Positions 1 through 64,000 of a DNA stretch of 64,000 bases are shown here, piece by piece; the stretch's first letter is position 1; each line of letters begins with the position of its first letter. Below the pieces are notes generated by a model, which searched no databases, was not told the origin of the DNA, and saw nothing but the letters and a program-made list of their open reading frames with translations. The position numbers were made by a program, and so were the translations under genes. Origin of the DNA: Candidatus Thiodiazotropha endoloripes (GTDB lineage Bacteria; Pseudomonadota; Gammaproteobacteria; Chromatiales; Chromatiaceae); the NCBI RefSeq assembly GCF_001708965.1, contig NZ_LVJW01000006.1, forward strand, positions 1,116,001 to 1,180,000, given 5' to 3'.

Positions 1-392
1 TGCTTTTGCCAAAGTCGCACGGCTCCTTCATTGGCGGCGGCGACAAAATTGAATTGCATGGCTTTGTAACCCATTACTCGGGCAATTTCTTGCGAATGTT
101 CGCACATGGCTGTGGCAAGACCTTTTCCTCTGGATGAGGATGGCACCATATAACCGCAATTACAGACATGACTGCCCGGTCCGGCCTGATTGGTTTTGAT
201 GTAATAGGTACCAACGATTTTCTTATCTTCCACCACGACAAAAGTTTTTCTCGGCAGATCCATCCAAAGCCTTTTCCCTTCGTTTTTGCTTGTATCGCTA
301 GGGTAGGCGTAGGTGTCACCTGCGGAAGCTATCTCTTTGAAGATGGGCCAGATAGCATCAAAATCAACTTCGGTTGCTTCACGTATCTGCAT
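1..392 (-). CDS. GNAT family N-acetyltransferase (3' end cut by window edge)
   Basis: About 130 codons are present; the C-terminus lies beyond the left edge. The start ATG has an AAGGA ribosome site about 7 nt upstream. Residues 88-93 (RGKGLA) are the acetyl-CoA pyrophosphate-binding loop of GNAT enzymes, preceded by a beta-strand ending YMVP. The enzyme should transfer an acetyl group from acetyl-CoA to an amine; the substrate cannot be read from the sequence. It lies downstream of gltD on the same strand but behind a GC-rich hairpin, so it is probably a separate unit. The family call is firm; the function is open. Confidence 0.8.
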   Translation of the reverse strand, partial: MQIREATEVDFDAIWPIFKEIASAGDTYAYPSDTSKNEGKRLWMDLPRKTFVVVEDKKIVGTYYIKTNQAGPGSHVCNCGYMVPSSSRGKGLATAMCEHSQEIARVMGYKAMQFNFVAAANEGAVRLWQK

Positions 393-540
393 GGCAGGTT
401 CCTTTTATTCATGACGCTTACCACAATCTGCTAACGCGTATCGTTGAAGTTATGAATATCAGGGCATCTGAGAAAAGCTAGCCGCTGATGTGAATAGCAG
501 CTCAATCAATAAAGAGAGGGGGAAGGTCAATCAGTGGAAA

Positions 541-565
541 CGGCCCGGGATGAGCGCCCGGGCCG
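541..565 (-). terminator. Hairpin after gltD, probable terminator
   Basis: Perfect 9-bp GC stem (CGGCCCGGG / CCCGGGCCG) with a 7-nt loop, starting 9 nt past the gltD stop on its strand. Only a short TTT follows, so it is a weak intrinsic terminator or an mRNA-stabilising end. Confidence 0.6.
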
Positions 566-573
566 ATGAAGTT

Positions 574-2025
574 TTACCACAATGGCAGATCGGTGGTTCC
601 CATCAGGAATTCGTCAACCGCACGGGCACACTGACGACCCTCTCGGATGGCCCAGACCACCAATGACTGACCACGGCGCATGTCGCCTGCGGTGAAGACA
701 CCGTCGATGGAGGTCTTGTAGGCGGTACCGCCTTCAGTGGCAGCTTTGACGTTACCCCGGTTATCGAGTTCAACACCCAGCTCTTCCAGCAGGCCTTCAT
801 GGACCGGGTGGACAAAGCCCATGGCGAGGGTGACCAGGTCCGCTTTCAGTTCGAACTCTGAGCCATCCACCTCGGACATTTTCCAGTTGCCGGCAGAGTC
901 CTTCTCCCACTCGACCTTGACGCACTCTACCCCGGCCAGATTGCCTTGGCCATCGTCGATGAACTTCTTGGTGGCGATCTGCCACATCCGTTCACAGCCC
1001 TCTTCCTGGGAGCTGGAGGTGCGCATCTTGTTGGGCCAGTCGGGCCAGGTGGTGCCCTTCTCCTCTTTTTCTGGAGGTTGCGGCAGAATTTCCAGCTGGG
1101 TGACGGAAGCGGCGCCATGACGATTCGAGGTGCCGATGCAGTCGGAGCCGGTATCACCGCCACCGATCACCACCACATGCTTGCCATCGGCGGAGATGAA
1201 GTCCTCCACATGGTCACCCTGCACTCTGTGGCTGTTGCTGCGCAGAAAATCCATGGCGAAGTGGACTCCGTTCAGCTCACGACCGGGAATCGGCAGATCC
1301 CGTGGCTTTTCTGAACCACCGGTCAGTACAATCGCGTCGAAATCGTCCAGCAGCTGTCTGCCGGGCAGATCCACGCCGATGTGAGTGCTGGTCTTGAACT
1401 CAACACCTTCAGTGCGCATCTGCGCCATGCGGCGGTCGATGATCGTTTTGTCCAGCTTGAAATCGGGGATGCCATAACGCAGCAGGCCACCGATGCGGTT
1501 CTGTTTTTCGTAAAGCACCACCGCATGTCCGGCTCTGGCGAGTTGTTGGGCGGCTGCCATACCGGCCGGGCCGGAGCCGACAACCGCAACCCGCTTGCCG
1601 CTCTTGTGATCGGCAATCTGCGGTTTCACCCAGCCTTCGCTCCAGGCCTTTTCGATGATGCTGTATTCGATGGTCTTGATGGTAACCGGTGTATCTTCCA
1701 GGTTCAGGGTACAGGACGCTTCACAGGGCGCTGGACAGATGCGGCCGGTAAACTCGGGGAAGTTGTTGGTGGTATGCAGCACATCGATCGCCGCCTGCCA
1801 GTCTCCCTTGTAGACCAGATCGTTCCAGTCAGGAATGATGTTGTTTACCGGACAGCCCTGATGACAGAAAGGTATGCCACAATCCATACAACGCGCGCCC
1901 TGCTGGCTGACATTCTCATCGGTCAGCGGGATGACGAACTCATTGTAGTGGGTGATCCGGTCCGACACCGGAGCATAGGTCCGGTCCTGACGATCAATCT
2001 CTTTAAAACCTGTTGGCTTACCCAT
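574..2025 (-). CDS. gltD: Glutamate synthase (NADPH) small subunit
   Basis: 483 residues, normal for the GltD beta subunit. It passes electrons from NADPH through FAD to the large subunit, which makes glutamate from glutamine and 2-oxoglutarate in the cytoplasm. Two N-terminal iron-sulfur cysteine sets are visible (C46, C49, C54, C58 and C97, C101, C105). The FAD-binding GSGPAG is at about 150-155, and a second dinucleotide fold with IGGGDTG lies near 290. The start ATG is 2 nt past the gltB stop, so the two genes form one translationally linked operon, gltB first. Confidence 0.96.
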
Positions 2026-2027
2026 GC

Positions 2028-5000
2028 TTAGTGACTCCCATGGCTGGCAGCTGAACTACCACGCTTTTTTGCCTGCATCTCTTTCAGCGCACGCCGATAC
2101 TCGACCGGCATGACCTTGACGAACTTCGGTAACATGGCCTCCCAGTTATCCAGAATGTTCTTCGCGACATCCGAGTTGGTGTAGTGATGGTGGCGTTCAA
2201 TCAGCTGCTTCAAGCGCAGTGCGTCGAAGCGGGTCATGTCGTGGCTGAGATCGACCATGCCGTGGCTCTCAAGATCACCACCCTGATGATCCAGGGCTTC
2301 CAGCGCCAGATCCTCTTCCTCAATCGGTTCCAGTTCGACCTGAGCCATGTTGCAGCGATCGCCAAAATCGCCGACTTCGTCGAGCACATAGGCGATACCG
2401 CCGGACATGCCTGCGGCGAAGTTGCGTCCGGTCGGTCCGAGACAGACCACCACGCCACCGGTCATGTATTCACAGCCGTGGTCACCCACGCCCTCAATGA
2501 CCGCTGTGGCACCGGAGTTACGCACGCCGAAACGCTCACCACCCACACCGCGGAAATAGCACTCACCACCGATTGCACCGTAGAGTACGGTGTTGCCCAC
2601 GATGATGTTCTCTTCCGCTTTACCGATGGCCGACTCTTGTGGTGGATAGATCACCAGACGACCGCCTGAGAGACCTTTACCCACATAGTCGTTACCTTCA
2701 CCGGCCAGCTCGATGGTGATGCCTTTGCCCACCCAGGCGCCAAAGGATTGACCTGCCGTACCCTTGGCCTTGATGTAGATGGTGTCGTCGGTCAGACCCG
2801 CATGGCCATACTTTTCAGCCACCCGCCCGGAGAGCATGGTGCCGAAGGTACGGTTGTAGTTGTGAATACCGATCTCGATCTTCACCGGTTCTGCGGACTC
2901 CAGCGCCGGTTGAGCCTGTTTGATCAGCTCGTGGTCGATCGCCCTGTCCAGCCCGTGGTCCTGGTCTTCGCAGTTGTAGATCGCTACATCGTCGGTCGCT
3001 TCAGGTTTTTTCAGCAGCCTGCTGTAGTCGAGCCCTTTCGCCTTCCAGTGGTTGATCGCTTTGCGCATATCGAGGCGATCGCTCTGGCCAACCATATCGT
3101 TCCAGGTCCTGAAACCCAGCTCGGCCATCAGACGACGCGCCTCTTCGGCGACGAAGAAGAAGAAGTTGACCACGTGATCCGGGGTACCGGTGAAGCGCTT
3201 GCGCAGCTCCGGATCCTGGGTGGCGATACCCACCGGGCAGGTGTTGAGATGACACTTGCGCATCATCAGGCAGCCTTCCGCAATCAGCGGGGCGGTGGCG
3301 AAACCGATCTCGTCCGCACCCAACAGGGCGGCGATCACCACATCCCGGCCGGTACGCATACCACCGTCGGCCTGGACCGCAATGCGGCCACGCAGTTTGT
3401 TCAGCACCAGGGTCTGGTGGGTCTCGGCCAGGCCGATCTCCCAGGGTGAGCCGGCATGCTTGATGGAGGTCAGCGGGCTGGCGCCGGTGCCGCCGTCGTA
3501 ACCGGAGATGGTGACATGGTCCGCATGGGCCTTGGAGACCCCGGCAGCCACGGTGCCCACTCCGACTTCGGAGACCAGTTTGACGGAGATCCGCGCATTC
3601 GGGTTGACGTTCTTCAGATCATGGATCAGCTGAGCCAGATCCTCGATCGAGTAGATGTCGTGATGGGGCGGCGGTGAGATCAGACCAACCCCAGGCGTGG
3701 AGTGGCGTACCCGGGCAATCTGCTGATTGACCTTGTGACCGGGCAGCTGACCGCCCTCACCGGGCTTCGCACCCTGAGCCATCTTGATCTGGATATCGTC
3801 GGCGTTGACCAGATACTCACTGGTGACACCGAAACGGCCGGATGCCACCTGCTTGATGGCGGAACGCTCCGGGTTTCTTGTGCCGTCCGGCATTGGATTG
3901 AAGCGCTCCGGCTCTTCACCACCCTCACCGGTGTTGGACTTGCCGCCGATGCGGTTCATCGCCACAGCCAGGGTTGAATGGGCTTCATAAGAGATGGAGC
4001 CGAAGGACATGGCGCCGGTGGCGAATCGCTTGACGATCTCGCTCGCCGGCTCTACCTCATCCAAAGAGAGTGGCTGATCCGCCGCTTTGAATTCGAACAG
4101 ACCACGCAGGGTCAGCAGAATCTCGTTTTGCTCGTTGATCGCATCCGCATAGGACTGATAGGTGTCCCAATCGTTGCTGCGCACCGCGTGCTGCAGCTTG
4201 GCGATGGTCTGAGGGGTCCAATTGTGGTCCTCGCCGCGCAGGCGGTAGGCATAATCACCACCCACGTCGAGGTGCTTCTTGTAGATCTGCTGATCGCCAA
4301 ATGCCTTGTCGTGCCACTTCACCGCTTCAGCCGCCACTTCACTCATGCCGGCACCCTCGATGGTGGTCGTGGTACCGGTGAAGTAATCACTGACAAACTG
4401 GCTGGAGAGACCGACCGCGTCGAAAATCTGTGCACCGCAGTAGGACTGGTAGGTGGAGATGCCCATTTTCGACATCACCTTCTTCAAGCCTTTGCCGATC
4501 GCTTTGATGTAGCGGTTCTGCGCCTCGTGGAAGGAGAGTGGCTCAGGCAGTGTGGCAAGCTGGTTCTGAATGGTATCGAAAGCCAGATAGGGATTGACCG
4601 CTTCCGCACCATAACCCGCCAGGGTGGCGAAGTGGTGTACTTCCAGGGCGCCACCGGTCTCCAGCACCAGACCCGATTCGGTACGCAGACCTTTGCGGAT
4701 CAGGTGGTGATGTACCGCCGAGGTGGCCAGCAGGGCGGGAATCGCAATGTTGTCCGCATCCACTTTCCGGTCGGAGAGGATCAGAATGTTGTAGCCTTCT
4801 CTGACTTTCTGTTCCGCCTGTTCACAGAGCGCTTTCACCGCACCTTTCATACCTTTGGCGCCGTTCATCACCGGGTAGATGATATCCAGTGTCTTGGTAC
4901 GGAACACGCCACCGGTGTTGTCCTCAATGTGACGAACCCGTTCCAGGTCTTCGTTGGTCAGTACAGGTTGACTGACCTCAAGTCGCATATGATCGCAGGC

Positions 5001-6668
5001 GTCACCCAGATTCAGCAGATTGGGGCGTGGGCCGATCAGGCTGACCAGGGACATGACCAGCTCCTCACGAATCGGATCGATCGGCGGATTGGTCACCTGG
5101 GCAAAATTCTGTTTGAAGTAGGTGGAGAGATGCTTGGCTCTCAGCGACAGTACCGAGGGCGGGTTGTCCGCACCCATCGAGCCGGTCGCTTCCTGTCCGG
5201 TCACCACCATCGGGGTGAGCAGGAATTTGATATCCTCCTGGCTATAGCCGAAGGCCTGCTGGGCATCCAACAGATCTTCGTCACTGGGCGCCATCGGCGC
5301 TACATCCGATGGCAGAGCATCCAGGTGGATCTGGGTCTGATCCAGCCAATCCTGGTAGGGCTTGGCCTTGGCCAGTTCCGCTTTGATCTCGGCGTCGTCG
5401 ATGATGCGTCCCTGCTCCAGGTCGATGAGGAACATCTTGCCTGGCTGCAGACGCCATTTCTTGACGATCTTCTCTTCCGGGATATCCAGCACGCCCATCT
5501 CTGAGGCCATCACCACCATATCGTCCTCGGTGATCAGATAGCGGGCGGGACGCAGGCCGTTACGGTCGAGGGTGGCGCCGATCTGGCGACCATCGGTGAA
5601 CGCCACAGCCGCCGGGCCATCCCACGGTTCCATCATTGCCGCATGGTATTCATAGAAGGCGCGACGCTGCTCATCCATCAGCTTGTTGCCACCCCAGGCT
5701 TCTGGGATCAGCATCATCATGGCGTGAGACAGGCTGTAGCCGCCGGCCACCAGCAGCTCCAGCGCGTTATCGAAACAGGCAGAGTCCGACTGCCCTTCCG
5801 GGATCAGTGGCCAGATCTTGTCCAGATCGTCACCCAGCACCGCCGAAGCCATGGAGTTCTTACGCGCCCGCATCCAGTTGACGTTGCCACGCAGGGTGTT
5901 GATCTCACCATTGTGGGCAATCATGCGGAACGGGTGGGCAAGATCCCAGGTCGGGAAGGTATTGGTGGAGAAACGCTGATGCACCAGGGCCAGCGCCGAG
6001 ACCATCCGCTCATCGGTCAGGTCGGTAAAGTAGTCACCGACCTGGTTCGCCAGCAGCATACCTTTGTAGACGATGGTGCGGGAGGAGAAAGAGGTGAAGT
6101 AGAAATCACTGCTTCCTTCCATCTCCGACTGTTCGATCTTGTTTTCAATCTGCTTGCGGATGACAAACAGTTTGCGTTCGAAGGTATCCTGGTCAGCGCA
6201 GTTGTCACCACGTCCGACAAATACCTGTTTCACCACTGGCTCAGTGGGAATCACACTGTAACCAAGATCCTTGTTATCGACCGGCACCTCGCGCCAGCCA
6301 AGCAGCCTCTGCCCCTCGGCGGCGATCATCGCCTCGATGGTATCTTCGGCTACCGCCCGGCTGTCGCTGTTTTGCGGCAGAAACACCATACCGATGGCGT
6401 AGTCGCCACGCTCCGGTAGGTCAAAGCCGGTCTCAGCCTGGAAAAAAGCATCAGGAATCTGTAACAGAATACCTGCACCGTCCCCAGCCTTGGGATCCGC
6501 GCCTACAGCGCCACGGTGGGTTAGCCGCTCCAGTATCTCCAGTCCCTGCAGGACGGTCTGATGGCTTTTAACCCCTTTGATGTTGGCAACAAAACCAACA
6601 CCACAGGCGTCATGTTCATTGGCGGGATCATAGAGTCCCTGTTTTGGTGGTAAAGCACCATGGCTCAT
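2028..6668 (-). CDS. gltB: Glutamate synthase (NADPH) large subunit
   Basis: 1546 residues from the preferred ATG at 6668, which has an AGG ribosome site 8 nt upstream; the frame stays open 32 codons further. It hydrolyses glutamine and reductively transfers the ammonia to 2-oxoglutarate. The N-terminus is a class II glutamine amidotransferase whose nucleophile is Cys22 (ACGVGF), so a 21-residue propeptide is expected to be removed. A central domain, an FMN-binding synthase domain and a 3Fe-4S site ([15 protein letters not shown]) follow, then the C-terminal GXGXG beta-helix. All family hallmarks are intact. It forms an operon with gltD. Confidence 0.97.
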
Positions 6669-7006
6669 TTCACAAACCTCATTTTGCCCGCCCCCGGCGA
6701 CTGTTATATCGCGCCGAAGGTTTTGCAAATAACCTGAAATAAGGAATTCACGGCGGCGAATCAAGCCGCCCGGTGTCGCAGAACCTGATAGGATACTTGA
6801 GAATCACGTCTCAGGCTAGAGCTTAAGGCTTTTTTAGTTTGCCTATCGGATTCTCAATTCTAAACCGCCGTGTACTGGCCCCTAGATTATACAGTCCAGA
6901 TAAAATTAGACCATTTTTCAATCGTGGTTTTAACAGGCGCCCCGGCGCTTGCCGGGTTATCTTTTAAGAATCAGACAGTTGCCTTATCAACTGATCAACC
7001 GCTGAT
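6669..7006. other. gltB leader and promoter region
   Basis: No gene seen. On the minus strand a perfect TATAAT lies at 6886-6891, which would give a leader of about 210 nt before gltB. The leader contains perfect 9-bp arms TTGAGAATC (6797-6805) and GATTCTCAA (6849-6857), so a structured leader is possible. A good -35 box is not apparent. Confidence 0.45.
6941..6956 (-). terminator. Hairpin downstream of damX
   Basis: CCCGGC-GCTT-GCCGGG, a 6-bp GC stem with a 4-nt loop about 50 nt past the damX stop. There is no U-tract on the damX strand, so it may protect the 3' end rather than terminate. It is the only candidate end for the aroK-aroB-damX unit. Confidence 0.4.
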
Positions 7007-8713
7007 TCAAGGAAGATTCTGCAGAGAAGCAAAACTTCGGGCCCACACTCCCCCCTTGCGCACCGCCGACGGCAGATCGCCCTGTGCTGCCAGCGCCTGA
7101 TCACGACTGGCGAAGGATCCCCAGATCAGCGCATACCAGGGTGCCCCCTTTCTCAGGGTTTTTACCGTAACAACCTGATTTTCTAGGGAATTAAGTGCAA
7201 TATAGCGATTTAAGGAGGCCAGATTCTCAACCGCGATCAGCTGCAGCGTATAGTTCTCTCCCGGTTGAGACTTCACCCAGGCTACTGACTCTGCAAATGG
7301 ATCAGCCTCGACCTCGGCTTCAACGGCCGGAGCAACAGCCTCAACCGGCTGCGCAATGACCTCTCTGACCTCTGCAACTGCCGCAGCTGGCTCATCTGAC
7401 TCAACTTCGACAGCGGCGTCAGCTGCTGTCACGGCCGGTGAGCTGTCTGTCGTGACCTCAGCAGTCACTTCTTCCATAGCAGGCGCCAGATCCGGAGCGG
7501 GCGCCGGCTCGCTCAACTCCGCTTCAGGGGGCGCACTGGATTCAACTGTTTCAACAATCACTTCAGCGGGTTTTTCCGTTTCGCCAACGTCAGCCTCGAC
7601 TTCTTGCTCAACGGCCTTCTCAGCTTCAGCCTCCCCCTCATCGATCGGGGCAACCTCAACTGCCGAGTAGTCCATGGAGACCGGATCGGGTGTGGCCACC
7701 TGCTCCTGACTCGGCTCAATAGCCTCAGCAACCCGCTGATCATCCCTAGCCGGGACCATCGAAGCCAGGTCGCCGGATTCGTTCGGATCAACTGGTGCGT
7801 CTGGATTGGGTACGAGGTTTTGCGCCACCGCATCCGGCGGCGGAAGAACGATCTCCTCCGCTTTCGGCTGACTTGCCATAGGTTCGGCCCGAGACTCAAC
7901 GGTTGGTTCAAACAGGGAATTGATCGGCCCCTGAAGCAGCAACAGCAACAGAATCACCGATACCACCGGCACACCGATCATCAACAGCTGCTTTCGGTAG
8001 CCACTCAAAGCCTCCGGTTTTGACTCTCCCTGAATACCAACTTCATTCAGAATCGCGCTTGCCAGAGGCCCGGGTACCCCACCGGTCTCCTTGTACAAAC
8101 GGTTCAGCTTGGTCTCATCGAGGGCAAAGTTTTCGGATAATCCCTCATTTTTAAGCAGATGACCCATAAATCCATTGGCTTCCTGTCGGGTCAGTACAGG
8201 CATATCGATGGCCTGAATCGATTGCGGGGTCATCACCTGCAGCTGAGGGGTGGAGAGTAGCAGATCGATCTGCTCATCAGCGAACAGCACGATACTCACC
8301 AGCCGGTCACCTTCAACCTGTCGCTCAAACAGACGCAACAGCGTCATCAGACTGGTGGGTGGCAACATCTGCGCATCATCGACCAGCAGTACCGGGGTCC
8401 TGCCGCGTTTTCTCAATACCTCAAATCGATCCGCCAGACGCTGCATGAGATTACCCGCAATGTCCGGTAGACCACTGCAACGGGCAATGAAGGCCAGCAA
8501 CCGCTCAGGTTGCAACGTAGGCTCAGCAGAGAAATGGCAGACCATCCAATTCTCAGGTGCCATTTCCTGTAAGCGGGATGCCAGTAGTGATTTACCACTC
8601 CCTTCGGCACCCCGGACCAACGGCACCAATTCACTATTCTCGATCAGATGACGGATCAGATCGAGATGGGCGGTGACTTCCGGAGTTGAAAAGAACTCAT
8701 TGTTATCAGACAC
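7007..8713 (-). CDS. damX: DamX-like AAA ATPase with SPOR domain
   Basis: 568 residues from a GTG start with GGAA upstream; an ATG two bases further upstream is out of frame. An ExeA-type AAA domain has Walker A GAEGSGKS at 35-42 and Walker B LLVDDAQ near 109-115. One membrane segment lies at about 242-261. A long Glu/Ala/Val/Pro-rich linker (about 270-480) then leads to a C-terminal SPOR domain (about 485-565), which in this family binds denuded septal peptidoglycan. It therefore probably acts at the division site. The aroK-aroB-damX order is the usual gammaproteobacterial one. The ATPase part is larger than in the E. coli protein but standard in other Gammaproteobacteria. Confidence 0.88.
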   Translation of the reverse strand: MSDNNEFFSTPEVTAHLDLIRHLIENSELVPLVRGAEGSGKSLLASRLQEMAPENWMVCHFSAEPTLQPERLLAFIARCSGLPDIAGNLMQRLADRFEVLRKRGRTPVLLVDDAQMLPPTSLMTLLRLFERQVEGDRLVSIVLFADEQIDLLLSTPQLQVMTPQSIQAIDMPVLTRQEANGFMGHLLKNEGLSENFALDETKLNRLYKETGGVPGPLASAILNEVGIQGESKPEALSGYRKQLLMIGVPVVSVILLLLLLQGPINSLFEPTVESRAEPMASQPKAEEIVLPPPDAVAQNLVPNPDAPVDPNESGDLASMVPARDDQRVAEAIEPSQEQVATPDPVSMDYSAVEVAPIDEGEAEAEKAVEQEVEADVGETEKPAEVIVETVESSAPPEAELSEPAPAPDLAPAMEEVTAEVTTDSSPAVTAADAAVEVESDEPAAAVAEVREVIAQPVEAVAPAVEAEVEADPFAESVAWVKSQPGENYTLQLIAVENLASLNRYIALNSLENQVVTVKTLRKGAPWYALIWGSFASRDQALAAQGDLPSAVRKGGVWARSFASLQNLP

Positions 8714-8736
8714 ATTTGTTTCCGTTATAAATGAGA

Positions 8737-9828
8737 TCAGTCAGCGTAGTGCTGTAATGTTTGCTCGAGTTTTTTCAGATCAAAATCATCTGTAACCAAA
8801 GACTGGCCGATTTTATTCATCAGAACAAGTCTTAACTTGCCATCCATAACCTTTTTATCAACGGCCATAAGTTCAAGGAAGCGCTCTGGGGTTAAAGCCC
8901 TGGGTGGCGTTATCGGCAGTTTGGCCCGCTCAATCAGCTGCACCGTACGATCAAAATCCTGCTGCGGCATCCATCCCAATCGACAGGAGAGATCCGCAGC
9001 CATACACATGCCGGTCGCCACCGCCTCGCCGTGCAGCCACTCCCCATAACCCATGCCGGTTTCAATCGCATGACCGAAGGTATGCCCGAGATTGAGCAAC
9101 GCCCTCTGCCCGGCCTCTTTTTCATCCGCTTCAACCACGTCCGCCTTACAGCGACAGGAGACCTGAATGGCGTAAGCCAACAACTCCGGATCCCGCGCAA
9201 GCAGACCATCCATATGCTCTTCAAGCCAGCTGAAAAAAGGCTCATCCACGATCAATCCGTATTTGATGACCTCCGCCAGCCCGGAGGCAAACTGCCGGTC
9301 ATCCAGGGTTCTGAGGGTTGCGGTATCCGCCAGCACCAGACGGGGCTGGTAGAAGGCCCCAATCATGTTTTTACCAAGCGGGTGATTGACACCGGTTTTC
9401 CCACCCACGGAGGAATCCACCTGGGCCAACAGCGTGGTGGGCACCTGAATGAAGTGGACACCCCGTTGATAGGTCGCCGCAGCGAAACCGGTCATGTCGC
9501 CGATCACGCCACCACCCAGTGCAACCAGTGTCGATTGTCGGGTAAAACGCTGTTCAAGCATGGCGCTGTAGATCCTGTTTACCATCTCCAGCGTCTTGTA
9601 CTGCTCACCATCCGGCAGGATACAAGTGGCCACATCGAAATCCGCCAGTGCGTTCAGGGTCTGCTCCAGATAGAGCGGGGCGACTGTTTCATTGCTGACC
9701 ACCATCACCTGGCGACCTGGAATGGCCTCTTTATAGTGATTGGTCTCGGCATACACCCCTTCACCTATGTAGATCGGATAGCTGCGATCGCCTAAATCCA
9801 CATCCAATCGTTGCTCATAATTACTCAA
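8737..9828 (-). CDS. aroB: 3-dehydroquinate synthase
   Basis: 363 residues, usual length. It converts DAHP to 3-dehydroquinate, the second step of the shikimate pathway, using NAD and a divalent metal. The NAD-binding stretch [11 protein letters not shown], the GGKTGVNH loop and the metal-site HTFGHAIE are all present. The start is TTG with a GGTAGAAG ribosome site; the nearby ATG is out of frame. It sits 10 nt after aroK and 23 nt before damX, in one transcription unit. Confidence 0.96.
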
Positions 9829-9838
9829 GACTTCTACC

Positions 9839-10360
9839 CTACGAGTTTAGTGAATTGATCTGCTTGCGAATATCCTGCACCACGGCCTGGGTGTTTCTGC
9901 CCTCGGTACTGATCAACAAGTCGGCGGTCTGGCGGTAGAGAGGATCACGCTCAGCCATCAGCGACTTGAGCTTGGCCATTGGATCATCGGTCTGCAGCAG
10001 AGGCCGGTTTTTATCTCGATGGGTTCGCTCATATTGTTGATCAACCGTACAGTGCAGATAGATCACCAGCCCTCTGGATGAGAGTGCTTTGCGGTTCTGT
10101 TCATTGATCACTGCACCACCACCGGTCGCAAGCACCACCTCATCTCTTTGAGTCAGCTCGTCGATCACCTCCTGCTCACGCTGGCGGAAACCCTGCTCAC
10201 CTTCAAACTCGAAAATGGTCGGAATATCCACCCCGGTGCGCCGCTGAATCTCCAGATCGGAGTCGATAAACTCCTTCCGGAATTGCTCCGCAAGTTGGCG
10301 GCCGACCGTGGTCTTTCCAGCACCCATCGGGCCGATTAAAAAAAGATTTTGAACATGCAT
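9839..10360 (-). CDS. aroK: Shikimate kinase
   Basis: 173 residues, full length. It phosphorylates shikimate with ATP. The P-loop GPMGAGKTT is at 10-18, the DSD metal/shikimate site follows near 34-36, and the lid carries the conserved RPLL. It is the first gene of aroK-aroB-damX, separated from pilQ by a strong terminator. The unit must therefore have its own promoter within 10361-10507. Confidence 0.96.
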
Positions 10361-10507
10361 ACTAACATCGGTAAGACGAAGTGGCGGTACAGTTAAGCTG
10401 AGTTTATACAGCAGATTTGACGCTACAGAAAAGCTTTATTCTATAAGTGAACTGTAAAGCTTCGTCCGAAGCAGCTTTGAAATTGTGCTAAACCAGTGTT
10501 TTCATAC

Positions 10508-10539
10508 GAAAAAAGGCGTGCAACTAAGGCACGCCTTTT
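10508..10539 (-). terminator. Intrinsic terminator of pilMNOPQ
   Basis: Perfect 11-bp stem (AAAAGGCGTGC / GCACGCCTTTT) with a 7-nt loop, followed by a run of six T on the minus strand, 20 nt past the pilQ stop. It is a textbook Rho-independent terminator separating the pilus operon from aroKB-damX. Confidence 0.93.
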
Positions 10540-10559
10540 GATCCGGGTGAATCCGCTTG

Positions 10560-12749
10560 TTAACGAACGGTGAGGGTTTCCTTGAGGATTTTCGGGGTTA
10601 CGAAAATCAGCAGCTCATTGTTGTCGTCAACCTGTTCGTTACGCCTGAACAGCACACCCGCATAGGGGATGTCACCAAAGAATGGGACCTTTTCAGTCGC
10701 CTTGGTCTTGTTTCTCTCAAACACGCCACCGAGAACCACGGTTTCACCATTGTCCACCAGGACGGTGGTTTCAATCTTACGGGTATCGATGGGTGGAACA
10801 CCCAGGATGGAGCGTGTGTAGTCCGGACTATCCTTGTTAATAAGCAGATCCATTCTGACTCTGTCATCCGGGGTGATATGTGGAGTCACATCCAGCTTCA
10901 GCAGCGCTTCTTTAAAAGAGATCTTGGTCGCGCCACTCGCGGTTGCTTCCTGATAGGGGATTTCAACACCTTGCTTGATCGATGCCTGGGTCTGATCCGA
11001 GGTGATCACCCGCGGGCTGGAGACCAGTTCACCCCGGCCTTCAGTCTGCATCGCGGTAAGCTCAAGCTGCAACAGATAGCTGCCAACCTTGCCGACCAGG
11101 AAGTTAAGACCACCGGATGGGGAATTCACCGGCAGATTGACCATCAATGCCTCACGATTCGCATCAGTTGAGCTATCTCCATTGTTCTCGATTCCAGGAG
11201 CAATACCGAAAGAGTTATCGAGATGACCAGGCATGGCACCAGCAGTCAGAGTAAAGTTATCATCGAAAGAGCCATCGAAATTGGCGCCAAAACGCACACC
11301 GAGATCCTTGGCAAAATCGTTGTTGGCGATGACGATTCTGGATTCGATGAGTACCTGTCTGACCGGGATATCCAGCCTCTGCAGCAGACGTCGGATATCC
11401 TCGAGCTTGGCAGCTGTATCCTGGATCAACAGGGTGTTGGTCCTGACATCCACGGTGACATTACCACGCTCCGAGAGCAGACGATTCTCTTCAGACTTCA
11501 ACAGATCCGCCAGATCCTGGGCCTTGGCATAGTTGACCTGGATGAAATCGGATCTCAAAGGCGCCAGCTCTTCAATCTTCTGCTGGGACTCAAGTTCCAA
11601 CTGCTCTCTTGCGGCTACCTCTTCTGTTGGTGCCACCATGATAACGTTATCGATCTGTCGCTTGGTAAGACCTTTAGACTTGAGAATGATATCGAGAGCC
11701 TGATCCCAGGGTACGTTCTTCAGTCGTAGTGTAATCCGGCCGTCTACCGTATCACTGGTGACAAGATTCAAGCCGGTGAAATCAGCCAGCAGCTGCAGCA
11801 CAGCGCGGACTTCGATATCCTGAAAGTTCAGCGACAATCTGTCACCGGTGAAGACCAGCCGCTCCTTCAGCAAGGCATCTTTTTCCTGCTTGCTGAGTGA
11901 ACGAACTTCAACCGCAAACACCTCGTTTGCCTGATAGGCAAGGTAGTCATATTCACCGACGGGACTGATCTCGATGACAACATTCTCACCCACAGGTTTG
12001 GTTTCGACCTTGCTGACCGGGGTGGCGAAATCCATTACATCGAGAGATTGCACCAGGGCATTGTCAATGGTGGCCTTGAAGATCTCCATAACGATCTTGC
12101 CACCCTGTTCCCGTACGTCCACCGGTACGGCAGGATTACCCAGAGTGACTAAAATGCGCCCCTCACCCGCTTCACCACGACGAAAATCAATGTTTGCAAC
12201 ATCGTAACTGCCACCGCTGGATGAGGCCGCTTCTGCCTCTTCATAGGTCATACTCGAGGTATTGGGTTGCTGGGCTAAACTGGCACTGGAACCTATCCCC
12301 TGGTTACTCACATCCAGGGTGATCAAAACTTTGGTATCTTCAACTTCCGTCTTGTAACCCACCATGGATGAGAGGTTGATTACCAAGCGGGTTCTATTAC
12401 CGGCTTCCAGAGCGGTGATGCTGTGTGCAGGACCAACACCAATCAGTTTTGTTTTATATCCGAGAGAACTGCTCACACCGGAAAAGTCGAAGGAGATACG
12501 AGCTGGATTCTCAGTCACAAAACTGGTCGGCTCGCTGGCCGGGCCAGACATCTCCAAAGCAATTTGAACCCTGTCTCCGGGCAGTGCGGAAAAGTCTATG
12601 GATTGCAGAGCAGGCCCGGCCATGACAGCCAGAGGCGAACCTGTAAATATCATCAGCAACGCCAATCCAAAAAACCTGTGCGCTAATGCGCGAACCAGCC
12701 CAGATTGATCCATCCCACAGTGTCTGAGTGCCATTGGCAAACCCCTCAT
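10560..12749 (-). CDS. pilQ: Type IV pilus outer-membrane secretin PilQ
   Basis: 729 residues. It forms the outer-membrane pore through which type IV pili extend. After a signal region (hydrophobic about 25-44), two AMIN-type peptidoglycan-binding domains are recognisable (first begins ALQSIDFSALPGD). A secretin N/STN domain follows around 300-370 and the secretin barrel with the VPFFGDIPYAGVLFR signature is near the C-terminus. The start ATG has a GAGGA ribosome site. It is the last gene of pilMNOPQ, 16 nt after pilP, as in Pseudomonas and relatives. Confidence 0.95.
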   Translation of the reverse strand: MRGLPMALRHCGMDQSGLVRALAHRFFGLALLMIFTGSPLAVMAGPALQSIDFSALPGDRVQIALEMSGPASEPTSFVTENPARISFDFSGVSSSLGYKTKLIGVGPAHSITALEAGNRTRLVINLSSMVGYKTEVEDTKVLITLDVSNQGIGSSASLAQQPNTSSMTYEEAEAASSSGGSYDVANIDFRRGEAGEGRILVTLGNPAVPVDVREQGGKIVMEIFKATIDNALVQSLDVMDFATPVSKVETKPVGENVVIEISPVGEYDYLAYQANEVFAVEVRSLSKQEKDALLKERLVFTGDRLSLNFQDIEVRAVLQLLADFTGLNLVTSDTVDGRITLRLKNVPWDQALDIILKSKGLTKRQIDNVIMVAPTEEVAAREQLELESQQKIEELAPLRSDFIQVNYAKAQDLADLLKSEENRLLSERGNVTVDVRTNTLLIQDTAAKLEDIRRLLQRLDIPVRQVLIESRIVIANNDFAKDLGVRFGANFDGSFDDNFTLTAGAMPGHLDNSFGIAPGIENNGDSSTDANREALMVNLPVNSPSGGLNFLVGKVGSYLLQLELTAMQTEGRGELVSSPRVITSDQTQASIKQGVEIPYQEATASGATKISFKEALLKLDVTPHITPDDRVRMDLLINKDSPDYTRSILGVPPIDTRKIETTVLVDNGETVVLGGVFERNKTKATEKVPFFGDIPYAGVLFRRNEQVDDNNELLIFVTPKILKETLTVR

Positions 12750-12765
12750 CTCGAAATCCTCTTGA

Positions 12766-13305
12766 CTATTCCGCCAACGCTAGCGAAGCCTGACGCTCAA
12801 TGTAACCACCAGAACCATCCTGGACAATCTCGTTCAATTCGATTCTGTCTTCTGTAATCAGCATGATGCGGCCATGATTCTGGCCCATATAGTTGCCAGA
12901 CTTCACCTTGTGAACCGTCCCCTCTTGGGTTTTGACCAAGCCCCAGGCCACACCGGTCTGTTCCAGGGTACCCACCATACGAATGGCATCGAGTGGAAAG
13001 CTCTCTAACTCCTCTTTGCGACGATTGAAATCCGGTGTTAATCCATTGCCAGAGACACTGGAGGTCTCAGCCTCCTCTCCAGACATATCGATGAACGGAT
13101 TGCGTCGCCCCGCTGCAGAGTAGAGAAATGTCTCGATCTGCTTGATCTCCGGAAGTGGCTCGATACGTGCCGGAGGCGCAGCCTTTCTTTCAGCCACGTA
13201 GCCCCTCAGCTCTGCCAGATTCGGGTTGGCGCACCCACCCAGGATCAGCAGTGGCAGTAGTGCGGTCAACAACCAGTATTTATGCTGCACAATACTCACA
13301 CTCAC
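12766..13305 (-). CDS. pilP: Type IV pilus lipoprotein PilP
   Basis: 179 residues. The N-terminus is a lipoprotein signal with lipobox LGGC (Cys25), so it is probably anchored in the inner membrane and periplasmic. The family links the PilN-PilO pair to the PilQ secretin. The globular C-terminal half contains the typical GxxxGxNxGRIMLITEDRIEL region. It overlaps pilO by 4 nt (ATGA), showing translational coupling. Confidence 0.93.
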   Translation of the reverse strand: MSVSIVQHKYWLLTALLPLLILGGCANPNLAELRGYVAERKAAPPARIEPLPEIKQIETFLYSAAGRRNPFIDMSGEEAETSSVSGNGLTPDFNRRKEELESFPLDAIRMVGTLEQTGVAWGLVKTQEGTVHKVKSGNYMGQNHGRIMLITEDRIELNEIVQDGSGGYIERQASLALAE

Positions 13306-13901
13306 TCTCCTTCCTCTTCATCGAGATAGCGGTAGGTTTTGGCAGTAGCCTCCAGTGTCAGCTTGGGATCTGCAGATTTGGGATCGCCCCGTTTAATCTT
13401 GATATCATGAATCGTCACAATCCGGGGCAATGCGGCGAGCCCACTGATAAAGTTACCGAATTCATGGTATTCGCCTTTCACTATAACCTGGATCGGCAGC
13501 TCAGCATAAAAGTCTTTCGGCTGCTCCTCCTGTGGCTTGAAGAGCTCAAATTCCAACCCGGAAGCCAATCCGGTCTGTGATACATCGACAAGCAACTCAG
13601 CCACTTCAGTCTTGTCTGGCAGTTGACGCAGCATGGTCCCGAAAGACTGCTTCATCTCTTCCAGTTGCTGGCGGTAGGCATCCAGATTGGAGGCTTTGGC
13701 CTGCTTGGTCTCGAACTCTTTACGCAGATCCAGCTCTTTTCTCTCCACTGAATCCAGTTGCGTCAGCTGGTCTTCGATAACCAGATAGTATCCGGCGACC
13801 ATCACAGCAATGGCAACCAGCACAACGGCAACCATTTTCACCGGTGTCGGCCAGATTCCGACATTACTAAAGTCTAATTCGTTGAGGTCTTCTAAGTTCA
13901 T
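13302..13901 (-). CDS. pilO: Type IV pilus inner-membrane protein PilO
   Basis: 199 residues. There is a short cytoplasmic N-terminus, one membrane helix (about 20-42), a coiled coil (about 45-95) and a ferredoxin-like periplasmic domain. It forms a heterodimer with PilN in the alignment complex. It overlaps pilN and pilP by 4 nt on each side. Confidence 0.94.
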   Translation of the reverse strand: MNLEDLNELDFSNVGIWPTPVKMVAVVLVAIAVMVAGYYLVIEDQLTQLDSVERKELDLRKEFETKQAKASNLDAYRQQLEEMKQSFGTMLRQLPDKTEVAELLVDVSQTGLASGLEFELFKPQEEQPKDFYAELPIQVIVKGEYHEFGNFISGLAALPRIVTIHDIKIKRGDPKSADPKLTLEATAKTYRYLDEEEGE

Positions 13902-14457
13902 TCTTCAACCTCCTCGGACTGGGAGGTCTGCTTTACCGTGAGCTTGAAATGGCTGTAACCAGTACCGGTTTTCTCTTTACTCTCGATAAAGTCGAGGGTT
14001 GGATTCTGCAGCCACTCTGAGTTGTCGATATTCCGCATCATGGAGGATACCCGCGCATTGGACTGGGCCTGTCCTTCGAATGTCACATCGCTGCCGGTTT
14101 GATCTATCTGGTCGAGATAGACTCCCATTGGCAGAGTGGTCACTACCTCATCGAACAGATGAACGATCTGTGGCCGGCTACTCTGCAGCTCCTGGATGAT
14201 ATTCATTCTGGCCAGCAGATTCTGCTTGGTCTTATCCAGGTCACGAATCTCGCTGATCTGCTTCTCAACCGTCTTGATCTCTTGCTTCAGAAAGTTGTTG
14301 CGCTGGTTTTGCGCCTCGATTTGAGACTGGATGATACTGTGAACACCGTAAACAGCCAGGGCAGAGAAGAGAGCCCCGGCGAGCACCATCATCCCAAACT
14401 CTTTTTGGCGCTCTTTGCGTTCTGCTTCCCGCCAGGGGAGTAAGTTAATGCGCGCCA

Positions 14458-14458
<1 letters not shown>
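13898..14458 (-). CDS. pilN: Type IV pilus inner-membrane protein PilN
   Basis: 186 residues. The N-terminal RINLLPWRE (3-11) is the conserved peptide that docks into the cytoplasmic ring protein PilM. A membrane helix (about 21-43), coiled coil and periplasmic domain follow. The start codon overlaps the pilM stop by 1 nt. Confidence 0.95.
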
Positions 14459-15585
<1,127 letters not shown>

Positions 15586-15619
15586 CTAGAGTAAGTAACT
15601 ATATAGCAGCAAATGATTT

Positions 15620-15645
15620 TTTTGTGAAGACATTTTTTCACAAAA
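15620..15645. promoter_or_regulatory. Perfect A+T-rich dyad in the pilM/mrcA divergent region
   Basis: Arms TTTTGTGAA (15620-15628) and TTCACAAAA (15637-15645) are a perfect 9-bp inverted repeat with an 8-nt spacer, about 100 nt upstream of the preferred mrcA start. It could be an operator or an mRNA hairpin. A GTG at 15624 lies inside the left arm, which argues against that GTG as the start of mrcA. Confidence 0.45.
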
Positions 15646-15740
15646 GAGCTCAAAAAGCTCGCATTTTATTTGCTAGACTATCGGACTTTGCATGGGACCA
15701 TTCTGGTCTCCCCGGATCAACCAATTCTGTGAACCAGCGC

Positions 15741-18206
15741 ATGAAGTCGTTCTACAGACTCTTAAGATACCTCGTTTACTTCTTATTCGGCCTATCCGTG
15801 ATAGGTGCCTGCAGCCTTTATGGCGCCTATCTCTATCTTGAACCCAAGCTGCCATCCATTGAAACACTCAAGGATGTGCGTCTGCAGGTTCCCCTTCGTA
15901 TCTACAGCAGCGACCACCTGTTAATCGCTGAGTTTGGTGAAAAACGCCGTGAGCCCCTTGGCTATGACGATATTCCACCTCGCATGATACAAGCTTTTCT
16001 GGCCGCTGAAGATGACCGATTCTTCCAACACCCTGGTGTCGATTATCACGGCATCATTCGCGCAGCCGTACAGCTGCTCCTGACCGGCGAAAGACGGCAG
16101 GGCGGCAGTACCATCACGATGCAGGTCGCGAGGAACTTTTTCCTCAGTAGCGAGAAGACCTACACTCGCAAACTCAATGAGATTTTTCTCTCATTCAAGA
16201 TAGAGCGCTTGTTATCCAAAGAGGAGATACTCGAGCTCTACCTTAACAAAATCTATCTCGGTCACCGTTCCTACGGTGTCGGTGCCGCTGCTTTAGTCTA
16301 TTACGGCAGACCGGTGGAAAAACTTGAGCTTTCCGAAATCGCCATGATTGCCGGTCTGCCCAAGGCGCCTTCACGCTTAAATCCGATCTCAAATCCACAG
16401 CGGGCACTGATCCGCAGAAACTATGTTCTCGGCCGAATGCTGGAGCTGAACCTTATCAGCCAGGCTGAGTTTGATGCCGCAAAAGCAACCCCGATCACAG
16501 CCGAGCTTCATACCGCGCCAAGCGAGATCGAAGCTCCCTATGTTGCTGAAATGGCAAGGGCTGAAGCAGTTTCACGCTTTGGACAGGAAGCCTATACCAG
16601 TGGCTACACCATCACAACCACAATTGAAAGCCACCTTCAGGAAGCCGCAAATCTCGCTTTACGGAACGCGGTCCAGGCCTACGACAAACGGCATGGATAC
16701 CGGGGTCCCGCTGGTCATCATGAGCTCAGCGAAGAGCCTGACCAGACAGAACTGATAGAGATCATAACCGCCATCCCCAGCGCTGCCGACCTTAAAAAAG
16801 GGATGGTAATTGCTATAGATGAGAAGTCGATCACAGTTCTAACCGGGCAAGGAGAGGAACTAACCATCGACTGGCCAGGCCTCTCCTGGGCCAGCGCCTA
16901 CATCGACAGCGAACGCAAACAGCCTGAACCCAAACAGGCAAGTGAAATCGTCAAACCGGGTGACCTGATCTATCTCTACAGCGACAAGGATGAAAAGGGG
17001 GAACCCTACTGGCGACTTGGTCAGATACCGAAAGTCTCCGGCGCACTGATCTCCCAATCACCTTCCGATGGCTCAATCAAGGCTCTGGTGGGTGGTTATG
17101 ATTTCTATCTGAGCAAATTCAACCGGGTCACTCAGGCCAAACGCCAGCCAGGCTCCGGCTTCAAGGCCTTCATCTATTCCGCAGCACTCGAAGCGGGCTT
17201 CAATCCGGCCAGCATCATCAATGACGCACCCGTCGTTTTCGATGACGAAGGGCTGGAGGCGACCTGGCGCCCGGAAAACTACAGTGGAAAGTTTTTCGGG
17301 CCCACCCGCCTCAGATATGCCTTGACCCACTCCCGCAACCTGGTCTCGATCCGCTTGTTGCGCAAGATGGGAATCAAGCATGCGATCAACTACGCCAGCC
17401 GCTTCGGCTTCGATAAAAACCAGCTACCCTACGACCTTTCGCTGGCACTGGGGAGTGGTGCTGTCACCCCACTGGCGATGGTTGAAGGTTATAGTGTATT
17501 GGCCAACGGCGGCTACTATGTCTCTTCGCACATCATTGACACCATCCGTGATGATAAAGGTGAAGAACTCTATCAGGCCAATCCACTGCAGGTTTGTGAC
17601 GAGACCATGCAACAGGCGGTAGAGGAGGCCAATGAAAAGCTTCAGGCACTGGCATCTCTGCCTGAGCAGAGCGAAGAGGAACTTCCTGTCGTCCCCCGTT
17701 GCGCCAAACGGGCGATAACCGAGCAGAACCAGTATCTCATGCACTCAATGCTGCGGGATGTCATTCAGCTGGGCACGGCCCGTAAGGCCAGAGTGATCGG
17801 CCGCAAAGACATCGCTGGCAAGACCGGCACCACCAACGATCAGAAAGATGCCTGGTTCAACGGGTTCAACCACTATCTGGCCACCACCGCCTGGATCGGA
17901 TTTGATGATGTTTCCCCGCTCGGCCGAGGTGAGGTTGGCGGGCGGGCGGCGCTCCCGGCATGGATCGATTTCATGCAGGTGGCACTCAACGGCATTGAAG
18001 AGAAGTCACCCGACATGCCACCAGGCATGCTCACCATGCGCATCGATTCAGAGACCGGCAAACCGGTCAATGTAGGCCACCCCAACGCAATCTTTGAAGT
18101 TTTTGAAGTGGACAAGGCGCCCAAGCCACCTAAACACGACCTCAACAACAACAGACGTCGGGGACAGAACGAAAGCAGCGTCAATGCAATAGAAGACCCT
18201 TTTTAA
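15741..18206 (+). CDS. mrcA: Penicillin-binding protein 1A
   Basis: 821 residues from the ATG at 15741. The frame stays open to a GTG at 15624, but the extra 39 residues do not resemble the family and the membrane helix normally begins the protein. It is a bifunctional peptidoglycan glycosyltransferase/transpeptidase anchored in the inner membrane. The glycosyltransferase motifs are EDDRFFQHPGVD and GGSTITMQVARN. An OB-like insert precedes the transpeptidase, which shows SGFK (SxxK), SRN (SxN) and KTGTTND. The ribosome site at the ATG is weak. Its divergence from pilMNOPQ is conserved in Gammaproteobacteria. Confidence 0.94.
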   Translation: MKSFYRLLRYLVYFLFGLSVIGACSLYGAYLYLEPKLPSIETLKDVRLQVPLRIYSSDHLLIAEFGEKRREPLGYDDIPPRMIQAFLAAEDDRFFQHPGVDYHGIIRAAVQLLLTGERRQGGSTITMQVARNFFLSSEKTYTRKLNEIFLSFKIERLLSKEEILELYLNKIYLGHRSYGVGAAALVYYGRPVEKLELSEIAMIAGLPKAPSRLNPISNPQRALIRRNYVLGRMLELNLISQAEFDAAKATPITAELHTAPSEIEAPYVAEMARAEAVSRFGQEAYTSGYTITTTIESHLQEAANLALRNAVQAYDKRHGYRGPAGHHELSEEPDQTELIEIITAIPSAADLKKGMVIAIDEKSITVLTGQGEELTIDWPGLSWASAYIDSERKQPEPKQASEIVKPGDLIYLYSDKDEKGEPYWRLGQIPKVSGALISQSPSDGSIKALVGGYDFYLSKFNRVTQAKRQPGSGFKAFIYSAALEAGFNPASIINDAPVVFDDEGLEATWRPENYSGKFFGPTRLRYALTHSRNLVSIRLLRKMGIKHAINYASRFGFDKNQLPYDLSLALGSGAVTPLAMVEGYSVLANGGYYVSSHIIDTIRDDKGEELYQANPLQVCDETMQQAVEEANEKLQALASLPEQSEEELPVVPRCAKRAITEQNQYLMHSMLRDVIQLGTARKARVIGRKDIAGKTGTTNDQKDAWFNGFNHYLATTAWIGFDDVSPLGRGEVGGRAALPAWIDFMQVALNGIEEKSPDMPPGMLTMRIDSETGKPVNVGHPNAIFEVFEVDKAPKPPKHDLNNNRRRGQNESSVNAIEDPF

Positions 18207-18275
18207 AAACCCGGCAGCGGAAAACCACACTGAAATTGAATTTATCGACAAAACCATGGCCTAAGCTAGTCGTGT

Positions 18276-18320
18276 CAGAGCCTGTTATCATGAAACCATT
18301 AACAGGCCCTAATAGCTCTG
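18276..18320. repeat. Inverted repeat after mrcA
   Basis: GCCTGTTA (18280-18287) and TAACAGGC (18300-18307) are perfect 8-bp arms. Outer CAGAGC and GCTCTG extend the dyad after a small bulge. It could be a terminator lacking a U-tract, or an operator for the next gene, whose ATG is 27 nt further on. Confidence 0.4.
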
Positions 18321-18347
18321 TCAGAAACCATCGATTAGCAGACCCCT

Positions 18348-19010
18348 ATGAGCAGCGGAAAAAGATCATTACAAAAACGCATCGCTTATGAAGCGGCAAA
18401 AATTCTAACCGAGCTGCGTACCGACAACCTGGCCTACGCCTGTCGCAAGGCAGCTGCCAAACATGGCATCACCAAGCAACAACTGATGCCAAGTCGGGAT
18501 GAGATCGAACAGGCGCTGAAGGAACAGCAACGCCTGGTGCTGGGTGACAAACAACACAATGCACTCAATCAACTGCGTGAAAGTGCGCTGGATGCGATGC
18601 AGGCGCTGAAGCAGTTTCAACCGCTGCTGGTCGGACCTGTATTGCAGGGAACAGCGGATGACAATAGCCACATTGAGCTACACCTGCAGGCGGATACACC
18701 TGAGGAGGTATTGTTCGCTTTGAGTGATTTACACATTCCCTGGCATGAGAAACAGCGCCAACTGAGCTTCAGTGACGGTAGCCATGAAACCATCCCCTGT
18801 TTTAGCTTTAGCGCGGATGGGATTCAATACCTGTTGATGGTGTTCCCGAGCGGGAGAAACCGTAAACGCCCACTGGATCCTTTCGATCACAAACCTTTTC
18901 AGAGCGCCGGCATCAAGCAGCTGAAAGCACTGCTCGACGAGCAGCACTCTGTGGAAGCGGATTATTATGAAGGCACTTTTCCGATGACCCGGGAAACCAC
19001 CCAGGGTTAG
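18348..19010 (+). CDS. Uncharacterised protein, possibly nucleotidyltransferase-like
   Basis: 220 residues. The N-terminal half is helical and basic. The middle (GPVLQGTADDNSHIELHL, about 105-122) alternates strands and acidic residues in a way that recalls nucleotidyltransferase-fold proteins, but no clear catalytic GS-DxD pair is visible. There is no signal peptide or membrane helix, so it is probably cytoplasmic. It stands alone between mrcA and the convergent gltA. The reading frame and codon use look real; the function is unknown and the fold suggestion is weak. Confidence 0.7.
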   Translation: MSSGKRSLQKRIAYEAAKILTELRTDNLAYACRKAAAKHGITKQQLMPSRDEIEQALKEQQRLVLGDKQHNALNQLRESALDAMQALKQFQPLLVGPVLQGTADDNSHIELHLQADTPEEVLFALSDLHIPWHEKQRQLSFSDGSHETIPCFSFSADGIQYLLMVFPSGRNRKRPLDPFDHKPFQSAGIKQLKALLDEQHSVEADYYEGTFPMTRETTQG

Positions 19011-19076
19011 TGCCTGCTTAACTGCCGCTGAAGTCCGGCAGCAAAACAAGCCTGATCGTTCTCCAACAAGCCGTGA

Positions 19077-20378
19077 TCAGCGCTCGCCAATCGGCCTATA
19101 ATCCCGACGTGGATAACCTTTGTAGATCTGCCGGGGTCGACCGATCTTCTGCCTCGGATCGTCCATCATCTCCATCCAGTGGGCAACCCAGCCGACGGTA
19201 CGGGCAATGGCAAACATCACGGTAAACATATTGTTCGGGATACCCAATGCCCGGTAGATGATACCGGAATAGAAGTCCACATTCGGATAGAGTTTACGTT
19301 CGATGAAATATTCATCATTGAGTGCAATCTCTTCCAGTCTTTGAGCCAACTCGAACATCGGGTTGTCGTTGTCCGCCAGCCTCTCCAGTACCTGATGGCA
19401 GACATCTCTGATGATGCCCGCGCGAGGGTCGTACTTCTTGTAGACACGATGACCGAATCCCATCAGACGGAAGCCGTCATCCTTGTCTTTTGCCTTGGCG
19501 ATGTATTTATCGATTTGCGATACATCACCAATCATTGCAAGCATATCCAGCACCGCTTCGTTGGCGCCACCATGAGCCGGCCCCCAAAGAGAGGCAATAC
19601 CCGCGGCAATACAGGCAAACGGATTGGCCAGTGAGCTGCCCGCCAGACGTACAGTTGAGGTACTGGCATTCTGCTCGTGATCCGCATGCAGGATGAACAA
19701 TAGGTTGAGGGCCTTCTCGGCAATCGGATCCAACTCGTAATCTTCACAGGGTGTCGCATACATCATGTGCAGCAGATTTGCGCAGTAGGAGAGATCATTG
19801 CGCGGATACATGATCGGCTCACCGATGTTGTGCTTATAACTGGCAGCCGCAATGGTCGGCATCTTGGCGATCAAACGATGCGCGGCAACCTGTCGCTGAT
19901 CAGGATCATTGATATCGAGTGAATCATGATAGAAAGCGGACAGGGAGCCAACCACCCCAACCATGATCGCCATCGGATGGGCGTCATAATGAAAACCACC
20001 GAAGAAATGCTTTAGCGTCTCATTCAGCATGGTGTGGCGACTGATCAGCTTGTTGAAATCGCCTAGCTCCTGCTGACTCGGCAGTTCACCATTGAGCAGC
20101 AGATAAGCGGTTTCCAGAAAGTCTCCACCATCGGCAAGTTGCTCGATGGGATAACCTCGATACTCGAGTATGCCGACCTCACCCTGAATGAAGGTGATCT
20201 TACTGTTACAGCTGGCTGTCGACATGAAGCCTGGATCATAGGTAAAAACACCCGCATCTTTATAGAGTGATGAAACATCGATTGCAGGTGGGCCTTGAAC
20301 CGACTCGCGTACCGGTAATTTGATCGACACACCGGTCTCATCATTCGTCAAGGTATAAGTTTTCTCATTATCCGCCAT
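19077..20378 (-). CDS. gltA: Citrate synthase (type I)
   Basis: 433 residues from the ATG at 20378, which has GGAG 8 nt upstream; 13 further in-frame codons upstream are unlikely to be coding. It condenses oxaloacetate and acetyl-CoA at the entry of the TCA cycle. The catalytic histidines are in [11 protein letters not shown] and [14 protein letters not shown], and the catalytic Asp in NVDFYSG. The N-terminal beta-domain and total length are those of the hexameric, NADH-sensitive Gram-negative type. Monocistronic by position. Confidence 0.96.
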
Positions 20379-20753
20379 GGTGAACTCCGTAAAGTACCGC
20401 AAACCAACCCAATACACGCCACGATATGCCGTTTTGAGTAAAAAGGCCAGTTACCGTTAAAACAGATATAACTCTGTGAATTAATTATAAATTTTTCTAC
20501 CCATGGTAGGGCGGGAGCAGTAATCCTGACTGATGATAGCAGGAGATGCAAGAGCGTAAAGGGGGCTATCTCACACCCTCCAGGAGCTTCTATCTCGCCT
20601 ACTGCATGCAGAATTGAGATTGCATTAAAATCTCCACACGCCTCATATAATAATTTTATAAGCCCCCAAATTATAGCTTGAAGGCTGGCCGTGCATCATC
20701 AGATTATGTAAATGATAACTATTGAGTTTTATAGCCAGGCCCGCTTCCCCGCA
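20379..20753. other. gltA upstream region
   Basis: 375 nt without a convincing gene. The half next to gltA must hold its promoter, though no clear -35/-10 pair stands out. At 20739-20766 a 7-bp stem (GCCCGCT/AGCGGGC, 14-nt loop) spans the stop codon of the radical SAM gene and may mark its 3' end. Confidence 0.5.
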
Positions 20754-22112
20754 TCAAACAGCGGGCTTACGGAAAAAGCGCTCAGAGTGTTCGTCTGCTG
20801 GCTGTAACTGGTCAAACCAGGTCGCCTGTTCATCAAACTTGGCAAAAAACGGCTGCTGGACCCAGGAGGGATCCCTGGCCTGGATGAACCTCAGCACAAA
20901 CACCTTCTGCCCGTTCATCTCGGCAATCCCCTGGATCTCCACCTTGCCCGGATCGGCGCTCATACTCGGACCACGCGCAGTACGGCCCAGTCCGGAAACC
21001 TTTTGCATCGCCTGCCGGTAGATCTGCCAGGCCTTATAGAGAGGCACCTCAAAATAGCGCCTGGCTCCGGTATCCCGTTCAACAAATTGATAGTAAGGGA
21101 TGATCCCGAGCTTGATCTGTTCATTCCAGAGCTTTACCCAATCATCTTCGCAATCATTGATATGGGCCAGCAGGGGACCCTGACTTCGAATCTCGGCGCC
21201 GGTTGCACGCAAGCGGCGAATCGCGGCACGGGCGATATCCGTATCCAGCTCACGCCAATGGTTGTAGTGGGCCATGATTGCCACATGCTTACCCGCCAGC
21301 ACCAGATGGTGCAGCAACTCGACCAACTCATCCGCATCATCGTCTGTGATGAATCTTTGCGGCCAGAAGGTCAAGGCCTTAGTACCGATTCTAACGGTTT
21401 GAATGTGGCTGAAACGGGGGTGCAGCAGAGGCTCCAGATAGCTCTTCAACTGACGGCTTTTCATCACCATCGGATCACCACCGGTGACCAGCAGATCGGT
21501 GACTTCCGGGTGTTCTTCAAGATAACCGTAGAGCTTGTCCGCTTCGGTGGTCGCCATGCGAAGATTTTTATCACCGACGAACTGGGCCCAGCGAAAGCAG
21601 AAACTGCAGTAACTGTGGCAGGTTTGCCCCTGGCTGGGGAAAAACAGCACCGTTTCACGATACTTGTGCTGCAGCCCCGGGATCGGCTCACCGGCCGAGT
21701 CGCAGGGTACATTATGCTCAAGCTGACCGGCTGGATGAGGGTTCAACTCCTGACGTATCTCATTCGCCACAAGCTTCAGGGCCTGCTTGTCCATGTCAGA
21801 ACGAATCGCCATTGCCATGCGGTTGTAGTGAACATCAGAAAGCATCCCCTTTTGTGGAAAGGTCAGCTGAAAGATTGGATCATTCGGCACTCGCTGCCAG
21901 TCGATGAGCTCTTCGATCACATAGGCATTGACCCGAAACGGCAATACAGCCGAGACCACCTTCATTTCGAAACGCAACGACTCTGGCAGCAGTTGCAGCT
22001 CTTTGATCTTGTCCAAATCCCTGGCGGTATAGACCCGGAATTGCTGTTTCGGGACTTCGTCAAAATCGACGGTGTGCAGAGGTATTCGAGTCAATGGTGA
22101 CTGTTGCGGCAT
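20754..22112 (-). CDS. KamA-family radical SAM protein (lysine 2,3-aminomutase-like)
   Basis: 452 residues from the ATG at 22112, which has GGAG at good spacing; an ATG at 22184 gives 24 more residues but no ribosome site. The radical SAM cysteines are C165, C169 and C172 (CHSYCSFC), followed by a partial TIM barrel with LLVTGGDP. A Lys in DPGKVEI may correspond to the PLP lysine of lysine 2,3-aminomutase. The cluster motif differs from the usual CPMYCRHC and the protein is longer than EpmB, so neither lysine 2,3-aminomutase nor EpmB activity can be assumed. It stands alone, divergent from sucC. Confidence 0.8.
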   Translation of the reverse strand: MPQQSPLTRIPLHTVDFDEVPKQQFRVYTARDLDKIKELQLLPESLRFEMKVVSAVLPFRVNAYVIEELIDWQRVPNDPIFQLTFPQKGMLSDVHYNRMAMAIRSDMDKQALKLVANEIRQELNPHPAGQLEHNVPCDSAGEPIPGLQHKYRETVLFFPSQGQTCHSYCSFCFRWAQFVGDKNLRMATTEADKLYGYLEEHPEVTDLLVTGGDPMVMKSRQLKSYLEPLLHPRFSHIQTVRIGTKALTFWPQRFITDDDADELVELLHHLVLAGKHVAIMAHYNHWRELDTDIARAAIRRLRATGAEIRSQGPLLAHINDCEDDWVKLWNEQIKLGIIPYYQFVERDTGARRYFEVPLYKAWQIYRQAMQKVSGLGRTARGPSMSADPGKVEIQGIAEMNGQKVFVLRFIQARDPSWVQQPFFAKFDEQATWFDQLQPADEHSERFFRKPAV

Positions 22113-22806
22113 ATTCAGCTCCAGATCTGTCGCTTGTTTAACCTGAGTCTCTTTAGAGATTGTCTTGGTCGTATCAAGCCCCATGCTGAAGTGGCAAACG
22201 CCTCTCAGCTTCCTCTATCGGGGGCGGAAACATTTTTGTTTTATTAGACTAATTTAAACTTCAAAGCCGAAGATCAGCTGAAGGATTCAATCCCAGGGAG
22301 TGTAATCGTCTCGCCACAGTGGACAGATCCACAGCTCCGAACAGTAATCCGACACTATGACGGCTGCCTCTACTTCTTGGCCTCAATTCATCCACCCAAC
22401 CCGAGCTCTACAATGGCTGGCTATCCGTGATTGCAGTCATCACAGCCCGCCAAAGCATACAGGTTCAGTACTCCTCGCCAATCCAACGTTGTGGACCTTG
22501 AGGGGCGCATACCCTAACAAACTATCAACTGCGGAGCAAAACCAGGCATAGCGGGGAAGTCGACGAAGTCATCATTTTCATGGATTTTTACCGATATTTA
22601 CCTGTTTTTTAGACATATACCTTCAATATAAGCGTGGATTGATATATCTAATATTTGATAAATGAAGCATTAAAAACTATAAATAAAGGATCAAGCATCT
22701 TATGTGGGCAATAGTCAGGCGGTTTACAACAGACCAAATCAGGACTCTAAAACCATACTTATTGTGCAAAGCACTATAAATTTTTATCGCCACACGCCAT
22801 AATTAA

Positions 22807-22824
22807 ACTTATGAGCCCATAAGT
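22807..22824. promoter_or_regulatory. Perfect 18-bp dyad upstream of sucC
   Basis: ACTTATG-AGCC-CATAAGT is a perfect 7+4+7 inverted repeat 84 nt before the sucC start, in A+T-rich DNA. It has the size of a dimeric repressor/activator site; the binding protein is unknown. Confidence 0.45.
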
Positions 22825-22832
22825 ATTAAGCC

Positions 22833-22862
22833 GGCACCTTATTAGGGCCATATTCAGGTGCC
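22833..22862 (+). repeat. Inverted repeat in the sucC leader
   Basis: GGCACCT (22833-22839) and AGGTGCC (22856-22862) form a 7-bp stem with a 16-nt loop, ending 46 nt before the sucC ATG. It may fold in the mRNA leader or be part of an operator array with the dyad just upstream. Confidence 0.35.
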
Positions 22863-22908
22863 TGGAATAAAAAATACGTGCCACCAGACCATCCACCAAG
22901 GCGAATCT

Positions 22909-24069
22909 ATGAATCTACACGAATATCAAGCCAAATCACTGTTTGCCAGCTACGGCATTCCCGTACCCCAGGGGCAGGCTGTATCCAGCCCGAGCGAAGC
23001 CCGAACCGCCGCCCAGGAACTGGGCGGTAAACTCTGGGTCATAAAGGCCCAGGCCCATACCGGCGGGCGTGGTAAAGCGGGCGGCGTAAAACTGGCCCGC
23101 AACCTGGACGAAGTCGAGCAGATGGCGGGAGAGATCCTAGGCATGACACTGGTTACCAACCAGACCGGCCCTCAGGGACTCCCAGTCAACTCGGTTCTTG
23201 TGGAGCAGGGCAGTGATATCGACAAAGAGCTCTACCTTGGTGCTCTGCTCGATCGATCACGCTCGCGTATCGCCTTCATGGCATCCGAGGCGGGCGGCAT
23301 GAACATCGAAGAGGTGGCCGCCACCACGCCGGAGAAGATTCTGACCACCGTAATCAACCCCTCCACTGGCATGCTGCCCTACCAGTGCCGCAAACTCGCC
23401 TTCGGGCTGGGCCTTGCAGGCGACCAGATCAAACAGTTCTCCAAGATCATGATGGCGCTCTACCGTCTCTACATCGAAAAGGATATCAGTCTGATCGAGA
23501 TCAACCCGCTGATCATCACCATCGACGGCAATCTCATGGCACTGGACGCTAAAATCAACCTCGACAGCAACGCGCTCTATCGACACCAGGAGCTGGTAGC
23601 CCTGCGGGATCTCTCACAGGAGGACGAAAAAGAGGCGGCCGCCGCCCAACACGATCTCAACTACATCACCCTGGATGGCACCATCGGCTGCATGGTGAAT
23701 GGCGCCGGACTGGCTATGGCGACCATGGATATGGTCAAACTGCATGGCGGCGAACCTGCCAACTTCCTGGATGTGGGTGGTGGCACCACAGCGGAGCGAG
23801 TCACCGAGGCATTCAAACTGATCCTCTCCGATGAGAAGGTGAAAACCGTCCTGGTGAATATCTTCGGCGGCATCGTCCGTTGCGACCTGATTGCAGAGGG
23901 GATCATTACGGCAGCACGCAGTATCGGTGTAAAGGTTCCCGTAGTGGTCAGACTGGAAGGCACCAACGCCAGCCAGGGCCTGGAGATGCTCGCCTCGAGT
24001 GGGCTCGACTTCATTACCGCCAACGACTTCACCGAGGCTGCCAAAAAGGCCGTCGCGGCTGCCGCCTGA
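22909..24069 (+). CDS. sucC: Succinyl-CoA ligase (ADP-forming) beta subunit
   Basis: 386 residues from the ATG at 22909, with AAGG upstream and the standard N-terminus MNLHEYQAK. An ATP-grasp domain carries [16 protein letters not shown], and the C-terminal ligase domain shows [11 protein letters not shown] and [11 protein letters not shown]. With SucD it makes ATP (or GTP) and succinate from succinyl-CoA in the TCA cycle. It is followed 27 nt later by sucD and then ppk2. The 2-oxoglutarate dehydrogenase genes are not next to it. Confidence 0.95.
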
Positions 24070-24096
24070 AACCATTCCAGACAGGATCAGATTAAG

Positions 24097-24966
24097 ATGA
24101 GCATTCTTGTAGACAACAACACCAAAGTCATCTGCCAGGGTTTTACCGGCAAGCAGGGTACTTTTCACTCGGAACAGGCGATCGCCTACGGCACCAATCT
24201 GGTCGGTGGCGTAACCCCGGGCAAGGGAGGACAGAGCCACCTGGATCGTCCGGTATTCGATACCGTCCACGATGCCGTTGCCGAAACCGGCGCAGACGCC
24301 AGCATGATCTATGTGCCACCCCCCTTTGCCGCGGATGCCATCATTGAAGCGGCAGACGCTGGTATCCGGGTCATCGCCTGTATCACCGAAGGGATTCCGA
24401 TACTCGATATGCTGAAAGTCAAAGAGGCACTGAAAAGCTATCCAACCCGCTTGATCGGCCCCAACTGCCCAGGCATCATCACGCCTGGCGCCTGTAAAAT
24501 CGGCATCATGCCGGGGGTGATTCATCAACCCGGCAGAGTCGGTGTCATGTCCCGCTCCGGCACCCTGACCTATGAGGCGGTCCATCAGACCACTCAGGCA
24601 GGACTTGGCCAGAGTACCTGTGTGGGTCTCGGTGGCGATCCGATCAATGGCACCAGCTTCATCGACTGCCTCAAGCTGTTCGAAGAGGATGAACAGACGG
24701 AAGGCATCATCATGGTTGGTGAAATCGGCGGCTCAGCGGAAGAGGAAGCCGCCGACTATATTAAACAACATGTCAACAAACCAGTTGTTGCCTATATTGC
24801 CGGTGTGACAGCACCTCCTGGAAAACGCATGGGACATGCGGGTGCCATCATCAGTGGCGGCAAAGGCACGGCGGAAGCTAAATTCCAGGCTCTGGAATCG
24901 GCCGGCGCCCAGGTTGTCCGCTCCCCGGCGGAGATGGGACAGCGGATGGCACAACTGCTTGACTGA
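24097..24966 (+). CDS. sucD: Succinyl-CoA ligase alpha subunit
   Basis: 289 residues, full length. The CoA-binding Rossmann domain has [11 protein letters not shown]. The phosphohistidine is in GHAGAII (about 247-253), and the [10 protein letters not shown] stretch is typical. It is the partner of SucC in the same operon. Confidence 0.96.
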
Positions 24967-24989
24967 TTAGCCGTCCCTAGGAGAGACCA

Positions 24990-25874
24990 TTGAGCAGCCC
25001 AATCGACAGTCCTTATCTGGTGCCACTGGATGGTGGTTTGAAAATCAAAGCGCTGACCAGCCAACCACCGGATGACGTACCCGGCAAAAAGCGTTGTAAA
25101 AAAAATCTCGCCGAAGAGATCGATTATCTGGATGAGCTGCAGCGCCGTCTCTATGCGGAGGACCGCCGGGCACTTCTGATTATTTTTCAAGCCATGGATG
25201 CAGCCGGCAAGGACAGCACAATCCGGGCGGTGATGACCGGTATCGACCCCAGCGGTTGTCAGGTGTTCTCATTCAAACAGCCGTCGAAACTCGAGCTGGA
25301 CCACGATTTTCTCTGGCGCACCACCCGCGCGCTGCCTGAACGGGGACGCATCGGCATCTTCAACCGAAGCTACTATGAAGAGACCCTGGTGGTTCGGGTT
25401 CACCCCGAATACCTGGAATCCCAACGTATCAACCTTCCACCGGAGCTGAACGATCTGTGGCAGCAGCGCTTTGCCTCGATCCGCCAATTCGAGCAGCATC
25501 TGGCGTTGAACGGCACGGTAATTCTCAAGTTCTGGCTCAATGTCAGTAAAGAAGAGCAACGGATGCGTTTTCTCTCCCGCCTCAACGAGGCGCACAAACA
25601 TTGGAAGTTTTCGATTAAGGATGTTGAAGAGAGAGCCCATTGGGACGACTACATGAAGGCCTACCATGAAACCCTGGCTGCCACCTCCAAGCCCTGGGCA
25701 CCCTGGTATGCCATACCGGCAGACAACAAACCCTATATGCGTTGGCAGGTTGCAAAAATCATCCGCAAGACATTGCAATCCATGGCACCTCAATATCCGC
25801 AGGTTGATAAGGACGAGTTACAGCAGTTCAACCAGATGCGTCATCTGCTTGAGCATGAGACCTCATCGAGCTGA
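24990..25874 (+). CDS. Polyphosphate:nucleotide phosphotransferase, PPK2 family
   Basis: 294 residues, one PPK2 domain. The start is TTG with AGGAG 7 nt upstream. Walker A-like FQAMDAAGKDSTI is at about 66-78, the conserved FNRSYYEE is near 120, and the lid contains arginines for binding polyphosphate. The pattern matches the one-domain type often placed in class III, which can phosphorylate AMP and ADP; this cannot be proven here. It starts 23 nt after sucD, so it is probably cotranscribed and may link polyphosphate to adenylate charge alongside the ATP-forming TCA step. Confidence 0.88.
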   Translation: MSSPIDSPYLVPLDGGLKIKALTSQPPDDVPGKKRCKKNLAEEIDYLDELQRRLYAEDRRALLIIFQAMDAAGKDSTIRAVMTGIDPSGCQVFSFKQPSKLELDHDFLWRTTRALPERGRIGIFNRSYYEETLVVRVHPEYLESQRINLPPELNDLWQQRFASIRQFEQHLALNGTVILKFWLNVSKEEQRMRFLSRLNEAHKHWKFSIKDVEERAHWDDYMKAYHETLAATSKPWAPWYAIPADNKPYMRWQVAKIIRKTLQSMAPQYPQVDKDELQQFNQMRHLLEHETSSS

Positions 25875-25997
25875 AGGAACAGCACCCGGCAGATCGGCTA
25901 TGGCGGATATCGATTTGTAGAGTCATAATAGATTTTAGCAATCATATTTTGACGCCACATAACAACAGAGCTGCTGACAATGGCACCGGCATAAACC

Positions 25998-26768
25998 ATG
26001 TACCGACGGATACTCATTCTGATCATCAGCGGCCTGGCTGTCTCACTGCCAGCCACTGCGGATCGCCATAAAGAGTCGAGAAGCAACCGACAAAAGGCTG
26101 TAACGGTGTGCAACGACTACCGGGTCAAAAACCGCTTACCCTGTTTCGTCTCCCGCAACAGATGCCCGTTGGGGTTTGAGGTCCTGGAGCGTTTCAACCA
26201 GACACCGGGAGCTGAATACATGGCCTGTCGCGACTTGCGCCATGAGCGCCCGGCCACCCTGCAGCAGAAGACCGCCGTCAATGACAAGCGGCAGCGACTG
26301 CTACAACAGTTTGATCAGCTGGTTGAGCGTGCTGTCGAATCTCAGGTCGGGGAAAACGTCAACATACCGGAATCCACCCTCAACAAACTCTCCACCTTTT
26401 TCTCCCAGGTCAGTCTGGAAAAGATCACCATTCATCGCAGTCAGGCGATCACGAAAGGCTGCTTCAACGACTGTCAGAAAATCTACTGCTCGGTCGATGA
26501 ACCGATCAACAGCTGGGTCGAAGTGAATGCCAAGCGGATCTCGACCAAACTGCTGATTCAGGTGGCTCATGCCGAACGTTGCGAGATCCAGGGAGGTCGT
26601 GAGCGGTATCTCACCAACTGGCTACGCGATCTGCCCGCCGCCCTGCTCGATAATCTGCAGCAGGAGAGCCGCTTTGATGCGTCAAAAATCCGCTACGCAA
26701 AGTACATCGAGGCCCATGCGAAAAACCGGGCGAAAAGTGTCTGCCGGCGGATGCCCTGCAGCGATTAG
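25998..26768 (+). CDS. Secreted cysteine-rich protein, unknown function
   Basis: 256 residues with a clear signal peptide (cleavage probably after PATA, about 22). The mature protein has nine cysteines, so disulfides are likely in the periplasm. A stretch HAERCEIQGGRERY (about 191-204) recalls by eye the helix of some putative secreted metallopeptidases (H-x-E-Q-C-x3-GGR), but no HExxH is present, so enzyme activity is not claimed. A TTG-started CPXCG gene follows 11 nt later. Confidence 0.7.
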   Translation: MYRRILILIISGLAVSLPATADRHKESRSNRQKAVTVCNDYRVKNRLPCFVSRNRCPLGFEVLERFNQTPGAEYMACRDLRHERPATLQQKTAVNDKRQRLLQQFDQLVERAVESQVGENVNIPESTLNKLSTFFSQVSLEKITIHRSQAITKGCFNDCQKIYCSVDEPINSWVEVNAKRISTKLLIQVAHAERCEIQGGRERYLTNWLRDLPAALLDNLQQESRFDASKIRYAKYIEAHAKNRAKSVCRRMPCSD

Positions 26769-26779
26769 GCGTAACCGCT

Positions 26780-26965
26780 TTGAACCTGCTTGAAAGCAGA
26801 ACATACCACTGCCCCTACTGCGGCGAGGAGAATGAGGCTTTGGTCGACCGCAGCCTACCTGAGCAGAGCTACATCGAGGACTGTAGTGTCTGTTGCCGAC
26901 CCATCACGCTGCAGGTCACCTGCGAGCCACAGATCAGACTGATTGCGAAACGGGATGATGAGTAA
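26780..26965 (+). CDS. CPXCG-motif cysteine-rich small protein
   Basis: 61 residues from a TTG start (no in-frame ATG is available). HCPYCGE (10-16) and DCSVCC (34-39) provide a four-cysteine metal site, most likely zinc, as in the CPXCG family. No function is known for this family. It begins 11 nt after the secreted protein gene and is probably cotranscribed. Confidence 0.8.
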   Translation: MNLLESRTYHCPYCGEENEALVDRSLPEQSYIEDCSVCCRPITLQVTCEPQIRLIAKRDDE

Positions 26966-27043
26966 TCAGGCCCTGCTGACAAACGACAGATTTATCAACA
27001 CCAGCCCTCTATCTAAGAGGGCTGATTCAAAAACGATCGGCGA

Positions 27044-27829
27044 TCACTTATAGATGCTGTTCAGCGCCTTACTCAGAGCCGCCCAGGATTGTTGATCGGC
27101 CTGTTGGTCATAGGCCAGCGGCAGTTCAAACTGTTTACCAAACTTATCCGCATCGGGGTTGGTAAACGAGTGTTTGGCCCCCGGATAGTTGGTGAAGCTG
27201 TGTTTCACATTGGCATGAGCCATTTCCGCCATGAAGGCATCGATATGTTCCTGCTTGACAAAGGGGTCATCCGCACCGTTGAAAACCAGCACCTCGGCTT
27301 TGACCACACCCTTTTCGGCTGGTTTGACCGCCGGCAAACTGCCATGAAAACTCCCCACCAGATCGAGATCCAGTCCCCGGCGCGCCATCTCCAGGACGAT
27401 TCCGCCACCAAAGCAGTAACCGATTGCTGAGATATCCTCAGAGGCGACACTTTTATGATTCTGTAACAGAGACATGGCGGCTTTGAACCTTTCGGTGGCC
27501 ACAGACATGTTTTTCTTAACTTCACCCGCGAATTTACCCGCATCCTTTGGATGGTTGGCCAGTTTACCATCACCATACATATCCACCGCCAGCGCGGTAT
27601 AACCCATGCCGGCCAACTGTTTCGCCCGGTTACGGGCATACTCATTATGACCCCACCACTCATGGACCACCAGAATACCCGGTCGTTTATCCATCACCGC
27701 ATCGTCGTAGGCCAGATAGCCTTTCATCAGGGTGCCACCATAGCGATACTCCACCGGCTCACCCACCACGGCGGCACCAGCGGCCAGTGAAAAAGCGACT
27801 AGAAAGATTCCGATTATGATTGGTTTCAT
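27044..27829 (-). CDS. Dienelactone hydrolase family protein, secreted
   Basis: 261 residues with a signal peptide (cleavage about residue 19), so periplasmic. It has an alpha/beta-hydrolase fold with the dienelactone-hydrolase triad: nucleophile Cys in GYCFGGG, Asp in GADDPF and His in GAKHSFTN. A VHEWWG motif forms the oxyanion side. The true substrate is unknown; exported members are not tied to chloroaromatic degradation. Monocistronic and divergent from the TlpA-like gene. Confidence 0.88.
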   Translation of the reverse strand: MKPIIIGIFLVAFSLAAGAAVVGEPVEYRYGGTLMKGYLAYDDAVMDKRPGILVVHEWWGHNEYARNRAKQLAGMGYTALAVDMYGDGKLANHPKDAGKFAGEVKKNMSVATERFKAAMSLLQNHKSVASEDISAIGYCFGGGIVLEMARRGLDLDLVGSFHGSLPAVKPAEKGVVKAEVLVFNGADDPFVKQEHIDAFMAEMAHANVKHSFTNYPGAKHSFTNPDADKFGKQFELPLAYDQQADQQSWAALSKALNSIYK

Positions 27830-28007
27830 TACTCCATCCTCATTATTGATTCACTTTGCAGGTGAAATCTGAATAAGTCCGACACAACCGGTCAGTCGTG
27901 AACAACCGATCGAACCATGGCTTAGTCAGAGTGTTTATTGTTCAAGGCCTGTGATTAGCCAACGTCAGGGTGGCACTGATCGCTACAAAACCGGTACCAT
28001 CCGCGAC

Positions 28008-29255
28008 ATGAGACTGCTTTTACTTCTACTCACGCTATTCAGTTATAACGCCTACGGGAATGAAATCAACCTGACGGACTCTGAGGGCAACGATATTACG
28101 ATCCAGGTCACTCCGGCAGACGGGGAACTGCTGATGATCTGGCTGGTCGATCACGACGAACATCGCCCCCTGTTTGAGCGTTTGCTGAGCAACATTGCCA
28201 AGGCCGGTATCGAAGTATGGCGCATCGACCTGCTGGAAGCCTATTTTCTACCCCGCTCCAGTGAACAGATCCGCACCCTGAACGGCAACGGCGTGGCGGC
28301 AATACTCCGTGCCGCCCATCAACAGAGTAACAAGCGGATCGTGCTGGCTTCCTATGATCGAATGCCTCTGCCCCTATTGCGGGGCGTGCACCAGTGGCAG
28401 TCCGAGGCGGACCAATCCCGTTTGGCCGGAGCAGTGCTCTTCTACCCTAATCTGTTCGGCCCAGCACCGATTGCCGGTGAGGCGCCGACTGTCGATCCGA
28501 TCCTGTACGCCACCAACACACCCCTGATGATCTATCAGCCATCACTGGGCAGCCATCGTTTACGCATGAATGAGGTGCTGTCCGCACTCTGGCAATCCGG
28601 CTCTCCAAGCTATCTCTATCTGGTACCGGAGGTTAGGGACTGGTTCATCATGGATGACGAGGAGCACAAGCCGAGTCAGATGGATATCGAGGCGACACAA
28701 CGTATCCCTCAACAGATCAAACAGTTCGCTGCGTTGATGGATCACCATCCCAAACCAGCTGCGCCACTGCCGTTACACACGACAGGTACAGAGAAACAAG
28801 TCATCCGCTCACTGGTACAACTCGATAAACACCCAGCTGCACCCAGTTTCAATCTGGCGGATATTCAAGGAAACCGACACGACAGCAGCGTACTGCAAGG
28901 TCGGGTGGGATTGATCAATTTCTGGGCTACCTGGTGTCCACCCTGCGTTGAGGAGATTCCCTCCCTGAATCGTCTGCAAGCGATCTTCAAAGACCGGGAG
29001 ATAGAGATCATCTCCATCGATTTTCGTGAAACACCGGAAGAGATGGCCGATTTTCTACAGCGCATTCCGGTCGACTTCCCGGTGCTGATGGATCTGGACG
29101 GACAGACATCTCTCAACTGGCAGGTGTTCAGTTTCCCCAGCTCTTTCATCATCGACCGGCAAGGCCGGATACGCTATTCAGCCAACCGGGCCATCAACTG
29201 GGACAGCCAGGAAGTGGTCGACACACTGAACCGACTGCTCGCTGAAGAACCCTAA
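28008..29255 (+). CDS. Secreted fusion: alpha/beta-hydrolase-like domain + TlpA thioredoxin
   Basis: 415 residues from the ATG at 28008, chosen because the signal peptide MRLLLLLLTLF begins there; the frame opens at a GTG 19 codons earlier. Residues about 20-255 look like an alpha/beta-hydrolase fold whose nucleophile elbow is degenerate (LASYDRMP instead of GxSxG). Residues about 285-410 are a TlpA/ResA-type thioredoxin with WCPPC in the sequence NFWATWCPPCVEE and a cis-Pro in the FPSSF loop. It is likely a periplasmic thiol-disulfide reductase with a binding module; the partner is unknown. Confidence 0.8.
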   Translation: MRLLLLLLTLFSYNAYGNEINLTDSEGNDITIQVTPADGELLMIWLVDHDEHRPLFERLLSNIAKAGIEVWRIDLLEAYFLPRSSEQIRTLNGNGVAAILRAAHQQSNKRIVLASYDRMPLPLLRGVHQWQSEADQSRLAGAVLFYPNLFGPAPIAGEAPTVDPILYATNTPLMIYQPSLGSHRLRMNEVLSALWQSGSPSYLYLVPEVRDWFIMDDEEHKPSQMDIEATQRIPQQIKQFAALMDHHPKPAAPLPLHTTGTEKQVIRSLVQLDKHPAAPSFNLADIQGNRHDSSVLQGRVGLINFWATWCPPCVEEIPSLNRLQAIFKDREIEIISIDFRETPEEMADFLQRIPVDFPVLMDLDGQTSLNWQVFSFPSSFIIDRQGRIRYSANRAINWDSQEVVDTLNRLLAEEP

Positions 29256-29402
29256 TGGAAGTGCAAGCACATACTCCCTCTCAAGTGACGATCCTTACCT
29301 GGGGCGGCTGAACTCTACAATGTTCAGAAGCGTGATCAAAATCATATAAGTGAATAAGCTTTTTATTATAAACTTAACTACCCTCCCCCTCCAGATACCA
29401 AA

Positions 29403-30155
29403 ATGAGCAGTAGACCCATGGCAACCAACACGACGAAGAAAAAGGCAGCGACGCCGAAAGCCAAAACCGCCCCCGCTACTAAAAAGAAGAGTACGGCAAA
29501 AAAGGCCGCCACAACTCAGCAGAGCAAGGCCGCGAATCAGGACAAGAGCACCAAACCAGCAAACGAAAACCGGGTCTTACCCGGCTTGATGCAGGGCCTG
29601 CAGTCGGTTTTCGACAAGATCCATAAAGACAACCAGATTCGTGAAGATCATCATGAAAAGATCATCGAGGAGTTCAGTGATCGCCTGACCACCGCATTCC
29701 AGCAGACTCACGCGGAAGCTGAGGAGCGCGAAAAGCTGTTGCAGGAACGACTTGAAGCGATCGAAAAAGAGCAGACTTACAAGATCCAGCGAATCAAACT
29801 CTTCTCGCTGCCCGGTACGGTGATTGCCATCGCTGCACTGATCTATCTCTTCTATGTGGTCCATGTGATGGAGAGCTCGATGACCAGCATGTCAGCGGAT
29901 ATGCATCAGATTCAGGGTCATATCGCCGCCATCGGCCAGGACACTTCCAGTATGTCCAGTGGCGTCAACAACATGAACAAAAACATCACCGAACTGAACG
30001 GCAACATGTCATCCATGACCAGTCAGGTCAAAGGCATGAATAACAACATGGGGCATCTGAACCGTAATGTGGGCGTGATGACCCACGACGTGGGCAACAT
30101 GTCTCAGACCGTCAGCCCGGTGATGAACGGAATGCGCAACTTCATGCCGTTTTAG
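29403..30155 (+). CDS. Membrane protein with basic N-tail and Met-rich periplasmic coiled coil
   Basis: 250 residues (or 245 from a second ATG at 29418; neither has a good ribosome site). Residues 7-50 are Lys/Ala/Thr-rich like histone H1 tails. A charged helix follows (about 60-130), then one membrane helix (134-154). Residues 184-237 are eight unbroken heptads with Met/Leu at 184, 191, 198 and so on to 233, and Val/Ile/Met at 188, 195 and so on to 237. This predicts a periplasmic coiled coil with an unusually Met-rich core. No family recognised. The basic tail would face the cytoplasm. Confidence 0.75.
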   Translation: MSSRPMATNTTKKKAATPKAKTAPATKKKSTAKKAATTQQSKAANQDKSTKPANENRVLPGLMQGLQSVFDKIHKDNQIREDHHEKIIEEFSDRLTTAFQQTHAEAEEREKLLQERLEAIEKEQTYKIQRIKLFSLPGTVIAIAALIYLFYVVHVMESSMTSMSADMHQIQGHIAAIGQDTSSMSSGVNNMNKNITELNGNMSSMTSQVKGMNNNMGHLNRNVGVMTHDVGNMSQTVSPVMNGMRNFMPF

Positions 30156-30168
30156 AGGACTGCATAAA

Positions 30169-30224
30169 ACAGAGACAGAGGCTACGATCCGGAGATCTGG
30201 CAGATGAAGGAGCGTCGTCTCTGT
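30169..30224. repeat. Inverted repeat between convergent genes
   Basis: ACAGAGAC (30169-30176) and GTCTCTGT (30217-30224), perfect 8-bp arms with a 40-nt loop, lie between the coiled-coil membrane gene and pfk, which converge. It is a possible shared transcript end; there is no U-tract. Confidence 0.3.
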
Positions 30225-30351
30225 GTAATCTGAGAGCCAAGCCGGCAAGAGAAAACAGCAGATCAATCAGCGAAATCGCTGACTTTATAACCGGTTTTAT
30301 GCGGGTTTTCTATATAAAAGGCGACTGATATTCAGCGAGTGTCTGTTGTGA

Positions 30352-31476
30352 CTACTCATCACCAAACGTGGTACCCACCCGTTTGGCACTGATCACCCAG
30401 GGGTGGTCCGGGGGCACCAGCTTTTTATATCCAGCCACATCAACCAGGGGCACCGGAACCGCCTGATCACCTCGGGATGCAACCATCACCCCAAACCGCT
30501 CCTCCGCAATCAGATCGACACAGGCAGTACCCAGGCGGGTTGCCAGCAACCGGTCGGCGGCGGAGGGTGTTCCACCCCGTTGCAGATAGCCGAGTATGGT
30601 CACTCGTGACTCCAGACCGGTCAGCTCCTCCAACTCGCGGGAGAGGGTTACGGTATGGTTGGAATATCGAGATTCCATCTCGCTCAACTCCGACTTCAGC
30701 TGTTTGCGCAGTTTCTTGTCTGTGGCCTTTTGCTTTCTCTCCCTCAGATCCTGAACCTCTTCGGCCACCCCCCGTGGAAGTGCGCCCTCTGCCACAGCGA
30801 CGATACTGAACGGCTTACCGCCGGCGGCACGACCTCTGATCGCCTCGGCAACACTTTCGATGTCATAGGGAATCTCCGGCAGCAGAATTACATCCGCACC
30901 GCCGGCCACCCCTGATCCGAGCGCCAGCCAGCCGGCCCGATGTCCCATGATCTCCACCACAATGATTCGGTGGTGGCTGTGAGCGGTGCTGTGCAGTCGA
31001 TCGATGGCATCGGTGGCGATGCCAAGCGCCGTATCGAATCCGAAGGTGGTATCGGTGTGGGCCACATCGTTGTCGATGGTCTTTGGCAGGGTGATGACAT
31101 TCAATCCCTTTTCCACCAACTGCAGGGCATTCTTCTGGGTACCACCACCGCCGATACAGACCAGAGCATCCAGATGGTGGGCCTGATAGTTTTCAACGAT
31201 CACATCGGTCATATCCTGACGCTTGCCGTTGAAATGCATCCGGTGGGGTTTTTCCCGGCTGGTACCGAGGATGGTACCACCCCGGGTCAGAATCCCGGAC
31301 AATTCACCCCGATCGAGCTGCATGGTGCGATTCTCCACCAGACCACGGAAACCGTCCCGGATTCCGATCACCTCCATATCGTACGCACCCAGAGCTGCCT
31401 TACCCACACCGCGGATTGCCGCGTTCAATCCCGGACTATCGCCGCCAGAGGTCAGAATACCGATATGCTTGGTCAT
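30352..31476 (-). CDS. 6-phosphofructokinase, PPi-type/group III-like
   Basis: 374 residues. It phosphorylates fructose 6-phosphate. Hallmarks are [10 protein letters not shown] (9-18), PKTIDND (131-137) and [10 protein letters not shown]. The Lys in PKTIDND is the residue shared by PPi-dependent and group III enzymes; E. coli-type ATP enzymes have PGTIDND. The nucleotide loop reads IGGGGT (108-113), with Gly where ATP enzymes have GGDG and PPi enzymes GGDD. Phosphoryl donor is therefore uncertain. PPi-type enzymes are common in autotrophic sulfur-oxidising Gammaproteobacteria, where they also serve the Calvin cycle in reverse. Confidence 0.87.
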
Positions 31477-31577
31477 GAATGCTCCTGCTATTCGATTGAT
31501 TTAGCGTAGTGTACATGCTGGGCAGGATCATGAAAGGGTCAAATCAAGGTGAGGGCGGGCTTGTCTCCTGTCTGATA

Positions 31578-32360
31578 CTAATCCAGCAGGTGTAACGAGC
31601 TTGGATGCCGAATCCTCAGGCGCTGTTCGTCCTTGCGTTTGTAGAGCCAGCCTCTGGCTTCCACATTTCGACCAACCAGCGCGTGTGGGTCATCGATCTG
31701 GAAGCTCTTCCAATCCTTCCAGGTAATGCGCAGTGCCAAACCGCCCTCGAGATTCATCCAGACGGCACTTCGACTCTCCCCAACACGGATAATTCGTCCT
31801 CGGAGATGGTGAAACCCCGTTTCATCACCCTTGAGACTTCTGGCTGAGGCCGGAGAGTTTTTCCAAATCCCAAGCTGCTCCCGCCTGGCCTGGAATTCTG
31901 CTGCAAAATAGCACCGGTTGTTGAACAGGTTGGGTGGTACGGCGATCGCCCAGCCCGCACCCTGGCGCAATAGTTGAGCTGCGATGCTTTGTCGATTGTG
32001 GTTGGATAGATGTACCAGATGCCGGCCGTATCGGTCCTGCTTCTCAACCCCTGGACAGAGCGCCAGGCGTCCGTCACTCTGCCTGACAAGCCGTTGCAGC
32101 AGGGCTTTCGCAGCCTGGCCACCCGGCTCTCCCGGTTTTCCCCAATGGCCCAGCTCCGGGGTATTGATACCGATCAGGCGCAGCTTGTCACCGGATCTCA
32201 TCAGCAGGGTATCGCCATCGATCACCCGCTCAACAGGCTGCAGGTCGGCGTTGCACGGCAAACAGCCGGATGCCTGCAGACTGAGCGGCAGCACCAGTAC
32301 GTAGAACAGCAGAGCAAACAAAAAGGCCCCGCACTGCGGAGCCTTTTCATTGGTCTGCAT
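31578..32360 (-). CDS. Secreted thermonuclease-family (SNase-like) protein
   Basis: 260 residues from the ATG at 32360. The frame stays open into the rpmE antisense region but that part is not coding. A hydrophobic export signal (FALLFYVLVLPLSL) is followed by the staphylococcal-nuclease core: VIDGDTLLM, LIGINTPE and KQDRYGRHLVHL with its catalytic Arg/Asp/Glu set. The C-terminal part (about 175-258) is an OB-like extension. The rpmE terminator lies within the first codons, so the real start may be a TTG about 13 codons further in. Confidence 0.8.
   Translation of the reverse strand: MQTNEKAPQCGAFLFALLFYVLVLPLSLQASGCLPCNADLQPVERVIDGDTLLMRSGDKLRLIGINTPELGHWGKPGEPGGQAAKALLQRLVRQSDGRLALCPGVEKQDRYGRHLVHLSNHNRQSIAAQLLRQGAGWAIAVPPNLFNNRCYFAAEFQARREQLGIWKNSPASARSLKGDETGFHHLRGRIIRVGESRSAVWMNLEGGLALRITWKDWKSFQIDDPHALVGRNVEARGWLYKRKDEQRLRIRHPSSLHLLD
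32321..32347 (-). terminator. Intrinsic terminator of rpmE
   Basis: On the minus strand AAAAGGCTCCGC-AGT-GCGGGGCCTTTT forms a 12-bp stem (one G-U pair) with a 3-nt loop and a T-rich end. It lies 60 nt past the rpmE stop and overlaps the first codons of the nuclease gene. Confidence 0.85.
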
Positions 32361-32406
32361 GGCCATCGACTGTCGCGTCGCAACGACGCAGCAGTTGCCC
32401 AATGGC

Positions 32407-32610
32407 TTAGCGGCTGTACTTTTTGCGGAACTTGTCCACTCGGCCAGCGGTATCCACCATCTTCTGCTTGCCGGTATAGAAAGGATGACAAGAGGAGCAT
32501 ACCTCGATGTGCATCTCATCCTGGCCCAATGTGGATCGGGTGACAATTTCGTTGCCGCAACTGCATACGACTTTGATTTCCTCGTATTGAGGATGAGTAT
32601 CCGGTTTCAT
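32407..32610 (-). CDS. rpmE: 50S ribosomal protein L31
   Basis: 67 residues. Zinc-binding cysteines C16, C18, C38 and C41 (CSCG...CSSC) mark the C+ form, the one normally used when zinc is sufficient. The C-terminal [10 protein letters not shown] is typical. It has its own strong terminator. Confidence 0.96.
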
Positions 32611-32738
32611 GACTGACTCACTCGTGAGAAATTAGCAATGATTCTGCCCAAACTGGCAGACAAGGCGCGAAATAATAGGCCAAGACGGCCCAGAAGGCAA
32701 GTACCCGCGCCACTAATACCGCATAATTCCGTTTAAAT

Positions 32739-33080
32739 TCAGCTGGAGCCTAAGGGAAACTCCACGATTTCACAGCGGCTGGCCCCGTTATGCCCCAGTC
32801 CGGGATCTGATCTGATGCTGTGCAGATAACCCAACATGCCCTTGGGTCCGAGCATGTTTTCCCACATCAAACCTGATATTCGCATACAGGCACTGATGGG
32901 GGAGCGGTTTCTCCGCTCCTGGTCGATACGCCACTGTAGTCGACGCATCTGCGTCTGGCGTTCGTCGGGCAGGGTTGCAATGTAAGTATCAATTGTTTTC
33001 TGACGCAGTGCTTCGAATTTCACCGGGTCCCTCTCGGCCAATTTGAGCAAATGGTCGAAATCTAGATCAGTGTGACACAT
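32739..33080 (-). CDS. DUF3135 family protein
   Basis: 113 residues. The N-terminal half (DFDHLLKLAERDPVKFEALR, about 7-26) is the family signature, followed by a helical Arg-rich stretch. Cytoplasmic, no catalytic motif, function unknown. It lies between rpmE and the Rof-like gene, all on the minus strand but with gaps over 100 nt. Confidence 0.8.
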   Translation of the reverse strand: MCHTDLDFDHLLKLAERDPVKFEALRQKTIDTYIATLPDERQTQMRRLQWRIDQERRNRSPISACMRISGLMWENMLGPKGMLGYLHSIRSDPGLGHNGASRCEIVEFPLGSS

Positions 33081-33250
33081 AGGACTTTACTCTGGCGTCT
33101 TCACTATTAAAACTAACATACTCCCTGAACAGTGTCTCAGATGGTAATTCCCAAAATAGCCTCTCTTGCAGCCAGACTTCAGTTGCAATCACGATTTATT
33201 TCAATGAGTTATAAAACATGCCCCATAAATGCCAACATTTTGACCATTGA

Positions 33251-33514
33251 TCATTCCAGGTTTTTCCCCGTAGTCAGATTGATTACCCCCAGGATCCGAT
33301 CCAGTCGCACCGTCAACGCCTCTCCTGATGGATCACGAACGATCAGATACTCCGCCTTATTCCGGGTCACCACATCGATTGGCAGAACCCTGGCCTGGTG
33401 AATCTGCCCCGCATCATCCCGCCAGGTGAGATCGAGCCGGGTACGGCTCATAACGGCATACTGATAGGATTCATGGAGACCACAGGCGATCGGCTGGTAG
33501 GGGTTGTCACTCAT
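33251..33514 (-). CDS. rof: Rho-binding antiterminator (Rof family)
   Basis: 87 residues. YQPIACGLHESYQYAVM and the C-terminal EYLIVRDPSGEALTVRLDRI match the Rof fold, a small Sm-like beta-barrel that binds Rho and reduces Rho-dependent termination in E. coli. Length is as in E. coli Rof (about 85). Confidence 0.8.
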   Translation of the reverse strand: MSDNPYQPIACGLHESYQYAVMSRTRLDLTWRDDAGQIHQARVLPIDVVTRNKAEYLIVRDPSGEALTVRLDRILGVINLTTGKNLE

Positions 33515-33639
33515 AGACTCTACTCATACAAAGATGGTTGATATTTGCCTAAATACCCTGAAGCTATTTAGAATTTATTAACCCGGCGACTCAGTATGTC
33601 GTATTAATAGTAGATTTATATGGATTAGAGCACAGGAAC

Positions 33640-34095
33640 ATGCCGAATATACAAAAGCAGATCGACAGCCTGAAGGCTGAAATCACCCGCCTAGAAAAGG
33701 AACAACAGAAAGCTGAGCAGCAACAGAAAGCACTCAGAGAGGTCAGCGCAAAAATTTCATCCCTGCTCAAAGAGAGCGGCATCAGTTTCGAGTCCTACTT
33801 AACTCACCATATCAAAAGGGTCAGCCGCATCGTCGGGAAACTAGAGGCCAAAAACAGCACAAAGTCAGCGGCTCAGGCGGGAAAATCCAGCAAAACCCGT
33901 AACCCCAAAAAACTCCGTAGAACCAGCAAGCCGACCATCACGATAAAAATACCCGCAGGTCGATACGGCAAACTGCCGAACCAGCCGGAAACAGTCTTCG
34001 AGGTAAAGGAGAAGGGCCCTCGCCCCAAAGTCCTGAAGGCCTATGCGGAAGAGGTGGGATTGGAAACTTTTCTGGATCAGTGCCGCATGAATTGA
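33640..34095 (+). CDS. H-NS-like nucleoid protein candidate
   Basis: 151 residues, AGGA just before the ATG. The N-terminal coiled coil (about 1-50, very Gln/Lys/Glu-rich) and a short helical part (FESYLTHHIKRVSRIVGKLE) resemble the oligomerisation module of H-NS relatives. A basic linker (about 75-100) follows. The C-terminus (KIPAGRYGKLPNQPETVFEV ... GPRPKVLKAYAEEVG) has a GPRPK motif but lacks the classic WxGxGRxPxW of H-NS. The DNA-binding role is inference, and the protein could be a different coiled-coil regulator. Confidence 0.55.
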   Translation: MPNIQKQIDSLKAEITRLEKEQQKAEQQQKALREVSAKISSLLKESGISFESYLTHHIKRVSRIVGKLEAKNSTKSAAQAGKSSKTRNPKKLRRTSKPTITIKIPAGRYGKLPNQPETVFEVKEKGPRPKVLKAYAEEVGLETFLDQCRMN

Positions 34096-34118
34096 GCAGC
34101 CAACGGGCCAGCCAGGCA

Positions 34119-36815
34119 TCAATGGATGGTTCCCGGTGAGATGTTTTGTCTGTCGCTGTCGCTACCGCTATCGCTCAACGGCATCGGCTGAACCACACCA
34201 TATCCCTGTGCATAGTCCACACCGATATCGATCAACTGCTCGAGAGTCTGGTCATCCTCCACATATTCGGCAATAGTCTTCAGCCCCATCAGATGCCCGA
34301 TATGGTTGATCGATTCAACCATCGCACGATCCACTGGATCATTCATCATGTTGCGGACAAAACTACCGTCGATCTTCAGATAGTCGACCGGTAGATGTTT
34401 CAGATAGGCGAAGGAGGACATCCCGGTACCAAAATCGTCCAGTGCAAAACGGAATCCACGGCGTTTCAACAGACTGATGAAGCGGGTTGCCTGATCGAGA
34501 CGACTGACCACCGCCGTCTCGGTGATTTCAAACGAGATCTTTTCCGCCGGCAGGCCGTAGTGACGCAACTGCTCGAGGATGTATTCATGCAGTGTGGATT
34601 CACCCAGGGATTGTCCTGACAGATTGATCGCGCAAAGACTCAACTCCTCAAGACGCTCTCGGTTCTCTGACAACCATCTGAATGCCTCTCCGATCACCCA
34701 ACGGTCGACACTGTGCATGATGTTGTAGCGCTCAGCCGCAGGTATGAAAGTGCCGGGCATGATCATAGTTCCCTCTTCATCCTGCATCCGCACCAACAGT
34801 TCAATATGTTCATCACCGATGGCGCTGCTGTTCAACGACATAATCGGTTGTTGCAGAAGTGAGAAGCGTCGTTGATCGATGGCACTTTCGATCTTGGTTA
34901 CCAAGTGCATTTCACCCTGCTGGCGATTGATCTCTTCATCATAGGGCTGGTAAACATGAATTCGATTACGTCCCATGTCCTTGGCCACATAGCAGGCTGC
35001 ATCTGCCGCGCTGAGCGCATTGTGCGGACTCTCGGTCTTGGGACCGATGGCAACGATACCGATACTCACACCGGTGGTGAAACTACGACCCTCCCATGAG
35101 AATCTGAACGCCTTTACCGTGCTGCTGATCAGATTTGCCATCTGAGTCGCCTGTTGCAGGTTACTGTTCTCCATCAGTAAACCAAACTCATCACCGCCCA
35201 GACGTGCTAAGACATCATTCTCCCCGATGGTCCGTTGCAGGCGATGGGAGAGTTGACGCAGCATCATGTCTCCCGCCACATGACCACAGGTATCATTCAC
35301 CAGCTTGAACTGATCAAGATCCATATAGAGCAGGACATGTTGCGCATTGTGTTCCTTCGAATCGGAAAAGGCCTGCCGTAAGCGCTGATCAAAGGCATGT
35401 CGGTTGAGCAGATGGGTGAGCGAATCATGGGTGGCCAGAAAGCGCATCTCACGCATCATCGAACGGCTGGATGTAACATCACGAAACACGGTTACCGAAC
35501 CTTTGAACTGCCGATGCTCCATGATCGGATAGGTTGAGTATTCAACCGGAAACAGGGTTTCATTCTGCCGTTGAAAGGACTCATCCCTGACCCTCACAGG
35601 GTCGCCCTGCTCAACCACCCGGCTGTTGAATGACAGACCCGACTCATCGAACATCCTCACCTGTTTATGGATCGGTTTGTTGATCAGCTCCTGTTGGGTA
35701 TAGCCGAGCATCTCTGCCCCGGCCTTGTTGATGAAGGTACAGTTGTCATTTTCATCCACCCCAAAGATGCCTTCACCGGTCGATTCCAACAGCATCGAAA
35801 GTTGTTTGTTAGCCTCAGTGAGCTGTTTCGAAGACTCTTCCAGGGAGTTATGTGCCAGTTGATGGGCCTGACTGCGCTCATGGTTTTCAATCGCGAAGGC
35901 AAAGTTGCTGACCATCTCATCAAGCAGATCGTGGATGGTCTGAGTAAAATATTCCGGACCGTCTGCATAGAGGGTGAAGGCGGCAATCACATCATGATTC
36001 ACCACAATCGGAAACACCGCAACCGACTGACCGCCACTGGACTGTGCCAAACGATGCCAGGTGGTCTTCCCCACATCCGGATCGATCCGGTCAATCACAG
36101 ATGCGCATTTCCCGTAGACTGCCGTAGCCAAGGGGCTGTCACCCTCGGGATCGGTCAGGTCGAGATCGAATTTACAGACCTTCAACCGCTCTTTGGGGAT
36201 ACCGGCACAGGCAACCGGATGCAGCAGCTTTGCCTCGATATCCACCTCACCAACCCAGGCGGCAGTAAAGCCGCCAAAGTTCACCGCAATCTCACAGGCA
36301 TGCTCGAACATCACCAGTGGCGGTGGATTTCTCAATACCATCTTACTGGTCTCAGAGAGGGCGGAGTAGACCCGTTTCTGTTGATTGATGGTCTGCTGAT
36401 AGAGAAAGTTCTCACTGACCAACTGTCGCAATACCCGGCTGATCGGGGCCAGCCTGCCCTCAACCGGCAGTCGGGTGACGGCCAGATAGTTACCTTCCGA
36501 CAAAGAGCGGGCGATCTCTTCGTACCTTTGGATAGATGATTCCCAACGGCTTTTGATCAAGCGGATCATTAACAGTAGCCCGATCACCACTACACCACCG
36601 ATTAGCAGAACACCAGCCTGCACACCACTCAGTGATTCAGGAAGATAATTTACCTTAGGTGATATCGTGCCAGATTTGATCTGGGCTGTGGATTGAAGTG
36701 CCGTGGTATTCCCGTCCAGCGACGTATTGGCGTGAAGCTGCTGGGCATCAGGCATCAGCAGCGTGACAGCCAGAAGTGCTGAAAATGAAACAACAACTTT
36801 GAGAATCAGTTGCAT
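34119..36815 (-). CDS. Membrane GAF-PAS-GGDEF-EAL cyclic-di-GMP protein
   Basis: 898 residues. Membrane segments lie at about 1-21 and 65-87, with a HAMP-like linker, GAF domain (about 165-315) and PAS domain (about 335-450). The GGDEF domain has an intact RLGGDEF near 541. The EAL domain reads ELLVR at the signature (near 671) but keeps the other catalytic blocks ITET, DDFGTG, KIDGSF and AEYVED. It may both make and break c-di-GMP, or use GTP binding to control the phosphodiesterase. Monocistronic. Other c-di-GMP-linked items nearby are the PilZ protein (55.9 kb) and the pilus operon. Confidence 0.93.
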   Translation of the reverse strand: MQLILKVVVSFSALLAVTLLMPDAQQLHANTSLDGNTTALQSTAQIKSGTISPKVNYLPESLSGVQAGVLLIGGVVVIGLLLMIRLIKSRWESSIQRYEEIARSLSEGNYLAVTRLPVEGRLAPISRVLRQLVSENFLYQQTINQQKRVYSALSETSKMVLRNPPPLVMFEHACEIAVNFGGFTAAWVGEVDIEAKLLHPVACAGIPKERLKVCKFDLDLTDPEGDSPLATAVYGKCASVIDRIDPDVGKTTWHRLAQSSGGQSVAVFPIVVNHDVIAAFTLYADGPEYFTQTIHDLLDEMVSNFAFAIENHERSQAHQLAHNSLEESSKQLTEANKQLSMLLESTGEGIFGVDENDNCTFINKAGAEMLGYTQQELINKPIHKQVRMFDESGLSFNSRVVEQGDPVRVRDESFQRQNETLFPVEYSTYPIMEHRQFKGSVTVFRDVTSSRSMMREMRFLATHDSLTHLLNRHAFDQRLRQAFSDSKEHNAQHVLLYMDLDQFKLVNDTCGHVAGDMMLRQLSHRLQRTIGENDVLARLGGDEFGLLMENSNLQQATQMANLISSTVKAFRFSWEGRSFTTGVSIGIVAIGPKTESPHNALSAADAACYVAKDMGRNRIHVYQPYDEEINRQQGEMHLVTKIESAIDQRRFSLLQQPIMSLNSSAIGDEHIELLVRMQDEEGTMIMPGTFIPAAERYNIMHSVDRWVIGEAFRWLSENRERLEELSLCAINLSGQSLGESTLHEYILEQLRHYGLPAEKISFEITETAVVSRLDQATRFISLLKRRGFRFALDDFGTGMSSFAYLKHLPVDYLKIDGSFVRNMMNDPVDRAMVESINHIGHLMGLKTIAEYVEDDQTLEQLIDIGVDYAQGYGVVQPMPLSDSGSDSDRQNISPGTIH

Positions 36816-37011
36816 TATTCAGCCGCAGCGCACAGGCGCTCAAGCTCCTCCCAATACCATTGGCTGGAATCTGGTGATTGCCCTGACTGACATAGACAGC
36901 AATCGACCATTCACTGGAACCTATCAATGCAAGGGTTCCACACTGCTCCCTGCAAAACAGCTCGCGTATCCAGATTAGACGAGAGGTATCTACTGACTCC
37001 TGGTGTTGCCA

Positions 37012-37035
37012 CCTATCCCGACTTCATGGGATAGG
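37012..37035. repeat. Perfect dyad between hemW and the GGDEF/EAL gene
   Basis: CCTATCCC (37012-37019) and GGGATAGG (37028-37035), 8-bp arms and an 8-nt loop, 56 nt past the hemW stop. It is a possible 3' end of hemW mRNA (no U-tract) or an operator; the rest of 36816-37090 holds nothing recognisable. Confidence 0.4.
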
Positions 37036-37090
37036 CCTATAAATTTAATATGTTAGCGTACTTTGGTCAAATTATTGTTAAGAAGTCCTT

Positions 37091-38233
37091 TTAACTCGAA
37101 AAAAGTGAGATCAGGTCATTCAGGAATCTCTGCCCCAATGAGGAGGGGCATAGCCGCTGCTCAACGGGTTGCATCAAGCCCCGCTCCACAGCCTGCCGCA
37201 ATGGCGTTTCGATCTGCTGCAAGCCGACTCCAGTGCGGCTCTCAAACAGATTCAGCTCCACCCCTTGAAGCAGACGCAGTGCATTCATCATGAACTCCAC
37301 TACCAGATCCTGATTAGTAAGCTGCCGCTCACCCTGGATGAAGTCAGAGGCTCTGTCCGCGATAAGATAGGCATCCGGATGACGCTGCTTCCAGAAGCGC
37401 TTCACCCTACCGTCAGCCAGGCTCAACTTGGCGTGAGCTCCGGCACCGATACCCAGATAGTCCCCAAACCGCCAGTAGTTCATATTGTGCCTGCACTCAC
37501 GTCCCTGACGTGCATAGGCGGATACTTCGTAGTGGTTGAAACCGGCATCGGCAAGCTGTTCCATACCCTGTTGCTGCATCAGCCATAACTGCTCATCATC
37601 CGGCACGGCCGGTGGTGCATGATGAAAAGGGGTATTGGGTTCCAGGGTCAGTTGATAGTAGGAGAGATGTTCACTGCCGAGTTCAATCGCCGCAGCCAGA
37701 TCCACTTCCGCCATCGCCGGGGTCTGCTCAGGCAGGCCGAACATCAGGTCGATATTGATATTGTCAAAACCCGCCTTTCTCGCCTCTGCAAAAGCCTCTT
37801 TCGCCTCCTGAGGGGAGTGGATTCTGCCCAGCGCCCGCAACATCGAAGCTTGCAGACTCTGAAAGCCCAACGAGAGACGGTTGACCCCGGCCTGCCGATA
37901 ACCGGCAAAGGAGCCGGCTTCCACGGCGCCCGGATTGGCTTCCAGGGTGATCTCGATCGAGTTGGCAAAGGCAAACCGCTGCTCAATCCCCAGCAGTAAC
38001 CTGGCAATCGCTGCGGAGGAAAACAGACTCGGCGTACCCCCACCGATGAAAATTGATGAGAGTTGCCTGCCCTCGATCTCTTCACTGTCGATGCTCAGGT
38101 CGTGCAGCAAGGCATCCACATAGGCCGGCTCGGGAATATCCTGCTTGATCCCATGGGAGTTGAAATCGCAGTAGGGACATTTGCGCACACACCAGGGGAT
38201 GTGGATATAGAGTGACAGGGGAGGGGAGATCAC
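37091..38233 (-). CDS. hemW: Haem chaperone HemW (radical SAM)
   Basis: 380 residues, GTG start. The radical SAM cluster is C15/C19/C22 in CVRKCPYCDFNSHG; the extra CxxCxxF-like context and the HemN C-terminal domain (about 305-375) place it with HemW rather than coproporphyrinogen dehydrogenase. HemW is thought to insert haem into respiratory proteins. GGGTPSLF and EANPGAVE are conserved blocks. In many Gammaproteobacteria it lies next to the rdgB purine pyrophosphatase; here it stands alone. Confidence 0.9.
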   Translation of the reverse strand: MISPPLSLYIHIPWCVRKCPYCDFNSHGIKQDIPEPAYVDALLHDLSIDSEEIEGRQLSSIFIGGGTPSLFSSAAIARLLLGIEQRFAFANSIEITLEANPGAVEAGSFAGYRQAGVNRLSLGFQSLQASMLRALGRIHSPQEAKEAFAEARKAGFDNINIDLMFGLPEQTPAMAEVDLAAAIELGSEHLSYYQLTLEPNTPFHHAPPAVPDDEQLWLMQQQGMEQLADAGFNHYEVSAYARQGRECRHNMNYWRFGDYLGIGAGAHAKLSLADGRVKRFWKQRHPDAYLIADRASDFIQGERQLTNQDLVVEFMMNALRLLQGVELNLFESRTGVGLQQIETPLRQAVERGLMQPVEQRLCPSSLGQRFLNDLISLFSS

Positions 38234-38283
38234 TTTCCGCTTACCGACGCTGCTGACTGGTCGTCATTGGGATTTCGTATTTG

Positions 38284-38395
38284 CCGCGATGAACGCTAAT
38301 CACCGCAAATTGCCATAAATCGATTGAGACTTCCCTTGCCCCACTGAACTTATAAGCATTTGCGTTATTTTGCGGTGAATTGCATTCATTCGCGG
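38284..38395. repeat. Imperfect long inverted repeat (possible dispersed element)
   Basis: The left end 38284-38309 begins CCGCGATGAACGC and ends CACCGCAAA. The right end 38369-38395 is its near-complement (TTTGCGGTGAATTG ... TTCGCGG), about 26 bp with a few mismatches. The 59-nt centre has no coding potential. The GCGTT/TTGCGG wording resembles short repeats scattered through many bacterial genomes. No second copy was seen in this window. Confidence 0.55.
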
Positions 38396-38426
38396 CTAGT
38401 GATCGAGCACAAGGCTGTGCACCGGA

Positions 38427-39512
38427 TCAGCCTTTGTCTCTGGCCTTCAGATAGGCGAAATCGGATATCGACCCCCACTCTCTTGAACCCTTGAGAAAGT
38501 TCATATAGGAGTCGTAGACCTTCTTGGCGAACGCGTCCTTGGCGGCCAGCTCCTCGACCACTTCACTGGAGAACTTGCGCAGGGTGGCCAAGACGTCATC
38601 CGGGTAGATACGGATATCGACCTTGTGTTTCTCAACCAGGGTCTTCAGCGCGGCAGGATTGCGCGCCGTGTACTCGGCCAGCATCTCCTGGTTGGCCACC
38701 TTACAGGCATTCAACACGATCGCCTGCAGATCCTTGGGCAAGGCATTGAACGCCTTCTCATTGATGATTGCCTCAAGGGTGGTGCCCGGTTCATGGAATC
38801 CCGGAAAGTAGTAGTACTTGGCCGCCTTGAAGAGGCCGAACGCCAGGTCGTTATAGGGGTTCACCCACTCCGTGGCATCGATCGCACCGGACTGCAGCGA
38901 GGTGAAGAGTTCACCACCCGGCAGGTTGACCGGTGTCCCTCCGGCCCGTTTGAGCACCTCTCCGCCCAATCCCGGAATACGCATCTTCAAGCCCTTCAGA
39001 TCAGCAACGCTGTTGATCTCTTTATTGAACCAGCCTCCCATCTGCATGCCGGTATTGCCACCCGGCGCCGGGATCATGCCAAACGGCTTGTAGAGCTCCC
39101 GCCACATCTCCAGTCCACCGCCGAAATAGAGCCAGCCGTTCATCTCCTGGGCGGTCAGACCGAATGGCACGGTGGAAAAGAACTGCGCTGTCTCACTCTT
39201 GCCTTTCCAGTAGTAGGCCGCACCATGACCCATCTCAGCGGTTCCACTGGAAACGGCATCAAACACCTCGAAGGCGGGCACCAGCTCTTTGGCGCCATAG
39301 ACTTTGACATGCATCCGCCCGCCACTCATCTCATTGATGACCTCGGCCAGCTTGTTGGCACCGGTTCCCAGACCGGGAAAGTTCTTCGGCCAGGTGGTCA
39401 CCATCTTCCATTTGATCTTGGCTTTCGCCTCGGCAACGCTGGCTGTGGAGAGGCCAACACCGGTCGCCAGTGCGCCGGCACCAACCTTTGTTATAAATTC
39501 ACGACGTTTCAT
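38427..39512 (-). CDS. TRAP transporter substrate-binding protein (DctP family)
   Basis: 361 residues. The N-terminus KRREFITK plus a hydrophobic stretch is a twin-arginine signal, so it is exported folded to the periplasm. The mature part has the DctP fold with GGNTGMQMGGWF and WVNPYNDLAFGL, like the subgroup that binds 2-oxo-monocarboxylates or related acids. No DctQ or DctM membrane genes are beside it: upstream is uvrD, downstream hemW. The transporter must be encoded elsewhere if it is functional. Confidence 0.88.
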   Translation of the reverse strand: MKRREFITKVGAGALATGVGLSTASVAEAKAKIKWKMVTTWPKNFPGLGTGANKLAEVINEMSGGRMHVKVYGAKELVPAFEVFDAVSSGTAEMGHGAAYYWKGKSETAQFFSTVPFGLTAQEMNGWLYFGGGLEMWRELYKPFGMIPAPGGNTGMQMGGWFNKEINSVADLKGLKMRIPGLGGEVLKRAGGTPVNLPGGELFTSLQSGAIDATEWVNPYNDLAFGLFKAAKYYYFPGFHEPGTTLEAIINEKAFNALPKDLQAIVLNACKVANQEMLAEYTARNPAALKTLVEKHKVDIRIYPDDVLATLRKFSSEVVEELAAKDAFAKKVYDSYMNFLKGSREWGSISDFAYLKARDKG

Positions 39513-39564
39513 GTAACCCTCCGGTCTGTCTGTTATTGCTATTCGATCTGGTACTTGTTTGGGC

Positions 39565-41721
39565 CTAGCAGGGTGAAAGGTTGGCGTAGGCCACTACCAG
39601 CCACTTGGTGCCAACCTCTTCAAAGTTGACCTGTACCCGGGCACTCTGCCCTTGTCCCTCTGCGTTCAGCACCACGCCTTCACCAAATTTAGCATGGCAT
39701 ACCCGCTGTCCCAGATTAAACCCGCACTGCTGGGTGGTTTCAAGATAGGGCGAGTCACCATAGATCGGCTGACTGCTTGCCGGCCCGGCCCGTACCTCCC
39801 GCATCAGTTCAGCGGGGATCTCGCGGATGAATCTGGAGGGCAGGGGATAACTGTCACTGCCATGCAGCCGTCGACTCTCCGCATGACTCAGATAGAGCAC
39901 CTTCATCGCCCGGGTGATGCCCACATAACAGAGTCGGCGCTCCTCTTCGAGGCGAGTGGGATCATCCGCCGACATGCTGTGCGGAAACAGCCCCTCTTCC
40001 ATGCCAACGAGAAAAACCAGTGGAAACTCCAACCCCTTGGCGGAGTGGAGGGTCATCAGTTGCACACAATCCTCATAGGGATCCCCCTGCGCCTCACCTG
40101 CTTCCAGTGCGGCGTGGGAGAGAAAAGCGTCCAACTCCTCCAGCTCATCATCCTCAGCCCATTCAAACTGACGGGTGGCATTGACCAGCTCTTCCAGGTT
40201 CTCCTTACGATCAATCCCTTTGCCGTCACGGCTCTTGGCAAAGTGGTCCGGCAGACCACTGGCGTTCAACACCTGATCCACCTTCTCGGCGAGGGTCAGA
40301 TCTCTGGTTTCGAACTTCAACTCCTCCAACAGATCGATAAACTTCTGCAGGGCAGTCGCGGCCCGCTTCGCCATAGCGCCACCCTGTACCAGCTCACGGG
40401 CGGCCTGCCAGAGAGAACAATCGAACATCCTGGCATGACTGCGCAACGCCTCCATGGTTTTTGCACCGATGCCTCGCGGTGGCATATTCACGGCCCGCTC
40501 GAAGCCGCTGTCGTCATGGAAGTTACTCAGCAGGCGCAGATAGGCCAGGGCGTCTTTGATCTCCGCCCGTTCGAAAAACCGCAATCCACCATAGACCCGA
40601 TAGGGTACCCCGGACTGGATCAACGCCTCTTCAAACAGCCGCGACTGGGCCGTGGTCCGATAGAGAATCGCCACCTCGCTACGGGCGTGGCCCTCTTCGA
40701 TGTACTGACGGATTCGCTCCACCACGAATCGGGCCTCATCGATCTCGTTGAAGGCGCCGTAGAGATTGATCGGCTCACCTTCGCAATCCTCTGTCCAGAG
40801 CTGCTTGCCGAGCCGCGAAGGATTGTTGTTGATCAGTGCATTGGCTGCATTCAGGATATTGCCGGTGGAACGGTAGTTCTGCTCCAGGCGCACCAGTTTC
40901 GCCGACTTGTAGTGGTTCTGGAAACTCTGGATATTCTCCACCCGGGCGCCACGCCAGCCATAGATCGACTGATCGTCATCGCCGACGATGAACAGATGGC
41001 TCTGCTTGCCGGCGAGCAACCTCAACCAGGCATACTGGATGGTGTTGGTGTCCTGAAACTCATCCACCAGCAGATGCTGGAATCGGTTCTGATAGTGTTG
41101 CAGCAGATCCGCCCGATCCCGCATCAGCTCATGGGCACGCAGCAGCAGTTCAGCAAAATCGACCTGGCCTCCCCGCTCGCAGGCGGACTGATACTCACTG
41201 TAGATACGTATCATCTGTCGCTGATAGGGATCCCCGCCATCATCCAGATGCTGGGCACGCAGCCCTTCATCCTTTTTCCCGTTGATAAACCACTGCACCT
41301 GCCGCGGCGGCCAGCGCGCCTCATCCAGATCGAGACTCTTCAGCAGACGCTTGATCAGCCGAAACTGATCATCCGAGTCGAGGATCTGGAAATTCTGCGG
41401 CAAGCCCGCCTCCTTCCAGTGACCGCGCAGCAGTCGATGGGCAAGACCGTGAAATGTGCCGACCCACATACCGCCGATGGGTTGACCAAGCAGCTCTTCG
41501 ATACGATTACGCATCTCCTTGGCTGCCTTGTTGGTAAAGGTGACCGCCATGATCGACCAGGGGGTGACCTGTTCTACGCTCAGCAGCCAGGCAATCCGGT
41601 GGACCAGCACCCGGGTTTTGCCGCTGCCGGCGCCAGCCAGCACCAACAGACTGCCTACCGGGGCAGTTACCGCTTCCCGCTGTGCATCATTGAGAGGATC
41701 GAGTATGGGTGAGACATCCAT
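39565..41721 (-). CDS. uvrD: DNA helicase II
   Basis: 718 residues, usual length. A superfamily 1 helicase: Walker A AGAGSGKT near 29-36, Walker B/Gln motif DEFQDTN, motif III DDDQSIYGWRGA, and motif VI VGITRAMK. It unwinds DNA in nucleotide excision and mismatch repair. The C-terminal tail (about 660-718) has the Tudor-like GQRVCHAKFGEGVVL segment that in UvrD/PcrA contacts RNA polymerase. Divergent from glk. Confidence 0.95.
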   Translation of the reverse strand: MDVSPILDPLNDAQREAVTAPVGSLLVLAGAGSGKTRVLVHRIAWLLSVEQVTPWSIMAVTFTNKAAKEMRNRIEELLGQPIGGMWVGTFHGLAHRLLRGHWKEAGLPQNFQILDSDDQFRLIKRLLKSLDLDEARWPPRQVQWFINGKKDEGLRAQHLDDGGDPYQRQMIRIYSEYQSACERGGQVDFAELLLRAHELMRDRADLLQHYQNRFQHLLVDEFQDTNTIQYAWLRLLAGKQSHLFIVGDDDQSIYGWRGARVENIQSFQNHYKSAKLVRLEQNYRSTGNILNAANALINNNPSRLGKQLWTEDCEGEPINLYGAFNEIDEARFVVERIRQYIEEGHARSEVAILYRTTAQSRLFEEALIQSGVPYRVYGGLRFFERAEIKDALAYLRLLSNFHDDSGFERAVNMPPRGIGAKTMEALRSHARMFDCSLWQAARELVQGGAMAKRAATALQKFIDLLEELKFETRDLTLAEKVDQVLNASGLPDHFAKSRDGKGIDRKENLEELVNATRQFEWAEDDELEELDAFLSHAALEAGEAQGDPYEDCVQLMTLHSAKGLEFPLVFLVGMEEGLFPHSMSADDPTRLEEERRLCYVGITRAMKVLYLSHAESRRLHGSDSYPLPSRFIREIPAELMREVRAGPASSQPIYGDSPYLETTQQCGFNLGQRVCHAKFGEGVVLNAEGQGQSARVQVNFEEVGTKWLVVAYANLSPC

Positions 41722-41769
41722 CCGGGTATGATACGCACCTAAGTAGCTTATTTTCCAGTGAGGTTATAG

Positions 41770-42756
41770 ATGCAGATATTGGCAGGCGATATCGGTGGAA
41801 CCAATACACGACTGGCGCTGTTCGACACCACAGGCGCCAGGCCAGAGCAAGCGATCATCGAAGCCAGCTATCCGAGCCCGGCCCATCCGACCATCGAATC
41901 GATTCTCAAACAGTTTCTCGATCAGCACAACCTCAAACAGATCGAGCGTGCCTGTTTCGGACTGGCCGGACCGGTCATCGATCAGGTCTGCGAAACGACC
42001 AACCTGCCCTGGCTGGTCTCCGCCCAGTCGGTGAAACAGCAGTTCGGTTTTGATCAGGTCTGGTTGCTGAATGACCTGGAGGCCAATGCCTGGGGTATCG
42101 ACACCCTCCATGAGTCCGATATCTACAGCCTCAATGCCGGGGCCGTGAATGCCTCCGGCAATCGCTCGATCATCTCTGCCGGCACCGGCCTTGGAGAAGC
42201 CGGGCTCTATTGGGATGGCAATCAATACCAACCCTTCCCCTCGGAAGGCGGGCACGCGGATTTCAGTGCCAACTCCTCACTGGAGTATGCACTCTATGAA
42301 AGCCTTGCGGAGCAGTATGGTCATGTCAGCTGGGAGCGCCTTGTCTCCGGACCCGGAATAGAGAGCATCTACGCCTTTCTACGTCAATATCGATCGGCCA
42401 CAACACCGGATTGGCTGCAACAGCAGATCAACCAGATCGGTGTGGCACCAGCGGTATCCCGGGCCGCCATCGATAAAACAGATCCAATCGCAGCAGAAAC
42501 CATGGCGCTGTTCATCGAACTCTATGGTCGTGAGGCGAGTAATCATGCCTTGAAGATCATGGCTACCGGGGGCGTCTATCTGGGTGGCGGTATTGCACCT
42601 CAGATAATGCCGCTATTGAATGAGGGTCAGTTCATGCAGGCTTTTCTCGCCAAAGGCCGTATGCAGCACATCGTCACGGCAATGCCGGTAAGGGTCATCC
42701 TGAATGATAAGACGGCCCTGATGGGTGCGGCCCACTTTGCCGCTCTGCAGGATTGA
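41770..42756 (+). CDS. glk: Glucokinase
   Basis: 328 residues. The phosphate-binding GDIGGTNTRLALF is at 6-18, the sugar-binding NDLEANAWG and the EGGHADFSAN region with the active-site acids are present, and GTGLGEAG and GPGIESIYAFL complete the group A glucokinase pattern. It phosphorylates glucose with ATP. Alone on the plus strand, convergent with the peroxidase gene. Confidence 0.93.
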   Translation: MQILAGDIGGTNTRLALFDTTGARPEQAIIEASYPSPAHPTIESILKQFLDQHNLKQIERACFGLAGPVIDQVCETTNLPWLVSAQSVKQQFGFDQVWLLNDLEANAWGIDTLHESDIYSLNAGAVNASGNRSIISAGTGLGEAGLYWDGNQYQPFPSEGGHADFSANSSLEYALYESLAEQYGHVSWERLVSGPGIESIYAFLRQYRSATTPDWLQQQINQIGVAPAVSRAAIDKTDPIAAETMALFIELYGREASNHALKIMATGGVYLGGGIAPQIMPLLNEGQFMQAFLAKGRMQHIVTAMPVRVILNDKTALMGAAHFAALQD

Positions 42757-42775
42757 TCACCCCGGAATGAACCAC

Positions 42776-42825
42776 GCACCCGGAAGGGTGCATGGCGTGT
42801 AGCTGCAGGTTCAGTTTGAACCTGC
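42776..42825. terminator. Two hairpins between convergent glk and peroxidase genes
   Basis: GCACCC-GGAA-GGGTGC (42776-42791) and GCAGGTTCA-GTT-TGAACCTGC (42805-42825) are perfect stems with short loops, 14 nt apart. They fill the 82-nt gap between the two stop codons, so they probably end both transcripts. Neither has a long U-tract. Confidence 0.55.
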
Positions 42826-42838
42826 CGGCGACGGTCCT

Positions 42839-43828
42839 TTAATCAAAAGGCTTCGGTGCCGGAGTATTGTCTGTTGAAGGTGGCAGAATCGGCATCATGA
42901 AGGATGGCTGATCCCCGGTCAGGGTCTTGAGAAAGGCCACGATCTGCCCGTTCTCCTCATCTGTGAACTTGCGCCCCAGTTGCAGCCTGCCCATCACATC
43001 GACGGCTTCGGTCAGGGTTTGGGCTTCACCATCATGGAAGTAGGGGTAGGTCATCTCCACATTTCTCAAAGTGGGTACTTTGAATTTGAAGCGGTCCGCA
43101 TCCTTGCCGGTCACCGCACTCAGACCTTCCGCCTTGCTATCGGTCTTATAGGCCTCGACCAGACCCATCTTCTGAAAAGAGTTGCCACCGACCGCTTCAC
43201 CGTTATGGCAGGCGGTACAGCCGCTCTCCTTGAACAGCTTGTAGCCTTTCAGCTCCTCACCACTCAGGGCAGCCTTGTCACCCAGCAACCACTTGTCAAA
43301 ATCCGAGTTGGGGGTCACCAGGGTCTTCTCAAACTCGGCAATCGCCTGGGTCACCTCATCGATGGTGATTTTATCCACACCAAATACCTTCTTGAACTCC
43401 ATCACGTATTCGGGGATCGATTCCAGCACTTCAACCGCCAGGGTATGGCTTGCGGCCATCTCGCCCGGATTGGCGATCGGACCACCGGCTTGTGCTTTCA
43501 GGTCTGCAGCCCGGCCATCCCAGAACTGAGCCACATTCAGGCTGGAGTTCAGGACGGTAGGCGCGTTGATCGGACCCTGCTGCCAATTATGACCGATCGA
43601 GGTTTTAAGGTTATCGGTGCCCCCCATGCTCAGGTTGTGGCATGAATTACACGAAATAAAGCCGGATTTGGAGAGACGAGGGTCAAAATAGAGTTTCTTA
43701 CCCAACTCAACCTGCCCCAGATTAATGCTCTGAACAGGTTTAATCGGTTTGATGGGTTCTTCCGCTGCCATAGCCTGGCCTGAAATACCTAGCAGCACTG
43801 TTGCGATCAGAGAAATTTTAAAGTTCAT
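42839..43828 (-). CDS. Di-haem cytochrome c peroxidase
   Basis: 329 residues with a signal peptide (cleaved about 22), periplasmic. Two haem sites are present: CNSCH (60-64) and CTACH near 208. It reduces hydrogen peroxide with electrons from small cytochromes c; MauG-type proteins are less likely because length and layout fit classical CcpA. The promoter region carries an FNR-like box and an overlapping Irr-like palindrome (see separate entries), so expression is probably low-oxygen induced and repressed by the adjacent Fur-family regulator. Confidence 0.92.
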   Translation of the reverse strand: MNFKISLIATVLLGISGQAMAAEEPIKPIKPVQSINLGQVELGKKLYFDPRLSKSGFISCNSCHNLSMGGTDNLKTSIGHNWQQGPINAPTVLNSSLNVAQFWDGRAADLKAQAGGPIANPGEMAASHTLAVEVLESIPEYVMEFKKVFGVDKITIDEVTQAIAEFEKTLVTPNSDFDKWLLGDKAALSGEELKGYKLFKESGCTACHNGEAVGGNSFQKMGLVEAYKTDSKAEGLSAVTGKDADRFKFKVPTLRNVEMTYPYFHDGEAQTLTEAVDVMGRLQLGRKFTDEENGQIVAFLKTLTGDQPSFMMPILPPSTDNTPAPKPFD

Positions 43829-44023
43829 GTCCTTTACCTGTAAGTTTCTCGAAGACTGGAACCATCCTCATGGAATAACTGACTTAATCCGCCTGCTGCT
43901 CAACTCGGGCAGCTGCAGGCCATTTGGGAACACATTCGCTTTAATTATTTTCGACTTGTATGGACTGTTTAGTTGAGACCGACTCCGGCCAACCACAAAA
44001 ACCACACAAGGTGGAGGTGAATA

Positions 44024-44038
44024 TTAGAATTAGTCTAA
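44024..44038 (-). promoter_or_regulatory. Irr/Fur-family operator at the peroxidase promoter
   Basis: TTAGAA-TTA-GTCTAA, a 15-bp palindrome with one mismatch, is the same motif as the one before rubrerythrin. Given the FNR-type promoter alongside, it would cover about -24 to -10, a repressor position. Resembles the alphaproteobacterial Irr box by memory. Confidence 0.6.
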
Positions 44039-44046
44039 ATTTAAAG

Positions 44047-44064
44047 CATTGACATAGGTCAATG
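44047..44064 (-). promoter_or_regulatory. FNR/CRP-type box of the peroxidase promoter
   Basis: CATTGAC-ATAG-GTCAATG is a perfect dyad containing TTGAC-N4-GTCAA, close to the FNR/ANR consensus TTGAT-N4-ATCAA. On the minus strand a TAATAT -10 box falls exactly where a class II promoter (box at -41.5) needs it, giving a start near 44014. Confidence 0.65.
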
Positions 44065-44129
44065 TTTCCAACTCAGTGAAAAGCGCAATTCACTGATCTG
44101 TCAAAAGAGGCTGGAAAGGGGCTAATCGC

Positions 44130-44564
44130 TCAGGGCTTGATGTTTTTAACCCGCACCACCAGATCGACAACATCCATGGATGTGCCTTCCGGCAGATCCT
44201 GTGCGATGAAGTGGGGTGCCAAACGATCTTTGATATCGATCAGGTCACCGGTATCCACATTGTAGAAGTGGTGGTGATGGCTGTTGTTTGAATCGTAGAA
44301 GGTACGCGAGGCATCGATAAAGATCTCCCTCACCAATCCCTTCCGGGCGAACAGTCCCAGGGTGTTGTAGACCGTCGCTTTTGATACCCGGCTGCCAGTC
44401 TGCTTGACCAGATCGAAGAGCTGATCCGCAGTGACATGCTGGTTACGCTCGAACAAGACATCCGCAATGATACGCCGCTGTTTGGTCAGATTGACCCCAT
44501 GAGCGATCATCATTTGCGTGATGTTTCGCTTTTGCGGAGGCTGTTGTTGTTCGTTCAAATTCAT
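44130..44564 (-). CDS. Fur-family regulator, Irr/PerR-like, cysteine-free
   Basis: 144 residues. A winged-helix DNA-binding domain has the recognition helix SKATVYNTLG (61-70). Four histidines at 96-99 (HHHHF) and a DTGDLIDI loop are the metal or haem-sensing region. There is no cysteine at all, so the CxxC structural zinc of Fur, Zur and PerR is missing, as in Irr-type members. It is divergent from rubrerythrin, with a palindromic site in between. The likely role is a peroxide-, haem- or iron-responsive repressor of rubrerythrin and cytochrome c peroxidase. Its 3' end is 300 nt from the peroxidase gene. Confidence 0.85.
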   Translation of the reverse strand: MNLNEQQQPPQKRNITQMMIAHGVNLTKQRRIIADVLFERNQHVTADQLFDLVKQTGSRVSKATVYNTLGLFARKGLVREIFIDASRTFYDSNNSHHHHFYNVDTGDLIDIKDRLAPHFIAQDLPEGTSMDVVDLVVRVKNIKP

Positions 44565-44750
44565 CCGCTGAGTATAAATTCAAACGGCTGATAATTCTAC
44601 AGCCGCATATTATTAACATGTTTTACATAGGGTTATATTCTGCGCTGACCCATAGGCCAGAATCCAGTAAGCGCGTTCCATCTCAAAACAATTTCGTATT
44701 AGGCAAAAACTATCATTGCCATTGAAAAGACCATTCGCTTCCAATTATTT

Positions 44751-44765
44751 TTAGAACTATTCTAA
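44751..44765 (+). promoter_or_regulatory. Irr/Fur-family operator upstream of rubrerythrin
   Basis: TTAGAA-CTA-TTCTAA, a perfect 6+3+6 palindrome, 68 nt before the rubrerythrin ATG. A possible -35 TTGCCA lies at 44716-44721, so the palindrome would sit near the transcription start. Shared with the peroxidase promoter. Confidence 0.65.
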
Positions 44766-44833
44766 GCATCAGCGAAGAGCCTGCAGGGCTCAACGTGCAA
44801 TTCCACAATAACCATCATTTCGGAGAACCAGAT

Positions 44834-45250
44834 ATGGAACTCAAAGGTAGTAATACAGAGCAAAACCTGAAAGACGCTTTTGCCGGAGAATCCCAAGCCA
44901 ATCGTCGCTACCTCTACTTCGCTGCAAAAGCCGATGTAGAGGGTTACAACGATGTAGCAGCCCTGTTTCGTTCCACCGCTGAAGGTGAAACCGGCCATGC
45001 CCATGGTCATCTTGAGTATCTGGAGCAGTGTGGCGATCCTGCAACCGGTCTGCCCATCGGCCCTACTGGCGATAACCTGAAGGCCGCAGTCGCAGGTGAA
45101 ACCCACGAATACACTGACATGTATCCAGGCATGGCCAAAACTGCCCGTGATGAGGGTTTCGATGAAGTCGCAGACTGGTTCGAGACTCTGGCCAAGGCCG
45201 AGCGTTCTCATGCCAACCGTTACCAGAAAGCTCTGGACGAGCTGGACTAA
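44834..45250 (+). CDS. Rubrerythrin (di-iron domain only)
   Basis: 138 residues from the ATG at 44834, with GGAG upstream. The four-helix di-iron domain has both ExxH sets: EGETGHAH near 54-61 and AERSH near 125-129. It reduces hydrogen peroxide. The C-terminal rubredoxin domain of classical rubrerythrin is absent, so electrons must come from another protein. The Fe-S protein encoded 80 nt downstream is an obvious candidate, by inference. First gene of the rbr-FeS-sORF-DUF3501 cluster. Confidence 0.92.
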
Positions 45251-45282
45251 GCACCAGATCAGGCACGGGCAACGCCCGATTC

Positions 45283-45304
45283 GGCGGCCTCGCATGGGGC
45301 CGCC
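45283..45304 (+). repeat. GC-rich hairpin between rubrerythrin and Fe-S genes
   Basis: GGCGGCC (45283-45289) and GGCCGCC (45298-45304) form a 7-bp stem with an 8-nt loop in the 80-nt gap. With no U-tract it is more likely a partial terminator or mRNA-stability element, making rubrerythrin more abundant than the genes behind it. Confidence 0.4.
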
Positions 45305-45330
45305 CAGCCTCAAAGCAGGAGTAGATACCC

Positions 45331-46674
45331 ATGGCAGCACCGACCGGTCAACGAGAAGGTAATCTGGAAGCCCCGACCCGGCATCCCATCGACTGGAAAA
45401 ATCCCGAATACTATAACGAACAGAGCCTAATGGAGGAGCTGGAACGGGTCTTCGATCTGTGCCATGGATGTCGACGCTGCGTCAGCCTATGTCAAAGCTT
45501 TCCCAGCCTGTTCGATCTGGTGGATGAATCGGAAACCATGGAGGTGGATGGTGTTGCCAAAGAGGATTACTGGCAGGTGGTGGATCACTGCTACCTGTGT
45601 GACCTCTGTTACATGACCAAATGTCCCTATGTGCCGCCTCACGAATGGAACATCGACTTTCCCCACCTAATGCTGCGAGCGAAAGCGGTGAAGTACAAAA
45701 AGGGCGACGTCAAACTGCGCGACCGACTACTCACCAGCACCGACAACCTGGGCAAACTGGCCGGCATTCCGGTTGTCTCCGGCGTGGTCAACCAATTCAA
45801 CAAAGCCAAGAATTTCCGTGAAATCCTGGATCACGCACTGGGCGTCCACCCCGAAGCGAAACTCCCAGAATTTCACAGCAAGCCACTACGTAAACGCCTG
45901 GCCGGAAAAGTTGCCATCGATGCTCAGGGCACCCCGGCGGGAACCACCAAAGGCAAAGTCGCCCTGTTCGGTACCTGTTACGGCAACTACAACGAACCCC
46001 ACGTGGGTGAGGACCTGGTGGCGGTATTCGAACACAACGACATTCCGGTAACCCTGGCGGAAAAAGAGCAGTGTTGCGGCATGCCCAAGCTCGAATTGGG
46101 CAATCTGGACGCGGTAGAGGCCGCCAAGGATGCGAATATTCCGGTACTGGCCAAACTGGTGGATCAGGGTTGGGATATCGTCGCACCGGTACCTTCCTGT
46201 GCACTGATGTTCAAACAGGAGCTGCCGCTGCTGTTTCCCGATGATCCTGCGGTCAAAAAAGTCGCCGATGCGGTTTTCGACATCTTCGAGTATCTGATGA
46301 TCAGACACAAATCGCAGCTATTGAAAACTGACTTCAAACAGGGCCTCGGCAAGGTGGCCTACCATGCCGCCTGCCACCAGCGGGTGCAGAATGTGGGAGC
46401 CAAGACAAAAGAGGTGCTTAGCCTGATCCCTGATACCCAGGTCACAGCCATCGAACGCTGTTCCGGCCATGATGGCACCTATGCCGTTAAAAGCGAGTTT
46501 CACAAACACGCCATGAAGATCGGCAAGCCGGTAGTCAACCGGGTAAAACAGGCGGAAGCCGACTGTTATGGCAGTGACTGCCCGATGGCGGGACACCATA
46601 TCGAAAATGGCCTTAAAGATGGCAGAGAACCACAACATCCGATCAGCCTGATGCGTCAGGCCTATGGTCTATAG
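45331..46674 (+). CDS. Heterodisulfide-reductase-like (Fe-S)-binding protein
   Basis: 447 residues, AGGAG before the ATG. Two ferredoxin-like cluster sets lie at C44, C47, C50, C54 and C87, C90, C93, C98. Two cysteine-rich CCG-type domains follow (EQCCGMP; then ACHQ ... ERCSGHDG, where Gly-Cys replaces the usual CCG). The layout is like GlpC/HdrD electron carriers. No membrane segment, so cytoplasmic. It probably passes electrons to rubrerythrin or to a reaction involving DUF3501; the partner is unproven. Confidence 0.85.
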   Translation: MAAPTGQREGNLEAPTRHPIDWKNPEYYNEQSLMEELERVFDLCHGCRRCVSLCQSFPSLFDLVDESETMEVDGVAKEDYWQVVDHCYLCDLCYMTKCPYVPPHEWNIDFPHLMLRAKAVKYKKGDVKLRDRLLTSTDNLGKLAGIPVVSGVVNQFNKAKNFREILDHALGVHPEAKLPEFHSKPLRKRLAGKVAIDAQGTPAGTTKGKVALFGTCYGNYNEPHVGEDLVAVFEHNDIPVTLAEKEQCCGMPKLELGNLDAVEAAKDANIPVLAKLVDQGWDIVAPVPSCALMFKQELPLLFPDDPAVKKVADAVFDIFEYLMIRHKSQLLKTDFKQGLGKVAYHAACHQRVQNVGAKTKEVLSLIPDTQVTAIERCSGHDGTYAVKSEFHKHAMKIGKPVVNRVKQAEADCYGSDCPMAGHHIENGLKDGREPQHPISLMRQAYGL

Positions 46675-46698
46675 AACGAATAAAACGGAGAACAACAC

Positions 46699-46800
46699 AT
46701 GGCAAATGAAGGCTTTCGCAAGCCGCTAGATCTGCTTAGCGATGATACCCGTTTAAGGAAAATACCTTTGCACAAGATTGATTTCAGGAGCGCCTCATGA
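46699..46800 (+). CDS. 33-residue ORF coupled to DUF3501
   Basis: ATG with CGGAG 9 nt upstream, 33 codons, TGA overlapping the ATG of the next gene (ATGA at 46797-46800). The peptide starts MANEGFRKPLDLL and is charged and soluble, with no cysteine. The ribosome site and exact coupling argue that it is translated, either as a small protein of the cluster or as a leader that couples DUF3501 translation. Confidence 0.6.
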   Translation: MANEGFRKPLDLLSDDTRLRKIPLHKIDFRSAS

Positions 46801-47381
46801 CCCAGCTTTCCCATGAAGACCTCTACAGCCTTGAAGAGTATTCCCGTATTCGCCAGGAGTTCAGGACCCGCGTCATAGACCACAAAAAAAGCCGTAGATT
46901 ACCGATCGGACCTCACGCCGCGCTCTATTTCGAGGATGAGCTGACGATGCAGTATCAGATTCAGGAGATGTTGCGCATCGAGCGTATATTTGAACACGAT
47001 GGCATCCAGGATGAACTGGATGTCTACAATCCTCTGATCCCCGACGGCACCAACTGGAAGGCCACATTCATGATGGAGTATGACGATGTGGAAGAGCGTA
47101 AACAGGCGCTGGCAAAACTGATTGGTATCGAAAACGCTATCTGGTTTGCGGTTGAAGGCCATGAAAAGATCCGCCCGATTGCCAATGAGGATCTTGAACG
47201 CACAACGGAAGATAAAACTTCAGCTGTCCACTTCATCCGTTTCGAATTGACCGCCGCGATGATCGAGAGCCTGAAAAACGGCGCCAAGCTATCCGCCGGA
47301 ATCGATCATGCAGAGTACAACTACACGATTGACGGCTTGGACTCAGCTGTTAAAAACTCACTAATCAGTGACCTAAGCTGA
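46797..47381 (+). CDS. DUF3501 family protein
   Basis: 194 residues. The N-terminus (LYSLEEYSRIRQEFRTRVIDHKK) and the glycine-poor mixed alpha/beta body match the DUF3501 family, which is often found beside rubrerythrin and this Fe-S protein. No catalytic motif or membrane helix. The function is unknown; cluster membership suggests peroxide detoxification or electron supply. It overlaps the 33-codon ORF by 4 nt. Confidence 0.85.
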   Translation: MTQLSHEDLYSLEEYSRIRQEFRTRVIDHKKSRRLPIGPHAALYFEDELTMQYQIQEMLRIERIFEHDGIQDELDVYNPLIPDGTNWKATFMMEYDDVEERKQALAKLIGIENAIWFAVEGHEKIRPIANEDLERTTEDKTSAVHFIRFELTAAMIESLKNGAKLSAGIDHAEYNYTIDGLDSAVKNSLISDLS

Positions 47382-47755
47382 TCAAATAGCTCGGCGACTC
47401 AATATGTCTGCCCATCGGTAGTGCTTCAGATTATCGATGGGCCGCTCCTGCATAAAGGGTGCAGAATCGTCATAAATCGTCAAATTAAGACCTCAAGGCT
47501 CAACGTACTATCAGTTCTGAGTTATCCTCACCCATCAACGAAGCTGAGTTTGCTATCGTAAAGCCGATGATTGACAGGCCAGGATCGGGACTTAAATCAT
47601 CGCTTCAACCAATGCTTGGTTGACGGATCAGACAAAGCCTCGAATAATCGGTGCTTAGTGCTTTGTCTCACTGAGAGGGGATGGCTTTTCGGGAGACCGC
47701 ACCAAGCGCACCATAAATATCCACAGTTGCCGGTTCAAACAGAAGGAATAACATC
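47382..47755. other. Gap after DUF3501
   Basis: 374 nt, no gene seen. Contains GCCCATCG/CGATGGGC (47410-47442, 8-bp stem, 17-nt loop), probably ending the rubrerythrin operon. Also a perfect dyad TCAACCAA-TGC-TTGGTTGA (47605-47623) ahead of the lipoprotein pair. The 17-mer at 47392-47408 recurs once, with one change, at 33584-33600. Confidence 0.5.
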
Positions 47756-48151
47756 ATGCTGAACTCTGTAAAACCACATTGGCGGGCACTCAGTCTTCCC
47801 GCACTCCTTACTATGATGTTCATCGCATTACCTGGCTGCAGCTCAACGCCAAAACCTGTCGCGGAGATGTCTGCAGCAGAAACCGCTCTGAATTCGGCGG
47901 AGAATGAAGATGCCACCAAACATGCGCCTGTACGCATGGATCGAGCCAGGCAGAAGATGAAACAGGCCAAACTCGAGTTGGCCAAAGAGAACTACGAATC
48001 AGCAAAAAGGCTTGCAGAAGAGGCCCAGGCAGACGCGGAACTGGCTAAGGCCATTACCGCCAAGGCAGAAGCGGACAGAGCCGTAAGCGAACTCGAAAAC
48101 AGCATCAAGGTGCTGAGAGAAGAGATCATGCGTGCCAGAAAAAGGCAGTGA
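47756..48151 (+). CDS. DUF4398-type lipoprotein
   Basis: 131 residues. Lipoprotein signal with lipobox LPGC (Cys28). The remainder is a long Ala/Glu/Lys-rich helix (about 40-130) of the DUF4398 type, likely a periplasmic coiled coil. GAAGGA precedes the ATG. It is followed 39 nt later by a related lipoprotein that adds an OmpA domain, so the two may act as a pair. Confidence 0.82.
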   Translation: MLNSVKPHWRALSLPALLTMMFIALPGCSSTPKPVAEMSAAETALNSAENEDATKHAPVRMDRARQKMKQAKLELAKENYESAKRLAEEAQADAELAKAITAKAEADRAVSELENSIKVLREEIMRARKRQ

Positions 48152-48190
48152 CAGCCCTACAAATAATCAGATTCAGATGGAGAACACACC

Positions 48191-49024
48191 ATGTCCCGCA
48201 TAGCTAACCGTTTGACGATCTTCGCTGCACTCGCCCTGCTACTCATCGCCTGCAGTTCCACACAGAAAAGCCAAGCCCTGTTGGATGCAGAACAAACCTT
48301 CGCCGAAGCAAAACAGAATGAGGAGATTCTGCGCTATGCTCCGGCCGAGCTGGAGAGAGCTGAGCAGGCTTTGGCCCGTGCCGCAGTTGCCGACAACGAA
48401 GAGGATATGAGCTCACTCACCTACGTCGGTACCTCCCGTATCGAGACCGCCCGGGCGATCGCTGCCCGCAAGACGGCCAACAACAGGCTCCAGGAGTTGG
48501 GTGAAGTGAAAAACAAGGAGCGCCTGAAAGCGAGGGAGATTGAAATCCAGCTCGAACAGCAGGCCAAGGCCGAAGCGCTTCGTGACAAGGAGGCTGCACT
48601 GATGGAACGGGAGCAGGCACTGGCCAAGGCCGAGGCACTGCGTCGTGAGCTTGAGGAGCTACAGGCCCTGAAGACGGAACGGGGCATGGTAATGACCCTG
48701 GGTGACGTGCTCTTCTCGTCGGGTAAGACTGATCTGCTTCCCGGTGCCATGAGCACCATCGACAAACTGGCGTCGTTTCTGGGCGAATATCCGGAAAAGA
48801 CCGTGCTGATCGAGGGCCACACCGACAATGTGGGCACCGAAGAGTACAATCTTGACCTCTCGGAACGACGGGCTCTTTCCGTCAAGGAGGCGCTGGTCCA
48901 GGTTGGTGTAGACGCCTCCAGAATCGACACCCTCGGACTGGGTGAATCCACCCCGATTACCGATAACACGACCGCTGCCGGCCGCTTGAAAAACCGCCGT
49001 GTGGAGATCGTGATCCGCGATTGA
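48191..49024 (+). CDS. OmpA-family lipoprotein with DUF4398 coiled coil
   Basis: 277 residues. Lipobox LIAC (Cys21), a helical DUF4398 stretch (about 28-155), then an OmpA-like peptidoglycan-binding domain (about 165-275). The domain has IEGHTDNVGTEEYN, SERRALSV and the closing NRRVEIVI. It should tether the outer membrane to peptidoglycan. The same coiled-coil type occurs in the gene just upstream. Confidence 0.9.
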   Translation: MSRIANRLTIFAALALLLIACSSTQKSQALLDAEQTFAEAKQNEEILRYAPAELERAEQALARAAVADNEEDMSSLTYVGTSRIETARAIAARKTANNRLQELGEVKNKERLKAREIEIQLEQQAKAEALRDKEAALMEREQALAKAEALRRELEELQALKTERGMVMTLGDVLFSSGKTDLLPGAMSTIDKLASFLGEYPEKTVLIEGHTDNVGTEEYNLDLSERRALSVKEALVQVGVDASRIDTLGLGESTPITDNTTAAGRLKNRRVEIVIRD

Positions 49025-49032
49025 GACAGACT

Positions 49033-49058
49033 GGCGGACAGCCTCAGTGCTGTCCGCC
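49033..49058 (+). terminator. Hairpin after OmpA-family lipoprotein gene
   Basis: GGCGGACAGC-CTCAGT-GCTGTCCGCC, a perfect 10-bp stem with a 6-nt loop, 8 nt past the stop. No U-tract follows, but the stem is strong enough to end or protect the transcript. Confidence 0.55.
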
Positions 49059-49216
49059 GCAAATCCTACGACTCCTACCACTTAACCCATCGCTGCCAAC
49101 TCAATCAGGCCACTGAGTGATGCTGAGCTGGCAGCAGAGTTGCTACTCCAAAGCCGCAGTTTGCAGAGAGATAACAAGTCCGGGCCATTGCAAGCCTCAA
49201 GAATAAGTTATCGGTG

Positions 49217-49243
49217 AAAAAAAGGCCGCCTGGGAAGGCGGCC
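49217..49243 (-). terminator. Intrinsic terminator of the PEP-CTERM gene
   Basis: On the minus strand GGCCGCC-TTCCCA-GGCGGCC followed by seven T. Strong Rho-independent terminator about 50 nt past the stop codon at 49294. Confidence 0.92.
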
Positions 49244-49293
49244 AATGATGGAGTTCCAAAGGAGGAGAACTTTCAGCATGAAACTGTTACAGA

Positions 49294-49593
49294 CTATTTT
49301 TTCTTACGACTTATCAATTTTCTTGCTCCAACCCAGATCAGGCCCAATCCAAGCAGTGCCAGAGTGCTCGGTTCAGGCACTGTGACACGGAAATCACTAA
49401 CCGTCCGACGCTCGGACCAGGGGTCATGAATCGTATTGCTCACGATGTAGGAACCGGCTGGGTCACCGCCAACTCTACCGGTTTGGTGATTGAAATCTGC
49501 CCCAGCCTCACCATGATAGATCGGCAGAGCCTGGCTCATCATGCTGATACAGAGTGCACCAATCATTACAGAGGTGGAGATGACTTTTTTCAT
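49294..49593 (-). CDS. Small PEP-CTERM sorting-signal protein
   Basis: 99 residues. Signal peptide at 1-22. The C-terminus has VPEPSTLALLGLGLIWVGA followed by basic residues: the PEP motif (73-75), membrane helix and Arg/Lys tail recognised by exosortase. The mature core is only about 48 residues. It is probably delivered to the outer surface with an exopolysaccharide system; exosortase genes are not in this window. A sigma-54-type promoter and a strong terminator make it a single-gene unit. Confidence 0.9.
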   Translation of the reverse strand: MKKVISTSVMIGALCISMMSQALPIYHGEAGADFNHQTGRVGGDPAGSYIVSNTIHDPWSERRTVSDFRVTVPEPSTLALLGLGLIWVGARKLISRKKK

Positions 49594-49628
49594 GGCCTTT
49601 GGCGTATCGGGATTTATGAGTCATGGAG

Positions 49629-49646
49629 AAGCATGTCCCATGCCAA
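49629..49646 (-). promoter_or_regulatory. Probable sigma-54 promoter of the PEP-CTERM gene
   Basis: On the minus strand TTGGCATGGGACATGCTT has GG and GC exactly 10 nt apart (-24/-12), matching TGGCAY-N5-TTGCW except at one position. The predicted start near 49620 leaves a 27-nt leader. PEP-CTERM genes in proteobacteria are known for sigma-54 promoters driven by the PrsK/PrsR system. Confidence 0.7.
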
Positions 49647-49782
49647 AGCACCTAACCAATTGAAGCCAAGGAGTTTTTACTTTTTTTCCTGATACAAGCT
49701 TTAGGAACTGTTAAGAAAACCGACACAAGCTTTTAATCAAAAGCACACCCTTCGGCATCGTATAGTCACCAGGAGCCGAGGC

Positions 49783-50805
49783 CTACCCCAGCATCGCCGC
49801 GTAATTACGGGTATCGGGATTACTGTCGAGAACAATCTTCATGGTCATGGTGAGGGGAACAGAGAGAAACATTCCCACCGGCCCAAGAATCCAGCCCCAG
49901 AAGACCAGAGAGATGAACACAATCAGGGGTGACAGGCCGAGACCTTTGCCCATGAAACGAGGCTCAATACCATTGCCAACCACACTGTTGATGATCAGGT
50001 AACCCACCGCCGTCCACAGGGCCATCTGCGGACCGAGCTGAATCAGCGCCAACAGCACAGCAGGAACTGCAGCAATGATGGATCCGATATTGGGCACATA
50101 ATTGAACAGAAAAGCCAGCGTTCCCCAGAGCAGAGGGTAGTCCACACCCAACAGGGCCAACAGTGTGGCAACCAGAATACCGGTCAACAGACTGGTCGAG
50201 GTTTTGATCACCATATAGCGTTTGATACTTGAGGTGATCGCATCCACTCTGGCCAGAGAGCGCTCCGGACTCTCCGCATGATCCTTCAGTTTGGTCTGAA
50301 AGGAGTTGGCTTCGAATAGCATGAAGATCACAGTGATCAGAATCAGAAAGGCCTGGGTCAGAACATTACCCAGACTGCTCATCAGACTGCCGGCCAGAGC
50401 CATCGCCTTGGCCGGATCGAAATAGGTTGTCAGGGCCTTCAACTCCAGCTCCACACCCTGCTCTCCCAACCAGCTGACCAGTCTCTGACTCTGCTGTTTG
50501 AGTATCTCCTGGTAGCTTGGCAGATTGCTGGTGAAATCGTTCAGCGATCCCCCCACCAGCCAGGCCAGCATCAAACCGACGATGATGATCATGCCGACAA
50601 CCGAGACCATCGCCAAACCACTCGGCACCCCTTTCTCTTTGAGAAAGAAGAGTGGCGGTGCGGCAATCACCGCAATAAACAGTGAGAGCAGAAACGGGAT
50701 CAGCAGGGTCACAGCCGCTTTCATACCCGCGACAATGACCACAAACGCAGCAGCCGAGAGCAGAAATCTGGCGGTTGGCGAGAGCGGACGGTACTCTTCG
50801 ATCAT
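49783..50805 (-). CDS. AI-2E family transporter
   Basis: 340 residues from the ATG at 50805, with GGGAG upstream; a longer frame would run into the preceding gene. About eight membrane segments, with a periplasmic/cytosolic insert around 100-170, and the family block NYVPNIGSIIAAVPAVLLA near 240. Members export small molecules or act as antiporters; a role in autoinducer-2 export is shown only for a few. Cotranscribed with the small lipoprotein gene 14 nt upstream. Confidence 0.9.
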   Translation of the reverse strand: MIEEYRPLSPTARFLLSAAAFVVIVAGMKAAVTLLIPFLLSLFIAVIAAPPLFFLKEKGVPSGLAMVSVVGMIIIVGLMLAWLVGGSLNDFTSNLPSYQEILKQQSQRLVSWLGEQGVELELKALTTYFDPAKAMALAGSLMSSLGNVLTQAFLILITVIFMLFEANSFQTKLKDHAESPERSLARVDAITSSIKRYMVIKTSTSLLTGILVATLLALLGVDYPLLWGTLAFLFNYVPNIGSIIAAVPAVLLALIQLGPQMALWTAVGYLIINSVVGNGIEPRFMGKGLGLSPLIVFISLVFWGWILGPVGMFLSVPLTMTMKIVLDSNPDTRNYAAMLG

Positions 50806-50819
50806 GGTGGCCGGTCTCC

Positions 50820-51218
50820 CTAGTTGAAAGTCGGCACCGGGCTGTTGAGATGCCAGACCTCTCCCTCTTCGTCGTAGCGCCACTCCTGTTTGTCGATTAT
50901 CTCTTTGAGTATTTGCGAGTCCTGCAACACATATTGAATCACCGCCGTCTGGATCGCCTTATCCTCGCCAAGCATGGTTGGCCCCTGAACCACCTCGTAG
51001 TGGGTCACCCGGATATTTTTCGAAACCGGCTTATACTCCTTGTCCTTGTGGTCGGGAGGGAGGAAATTATAAGCCTGCTGCCCAGAGGTCCAGCGAATCG
51101 ATGCTTCGTAACTACGCAAAATGTTCTCCAGGGATTCAGCCCGGGTGTGCTCTCCAAGAGTCTGGCATGCGGCCAGCTGGATCAGAAATGGAATGAGAAA
51201 ATAGTGCACTCTGCTCAC
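50820..51218 (-). CDS. Small lipoprotein, unknown function
   Basis: 132 residues from GTG. Lipobox LAAC (Cys18). The mature part (about 20-132) reads as a mixed alpha/beta domain with SxxxxLENILRSYEASIRWTS near the start, seen in other uncharacterised envelope proteins. Lies between cysC (15 nt upstream) and the AI-2E transporter (14 nt downstream) in a probable three-gene unit. Confidence 0.75.
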   Translation of the reverse strand: MSRVHYFLIPFLIQLAACQTLGEHTRAESLENILRSYEASIRWTSGQQAYNFLPPDHKDKEYKPVSKNIRVTHYEVVQGPTMLGEDKAIQTAVIQYVLQDSQILKEIIDKQEWRYDEEGEVWHLNSPVPTFN

Positions 51219-51233
51219 AATACTGCTCCTGGT

Positions 51234-51842
51234 CTAAACCACTCGATTGGCTATGACGCCCCGTAACTCCAGTGAACTGATGATCTCATTGACACAGTCC
51301 GCCACCTCCCGGTCTGCTGTCTTGATGGTGATCTCCGGCTTGGATGGGGGCTCATAGGGTGATGATATGCCGGTAAAATCCTTGATCTCACCAGCCCGCG
51401 CCTTCTTGTAAAGACCTTTCACATCCCGGGATTCACAGACCTCCAGCGGACAATCCACGAAGACCTCGATGAAATCTCCATGGGGGAAAAGTCCTCGCGC
51501 CCTGTCCCGGTCTTCCCGAAAGGGGGAGATGAACGCGGTCAACGAAATCACACCGGCATCCACAAACAGCTTTGCCATCTCCGCAATACGCCGGATATTC
51601 TCGGTACGGTCTGCATCACTGAATCCCAGATCCCCGCACAGCCCATGGCGAACATTGTCACCATCGAAGACATAGGTGCGACAACCGCGCTGGTAGAGCT
51701 CCTCTTCCAGGGCATGGGCCAGTGTGGATTTACCTGAGCCGGAGAGGCCGGTGAACCAGAGCAGTTTCGCCCGGTGCTTGTTCATCTGCTCCCGCCGTTC
51801 GCGGGTTACAGTGGCTTGATGCCAAACAATATTATTTTGCAT
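51234..51842 (-). CDS. cysC: Adenylylsulfate kinase
   Basis: 202 residues. P-loop GLSGSGKST near 32-40, [10 protein letters not shown], and the FISPFREDR region with the active-site serine. It converts APS to PAPS using ATP. No cysDN or PAPS reductase gene is adjacent, so PAPS may serve assimilation from genes elsewhere or sulfation of surface polymers. First gene of a cysC-lipoprotein-AI-2E transporter unit, divergent from the TraB-family gene. Confidence 0.94.
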
Positions 51843-52089
51843 CGGAATCCATGATTTTAGATTGGATAAAACTTTCCGTAAGTTGGCAGCAAATTCTACC
51901 AGCCTACCTTCAGAGTCAGTAAGTTATCAGAGATCTGACCATTTTGGCAGCGGCAGAGGCGAAACGTGGTATTTACGGCCCACCGCATTCAGTACCCACA
52001 AAACGGGCCATAACCTCTGCAATCAGACGTCCGTTCATCGGGCAAGGCTGTTACAATGTCGGGCTTTTGAAACGACCTGATCCATTAAG

Positions 52090-53289
52090 ATGACTGAAAA
52101 TAACCGGGAACCTCAGAAGGAACTCCTTCTGGGAGAGAGTAAAATCACCCTGCTGGGAACTGCCCACGTCTCCCGGACCAGTGCCGAAAAGGTAGAGGAG
52201 CTGCTGCAAACCGGTGACTATGATGCGGTTGCCGTGGAGCTCTGCCCCAGCCGCTTCAATGCGTTGATCAATCCTGACGACCTGGCGAAGATGGATCTGT
52301 TCAAGGTGGTCAGGCAGGGCCGGGTGATGATGGTGATGGCAAACCTGGCATTGGGCGCCTATCAGCAACGACTGGCCAACCAGTTCGGCATCGCACCGGG
52401 TGCCGAACAGAGAGAGGCGATCCGCATCGCCCAGGAGTCAGAAAAGCCTCTGCTGCTCATCGACCGGGAGATCAGCACCACGCTGAAGCGGGTTGCCGGC
52501 AATCTCTCCTGGTGGAAACGGCTGACACTGTTCGCCGGCCTGCTGACAAGTATCCTCTCCAAAGAGCAGGTCACTGAAGAGGAGATCGAGCACCTGAAAG
52601 AGGGCGATATCCTGGAGACCACCTTTGCGGAATTTGCCGAAGACCGACAGGATCTCTATCTGCCACTGATCGATGAGCGGGATCGGTACATGGCGGCGAA
52701 AATCAAGCAGGAGATTGAAAAGGCGGGGCATGAGAATCTTCTGGTGGTGATCGGCGCCGGGCATATGAACGGCATCGCCCGCTATCTGGAGTCTTCAGAC
52801 CAACAGACGCCAACCGCCGCCATCGAACAGCTTGAAGAGGAACCCAAACCGAGTCGCTGGCCAAAGATCATTCCCTGGGCCATCGCACTGCTGGTGGTTA
52901 GCGGCTTTGTCATCGGCTTCAGCCGCAGTCCGGAGCTGGGCATGGAACTGATTATGGACTGGGTATTGATCAACGGCGGTCTCTCCGCCCTGGGCGCTCT
53001 ACTGGCGGCCGCCCATCCACTGACCATCCTTACCGCCTTTCTCGCTGCCCCCCTGACCTCGCTCAATCCGGCGGTGGGAGCGGGTATGGTGACCTCGCTG
53101 GCCGAGGTGTTTCTGCGCAAACCCACGGTGGCGGACTTCAGTCAGCTTCGGGACGACACCACCACGGCCAAGGGCTGGTGGCGAAACCGGGTCTCCCGCA
53201 CCCTGCTGGTGTTTCTGTTCAGCACCATAGGCTCGGCGGCGGGCACCTATATCGCCGGTTTCAGGATCTTTGACCGTCTGGTCGGTTGA
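52090..53289 (+). CDS. TraB/GumN family membrane protein
   Basis: 399 residues. N-terminal domain with the family motifs GTAHVS (23-28), ELCPSRF, and VIGAGHMNGI (about 220-229), whose histidines suggest a metal-dependent hydrolase-like fold. Three or four membrane segments follow (about 260-395), including a Gly/Ala-rich hairpin at AAHPLTILTAFLAAPLTSLNPAVGAG. No enzymatic role has been settled for bacterial TraB homologues of this membrane type. Alone on the plus strand. Confidence 0.87.
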   Translation: MTENNREPQKELLLGESKITLLGTAHVSRTSAEKVEELLQTGDYDAVAVELCPSRFNALINPDDLAKMDLFKVVRQGRVMMVMANLALGAYQQRLANQFGIAPGAEQREAIRIAQESEKPLLLIDREISTTLKRVAGNLSWWKRLTLFAGLLTSILSKEQVTEEEIEHLKEGDILETTFAEFAEDRQDLYLPLIDERDRYMAAKIKQEIEKAGHENLLVVIGAGHMNGIARYLESSDQQTPTAAIEQLEEEPKPSRWPKIIPWAIALLVVSGFVIGFSRSPELGMELIMDWVLINGGLSALGALLAAAHPLTILTAFLAAPLTSLNPAVGAGMVTSLAEVFLRKPTVADFSQLRDDTTTAKGWWRNRVSRTLLVFLFSTIGSAAGTYIAGFRIFDRLVG

Positions 53290-53308
53290 GAATTGTTGCG
53301 TCGTTCAC

Positions 53309-53752
53309 TCAGTCGCTCCCGTTCAGGGGTGCGGCAAAGTGAAAACCGGTCTTTGGCATGCTCTCCCGCTCGTAAAAACGGTGGGCCAGCTCTCTTTGCA
53401 GTCCGGAGTCACAGTGAATTTGCCGGCAACCCTGCTGTTGAGCCTCTCTTTTCAGCCAATCGAGTAATGCGGCGCCATTCCCCCGGGAGCGTCTCTCTGC
53501 CCGGGTAATGAAATCGTCGATATAGAGAAATCGCCCCCAGGCGAGATTCTCTGAAACCCGATAGCCGGCAAGACAGACCGGCTCGGCATCCACAAGCAAC
53601 ATGGCAAGCCGGTAACCGGACTGTTGTTGATCGCGCACCCGGCTGACAAACTCAGATTCCCGGATGTGGGGACGCAATTCCGCCATTACCGGATAACAGC
53701 GCTGGATCTCCTGATCTGTCTCCGCAAGCCTGATCGTCACTGTTGCTGGCAC
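53309..53752 (-). CDS. GNAT family N-acetyltransferase
   Basis: 147 residues, GTG start. The acetyl-CoA loop is RRSRGNGAALL (about 90-100), with LYIDDFIT as the preceding strand and FYERESM near the C-terminus, where the catalytic Tyr usually is. Substrate unknown. It overlaps the end of cca by 16 nt, so the two are cotranscribed. Confidence 0.85.
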   Translation of the reverse strand: MPATVTIRLAETDQEIQRCYPVMAELRPHIRESEFVSRVRDQQQSGYRLAMLLVDAEPVCLAGYRVSENLAWGRFLYIDDFITRAERRSRGNGAALLDWLKREAQQQGCRQIHCDSGLQRELAHRFYERESMPKTGFHFAAPLNGSD

Positions 53753-54978
53753 TCCTGTTGTTGTTTAACGCGATTCAATACTGCGGCGATCTTCGCGCTT
53801 CTGGCCTGTCTCATGGCAACCCCCACCATCGGCCCGATGAGCCCTTTTGGCAACTGCTTCGAATCCACACTGCAGGCGGCATAGTAAGCACGCATCAGAT
53901 CCCGGGCCTGTGGGTAGTGCTGATCTTCAAACCCTTCGCGCCCTTGAAAGTCAGCCTGACAGACCAATACAAACCACTCAAGGTTCCGAGGTTTCCTGAA
54001 TGCATCCAGACCCTCAAGCAGTTTCAGCACGGTTTTCGGTTTTAGCTCATAGAGATGGTGCAGATGGGTATGATAGGTCGCCGCCCGGTGCGCCAGGTCG
54101 GTAAAACCGGAAGGGACCTTCAATCGCCGACCCAGGGCCTTGATCAAGTCAGCCCCCCTGGATTCATGGCCATGATGGCTGGGCAGTATCTCTTTCGGTG
54201 TGGTTGCCTTGCCCAGATCGTGAGTCAGGGTGGCGTACCGAACTTCCGCCGCAGAACTCAATTCGCAGGCCTTTCTCAATGCCATCATGGTGTGGACACC
54301 ACAATCCACTTCCGGGTGCCATCTGGTGGGTTGCGGCACACCCCACAGGTTCTCGACTTCAGGCATTATCCGGCCAAGTACACCCAGCTCCCGAAGAGAC
54401 TCAAAGAAACGCACCGGATTTGCCTCAGCCAAGGCCCGACTTGTCTCCTGCCAGATCCGTTCAGCCACCAGATTGTCCAGCTCACCGGCTTCAACCATAG
54501 CCCGAATCATCTCAACCGTCTGCGGGGCGATGGTGAATGGGGGATCATTGTAGCGCGCCATGAATCTGGCCAGCCTCAACACGCGAACCGGGTCGTCAGA
54601 GAAGGCGCTGGAGACATGGCGCAAGACCCGATTGTTCAGATCCTCAACCCCATTGAAAGGATCGATCAGATTGCCGGCACCATCCTCAGCGATCGCATTG
54701 ATGGTCAGATCACGGCGCTGAAGATCCTCCTCCAGGGTCACTCCTGGCTCAGCTACCACCACGCCCGGCTGATGACCTTGATGGCGGAGTGTGCGCGCCA
54801 AGGCATACTCTTCATTGGTTTGAGGGTGAAGAAAGACAGGAAAATCCCTGCCCACCTGGCGATAGCCTAAATCGAGCATCTCTGTCGGGGTTGCCCCGAC
54901 AACCACATAATCTTTTTCTGTGACTAGCCTACCAAGTAACCGGTCCCTGACTGCCCCGCCAACCAGATAGATCTGCAT
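53737..54978 (-). CDS. cca: CCA-adding tRNA nucleotidyltransferase, HD-domain type
   Basis: 413 residues from the ATG at 54978 (the frame opens one codon earlier with TTG). It adds or repairs the CCA 3' end of tRNA. GGAVRDRLLG (7-16), the metal pair E21-x-D23 ([D/E]xD), RRDLTINA, and the C-terminal HD domain with THDLGK and HHGHE identify the gammaproteobacterial multifunctional type, whose HD part has phosphatase and 2',3'-cyclic phosphodiesterase activity. ATG overlaps the DUF4124 gene stop (TGATG). Confidence 0.95.
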   Translation of the reverse strand: MQIYLVGGAVRDRLLGRLVTEKDYVVVGATPTEMLDLGYRQVGRDFPVFLHPQTNEEYALARTLRHQGHQPGVVVAEPGVTLEEDLQRRDLTINAIAEDGAGNLIDPFNGVEDLNNRVLRHVSSAFSDDPVRVLRLARFMARYNDPPFTIAPQTVEMIRAMVEAGELDNLVAERIWQETSRALAEANPVRFFESLRELGVLGRIMPEVENLWGVPQPTRWHPEVDCGVHTMMALRKACELSSAAEVRYATLTHDLGKATTPKEILPSHHGHESRGADLIKALGRRLKVPSGFTDLAHRAATYHTHLHHLYELKPKTVLKLLEGLDAFRKPRNLEWFVLVCQADFQGREGFEDQHYPQARDLMRAYYAACSVDSKQLPKGLIGPMVGVAMRQARSAKIAAVLNRVKQQQECQQQ

Positions 54979-55445
54979 CAATAACCACGTATTTTCTTTA
55001 AGCGCTTTTTGGCCTCGTCCAGCTCACGCTGCGCCTTCTTGACCCGTTCGAAATACTCCGGCCGGATATAACTTTTACCGCCCTGAAGTTGCTGTCGGTC
55101 GTCATCACCGAACTCTTCCATGGCAGCCAGCTGTTTTTCTGCCTCCTCAACTTCCTGCTCGGCTTTGGCCACTCGATCCTTGCGTGCTGTGCTTTTCTCC
55201 AGCCGCTTCTCCTGTGCCTCTTCCATCGCCTTGCGGATCGCTCTGTTGCGCTCCATGGTATCGCTGATCGATTCCTTAGATGGACCTGGCTGGATTTCGA
55301 TTTTTTCAACCTTTTTTGGATCAGCCGGTGGCGAGTCTGTATAGGTTACATTGCCATCCTCATCGACCGTTCGATAGACCTCTGCTGTCAAGGTCCATGG
55401 CAGTAGCAACACTACGATAACCAACGGGTAGAGTTTTTTAACCAT
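54978..55445 (-). CDS. DUF4124 domain secreted protein
   Basis: 155 residues. Signal peptide (1-20), then the DUF4124 start VYRTVDEDGNVTYTDSPP, a small beta-rich segment. A long charged helix (about 55-155) follows and is likely a coiled coil. Periplasmic; function unknown. First gene of a DUF4124-cca-GNAT unit by overlap. Confidence 0.86.
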   Translation of the reverse strand: MVKKLYPLVIVVLLLPWTLTAEVYRTVDEDGNVTYTDSPPADPKKVEKIEIQPGPSKESISDTMERNRAIRKAMEEAQEKRLEKSTARKDRVAKAEQEVEEAEKQLAAMEEFGDDDRQQLQGGKSYIRPEYFERVKKAQRELDEAKKRLKKIRGY

Positions 55446-55891
55446 AAAGCTTCCTTTGTTCAGCTGAATCTATGTGGGCCTGGTCGTTGTCTGGCCCTGA
55501 CAACTTAGACATCAAGATCAGGCTATTTTCGCACAACAACTGACCAGGCTTCACCTGTTATTCATCCGGCGGTGAAGTTATGATTCAGTGGGTGCATGGC
55601 GTTTTATCCTGTAGACATCAGCCCGGTCTTGGCCGGTCAATTTCAGGCGGCTCCACAGGTAGCCTTTGCAAACGCTTAAAACCAGGAAAAAAAAGCCTGA
55701 ATTTGGCCGATTTTGCCACCAACCCGGCCCAAGCCTGATAAATTAATAAGCTAAGTAATCGGGCAGCTGCCCTGCCAGCGAAATTTACGCCAGCTCATGG
55801 ATAGCCAACCGACGTCAATGGTTCGCTGACTCAGGTCACCGTTCGGTTGTGATAGAGATTCTCTAGCCGTCACTTATGGGGAGACCATAGC
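55446..55891. other. Divergent region between DUF4124 and PilZ genes
   Basis: 446 nt without a gene. Holds promoters for both sides. Visible structure: CTTCACC/GGTGAAG (55549-55577) and the 12-bp palindrome GGGCAGCTGCCC (55761-55772). No riboswitch, including a c-di-GMP one, could be recognised. Confidence 0.5.
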
Positions 55892-56215
55892 ATGAACGAC
55901 TTTTCAGAAAAGCGCAGCTTCTACCGTATGGCTGTGAACGGACCAGTCAAATTTCGTGTCAACGGTGACAGCGCAGTCTCCACCGGCAGTGTCCTCAACC
56001 TGAGCAGCAGCGGTCTGCTGATTGCCTCTGAGCAGGAGGTACCGGTAAACAGCAGCATGACGGTTCAGATTACCCCAACCCAGGCCATCACCCCACCTCT
56101 GACGGCACAAGTGGAAGTAGTGCGAAATGAGCCCGATTCCTCGGTCGGAAACCGTATCGCCTGTCGTATTATCAAACTGCTGGCGGATGATGAGGCAGGA
56201 CCCGGCTTCCCCTGA
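55892..56215 (+). CDS. PilZ domain protein (c-di-GMP binding)
   Basis: 107 residues, a single PilZ barrel. R8-x3-R12 (RSFYR) and NLSSSG (about 37-42), in place of the usual D/NxSxxG, form the c-di-GMP site, so binding is likely. It is short enough to act as a free effector protein. Output partner unknown; type IV pili and the PEP-CTERM/exopolysaccharide system are the surface structures evident in this window. Confidence 0.88.
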   Translation: MNDFSEKRSFYRMAVNGPVKFRVNGDSAVSTGSVLNLSSSGLLIASEQEVPVNSSMTVQITPTQAITPPLTAQVEVVRNEPDSSVGNRIACRIIKLLADDEAGPGFP

Positions 56216-56367
56216 CATCAGCCAACAACACGCCAGGCCGCAGGGATCCTGATCGGAGAGTGTTTCATTTTCCCTCTCCAGCCTGGGACAGCTGAATCAC
56301 GGCCTATCCTGCCAAGCCGGTGCTGCATCTGAACTGGGGCCTGATCACACCAGCAGACCGATCCGGT

Positions 56368-56835
56368 TCAGTTTTTATACTTTTTATGGCAGGCCTTGCA
56401 ACTCTTGCCGGTCTTTTTCAGTGCGGCCCCCATACTGCCTTTGTCTCCGCCCTGAGCGGCTTTCTCAAGGGCCTGGGCAGCGCTGCCAAAATCCTGGTAT
56501 TTGCTTTCAAAGTCTTCAAAGTCCATCCAGATCTCGGCCAGCGCATCGCTTTCATCAGACTCGGAATCCTCCGGAAAACCATTCATCAGCTTGAATTTCG
56601 AGGCATTGGACAACTCCTGAGCGTGATCGGCAAAGCGCCCCTTATCAAACTCGGTTTTACCCTTCATCATGTCACCCATGGCTTTCATGTTCCAACTGAA
56701 GACATTCATCACGCCCTGTCGATACTCCACCGCCTTCTCAATCTCCCCGGCAACAGCGGGAACCGAGCTGTGCAGAAGCAGGAAAGTTGCTGATAATCCT
56801 AATGTTCTGGCAATCAGGCTATGTCTACTTTTCAT
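56368..56835 (-). CDS. Cytochrome c'-family protein
   Basis: 155 residues. Signal peptide (1-29, cleavage after AVAG), four-helix bundle, and haem motif CKACH at 146-150 close to the C-terminus, as in cytochrome c'. The family binds NO or CO at a five-coordinate haem in the periplasm. Divergent from the large FAD/Fe-S oxidoreductase, with about 120 nt between starts. Confidence 0.9.
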   Translation of the reverse strand: MKSRHSLIARTLGLSATFLLLHSSVPAVAGEIEKAVEYRQGVMNVFSWNMKAMGDMMKGKTEFDKGRFADHAQELSNASKFKLMNGFPEDSESDESDALAEIWMDFEDFESKYQDFGSAAQALEKAAQGGDKGSMGAALKKTGKSCKACHKKYKN

Positions 56836-56959
56836 TATTTCACCCCATAGATAGATTGAAGACCGATATTATTGACAAATTCTATAGTTATAAACTGAAG
56901 ACCCATTGTTTTTTTGGGTTACAATAGGCCGTTTCGCTTCTGGAACTATCCTGCATTCG

Positions 56960-59900
56960 ATGAACAAGCAGCCTACTGCGCGGATTCGAGAAATCCCATA
57001 TAACTATACCTCCTTCTCTGACCGGGAGATCGTTATCCGGTTCCTCGGGAAACCCATGTGGAACCTGATCGAGGAACTGAGGGGTACCCGGCGCACCGGC
57101 CGCTCTGCAAGAATGCTGTTTGAGATACTGGGGGATATGTGGGTGGTCAGCCGCAACCCCTACCTGCAGGACGACCTGCTGGATGATGAGCAGCGCAGGA
57201 AGGCACTGATCGACGCTTTGAATCATCGATTGGTACAGTTTGAATCCAGGGCCAACAACAACCAGCAGGCACTTGAACTGCATGCCGCCACCCGCAGCGC
57301 CGTCGATCAGTTTGCCCGTCGGTTCGATGATCTGCTCGAACTGCGGCGGCGAACCAAAAGTAACCTGATCGGTCTGACCCGTTCGGACAACATCGACTTC
57401 AGTGGCCTGGCCCGGGTATCCCATGCGACGGATGCCACCGACTGGCGTGTGGAGATCCCTTTTGTGGTCATCACCCCGGACCGGGAAGAGGAGGTGGCGC
57501 CGATCGTCAAGGCCTGCATCGACTCGGGCCTGACACTGATTCCCCGTGGCGGCGGCACCGGTTACACCGGCAGTGCCGTCCCCCTGGATCCGCACAGCGC
57601 GGTGATCAACACGGAAAAGCTCGATGGGATCGCCGAGATCGAGTCGAGCAGCCTTCCCGGTGTCGAACATGAGGTGCCCACCATTCAGGTCGGTTCCGGC
57701 GTGGTGACCCGTCGGGTGTCGGAAAAAGCGGATGCCAAAGGCCTCGCCTTTGCCGTCGATCCCACCTCCCAGGATGCCTCAACCATCGGTGGCAATATTG
57801 CCATGAATGCCGGCGGCAAAAAGGCGGTCTTATGGGGTACCACCCTCGATAACCTGGCCAGCTGGCGGATGGTCACTCCCCAGGGGGAGTGGCTGGAGAT
57901 CGAACGTCTCAACCACAACCTGGGCAAGATTCACGACCAGCCGGAAGTCAGCTTCAGACTCACCCGCTACGACAGCAGCGGCAAGAAACAGCTGGGTGAA
58001 GCGGAAATCCTGAGAATGCCCGGTCAGGCCTTCCGTAAAGTCGGTCTGGGTAAGGATGTTACCGACAAGTTTCTCTCCGGTCTGCCCGGTGTGCAGAAAG
58101 AGGGCTGTGACGGCCTGATCACCTCGGCCCGGTTTGTTCTGCATCGCATGCCCAAGCAGGTTCGCACCCTCTGTCTTGAGTTTTTTGGCGCCGATATCGG
58201 TAAAGCGGTCCCGGCAATCGTTGAGCTCACGGATTATCTGAACAAACATGAGGAGGTTCTGCTCGCCGGCCTGGAGCATCTGGATGAACGCTATCTGAAA
58301 GCGGTCAAATACTCCACCAAGGCGGCCAGGCGTGAGCGACCAAAGATGGTTCTGCTGGCCGATCTGGTGAGCGATGATCTGGCACTGCTGGAGTCCGCCG
58401 CCGATGAGGTGGTACGCATGACCCAGGCACGGGAAGGAGAGGCGTTTATCGCCAGCAGTCCCGAGGCACGACGCAACTTCTGGCTCGACCGTTCACGCAC
58501 CGCCGCCATCTCAGCCCATACCAACGCCTTTAAAATCAATGAAGACGTGGTCATTCCTCTGGACAAACTGGCCGACTACAGTCGCGGCATCGAGCGGATC
58601 AATATCGAGGAATCGATCCGTAACAAGATTACTATTGCGGATGAAGTCCTGGCCTATCTGGTTGGTGATCACTCACTTCGAAAAGCGGATGATGACTTCG
58701 AAGCGAGTGATGAGAACCGCTCCATTCTGCAGGCCAAACTCGACCTGGCCAAACAGGCGGTAGAACAGGCGAGAAACCGCTGGCATACCCTGTTGACCCG
58801 TATTGAAGCCTCGGCGGAGGAGAATATCGACCTGGTCAACGGCCTCGACAGATCCCTCATCCGCAAACAGGACCGCTTGCTCGACCTGCTGCTGAGACGG
58901 GACCTGGTGGTCTCCTACCGGACAGAGATCGCCACCCGCCTGGATGAGATCTTCTCCGGCCAGGAGGTCAAGAATCTGCGCCTTGCGATGCGTGAAATCC
59001 ATACCCGGTTACGCGACTCACGTCTGTTCGTGGCCCTGCACATGCATGCCGGGGATGGCAATGTGCATACCAATATCCCAGTCCACTCGGATAACTATGC
59101 CATGTTGCAGCAGGCAGACCGGATCGTCGACCGCATCATGGACCTTGCCCTCAGCCTGGATGGCGCCATCTCCGGGGAACACGGTATCGGCCTGACCAAG
59201 CTGCAGTATATGGAACAGGAGAAGCTTGAAGCCTTTGCCGAGTACAAACATCAGGTCGATCCTGAAAGCCGCTTCAACCGGGGCAAACTGACCGCCGGAG
59301 CCGACCTGGAGATGGCCTACACCCCCTCGCTGCGACTGCTGGAGCAGGAGGCGATTATTCTCGAGGAGAGTGAGCTCGGCACCCTCAATGATGAGATCAA
59401 GCACTGCCTGCGCTGCGGTAAATGCAAGCCGGTCTGTATGACCCATATCCCCAGGGCCAACCTGCTCTATTCGCCACGTAACAAAATACTCGCCACCGGC
59501 CTGATCATCGAGGCCTTTCTCTATGAAGAGCAGACCCGACGAGGTATCTCACTGCAGCATTTCACCGAAATGAACGATGTTGCCGATCACTGCACCATCT
59601 GCCACAAGTGCGAGAATCCCTGCCCGGTGAATATCGATTTCGGCGATGTCACCACGCTGATGCGTAAAATTCTCATCGACCGGGGTAAGAAACGCTCCAG
59701 CCTGGGTGCCAAGGCCGCCATGAGCTTTCTCAACCTGACCCACCCGACGGCGATTCGCTGGATGCGCCGGGGTCTGGCGGAGTGGGGCTTCAAAGGCCTC
59801 AACCTGGGCCATACCCTGGCTGCCAGAAGCGGGTTGTTGAAGCAGCAGGATCAGCCACCCAGTGCGACCACCGGCAATCCGAAGCCGCAAAACCTGGTCG

Positions 59901-60814
59901 TGGAGATGCTGCAGAAACCGATCCGTGTCGAACCGCCCAAGCAGACCCTGCGGGACGCCCTCAATCTGGAGGATACCCGTTCCGTGCCGATCCTGCGCAA
60001 TCCCGAGCGGGTTACTGAAGAGAGTGATGCGGTATTCTATTTTCCGGGTTGCGGATCCGAGCGCCTGTTCAGCGAGATTGGCCTGGCCACCCTGGCGATG
60101 CTCAATGAGCTGGGTGCTGAAACCATATTGCCACCTGGGTATCTCTGTTGTGGTTATCCACAGACCGCTGCGGGTCTGCATGCCAAAGGCCGGCAGATCA
60201 CCACGGAAAACCGGGTCCTGTTCCACCGCATCGCCAACACCCTCAACTACATGGACATCAAGACCGTGCTTGTCTCATGTGGCACCTGTATGGATCAGCT
60301 GCAGGCCTATCAGTTTGAAAAGATCTTTCCCGGCTGCCGGTTGCTCGATATTCATGAGTATATGATGGAGAAGGGGGTCTCACTAGACGGTAAGCAGCAG
60401 ACCGAATATCTCTATCACGACCCCTGCCATACCCCAATCAAACAGTATAATCCACTGCAGGTGGTCTCCGGTTTAACCGGCAAACCGGTGGAACTTAGCG
60501 ATCGATGCTGTGGCGAAGCGGGCACCCTGGGCACCAGTCGTCCGGATATCGCCAACCAGTTGCGTTTCCGTAAATCGGAAGAGTTGAACAAAGGCATCCA
60601 GGCAATCCATTCCAAAGCAGCGCAACCGGCGGAGATCAAACTGCTTACCAGCTGCCCTGCCTGTCAGCAGGGACTCAGCCGCTATACCGATGAGACAGGA
60701 CTGAAACCACAATACCTGGTACTTGAGGTGATTCAACAACGACAGGGTGATCAGTGGCAGCAGAAGTTCATCGATCAAGTCTTGAAAGACGGGATCGAGA
60801 TGGTTTTGGTCTGA
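56960..60814 (+). CDS. FAD-linked oxidase / Fe-S oxidoreductase fusion (DUF3683)
   Basis: 1284 residues from the ATG at 56960; the longer frame begins with TTG and adds 18 unlikely residues. Parts in order: DUF3683 (about 5-130), FAD-binding domain with [12 protein letters not shown] (195-206), FAD-oxidase C-terminal domain (to about 790), two 4Fe-4S sets [11 protein letters not shown] (about 815) and [11 protein letters not shown] (about 877), and two CCG domains (CCGYPQ about 1063, CCGEAGT about 1183). It resembles D-lactate or other 2-hydroxyacid dehydrogenases fused to a GlpC-like unit. Substrate unknown. Cytoplasmic, possibly membrane-associated through quinone reduction. Confidence 0.88.
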
Positions 60815-60838
60815 TCGATAGTCAGCTGTGAATGTTCG

Positions 60839-61036
60839 CTAAGTCGCTATGACTGAAATTCCGACGAAGAAGATCAGTCCGCCAATAAACGCCAATGGCG
60901 AGGGTGCTTCTGAACGGCTTTGCTCAAACAACGCTTTTGATACAGAGCTGATCCGTGTCAAAAGTGCTCTATAAATGTCCCAAGCGATTTCACTTCGATT
61001 CACCCTTTGTTCACTCTCTCCAACGACGGTGAACAA
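60839..61036 (-). CDS. Possible small membrane protein
   Basis: 65 residues at most. The C-terminal LAFIGGLIFFVGISVIAT would be a tail membrane helix; the rest is charged. No clear ribosome site and no family recognised. A shorter form from a later start is possible. It lies in the 402-nt gap between the FAD/Fe-S gene and ppc, which otherwise holds only the ppc promoter region. Confidence 0.3.
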   Translation of the reverse strand: MFTVVGESEQRVNRSEIAWDIYRALLTRISSVSKALFEQSRSEAPSPLAFIGGLIFFVGISVIAT

Positions 61037-61216
61037 AAACCAAAACAGGCACGAAAATCAATCTGTGAAGCGATAGCAGCTAGGCGAGATCTTATTACGT
61101 CTACGCGCATTCATTTTCGGTCTGAAATCATTTTAACCCCGGCTCTTTTGTGGTGTGGGAGGAGCTCAAGCCTGCTACTGTTTACAAAAGGGATCCGCAA
61201 CAAAGATAAGCCGACC

Positions 61217-64000
61217 ATGACCGACAGTTTTACCAAAGCCTGTGTTAAACACGACAAGAACCTGCGTAGCCGTGTGCGACTGCTGGGAATACTGCTGGGT
61301 CAGGTTCTGCAGGAACAGGTTGGAAAGGATACCTATACGGTGGTCGAGCGTTTGCGCAAGGGCTACATCAAACTGAATAAAAAGCACGATCCTGCCCTCT
61401 ACGATCGTCTCACCCGGCTGATTCTCTCCCTGCAACCCGAAACCCTCAGTGCCGTTGTGAGGGCTTTCAGTATCTATTTCGTGCTGGTGAATATTGCCGA
61501 GGAGGCTTTTCTGCATCGCCAGCGCCGACGTATCGCCGGCAAGGGCCAGGAGTTATGGCAGGGCTCTTTCGACCATACTCTACGGGCTTTCCATGCTCAT
61601 GGCATTGAGCCCCACCAGCTGCAGAGCATACTCGATGATGCGGCCTACATTCCGGTATTCACGGCACACCCCACTGAGTCCAAACGGTTGGTGATCATGA
61701 ACCTGTTGCGCCGGATTTTTCTCACCAGTGAGGATCTGGATGCCCCCAAGCGACGACTTGAACAACGTGAGCAGACCATTCGTTCACTCAAGACCCAGAT
61801 CCAGACTCTGTGGAAGACAGAAGAGGTTCGGGCGGTTCGTCCCGAGGTGCGCAACGAGATACGCCTGGGTCTGCACTATTTTCAGAGCAGTCTGTTTGAT
61901 GCCGTACCTCAGGTCTATCGACGGCTTCGGGCAGGGATCGAGCGTGTCTATGGAGAGCATCCTGAGTATCATGGAGTTCAGCTCTCGCCCTTCATCCGCT
62001 TCGGATCCTGGATCGGTGGCGACCGTGACGGCAACCCCTACGTCACACCGGAGGTGACCCGTCTGGCCCTGACCCTGCAGCAGCAGACCATTCTGCAGGA
62101 GTATATCCGCCGAGTGGACAGCCTGATTGCCGAACTGACTTTCTCAAATCGCTTCTGTAATCCCAATTGGGCGTTCACTGAGAGCCTGAAGGTCGACAAT
62201 GAAATCTGCAAACAGCTGTTCTGCGACAATCCCCGTCGCTTCGAGGATGAACCCTACCGGCGCAAGCTCTACATCATGCGTGAACGATTACGCCTGACCA
62301 TGCCTGCTTTACCAAGTGAGACGCTTGAAGAGTCTGGCCATGCCGGCGCCTATACCGATGAACAGGCCTTCCAGCGGGACCTCAAACTGATCTACAACTC
62401 CCTGTTGAGCCATGGCGATGGAGATGCAGCTGAAGGGGCCTTGCAGGAGCTGATACACCTGGCGGAAACCTTTGGTTTTTATCTGATGTCTCTGGACATA
62501 CGACAGGAGTCGAAACTGCACAGTGAAGCGGTGGCGGAAATCCTCAAACAGAGCGGCGACGCCAATGACTACCTGCAGCTCGATACCGATCAGAGATTGG
62601 CCCTGCTTGACGCCAAAATCAGCAACGGACTGACCAAGCCGCTGCAGCGAGACCGCTTATCGGATGAGACCCGCAAGATGCTGGCGGTATTCGATCTGAT
62701 CGCTGAAACCCAAACCAGCATCAGCCCAAAGGCGATTGGTCAGTACGTCATCTCCATGACCCACCAGGCCAGTGACATCATGGAGGTGGCCCTGCTTGGC
62801 CGCCTGGCCGGACTGCTCGGCTTCGATCAGGGCAGTTGGTTCTGCCGACTGGAGATCTCTCCCCTGTTCGAAACCATCGACGATCTAAAACGTTGTGAAG
62901 AGATTCTGCGAAGCCTGTTCGCAAACCCCTGTTATCAGAATCTGCTGAATGCCAGCCATCGACGGCAGGAGATCATGCTCGGTTATTCCGACTCTGCCAA
63001 GGACGGGGGAATCATGGCCTCAGCCTGGAATCTCTACCAGACCCAGCAGCGGATCATCGATCTCGCAGACCGGGAAAAATTGCGCTGCCGGCTGTTTCAC
63101 GGCCGGGGAGGCACCGTAGGGCGGGGCGGTGGGCCAACCCATCAATCGATCCTCGCCCAGCCGAAAAACACGGTCAACGGTGAGATCAAATTTACTGAAC
63201 AGGGTGAAGTTCTCTCCTACAAGTACAGCAACCAGGAGACAGCCATCTATGAACTGACCATGGGTATCACCGGCCTGTTGAAAGCCAGTCAGGGTCTGGT
63301 ATCCACAGTCAAGCAGGAGCGACAGGACTACAGCCAAATCATGCAGGAGATTGCCGGGCTTGGCGAGCAACAGTTCCGCAAACTCACTGAACAGACCCCC
63401 GGATTTCTCGACTACTTCTACGAGGCAACCCCGGTCAACGAGATCGGCCTGATGAACATCGGCTCCAGACCCTCCCATCGGAGCAAAGGAAACCGCTCCA
63501 AATCCTCGGTAAGAGCGATCGCCTGGGTATTCGGCTGGGGACAGTCGAGGCAGAATCTTCCTGGTTGGTATGGCATCGGCAGCGGTTTGGCCAACTGGCG
63601 CAAAAACAAGCCTGGCAGACTGAAAAAGCTTCGTACCATGTATCAGGAGTGGCCCTTCTTTCACGCCCTGTTGAATAACGCCCAGATGGCCTTGACCAAG
63701 TCGAACATGGCCATCGCACAAAAGTATGCCGATCTCTGTCTGGATAAACCCACCAGCCGAGCGATCTTCGACATGATCAAGCACGAGTACGAACTGACCT
63801 GCGCTGAAATTCTGACCATTGCCCAGCTGAATGAACTGCTGGATGACGCCCCCATTCTGCAGCAATCGATCCGCCGCAGAGACGCCTATCTGGATCCGCT
63901 TAATCACATTCAGCTGGAGTTGATCAAACACTACCGCTACAGTGGCCTGAGCGAAGAGCAGCAGGAGCTTTGGCTGACCCCCCTGTTACGCTCGATCAAT
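61217..64000 (+). CDS. ppc: Phosphoenolpyruvate carboxylase (3' end cut by window edge)
   Basis: 928 codons in an open frame reaching the last base. The frame is in phase to the end and the final residues (LLRSIN) match the point about ten residues before the usual GIAAGMRNTG end, so it is nearly complete. AHPTES near 151-156 carries the catalytic His, GGDRDGNP near 269 is the second His/Arg block, and GRGGTVGRGGGP near 629 is the mobile loop. It fixes bicarbonate onto PEP to give oxaloacetate, feeding citrate synthase. Alone on the plus strand. Confidence 0.95.
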   Translation, partial: MTDSFTKACVKHDKNLRSRVRLLGILLGQVLQEQVGKDTYTVVERLRKGYIKLNKKHDPALYDRLTRLILSLQPETLSAVVRAFSIYFVLVNIAEEAFLHRQRRRIAGKGQELWQGSFDHTLRAFHAHGIEPHQLQSILDDAAYIPVFTAHPTESKRLVIMNLLRRIFLTSEDLDAPKRRLEQREQTIRSLKTQIQTLWKTEEVRAVRPEVRNEIRLGLHYFQSSLFDAVPQVYRRLRAGIERVYGEHPEYHGVQLSPFIRFGSWIGGDRDGNPYVTPEVTRLALTLQQQTILQEYIRRVDSLIAELTFSNRFCNPNWAFTESLKVDNEICKQLFCDNPRRFEDEPYRRKLYIMRERLRLTMPALPSETLEESGHAGAYTDEQAFQRDLKLIYNSLLSHGDGDAAEGALQELIHLAETFGFYLMSLDIRQESKLHSEAVAEILKQSGDANDYLQLDTDQRLALLDAKISNGLTKPLQRDRLSDETRKMLAVFDLIAETQTSISPKAIGQYVISMTHQASDIMEVALLGRLAGLLGFDQGSWFCRLEISPLFETIDDLKRCEEILRSLFANPCYQNLLNASHRRQEIMLGYSDSAKDGGIMASAWNLYQTQQRIIDLADREKLRCRLFHGRGGTVGRGGGPTHQSILAQPKNTVNGEIKFTEQGEVLSYKYSNQETAIYELTMGITGLLKASQGLVSTVKQERQDYSQIMQEIAGLGEQQFRKLTEQTPGFLDYFYEATPVNEIGLMNIGSRPSHRSKGNRSKSSVRAIAWVFGWGQSRQNLPGWYGIGSGLANWRKNKPGRLKKLRTMYQEWPFFHALLNNAQMALTKSNMAIAQKYADLCLDKPTSRAIFDMIKHEYELTCAEILTIAQLNELLDDAPILQQSIRRRDAYLDPLNHIQLELIKHYRYSGLSEEQQELWLTPLLRSIN

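Follow-up and report, generated by a model that had tools for sequence, protein, structure and literature searches.

Irr, a cysteine-poor relative of Fur, is considered to be confined to the Alphaproteobacteria with few exceptions, as stated in excerpts of a 2020 review (PMC7762939). For the Irr of R. sphaeroides (RSP_3179), sections of one report describe just two predicted boxes, one before mbfA, encoding a rubrerythrin-type protein, and the other before ccpA, encoding a cytochrome c peroxidase; the protein binds both boxes in vitro, manganese favours the complexes, and treatment with H2O2 raises mbfA approximately 9-fold and lowers ccpA approximately 5-fold (PMC3413700). In an extract on S. 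meliloti mbfA, mutation of the TTCTAA of the ICE element relieves repression (PMC7540006), and passages on Leptospira describe sequences resembling Irr boxes upstream of perRA and state that Irr and PerR share Asp and Asn signatures (PMC8638967).

The kind of system described here is already known. In the window, by which we mean the whole 64-kb stretch of DNA analysed, the gene of a Fur-family regulator sits between a peroxidase gene and a rubrerythrin-RFO-DUF3501 operon, and boxes are found on both of its flanks (Table 1). The first-pass annotation had reported two palindromes, TTAGAACTATTCTAA and TTAGAATTAGTCTAA, and between them a Fur-family gene that is cysteine-free and has an HHHHF sensor region; both palindromes lie where it placed them, and the protein has no Cys and reads SHHHHF. 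The start of rubrerythrin is most likely the ATG at 44834, which sets its distance from box 1. Among named relatives, those nearest to the regulator (97 and 96% identical) come from Candidatus Thiodiazotropha, sulphur-oxidising symbionts of lucinid clams, and on this basis the host probably belongs to that genus. Named carriers also include cultured, non-pathogenic species such as Ectothiorhodospira marina and Thiohalophilus thiocyanatoxydans.

This arrangement resembles the minimal regulon of R. sphaeroides Irr, since here too the predicted targets are a rubrerythrin and a dihaem cytochrome c peroxidase. In contrast to R. sphaeroides, however, the target is the rubrerythrin-RFO-DUF3501 operon and not the membrane-bound mbfA. 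The same three genes form the aerobic-type cluster of Cardenas 2016, the main text of which contains neither "PerR" nor "transcriptional regulator" (0 occurrences) and appears to propose no regulator (PMC5114695), and sections of a paper on the Acidihalobacter rubrerythrin cluster name no PerR, Fur or Irr (PMC7760498). The aerobic rubrerythrin operon gains a candidate regulator. In the titles and abstract openings searched, we found no description of the box or of an Irr-type regulator in Gammaproteobacteria; relative to this literature, four aspects appear to be new, namely the class, rubrerythrin-RFO-DUF3501 as a target, the TTAGAC form of the box and the scale, although an earlier description may exist in subscription papers or regulon databases.

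Table 1. Features of the regulator locus (positions in the window)
Feature	Position	Strand	Remarks
Dihaem cytochrome c peroxidase, CCP/MauG family	42839..43828	-	two CxxCH motifs; start at 43828
Candidate -10 TAATAT of peroxidase promoter	44021..44026	-	overlaps box 2; from position arithmetic, putative
Box 2, TTAGAATTAGTCTAA	44024..44038	.	195 bp 5′ of dihaem peroxidase; overlaps peroxidase candidate -10
FNR-like palindrome TTGACCTATGTCAA (minus strand)	44049..44062	.	centre 24.5 bp from box 2 centre
Fur-family regulator, Irr/PerR type	44130..44564	-	144 aa, 0 Cys; from ORF, profile, alignment, tree and model
Candidate sigma-70 promoter of rubrerythrin, TTGAAA-18-TATTTT	44722..44751	+	consensus match only
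Box 1, TTAGAACTATTCTAA	44751..44765	.	68 bp 5′ of rubrerythrin, in divergent regulator-rubrerythrin gap
Rubrerythrin, aerobic type	44834..45250	+	138 aa, without rubredoxin-like domain
RFO	45331..46674	+	second gene of rubrerythrin-RFO-DUF3501 operon
DUF3501 protein	46797..47381	+	third gene of conserved rubrerythrin operon

The regulator and its relatives

The ligands of B. subtilis PerR (2fe3), H37, D85, H91, H93 and D104, align with H43, D91, H97, H99 and D110 of the regulator, and these are its predicted metal ligands. Among 107 relatives, D91 is kept in 106 and the other four residues in all. At both positions where the regulator has Asp, E. coli Fur has Glu. Similarly, N67 of the recognition helix is found in 107/107 relatives and is replaced by Arg in E. 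coli Fur, whereas B. subtilis PerR has Asn in its DNA-reading helix and alphaproteobacterial Irr in its recognition helix. The Irr proteins, especially that of R. sphaeroides, further share with the regulator the lack of CxxC, the HxH, the Asp-type metal site and, judged by its predicted box, a TTCTAA-type DNA element. Unlike PerR, which has a structural Zn(Cys)4 site, the regulator has no such site, as it is without Cys; 60 of the 107 relatives are also Cys-free, and only one has CxxC. The HxH (H97 and H99) is present in 107/107 relatives but is not diagnostic of Irr because these residues belong to the metal site of PerR as well and, as the PerR-like ligands are common to Irr, they do not by themselves decide the signal that is sensed.

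The best curated profile matches (NCBIfam) were IrrA with 111.4 bits against a cut-off of 150 and Irr with 110.4 bits against a cut-off of 170, and we therefore did not file the regulator as Irr. A tree was built from 33 gammaproteobacterial rows (of 108), six alphaproteobacterial Irr, Leptospira PerR, Fur, Zur, Mur and two classical PerR. In this tree, the gammaproteobacterial rows are united with the alphaproteobacterial Irr and Leptospira PerR in a single group (100/99), apart from Fur, Zur, Mur and classical PerR. The six Irr, to which the regulator is 31-38% identical, form a subgroup of their own (100/99) that contains no gammaproteobacterial row and arises from an unresolved fork among these rows. 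The exact place of the Leptospira row is unsure, because the tree program flagged long branches, Leptospira foremost.

L. interrogans PerRA (5NL9) is the best PDB match by sequence (7e-21) and, when the AlphaFold2 model (mean pLDDT 84.5) was used in Foldseek, the first by E-value (1.2e-10, TM 0.73), although some Fur and Mur structures reached a TM of 0.75-0.77 (5fd6, 0.77), above that of 5NL9. PerRA likewise lacks CxxC and has an HHHH sensor stretch; it differs in its very long branch, in a sequence only 42% identical over 93 aligned residues and in its large host-adaptation regulon. Canonical Fur was ruled out, since Fur has Glu ligands and sits elsewhere in the tree, and Zur was ruled out by a distinct Zur-like gene beside znu-like genes (L048, by eye); the host genome has a separate Fur gene in addition to this Zur-like gene. 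We read the regulator as one that works like Irr or PerR, and the Irr- or PerR-type assignment of the first-pass annotation is supported, given the grouping with Irr and Leptospira PerR and the PerR-type metal site.

The proposed circuit and its signal

From the sequence comparisons we infer, with a probability of approximately 0.75 and whichever the signal, that an Irr/PerR-type regulator, a TTAGAM-N3-KTCTAA box and the rubrerythrin and peroxidase targets form a circuit. The regulator would be a dimeric, cysteine-free repressor that binds the boxes at two promoters, that of rubrerythrin-RFO-DUF3501 and that of the gene for the periplasmic dihaem peroxidase. Without signal, it would silence the two promoters, most likely as the metal-loaded dimer. 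Its predicted box differs from the PerR box, TTATAATNATTATAA. Release would then allow removal of peroxide in the cytoplasm by rubrerythrin and in the periplasm by the peroxidase. An FNR-like site at approximately -41.5 may add an input of oxygen limitation, by which the peroxidase would be further restricted to low oxygen. For lucinid symbionts, this suggests how oxygen limitation and peroxide defence are coupled.

Peroxide is the signal that we favour, at somewhat less than even odds, and this share, as well as that of haem, lies inside the probability of the circuit. Oxidation of a ligand histidine by H2O2 at the PerR-like iron site (H43, D91, H97, H99 and D110) would be the most likely way of freeing the promoters. 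In R. sphaeroides, H2O2 raises mbfA and lowers ccpA, a response that argues against peroxide acting as a simple switch of the two targets.

Release by haem is less likely. Under such Irr-like sensing the circuit would be the same and the signal would be the iron or haem status: the haem-free protein would bind the box at iron or haem scarcity, keeping the iron-rich rubrerythrin and the dihaem peroxidase off under iron shortage, and haem at the HxH would release it. The resemblance of the box to that of Irr, the two Irr profiles being the best curated matches, the HxH kept in all relatives, the need of both targets for iron or haem and the parallel with R. sphaeroides Irr (PMC3413700, in excerpts) all speak for it, as does R. 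leguminosarum Irr, where, according to a section of the review, haem at the HxH lowers DNA affinity (PMC7762939). Nevertheless, the curated cut-offs were missed, the alphaproteobacterial Irr group excludes the gammaproteobacterial proteins, and a haem regulatory motif is lacking as there is no Cys. In addition, among the targets that could be assigned when boxed sites were inspected by eye, no ferritin, siderophore or haem-synthesis gene was recognised. On balance, we consider haem sensing the main rival and peroxide the better candidate.

With the odds rather against it, we also put forward that a proposed, still unnamed class-wide peroxide regulator of Gammaproteobacteria, alphaproteobacterial Irr and Leptospira PerRA may be one ancient cysteine-free group reading TTAGA-type boxes. 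In this view, the ancestral protein would have sensed peroxide and controlled rubrerythrin and cytochrome c peroxidase first, and the sensing of haem by Irr would have arisen later, as a specialisation within the Alphaproteobacteria. This would offer a testable path from a peroxide sensor to an Irr that senses haem.

The regulator and the box across the class

The association of regulator and box was determined in 370 genomes, at least 90% complete, of the class as defined by GTDB. The GTDB class Gammaproteobacteria takes in the former Betaproteobacteria. The regulator was counted as present at E <= 1e-25, a cut that was set after the gap between 9.6e-27 and 7.1e-18 had been seen, and the genome lists for this association and for the one-vote-per-family tally below were compiled by hand. 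The regulator subfamily was present in 160/370 genomes and the exact 17-mer TTTAGAM-N3-KTCTAAA in 92/370, that is, in 81/160 regulator-positive versus 11/210 negative genomes (odds ratio 18.5, p = 1e-24; here and below, p values overstate and are descriptive only, because the genomes are related and not independent). The reversed pattern, used as a control, showed no link (15/160 versus 30/210). Thus, despite the reported confinement of Irr to Alphaproteobacteria, 160 genomes of this class carry an Irr-related regulator whose box tracks it.

As the regulator and the rubrerythrin gene (rbr) co-occur (rbr in 121/160 regulator-positive and 45/210 negative genomes), the box might be the site of another transcription factor that accompanies the regulator in those aerobic members of the class that have rubrerythrin, and seven genomes with a boxed rbr and no regulator (G045, G080, G112, G169, G208, G248 and G291) agree with this; a laxer search of the seven returned only a weak Fur-family match of approximately 40 bits in each. 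However, the link persisted both within rbr-bearing genomes (69/121 versus 6/45) and in the rest (12/39 versus 5/165, with G333 counted as rbr-free, though its box precedes an rbr that is truncated where the contig ends). Moreover, the regulator gene itself is flanked by boxes or adjoins a boxed operon, and palindromes of this form have been reported for two members of its tree group, Irr and Leptospira PerRA. We regard another factor as improbable, far more so than haem sensing, and retain the regulator as the likely reader of the box.

Inspection of the first 30 places with the exact 17-mer showed 21 before rubrerythrin, two before other CCP-like dihaem peroxidases, two before katG and five before none of these; 12 further places comprised three before rubrerythrin, one before RFO, one before a CCP-like gene, one close to katG, one approximately 530 bp from katG and five without any of these genes. 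Altogether, in ten of the boxed places read (5/30 and 5/12) none of the expected genes stood next to the box.

When the 350 bp before rbr were searched for the 15-mer with at most one mismatch, it was found in 36/41 regulator-positive genomes without the exact 17-mer, compared with 7/36 negative genomes; allowing two mismatches gave 39/41. Of the 52 regulator-positive rbr genomes that lack the exact 17-mer, 41 make up the positive set; the other 11 are G000 and G009 of the genus, G116, G225 and G255, which were read separately and are all boxed, G137, G215, G224, G326 and G357, for which there was no listed place, and G040, which was listed but left out. The negative set is 36 of 45, nine having no listed place. 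All but one of the boxes in the positive set were located 14-126 bp before the start, the remaining one at 235, and TTAGA was kept in 36/36 sites, which had been preselected at one mismatch or fewer. Among the negative promoters, the seven boxes were exact and the other 29 had at least three mismatches. Unlike the alphaproteobacterial Irr box, most rbr boxes in the class sample were TTAGAC..GTCTAA, and TTAGAA-N3-TTCTAA alone was rejected as too narrow a consensus.

With genomes of the host's own family added, the tally became 36/44 versus 7/41 (p = 1.5e-9). These eight additions, in which G022 and G029 are less than 90% complete, consist of three positive genomes, all without the box, and five negative ones, none boxed; G014 and G017, which belong to the genus and are boxed, were left out. 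With one vote per family, the rbr box was found in 26/27 versus 7/26 (a hand tally made before G023, G024 and G030 were added). In these three genomes, the positive additions, the regulators are distant (44-47% identical) and rbr has no box. A side observation linked distant regulators with genes for type IV pilin. In G067 and G093 the regulator is present and rbr has no box either. The class-wide tracking of the regulator by the box therefore has exceptions in both directions, and the pairing is common to many families of the class; the peroxide/iron regulon that the first-pass annotation had called local is supported in its content but is not merely local.

A second gene arrangement was found in G116 and G225, which are of one genus, and G255, where the regulator gene lies next to DUF3501 in convergent orientation and the rbr operon is boxed. 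Five loci found outside the genus have the regulator beside this peroxidase (L099, L101, L104, L126 from Oceanospirillum sediminis and L131 from Motiliproteus), and in 5/5 a TTAGAC-type palindrome with 0 or 1 mismatch to the consensus lies in between. Close peroxidase orthologues had a box with at most one mismatch in 5/6 regulator-positive versus 0/10 negative genomes (p = 0.0014), two of the five being the host and its genus mate. G150 has regulator and peroxidase, yet its best site has two mismatches, as have sites in 3/10 of the negative orthologues. For katG, the box was found at 11/59 places in regulator-positive and 0/31 in negative genomes (p = 0.014, 90 listed places), and katG fragments outside these 90 in G191 (L326) and G243 (L194) both have an exact box. 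As 48/59 katG in regulator-positive genomes are without the box, katG was rejected as a core target, and the host's own katG (L381) has none. The regulator-box-rubrerythrin circuit would then be widespread in the class, with other dihaem peroxidases or katG added in some lineages.

The two boxes in the host genome and the genus

The first-pass annotation had treated the palindrome as shared and as resembling the Irr box, the full consensus of which it quoted as TTTAGAA-N-TTCTAAA-like; the published support confirmed here is limited to TTCTAA, the functional half that was mutated in an ICE element (PMC7540006). Both boxes fit TTAGAM-N3-KTCTAA, the consensus learned from relatives, exactly, whereas TTAGAATTAGTCTAA is one base off TTAGAA-N3-TTCTAA. 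Throughout the genome (4,462,668 bases), the learned consensus has two exact sites, which are box 1 and box 2, 727 bp apart with the regulator between them; the perfect TTAGAA-N3-TTCTAA occurs once, as the rubrerythrin box. The genome scan that had been suggested as a check thus singles out the two boxes at the exact level but not beyond it. With one mismatch allowed, the learned consensus gave 9 sites versus 75 for the reversed pattern, TTAGAA-N3-TTCTAA gave 4 versus 9, and in the window 15 palindromes with at most three mismatches were found against 12.6 expected. These loose matches are background, because their counts are near the expected in the window and below the reversed pattern in the genome. 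No ferritin, siderophore or haem-synthesis gene was recognised by eye at the host's seven one-mismatch sites, which does not support the idea that the host has a global iron regulon of this kind.

Conservation was examined in the genus, where 21/22 genomes have the regulator; the sole exception, G011, lacks the aerobic rubrerythrin too. In the loci with the regulator, a box with at most one mismatch was present on the peroxidase side in 21/21 and on the rubrerythrin side in 17/20, the latter having diverged in L028, L029 and L031, so that conservation in relatives is complete for one box and partial for the other. In L036 the contig ends before the rubrerythrin-side box, and the rbr of the same genome, located on another contig, has an exact box. 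Among nine representatives, no other 15-base window between the two genes was as conserved as the peroxidase-side box (rank 1/290, 0.91 versus 0.56 outside). The rubrerythrin-side box scored 0.93 versus 0.66 outside and ranked 9/255, the top-ranked windows there being located at the ribosome-binding site. That the palindromes are chance or leftover sequence is next to negligible: AT-rich palindromes do arise randomly and near-matches are at or below the reversed control across the genome, but exact sites occur at these two places alone, and the boxes are conserved and associated with the regulator class-wide while the reversed control is flat.

On the peroxidase side, the FNR-like site comes second to the box in conservation, and TTGACCTATGTCAA is the only exact FNR-like palindrome in the window. 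The sequences of the genus, as well as L099, L101, L104 and L126, have a site of the form TTGAY-N4-RTCA(A/T/C), with 0 or 1 mismatch to TTGAY-N4-RTCAA, at a near-fixed spacing (18.5, 24.5 or 25.5 bp) relative to the centre of the peroxidase-side box, and no FNR-like site was found at that spacing in L131, L334, L339, L340 and L336; 5% of shuffled upstream regions contained such a site anywhere. If TAATAT is the -10 of the peroxidase promoter, the FNR-like site would be at -41.5, the usual activating position for FNR, and box 2 would cover -24 to -10. Box 1 starts where the candidate -10 of rbr ends, and the placements of both boxes would suit a repressor.

Box register in the peroxidase promoter

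Within Candidatus Thiodiazotropha, the distance from the FNR-like palindrome to the Irr-like box (TTAGAM-N3-KTCTAA, the predicted site of the Irr/PerR-type regulator) in the peroxidase promoter is either 18.5 or 24.5 bp, and one promoter holds two overlapping boxes with an offset of 6 bp. It is as if either box register is used in the peroxidase promoters of the genus.

Boxes at other genes

In several Thiodiazotropha genomes, one or two Irr-like boxes lie between a small gene (approximately 88-96 aa) and a gene that by eye is HDOD-like, and this locus may be a second member of the regulon in the genus. In two Thiodiazotropha genomes, a box-like site precedes one and the same large gene (MSGENENNQLL / MAMNRENENNQLL). 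Two genomes of the class carry an exact box between the rubrerythrin gene and RFO, the second gene of its operon, in addition to the box before rubrerythrin. Exact boxes were also found at three loci (L317, L318 and L319) of two regulator-positive genomes (G206 and G084), none of them adjoining rubrerythrin, peroxidase or katG; the gene at L319 resembles, by eye, a Crp-family regulator.

Positions of the additional boxes
Feature	Genome	Locus
Overlapping boxes, peroxidase promoter		L030:2091-2111
Box(es), small gene/HDOD-like gene	host (L004); others	L004 (C8:10352), L070-L073, L075, L076
Box-like site, large gene	host (L351); one other	L351 (C6:14496), L073:11439
Exact box, rubrerythrin/RFO	G092, G299	L324:1, L327:49

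Regulator genes in other settings

In relatives whose regulator is distant (L083, L085, L088 and L089), its gene adjoins type IV pilin genes (fimT/pilV/pilW/pilX-like, by eye), and at these four loci neither a box at one mismatch or fewer nor a nearby rubrerythrin gene was found. In Ruegeria and Rhodobacter (L310 and L311), fabA adjoins irrA. A 52% identical regulator of the Irr/PerR type is encoded on a contig (L123) whose label names a Halobacteria archaeon MAG, probably through a binning error.
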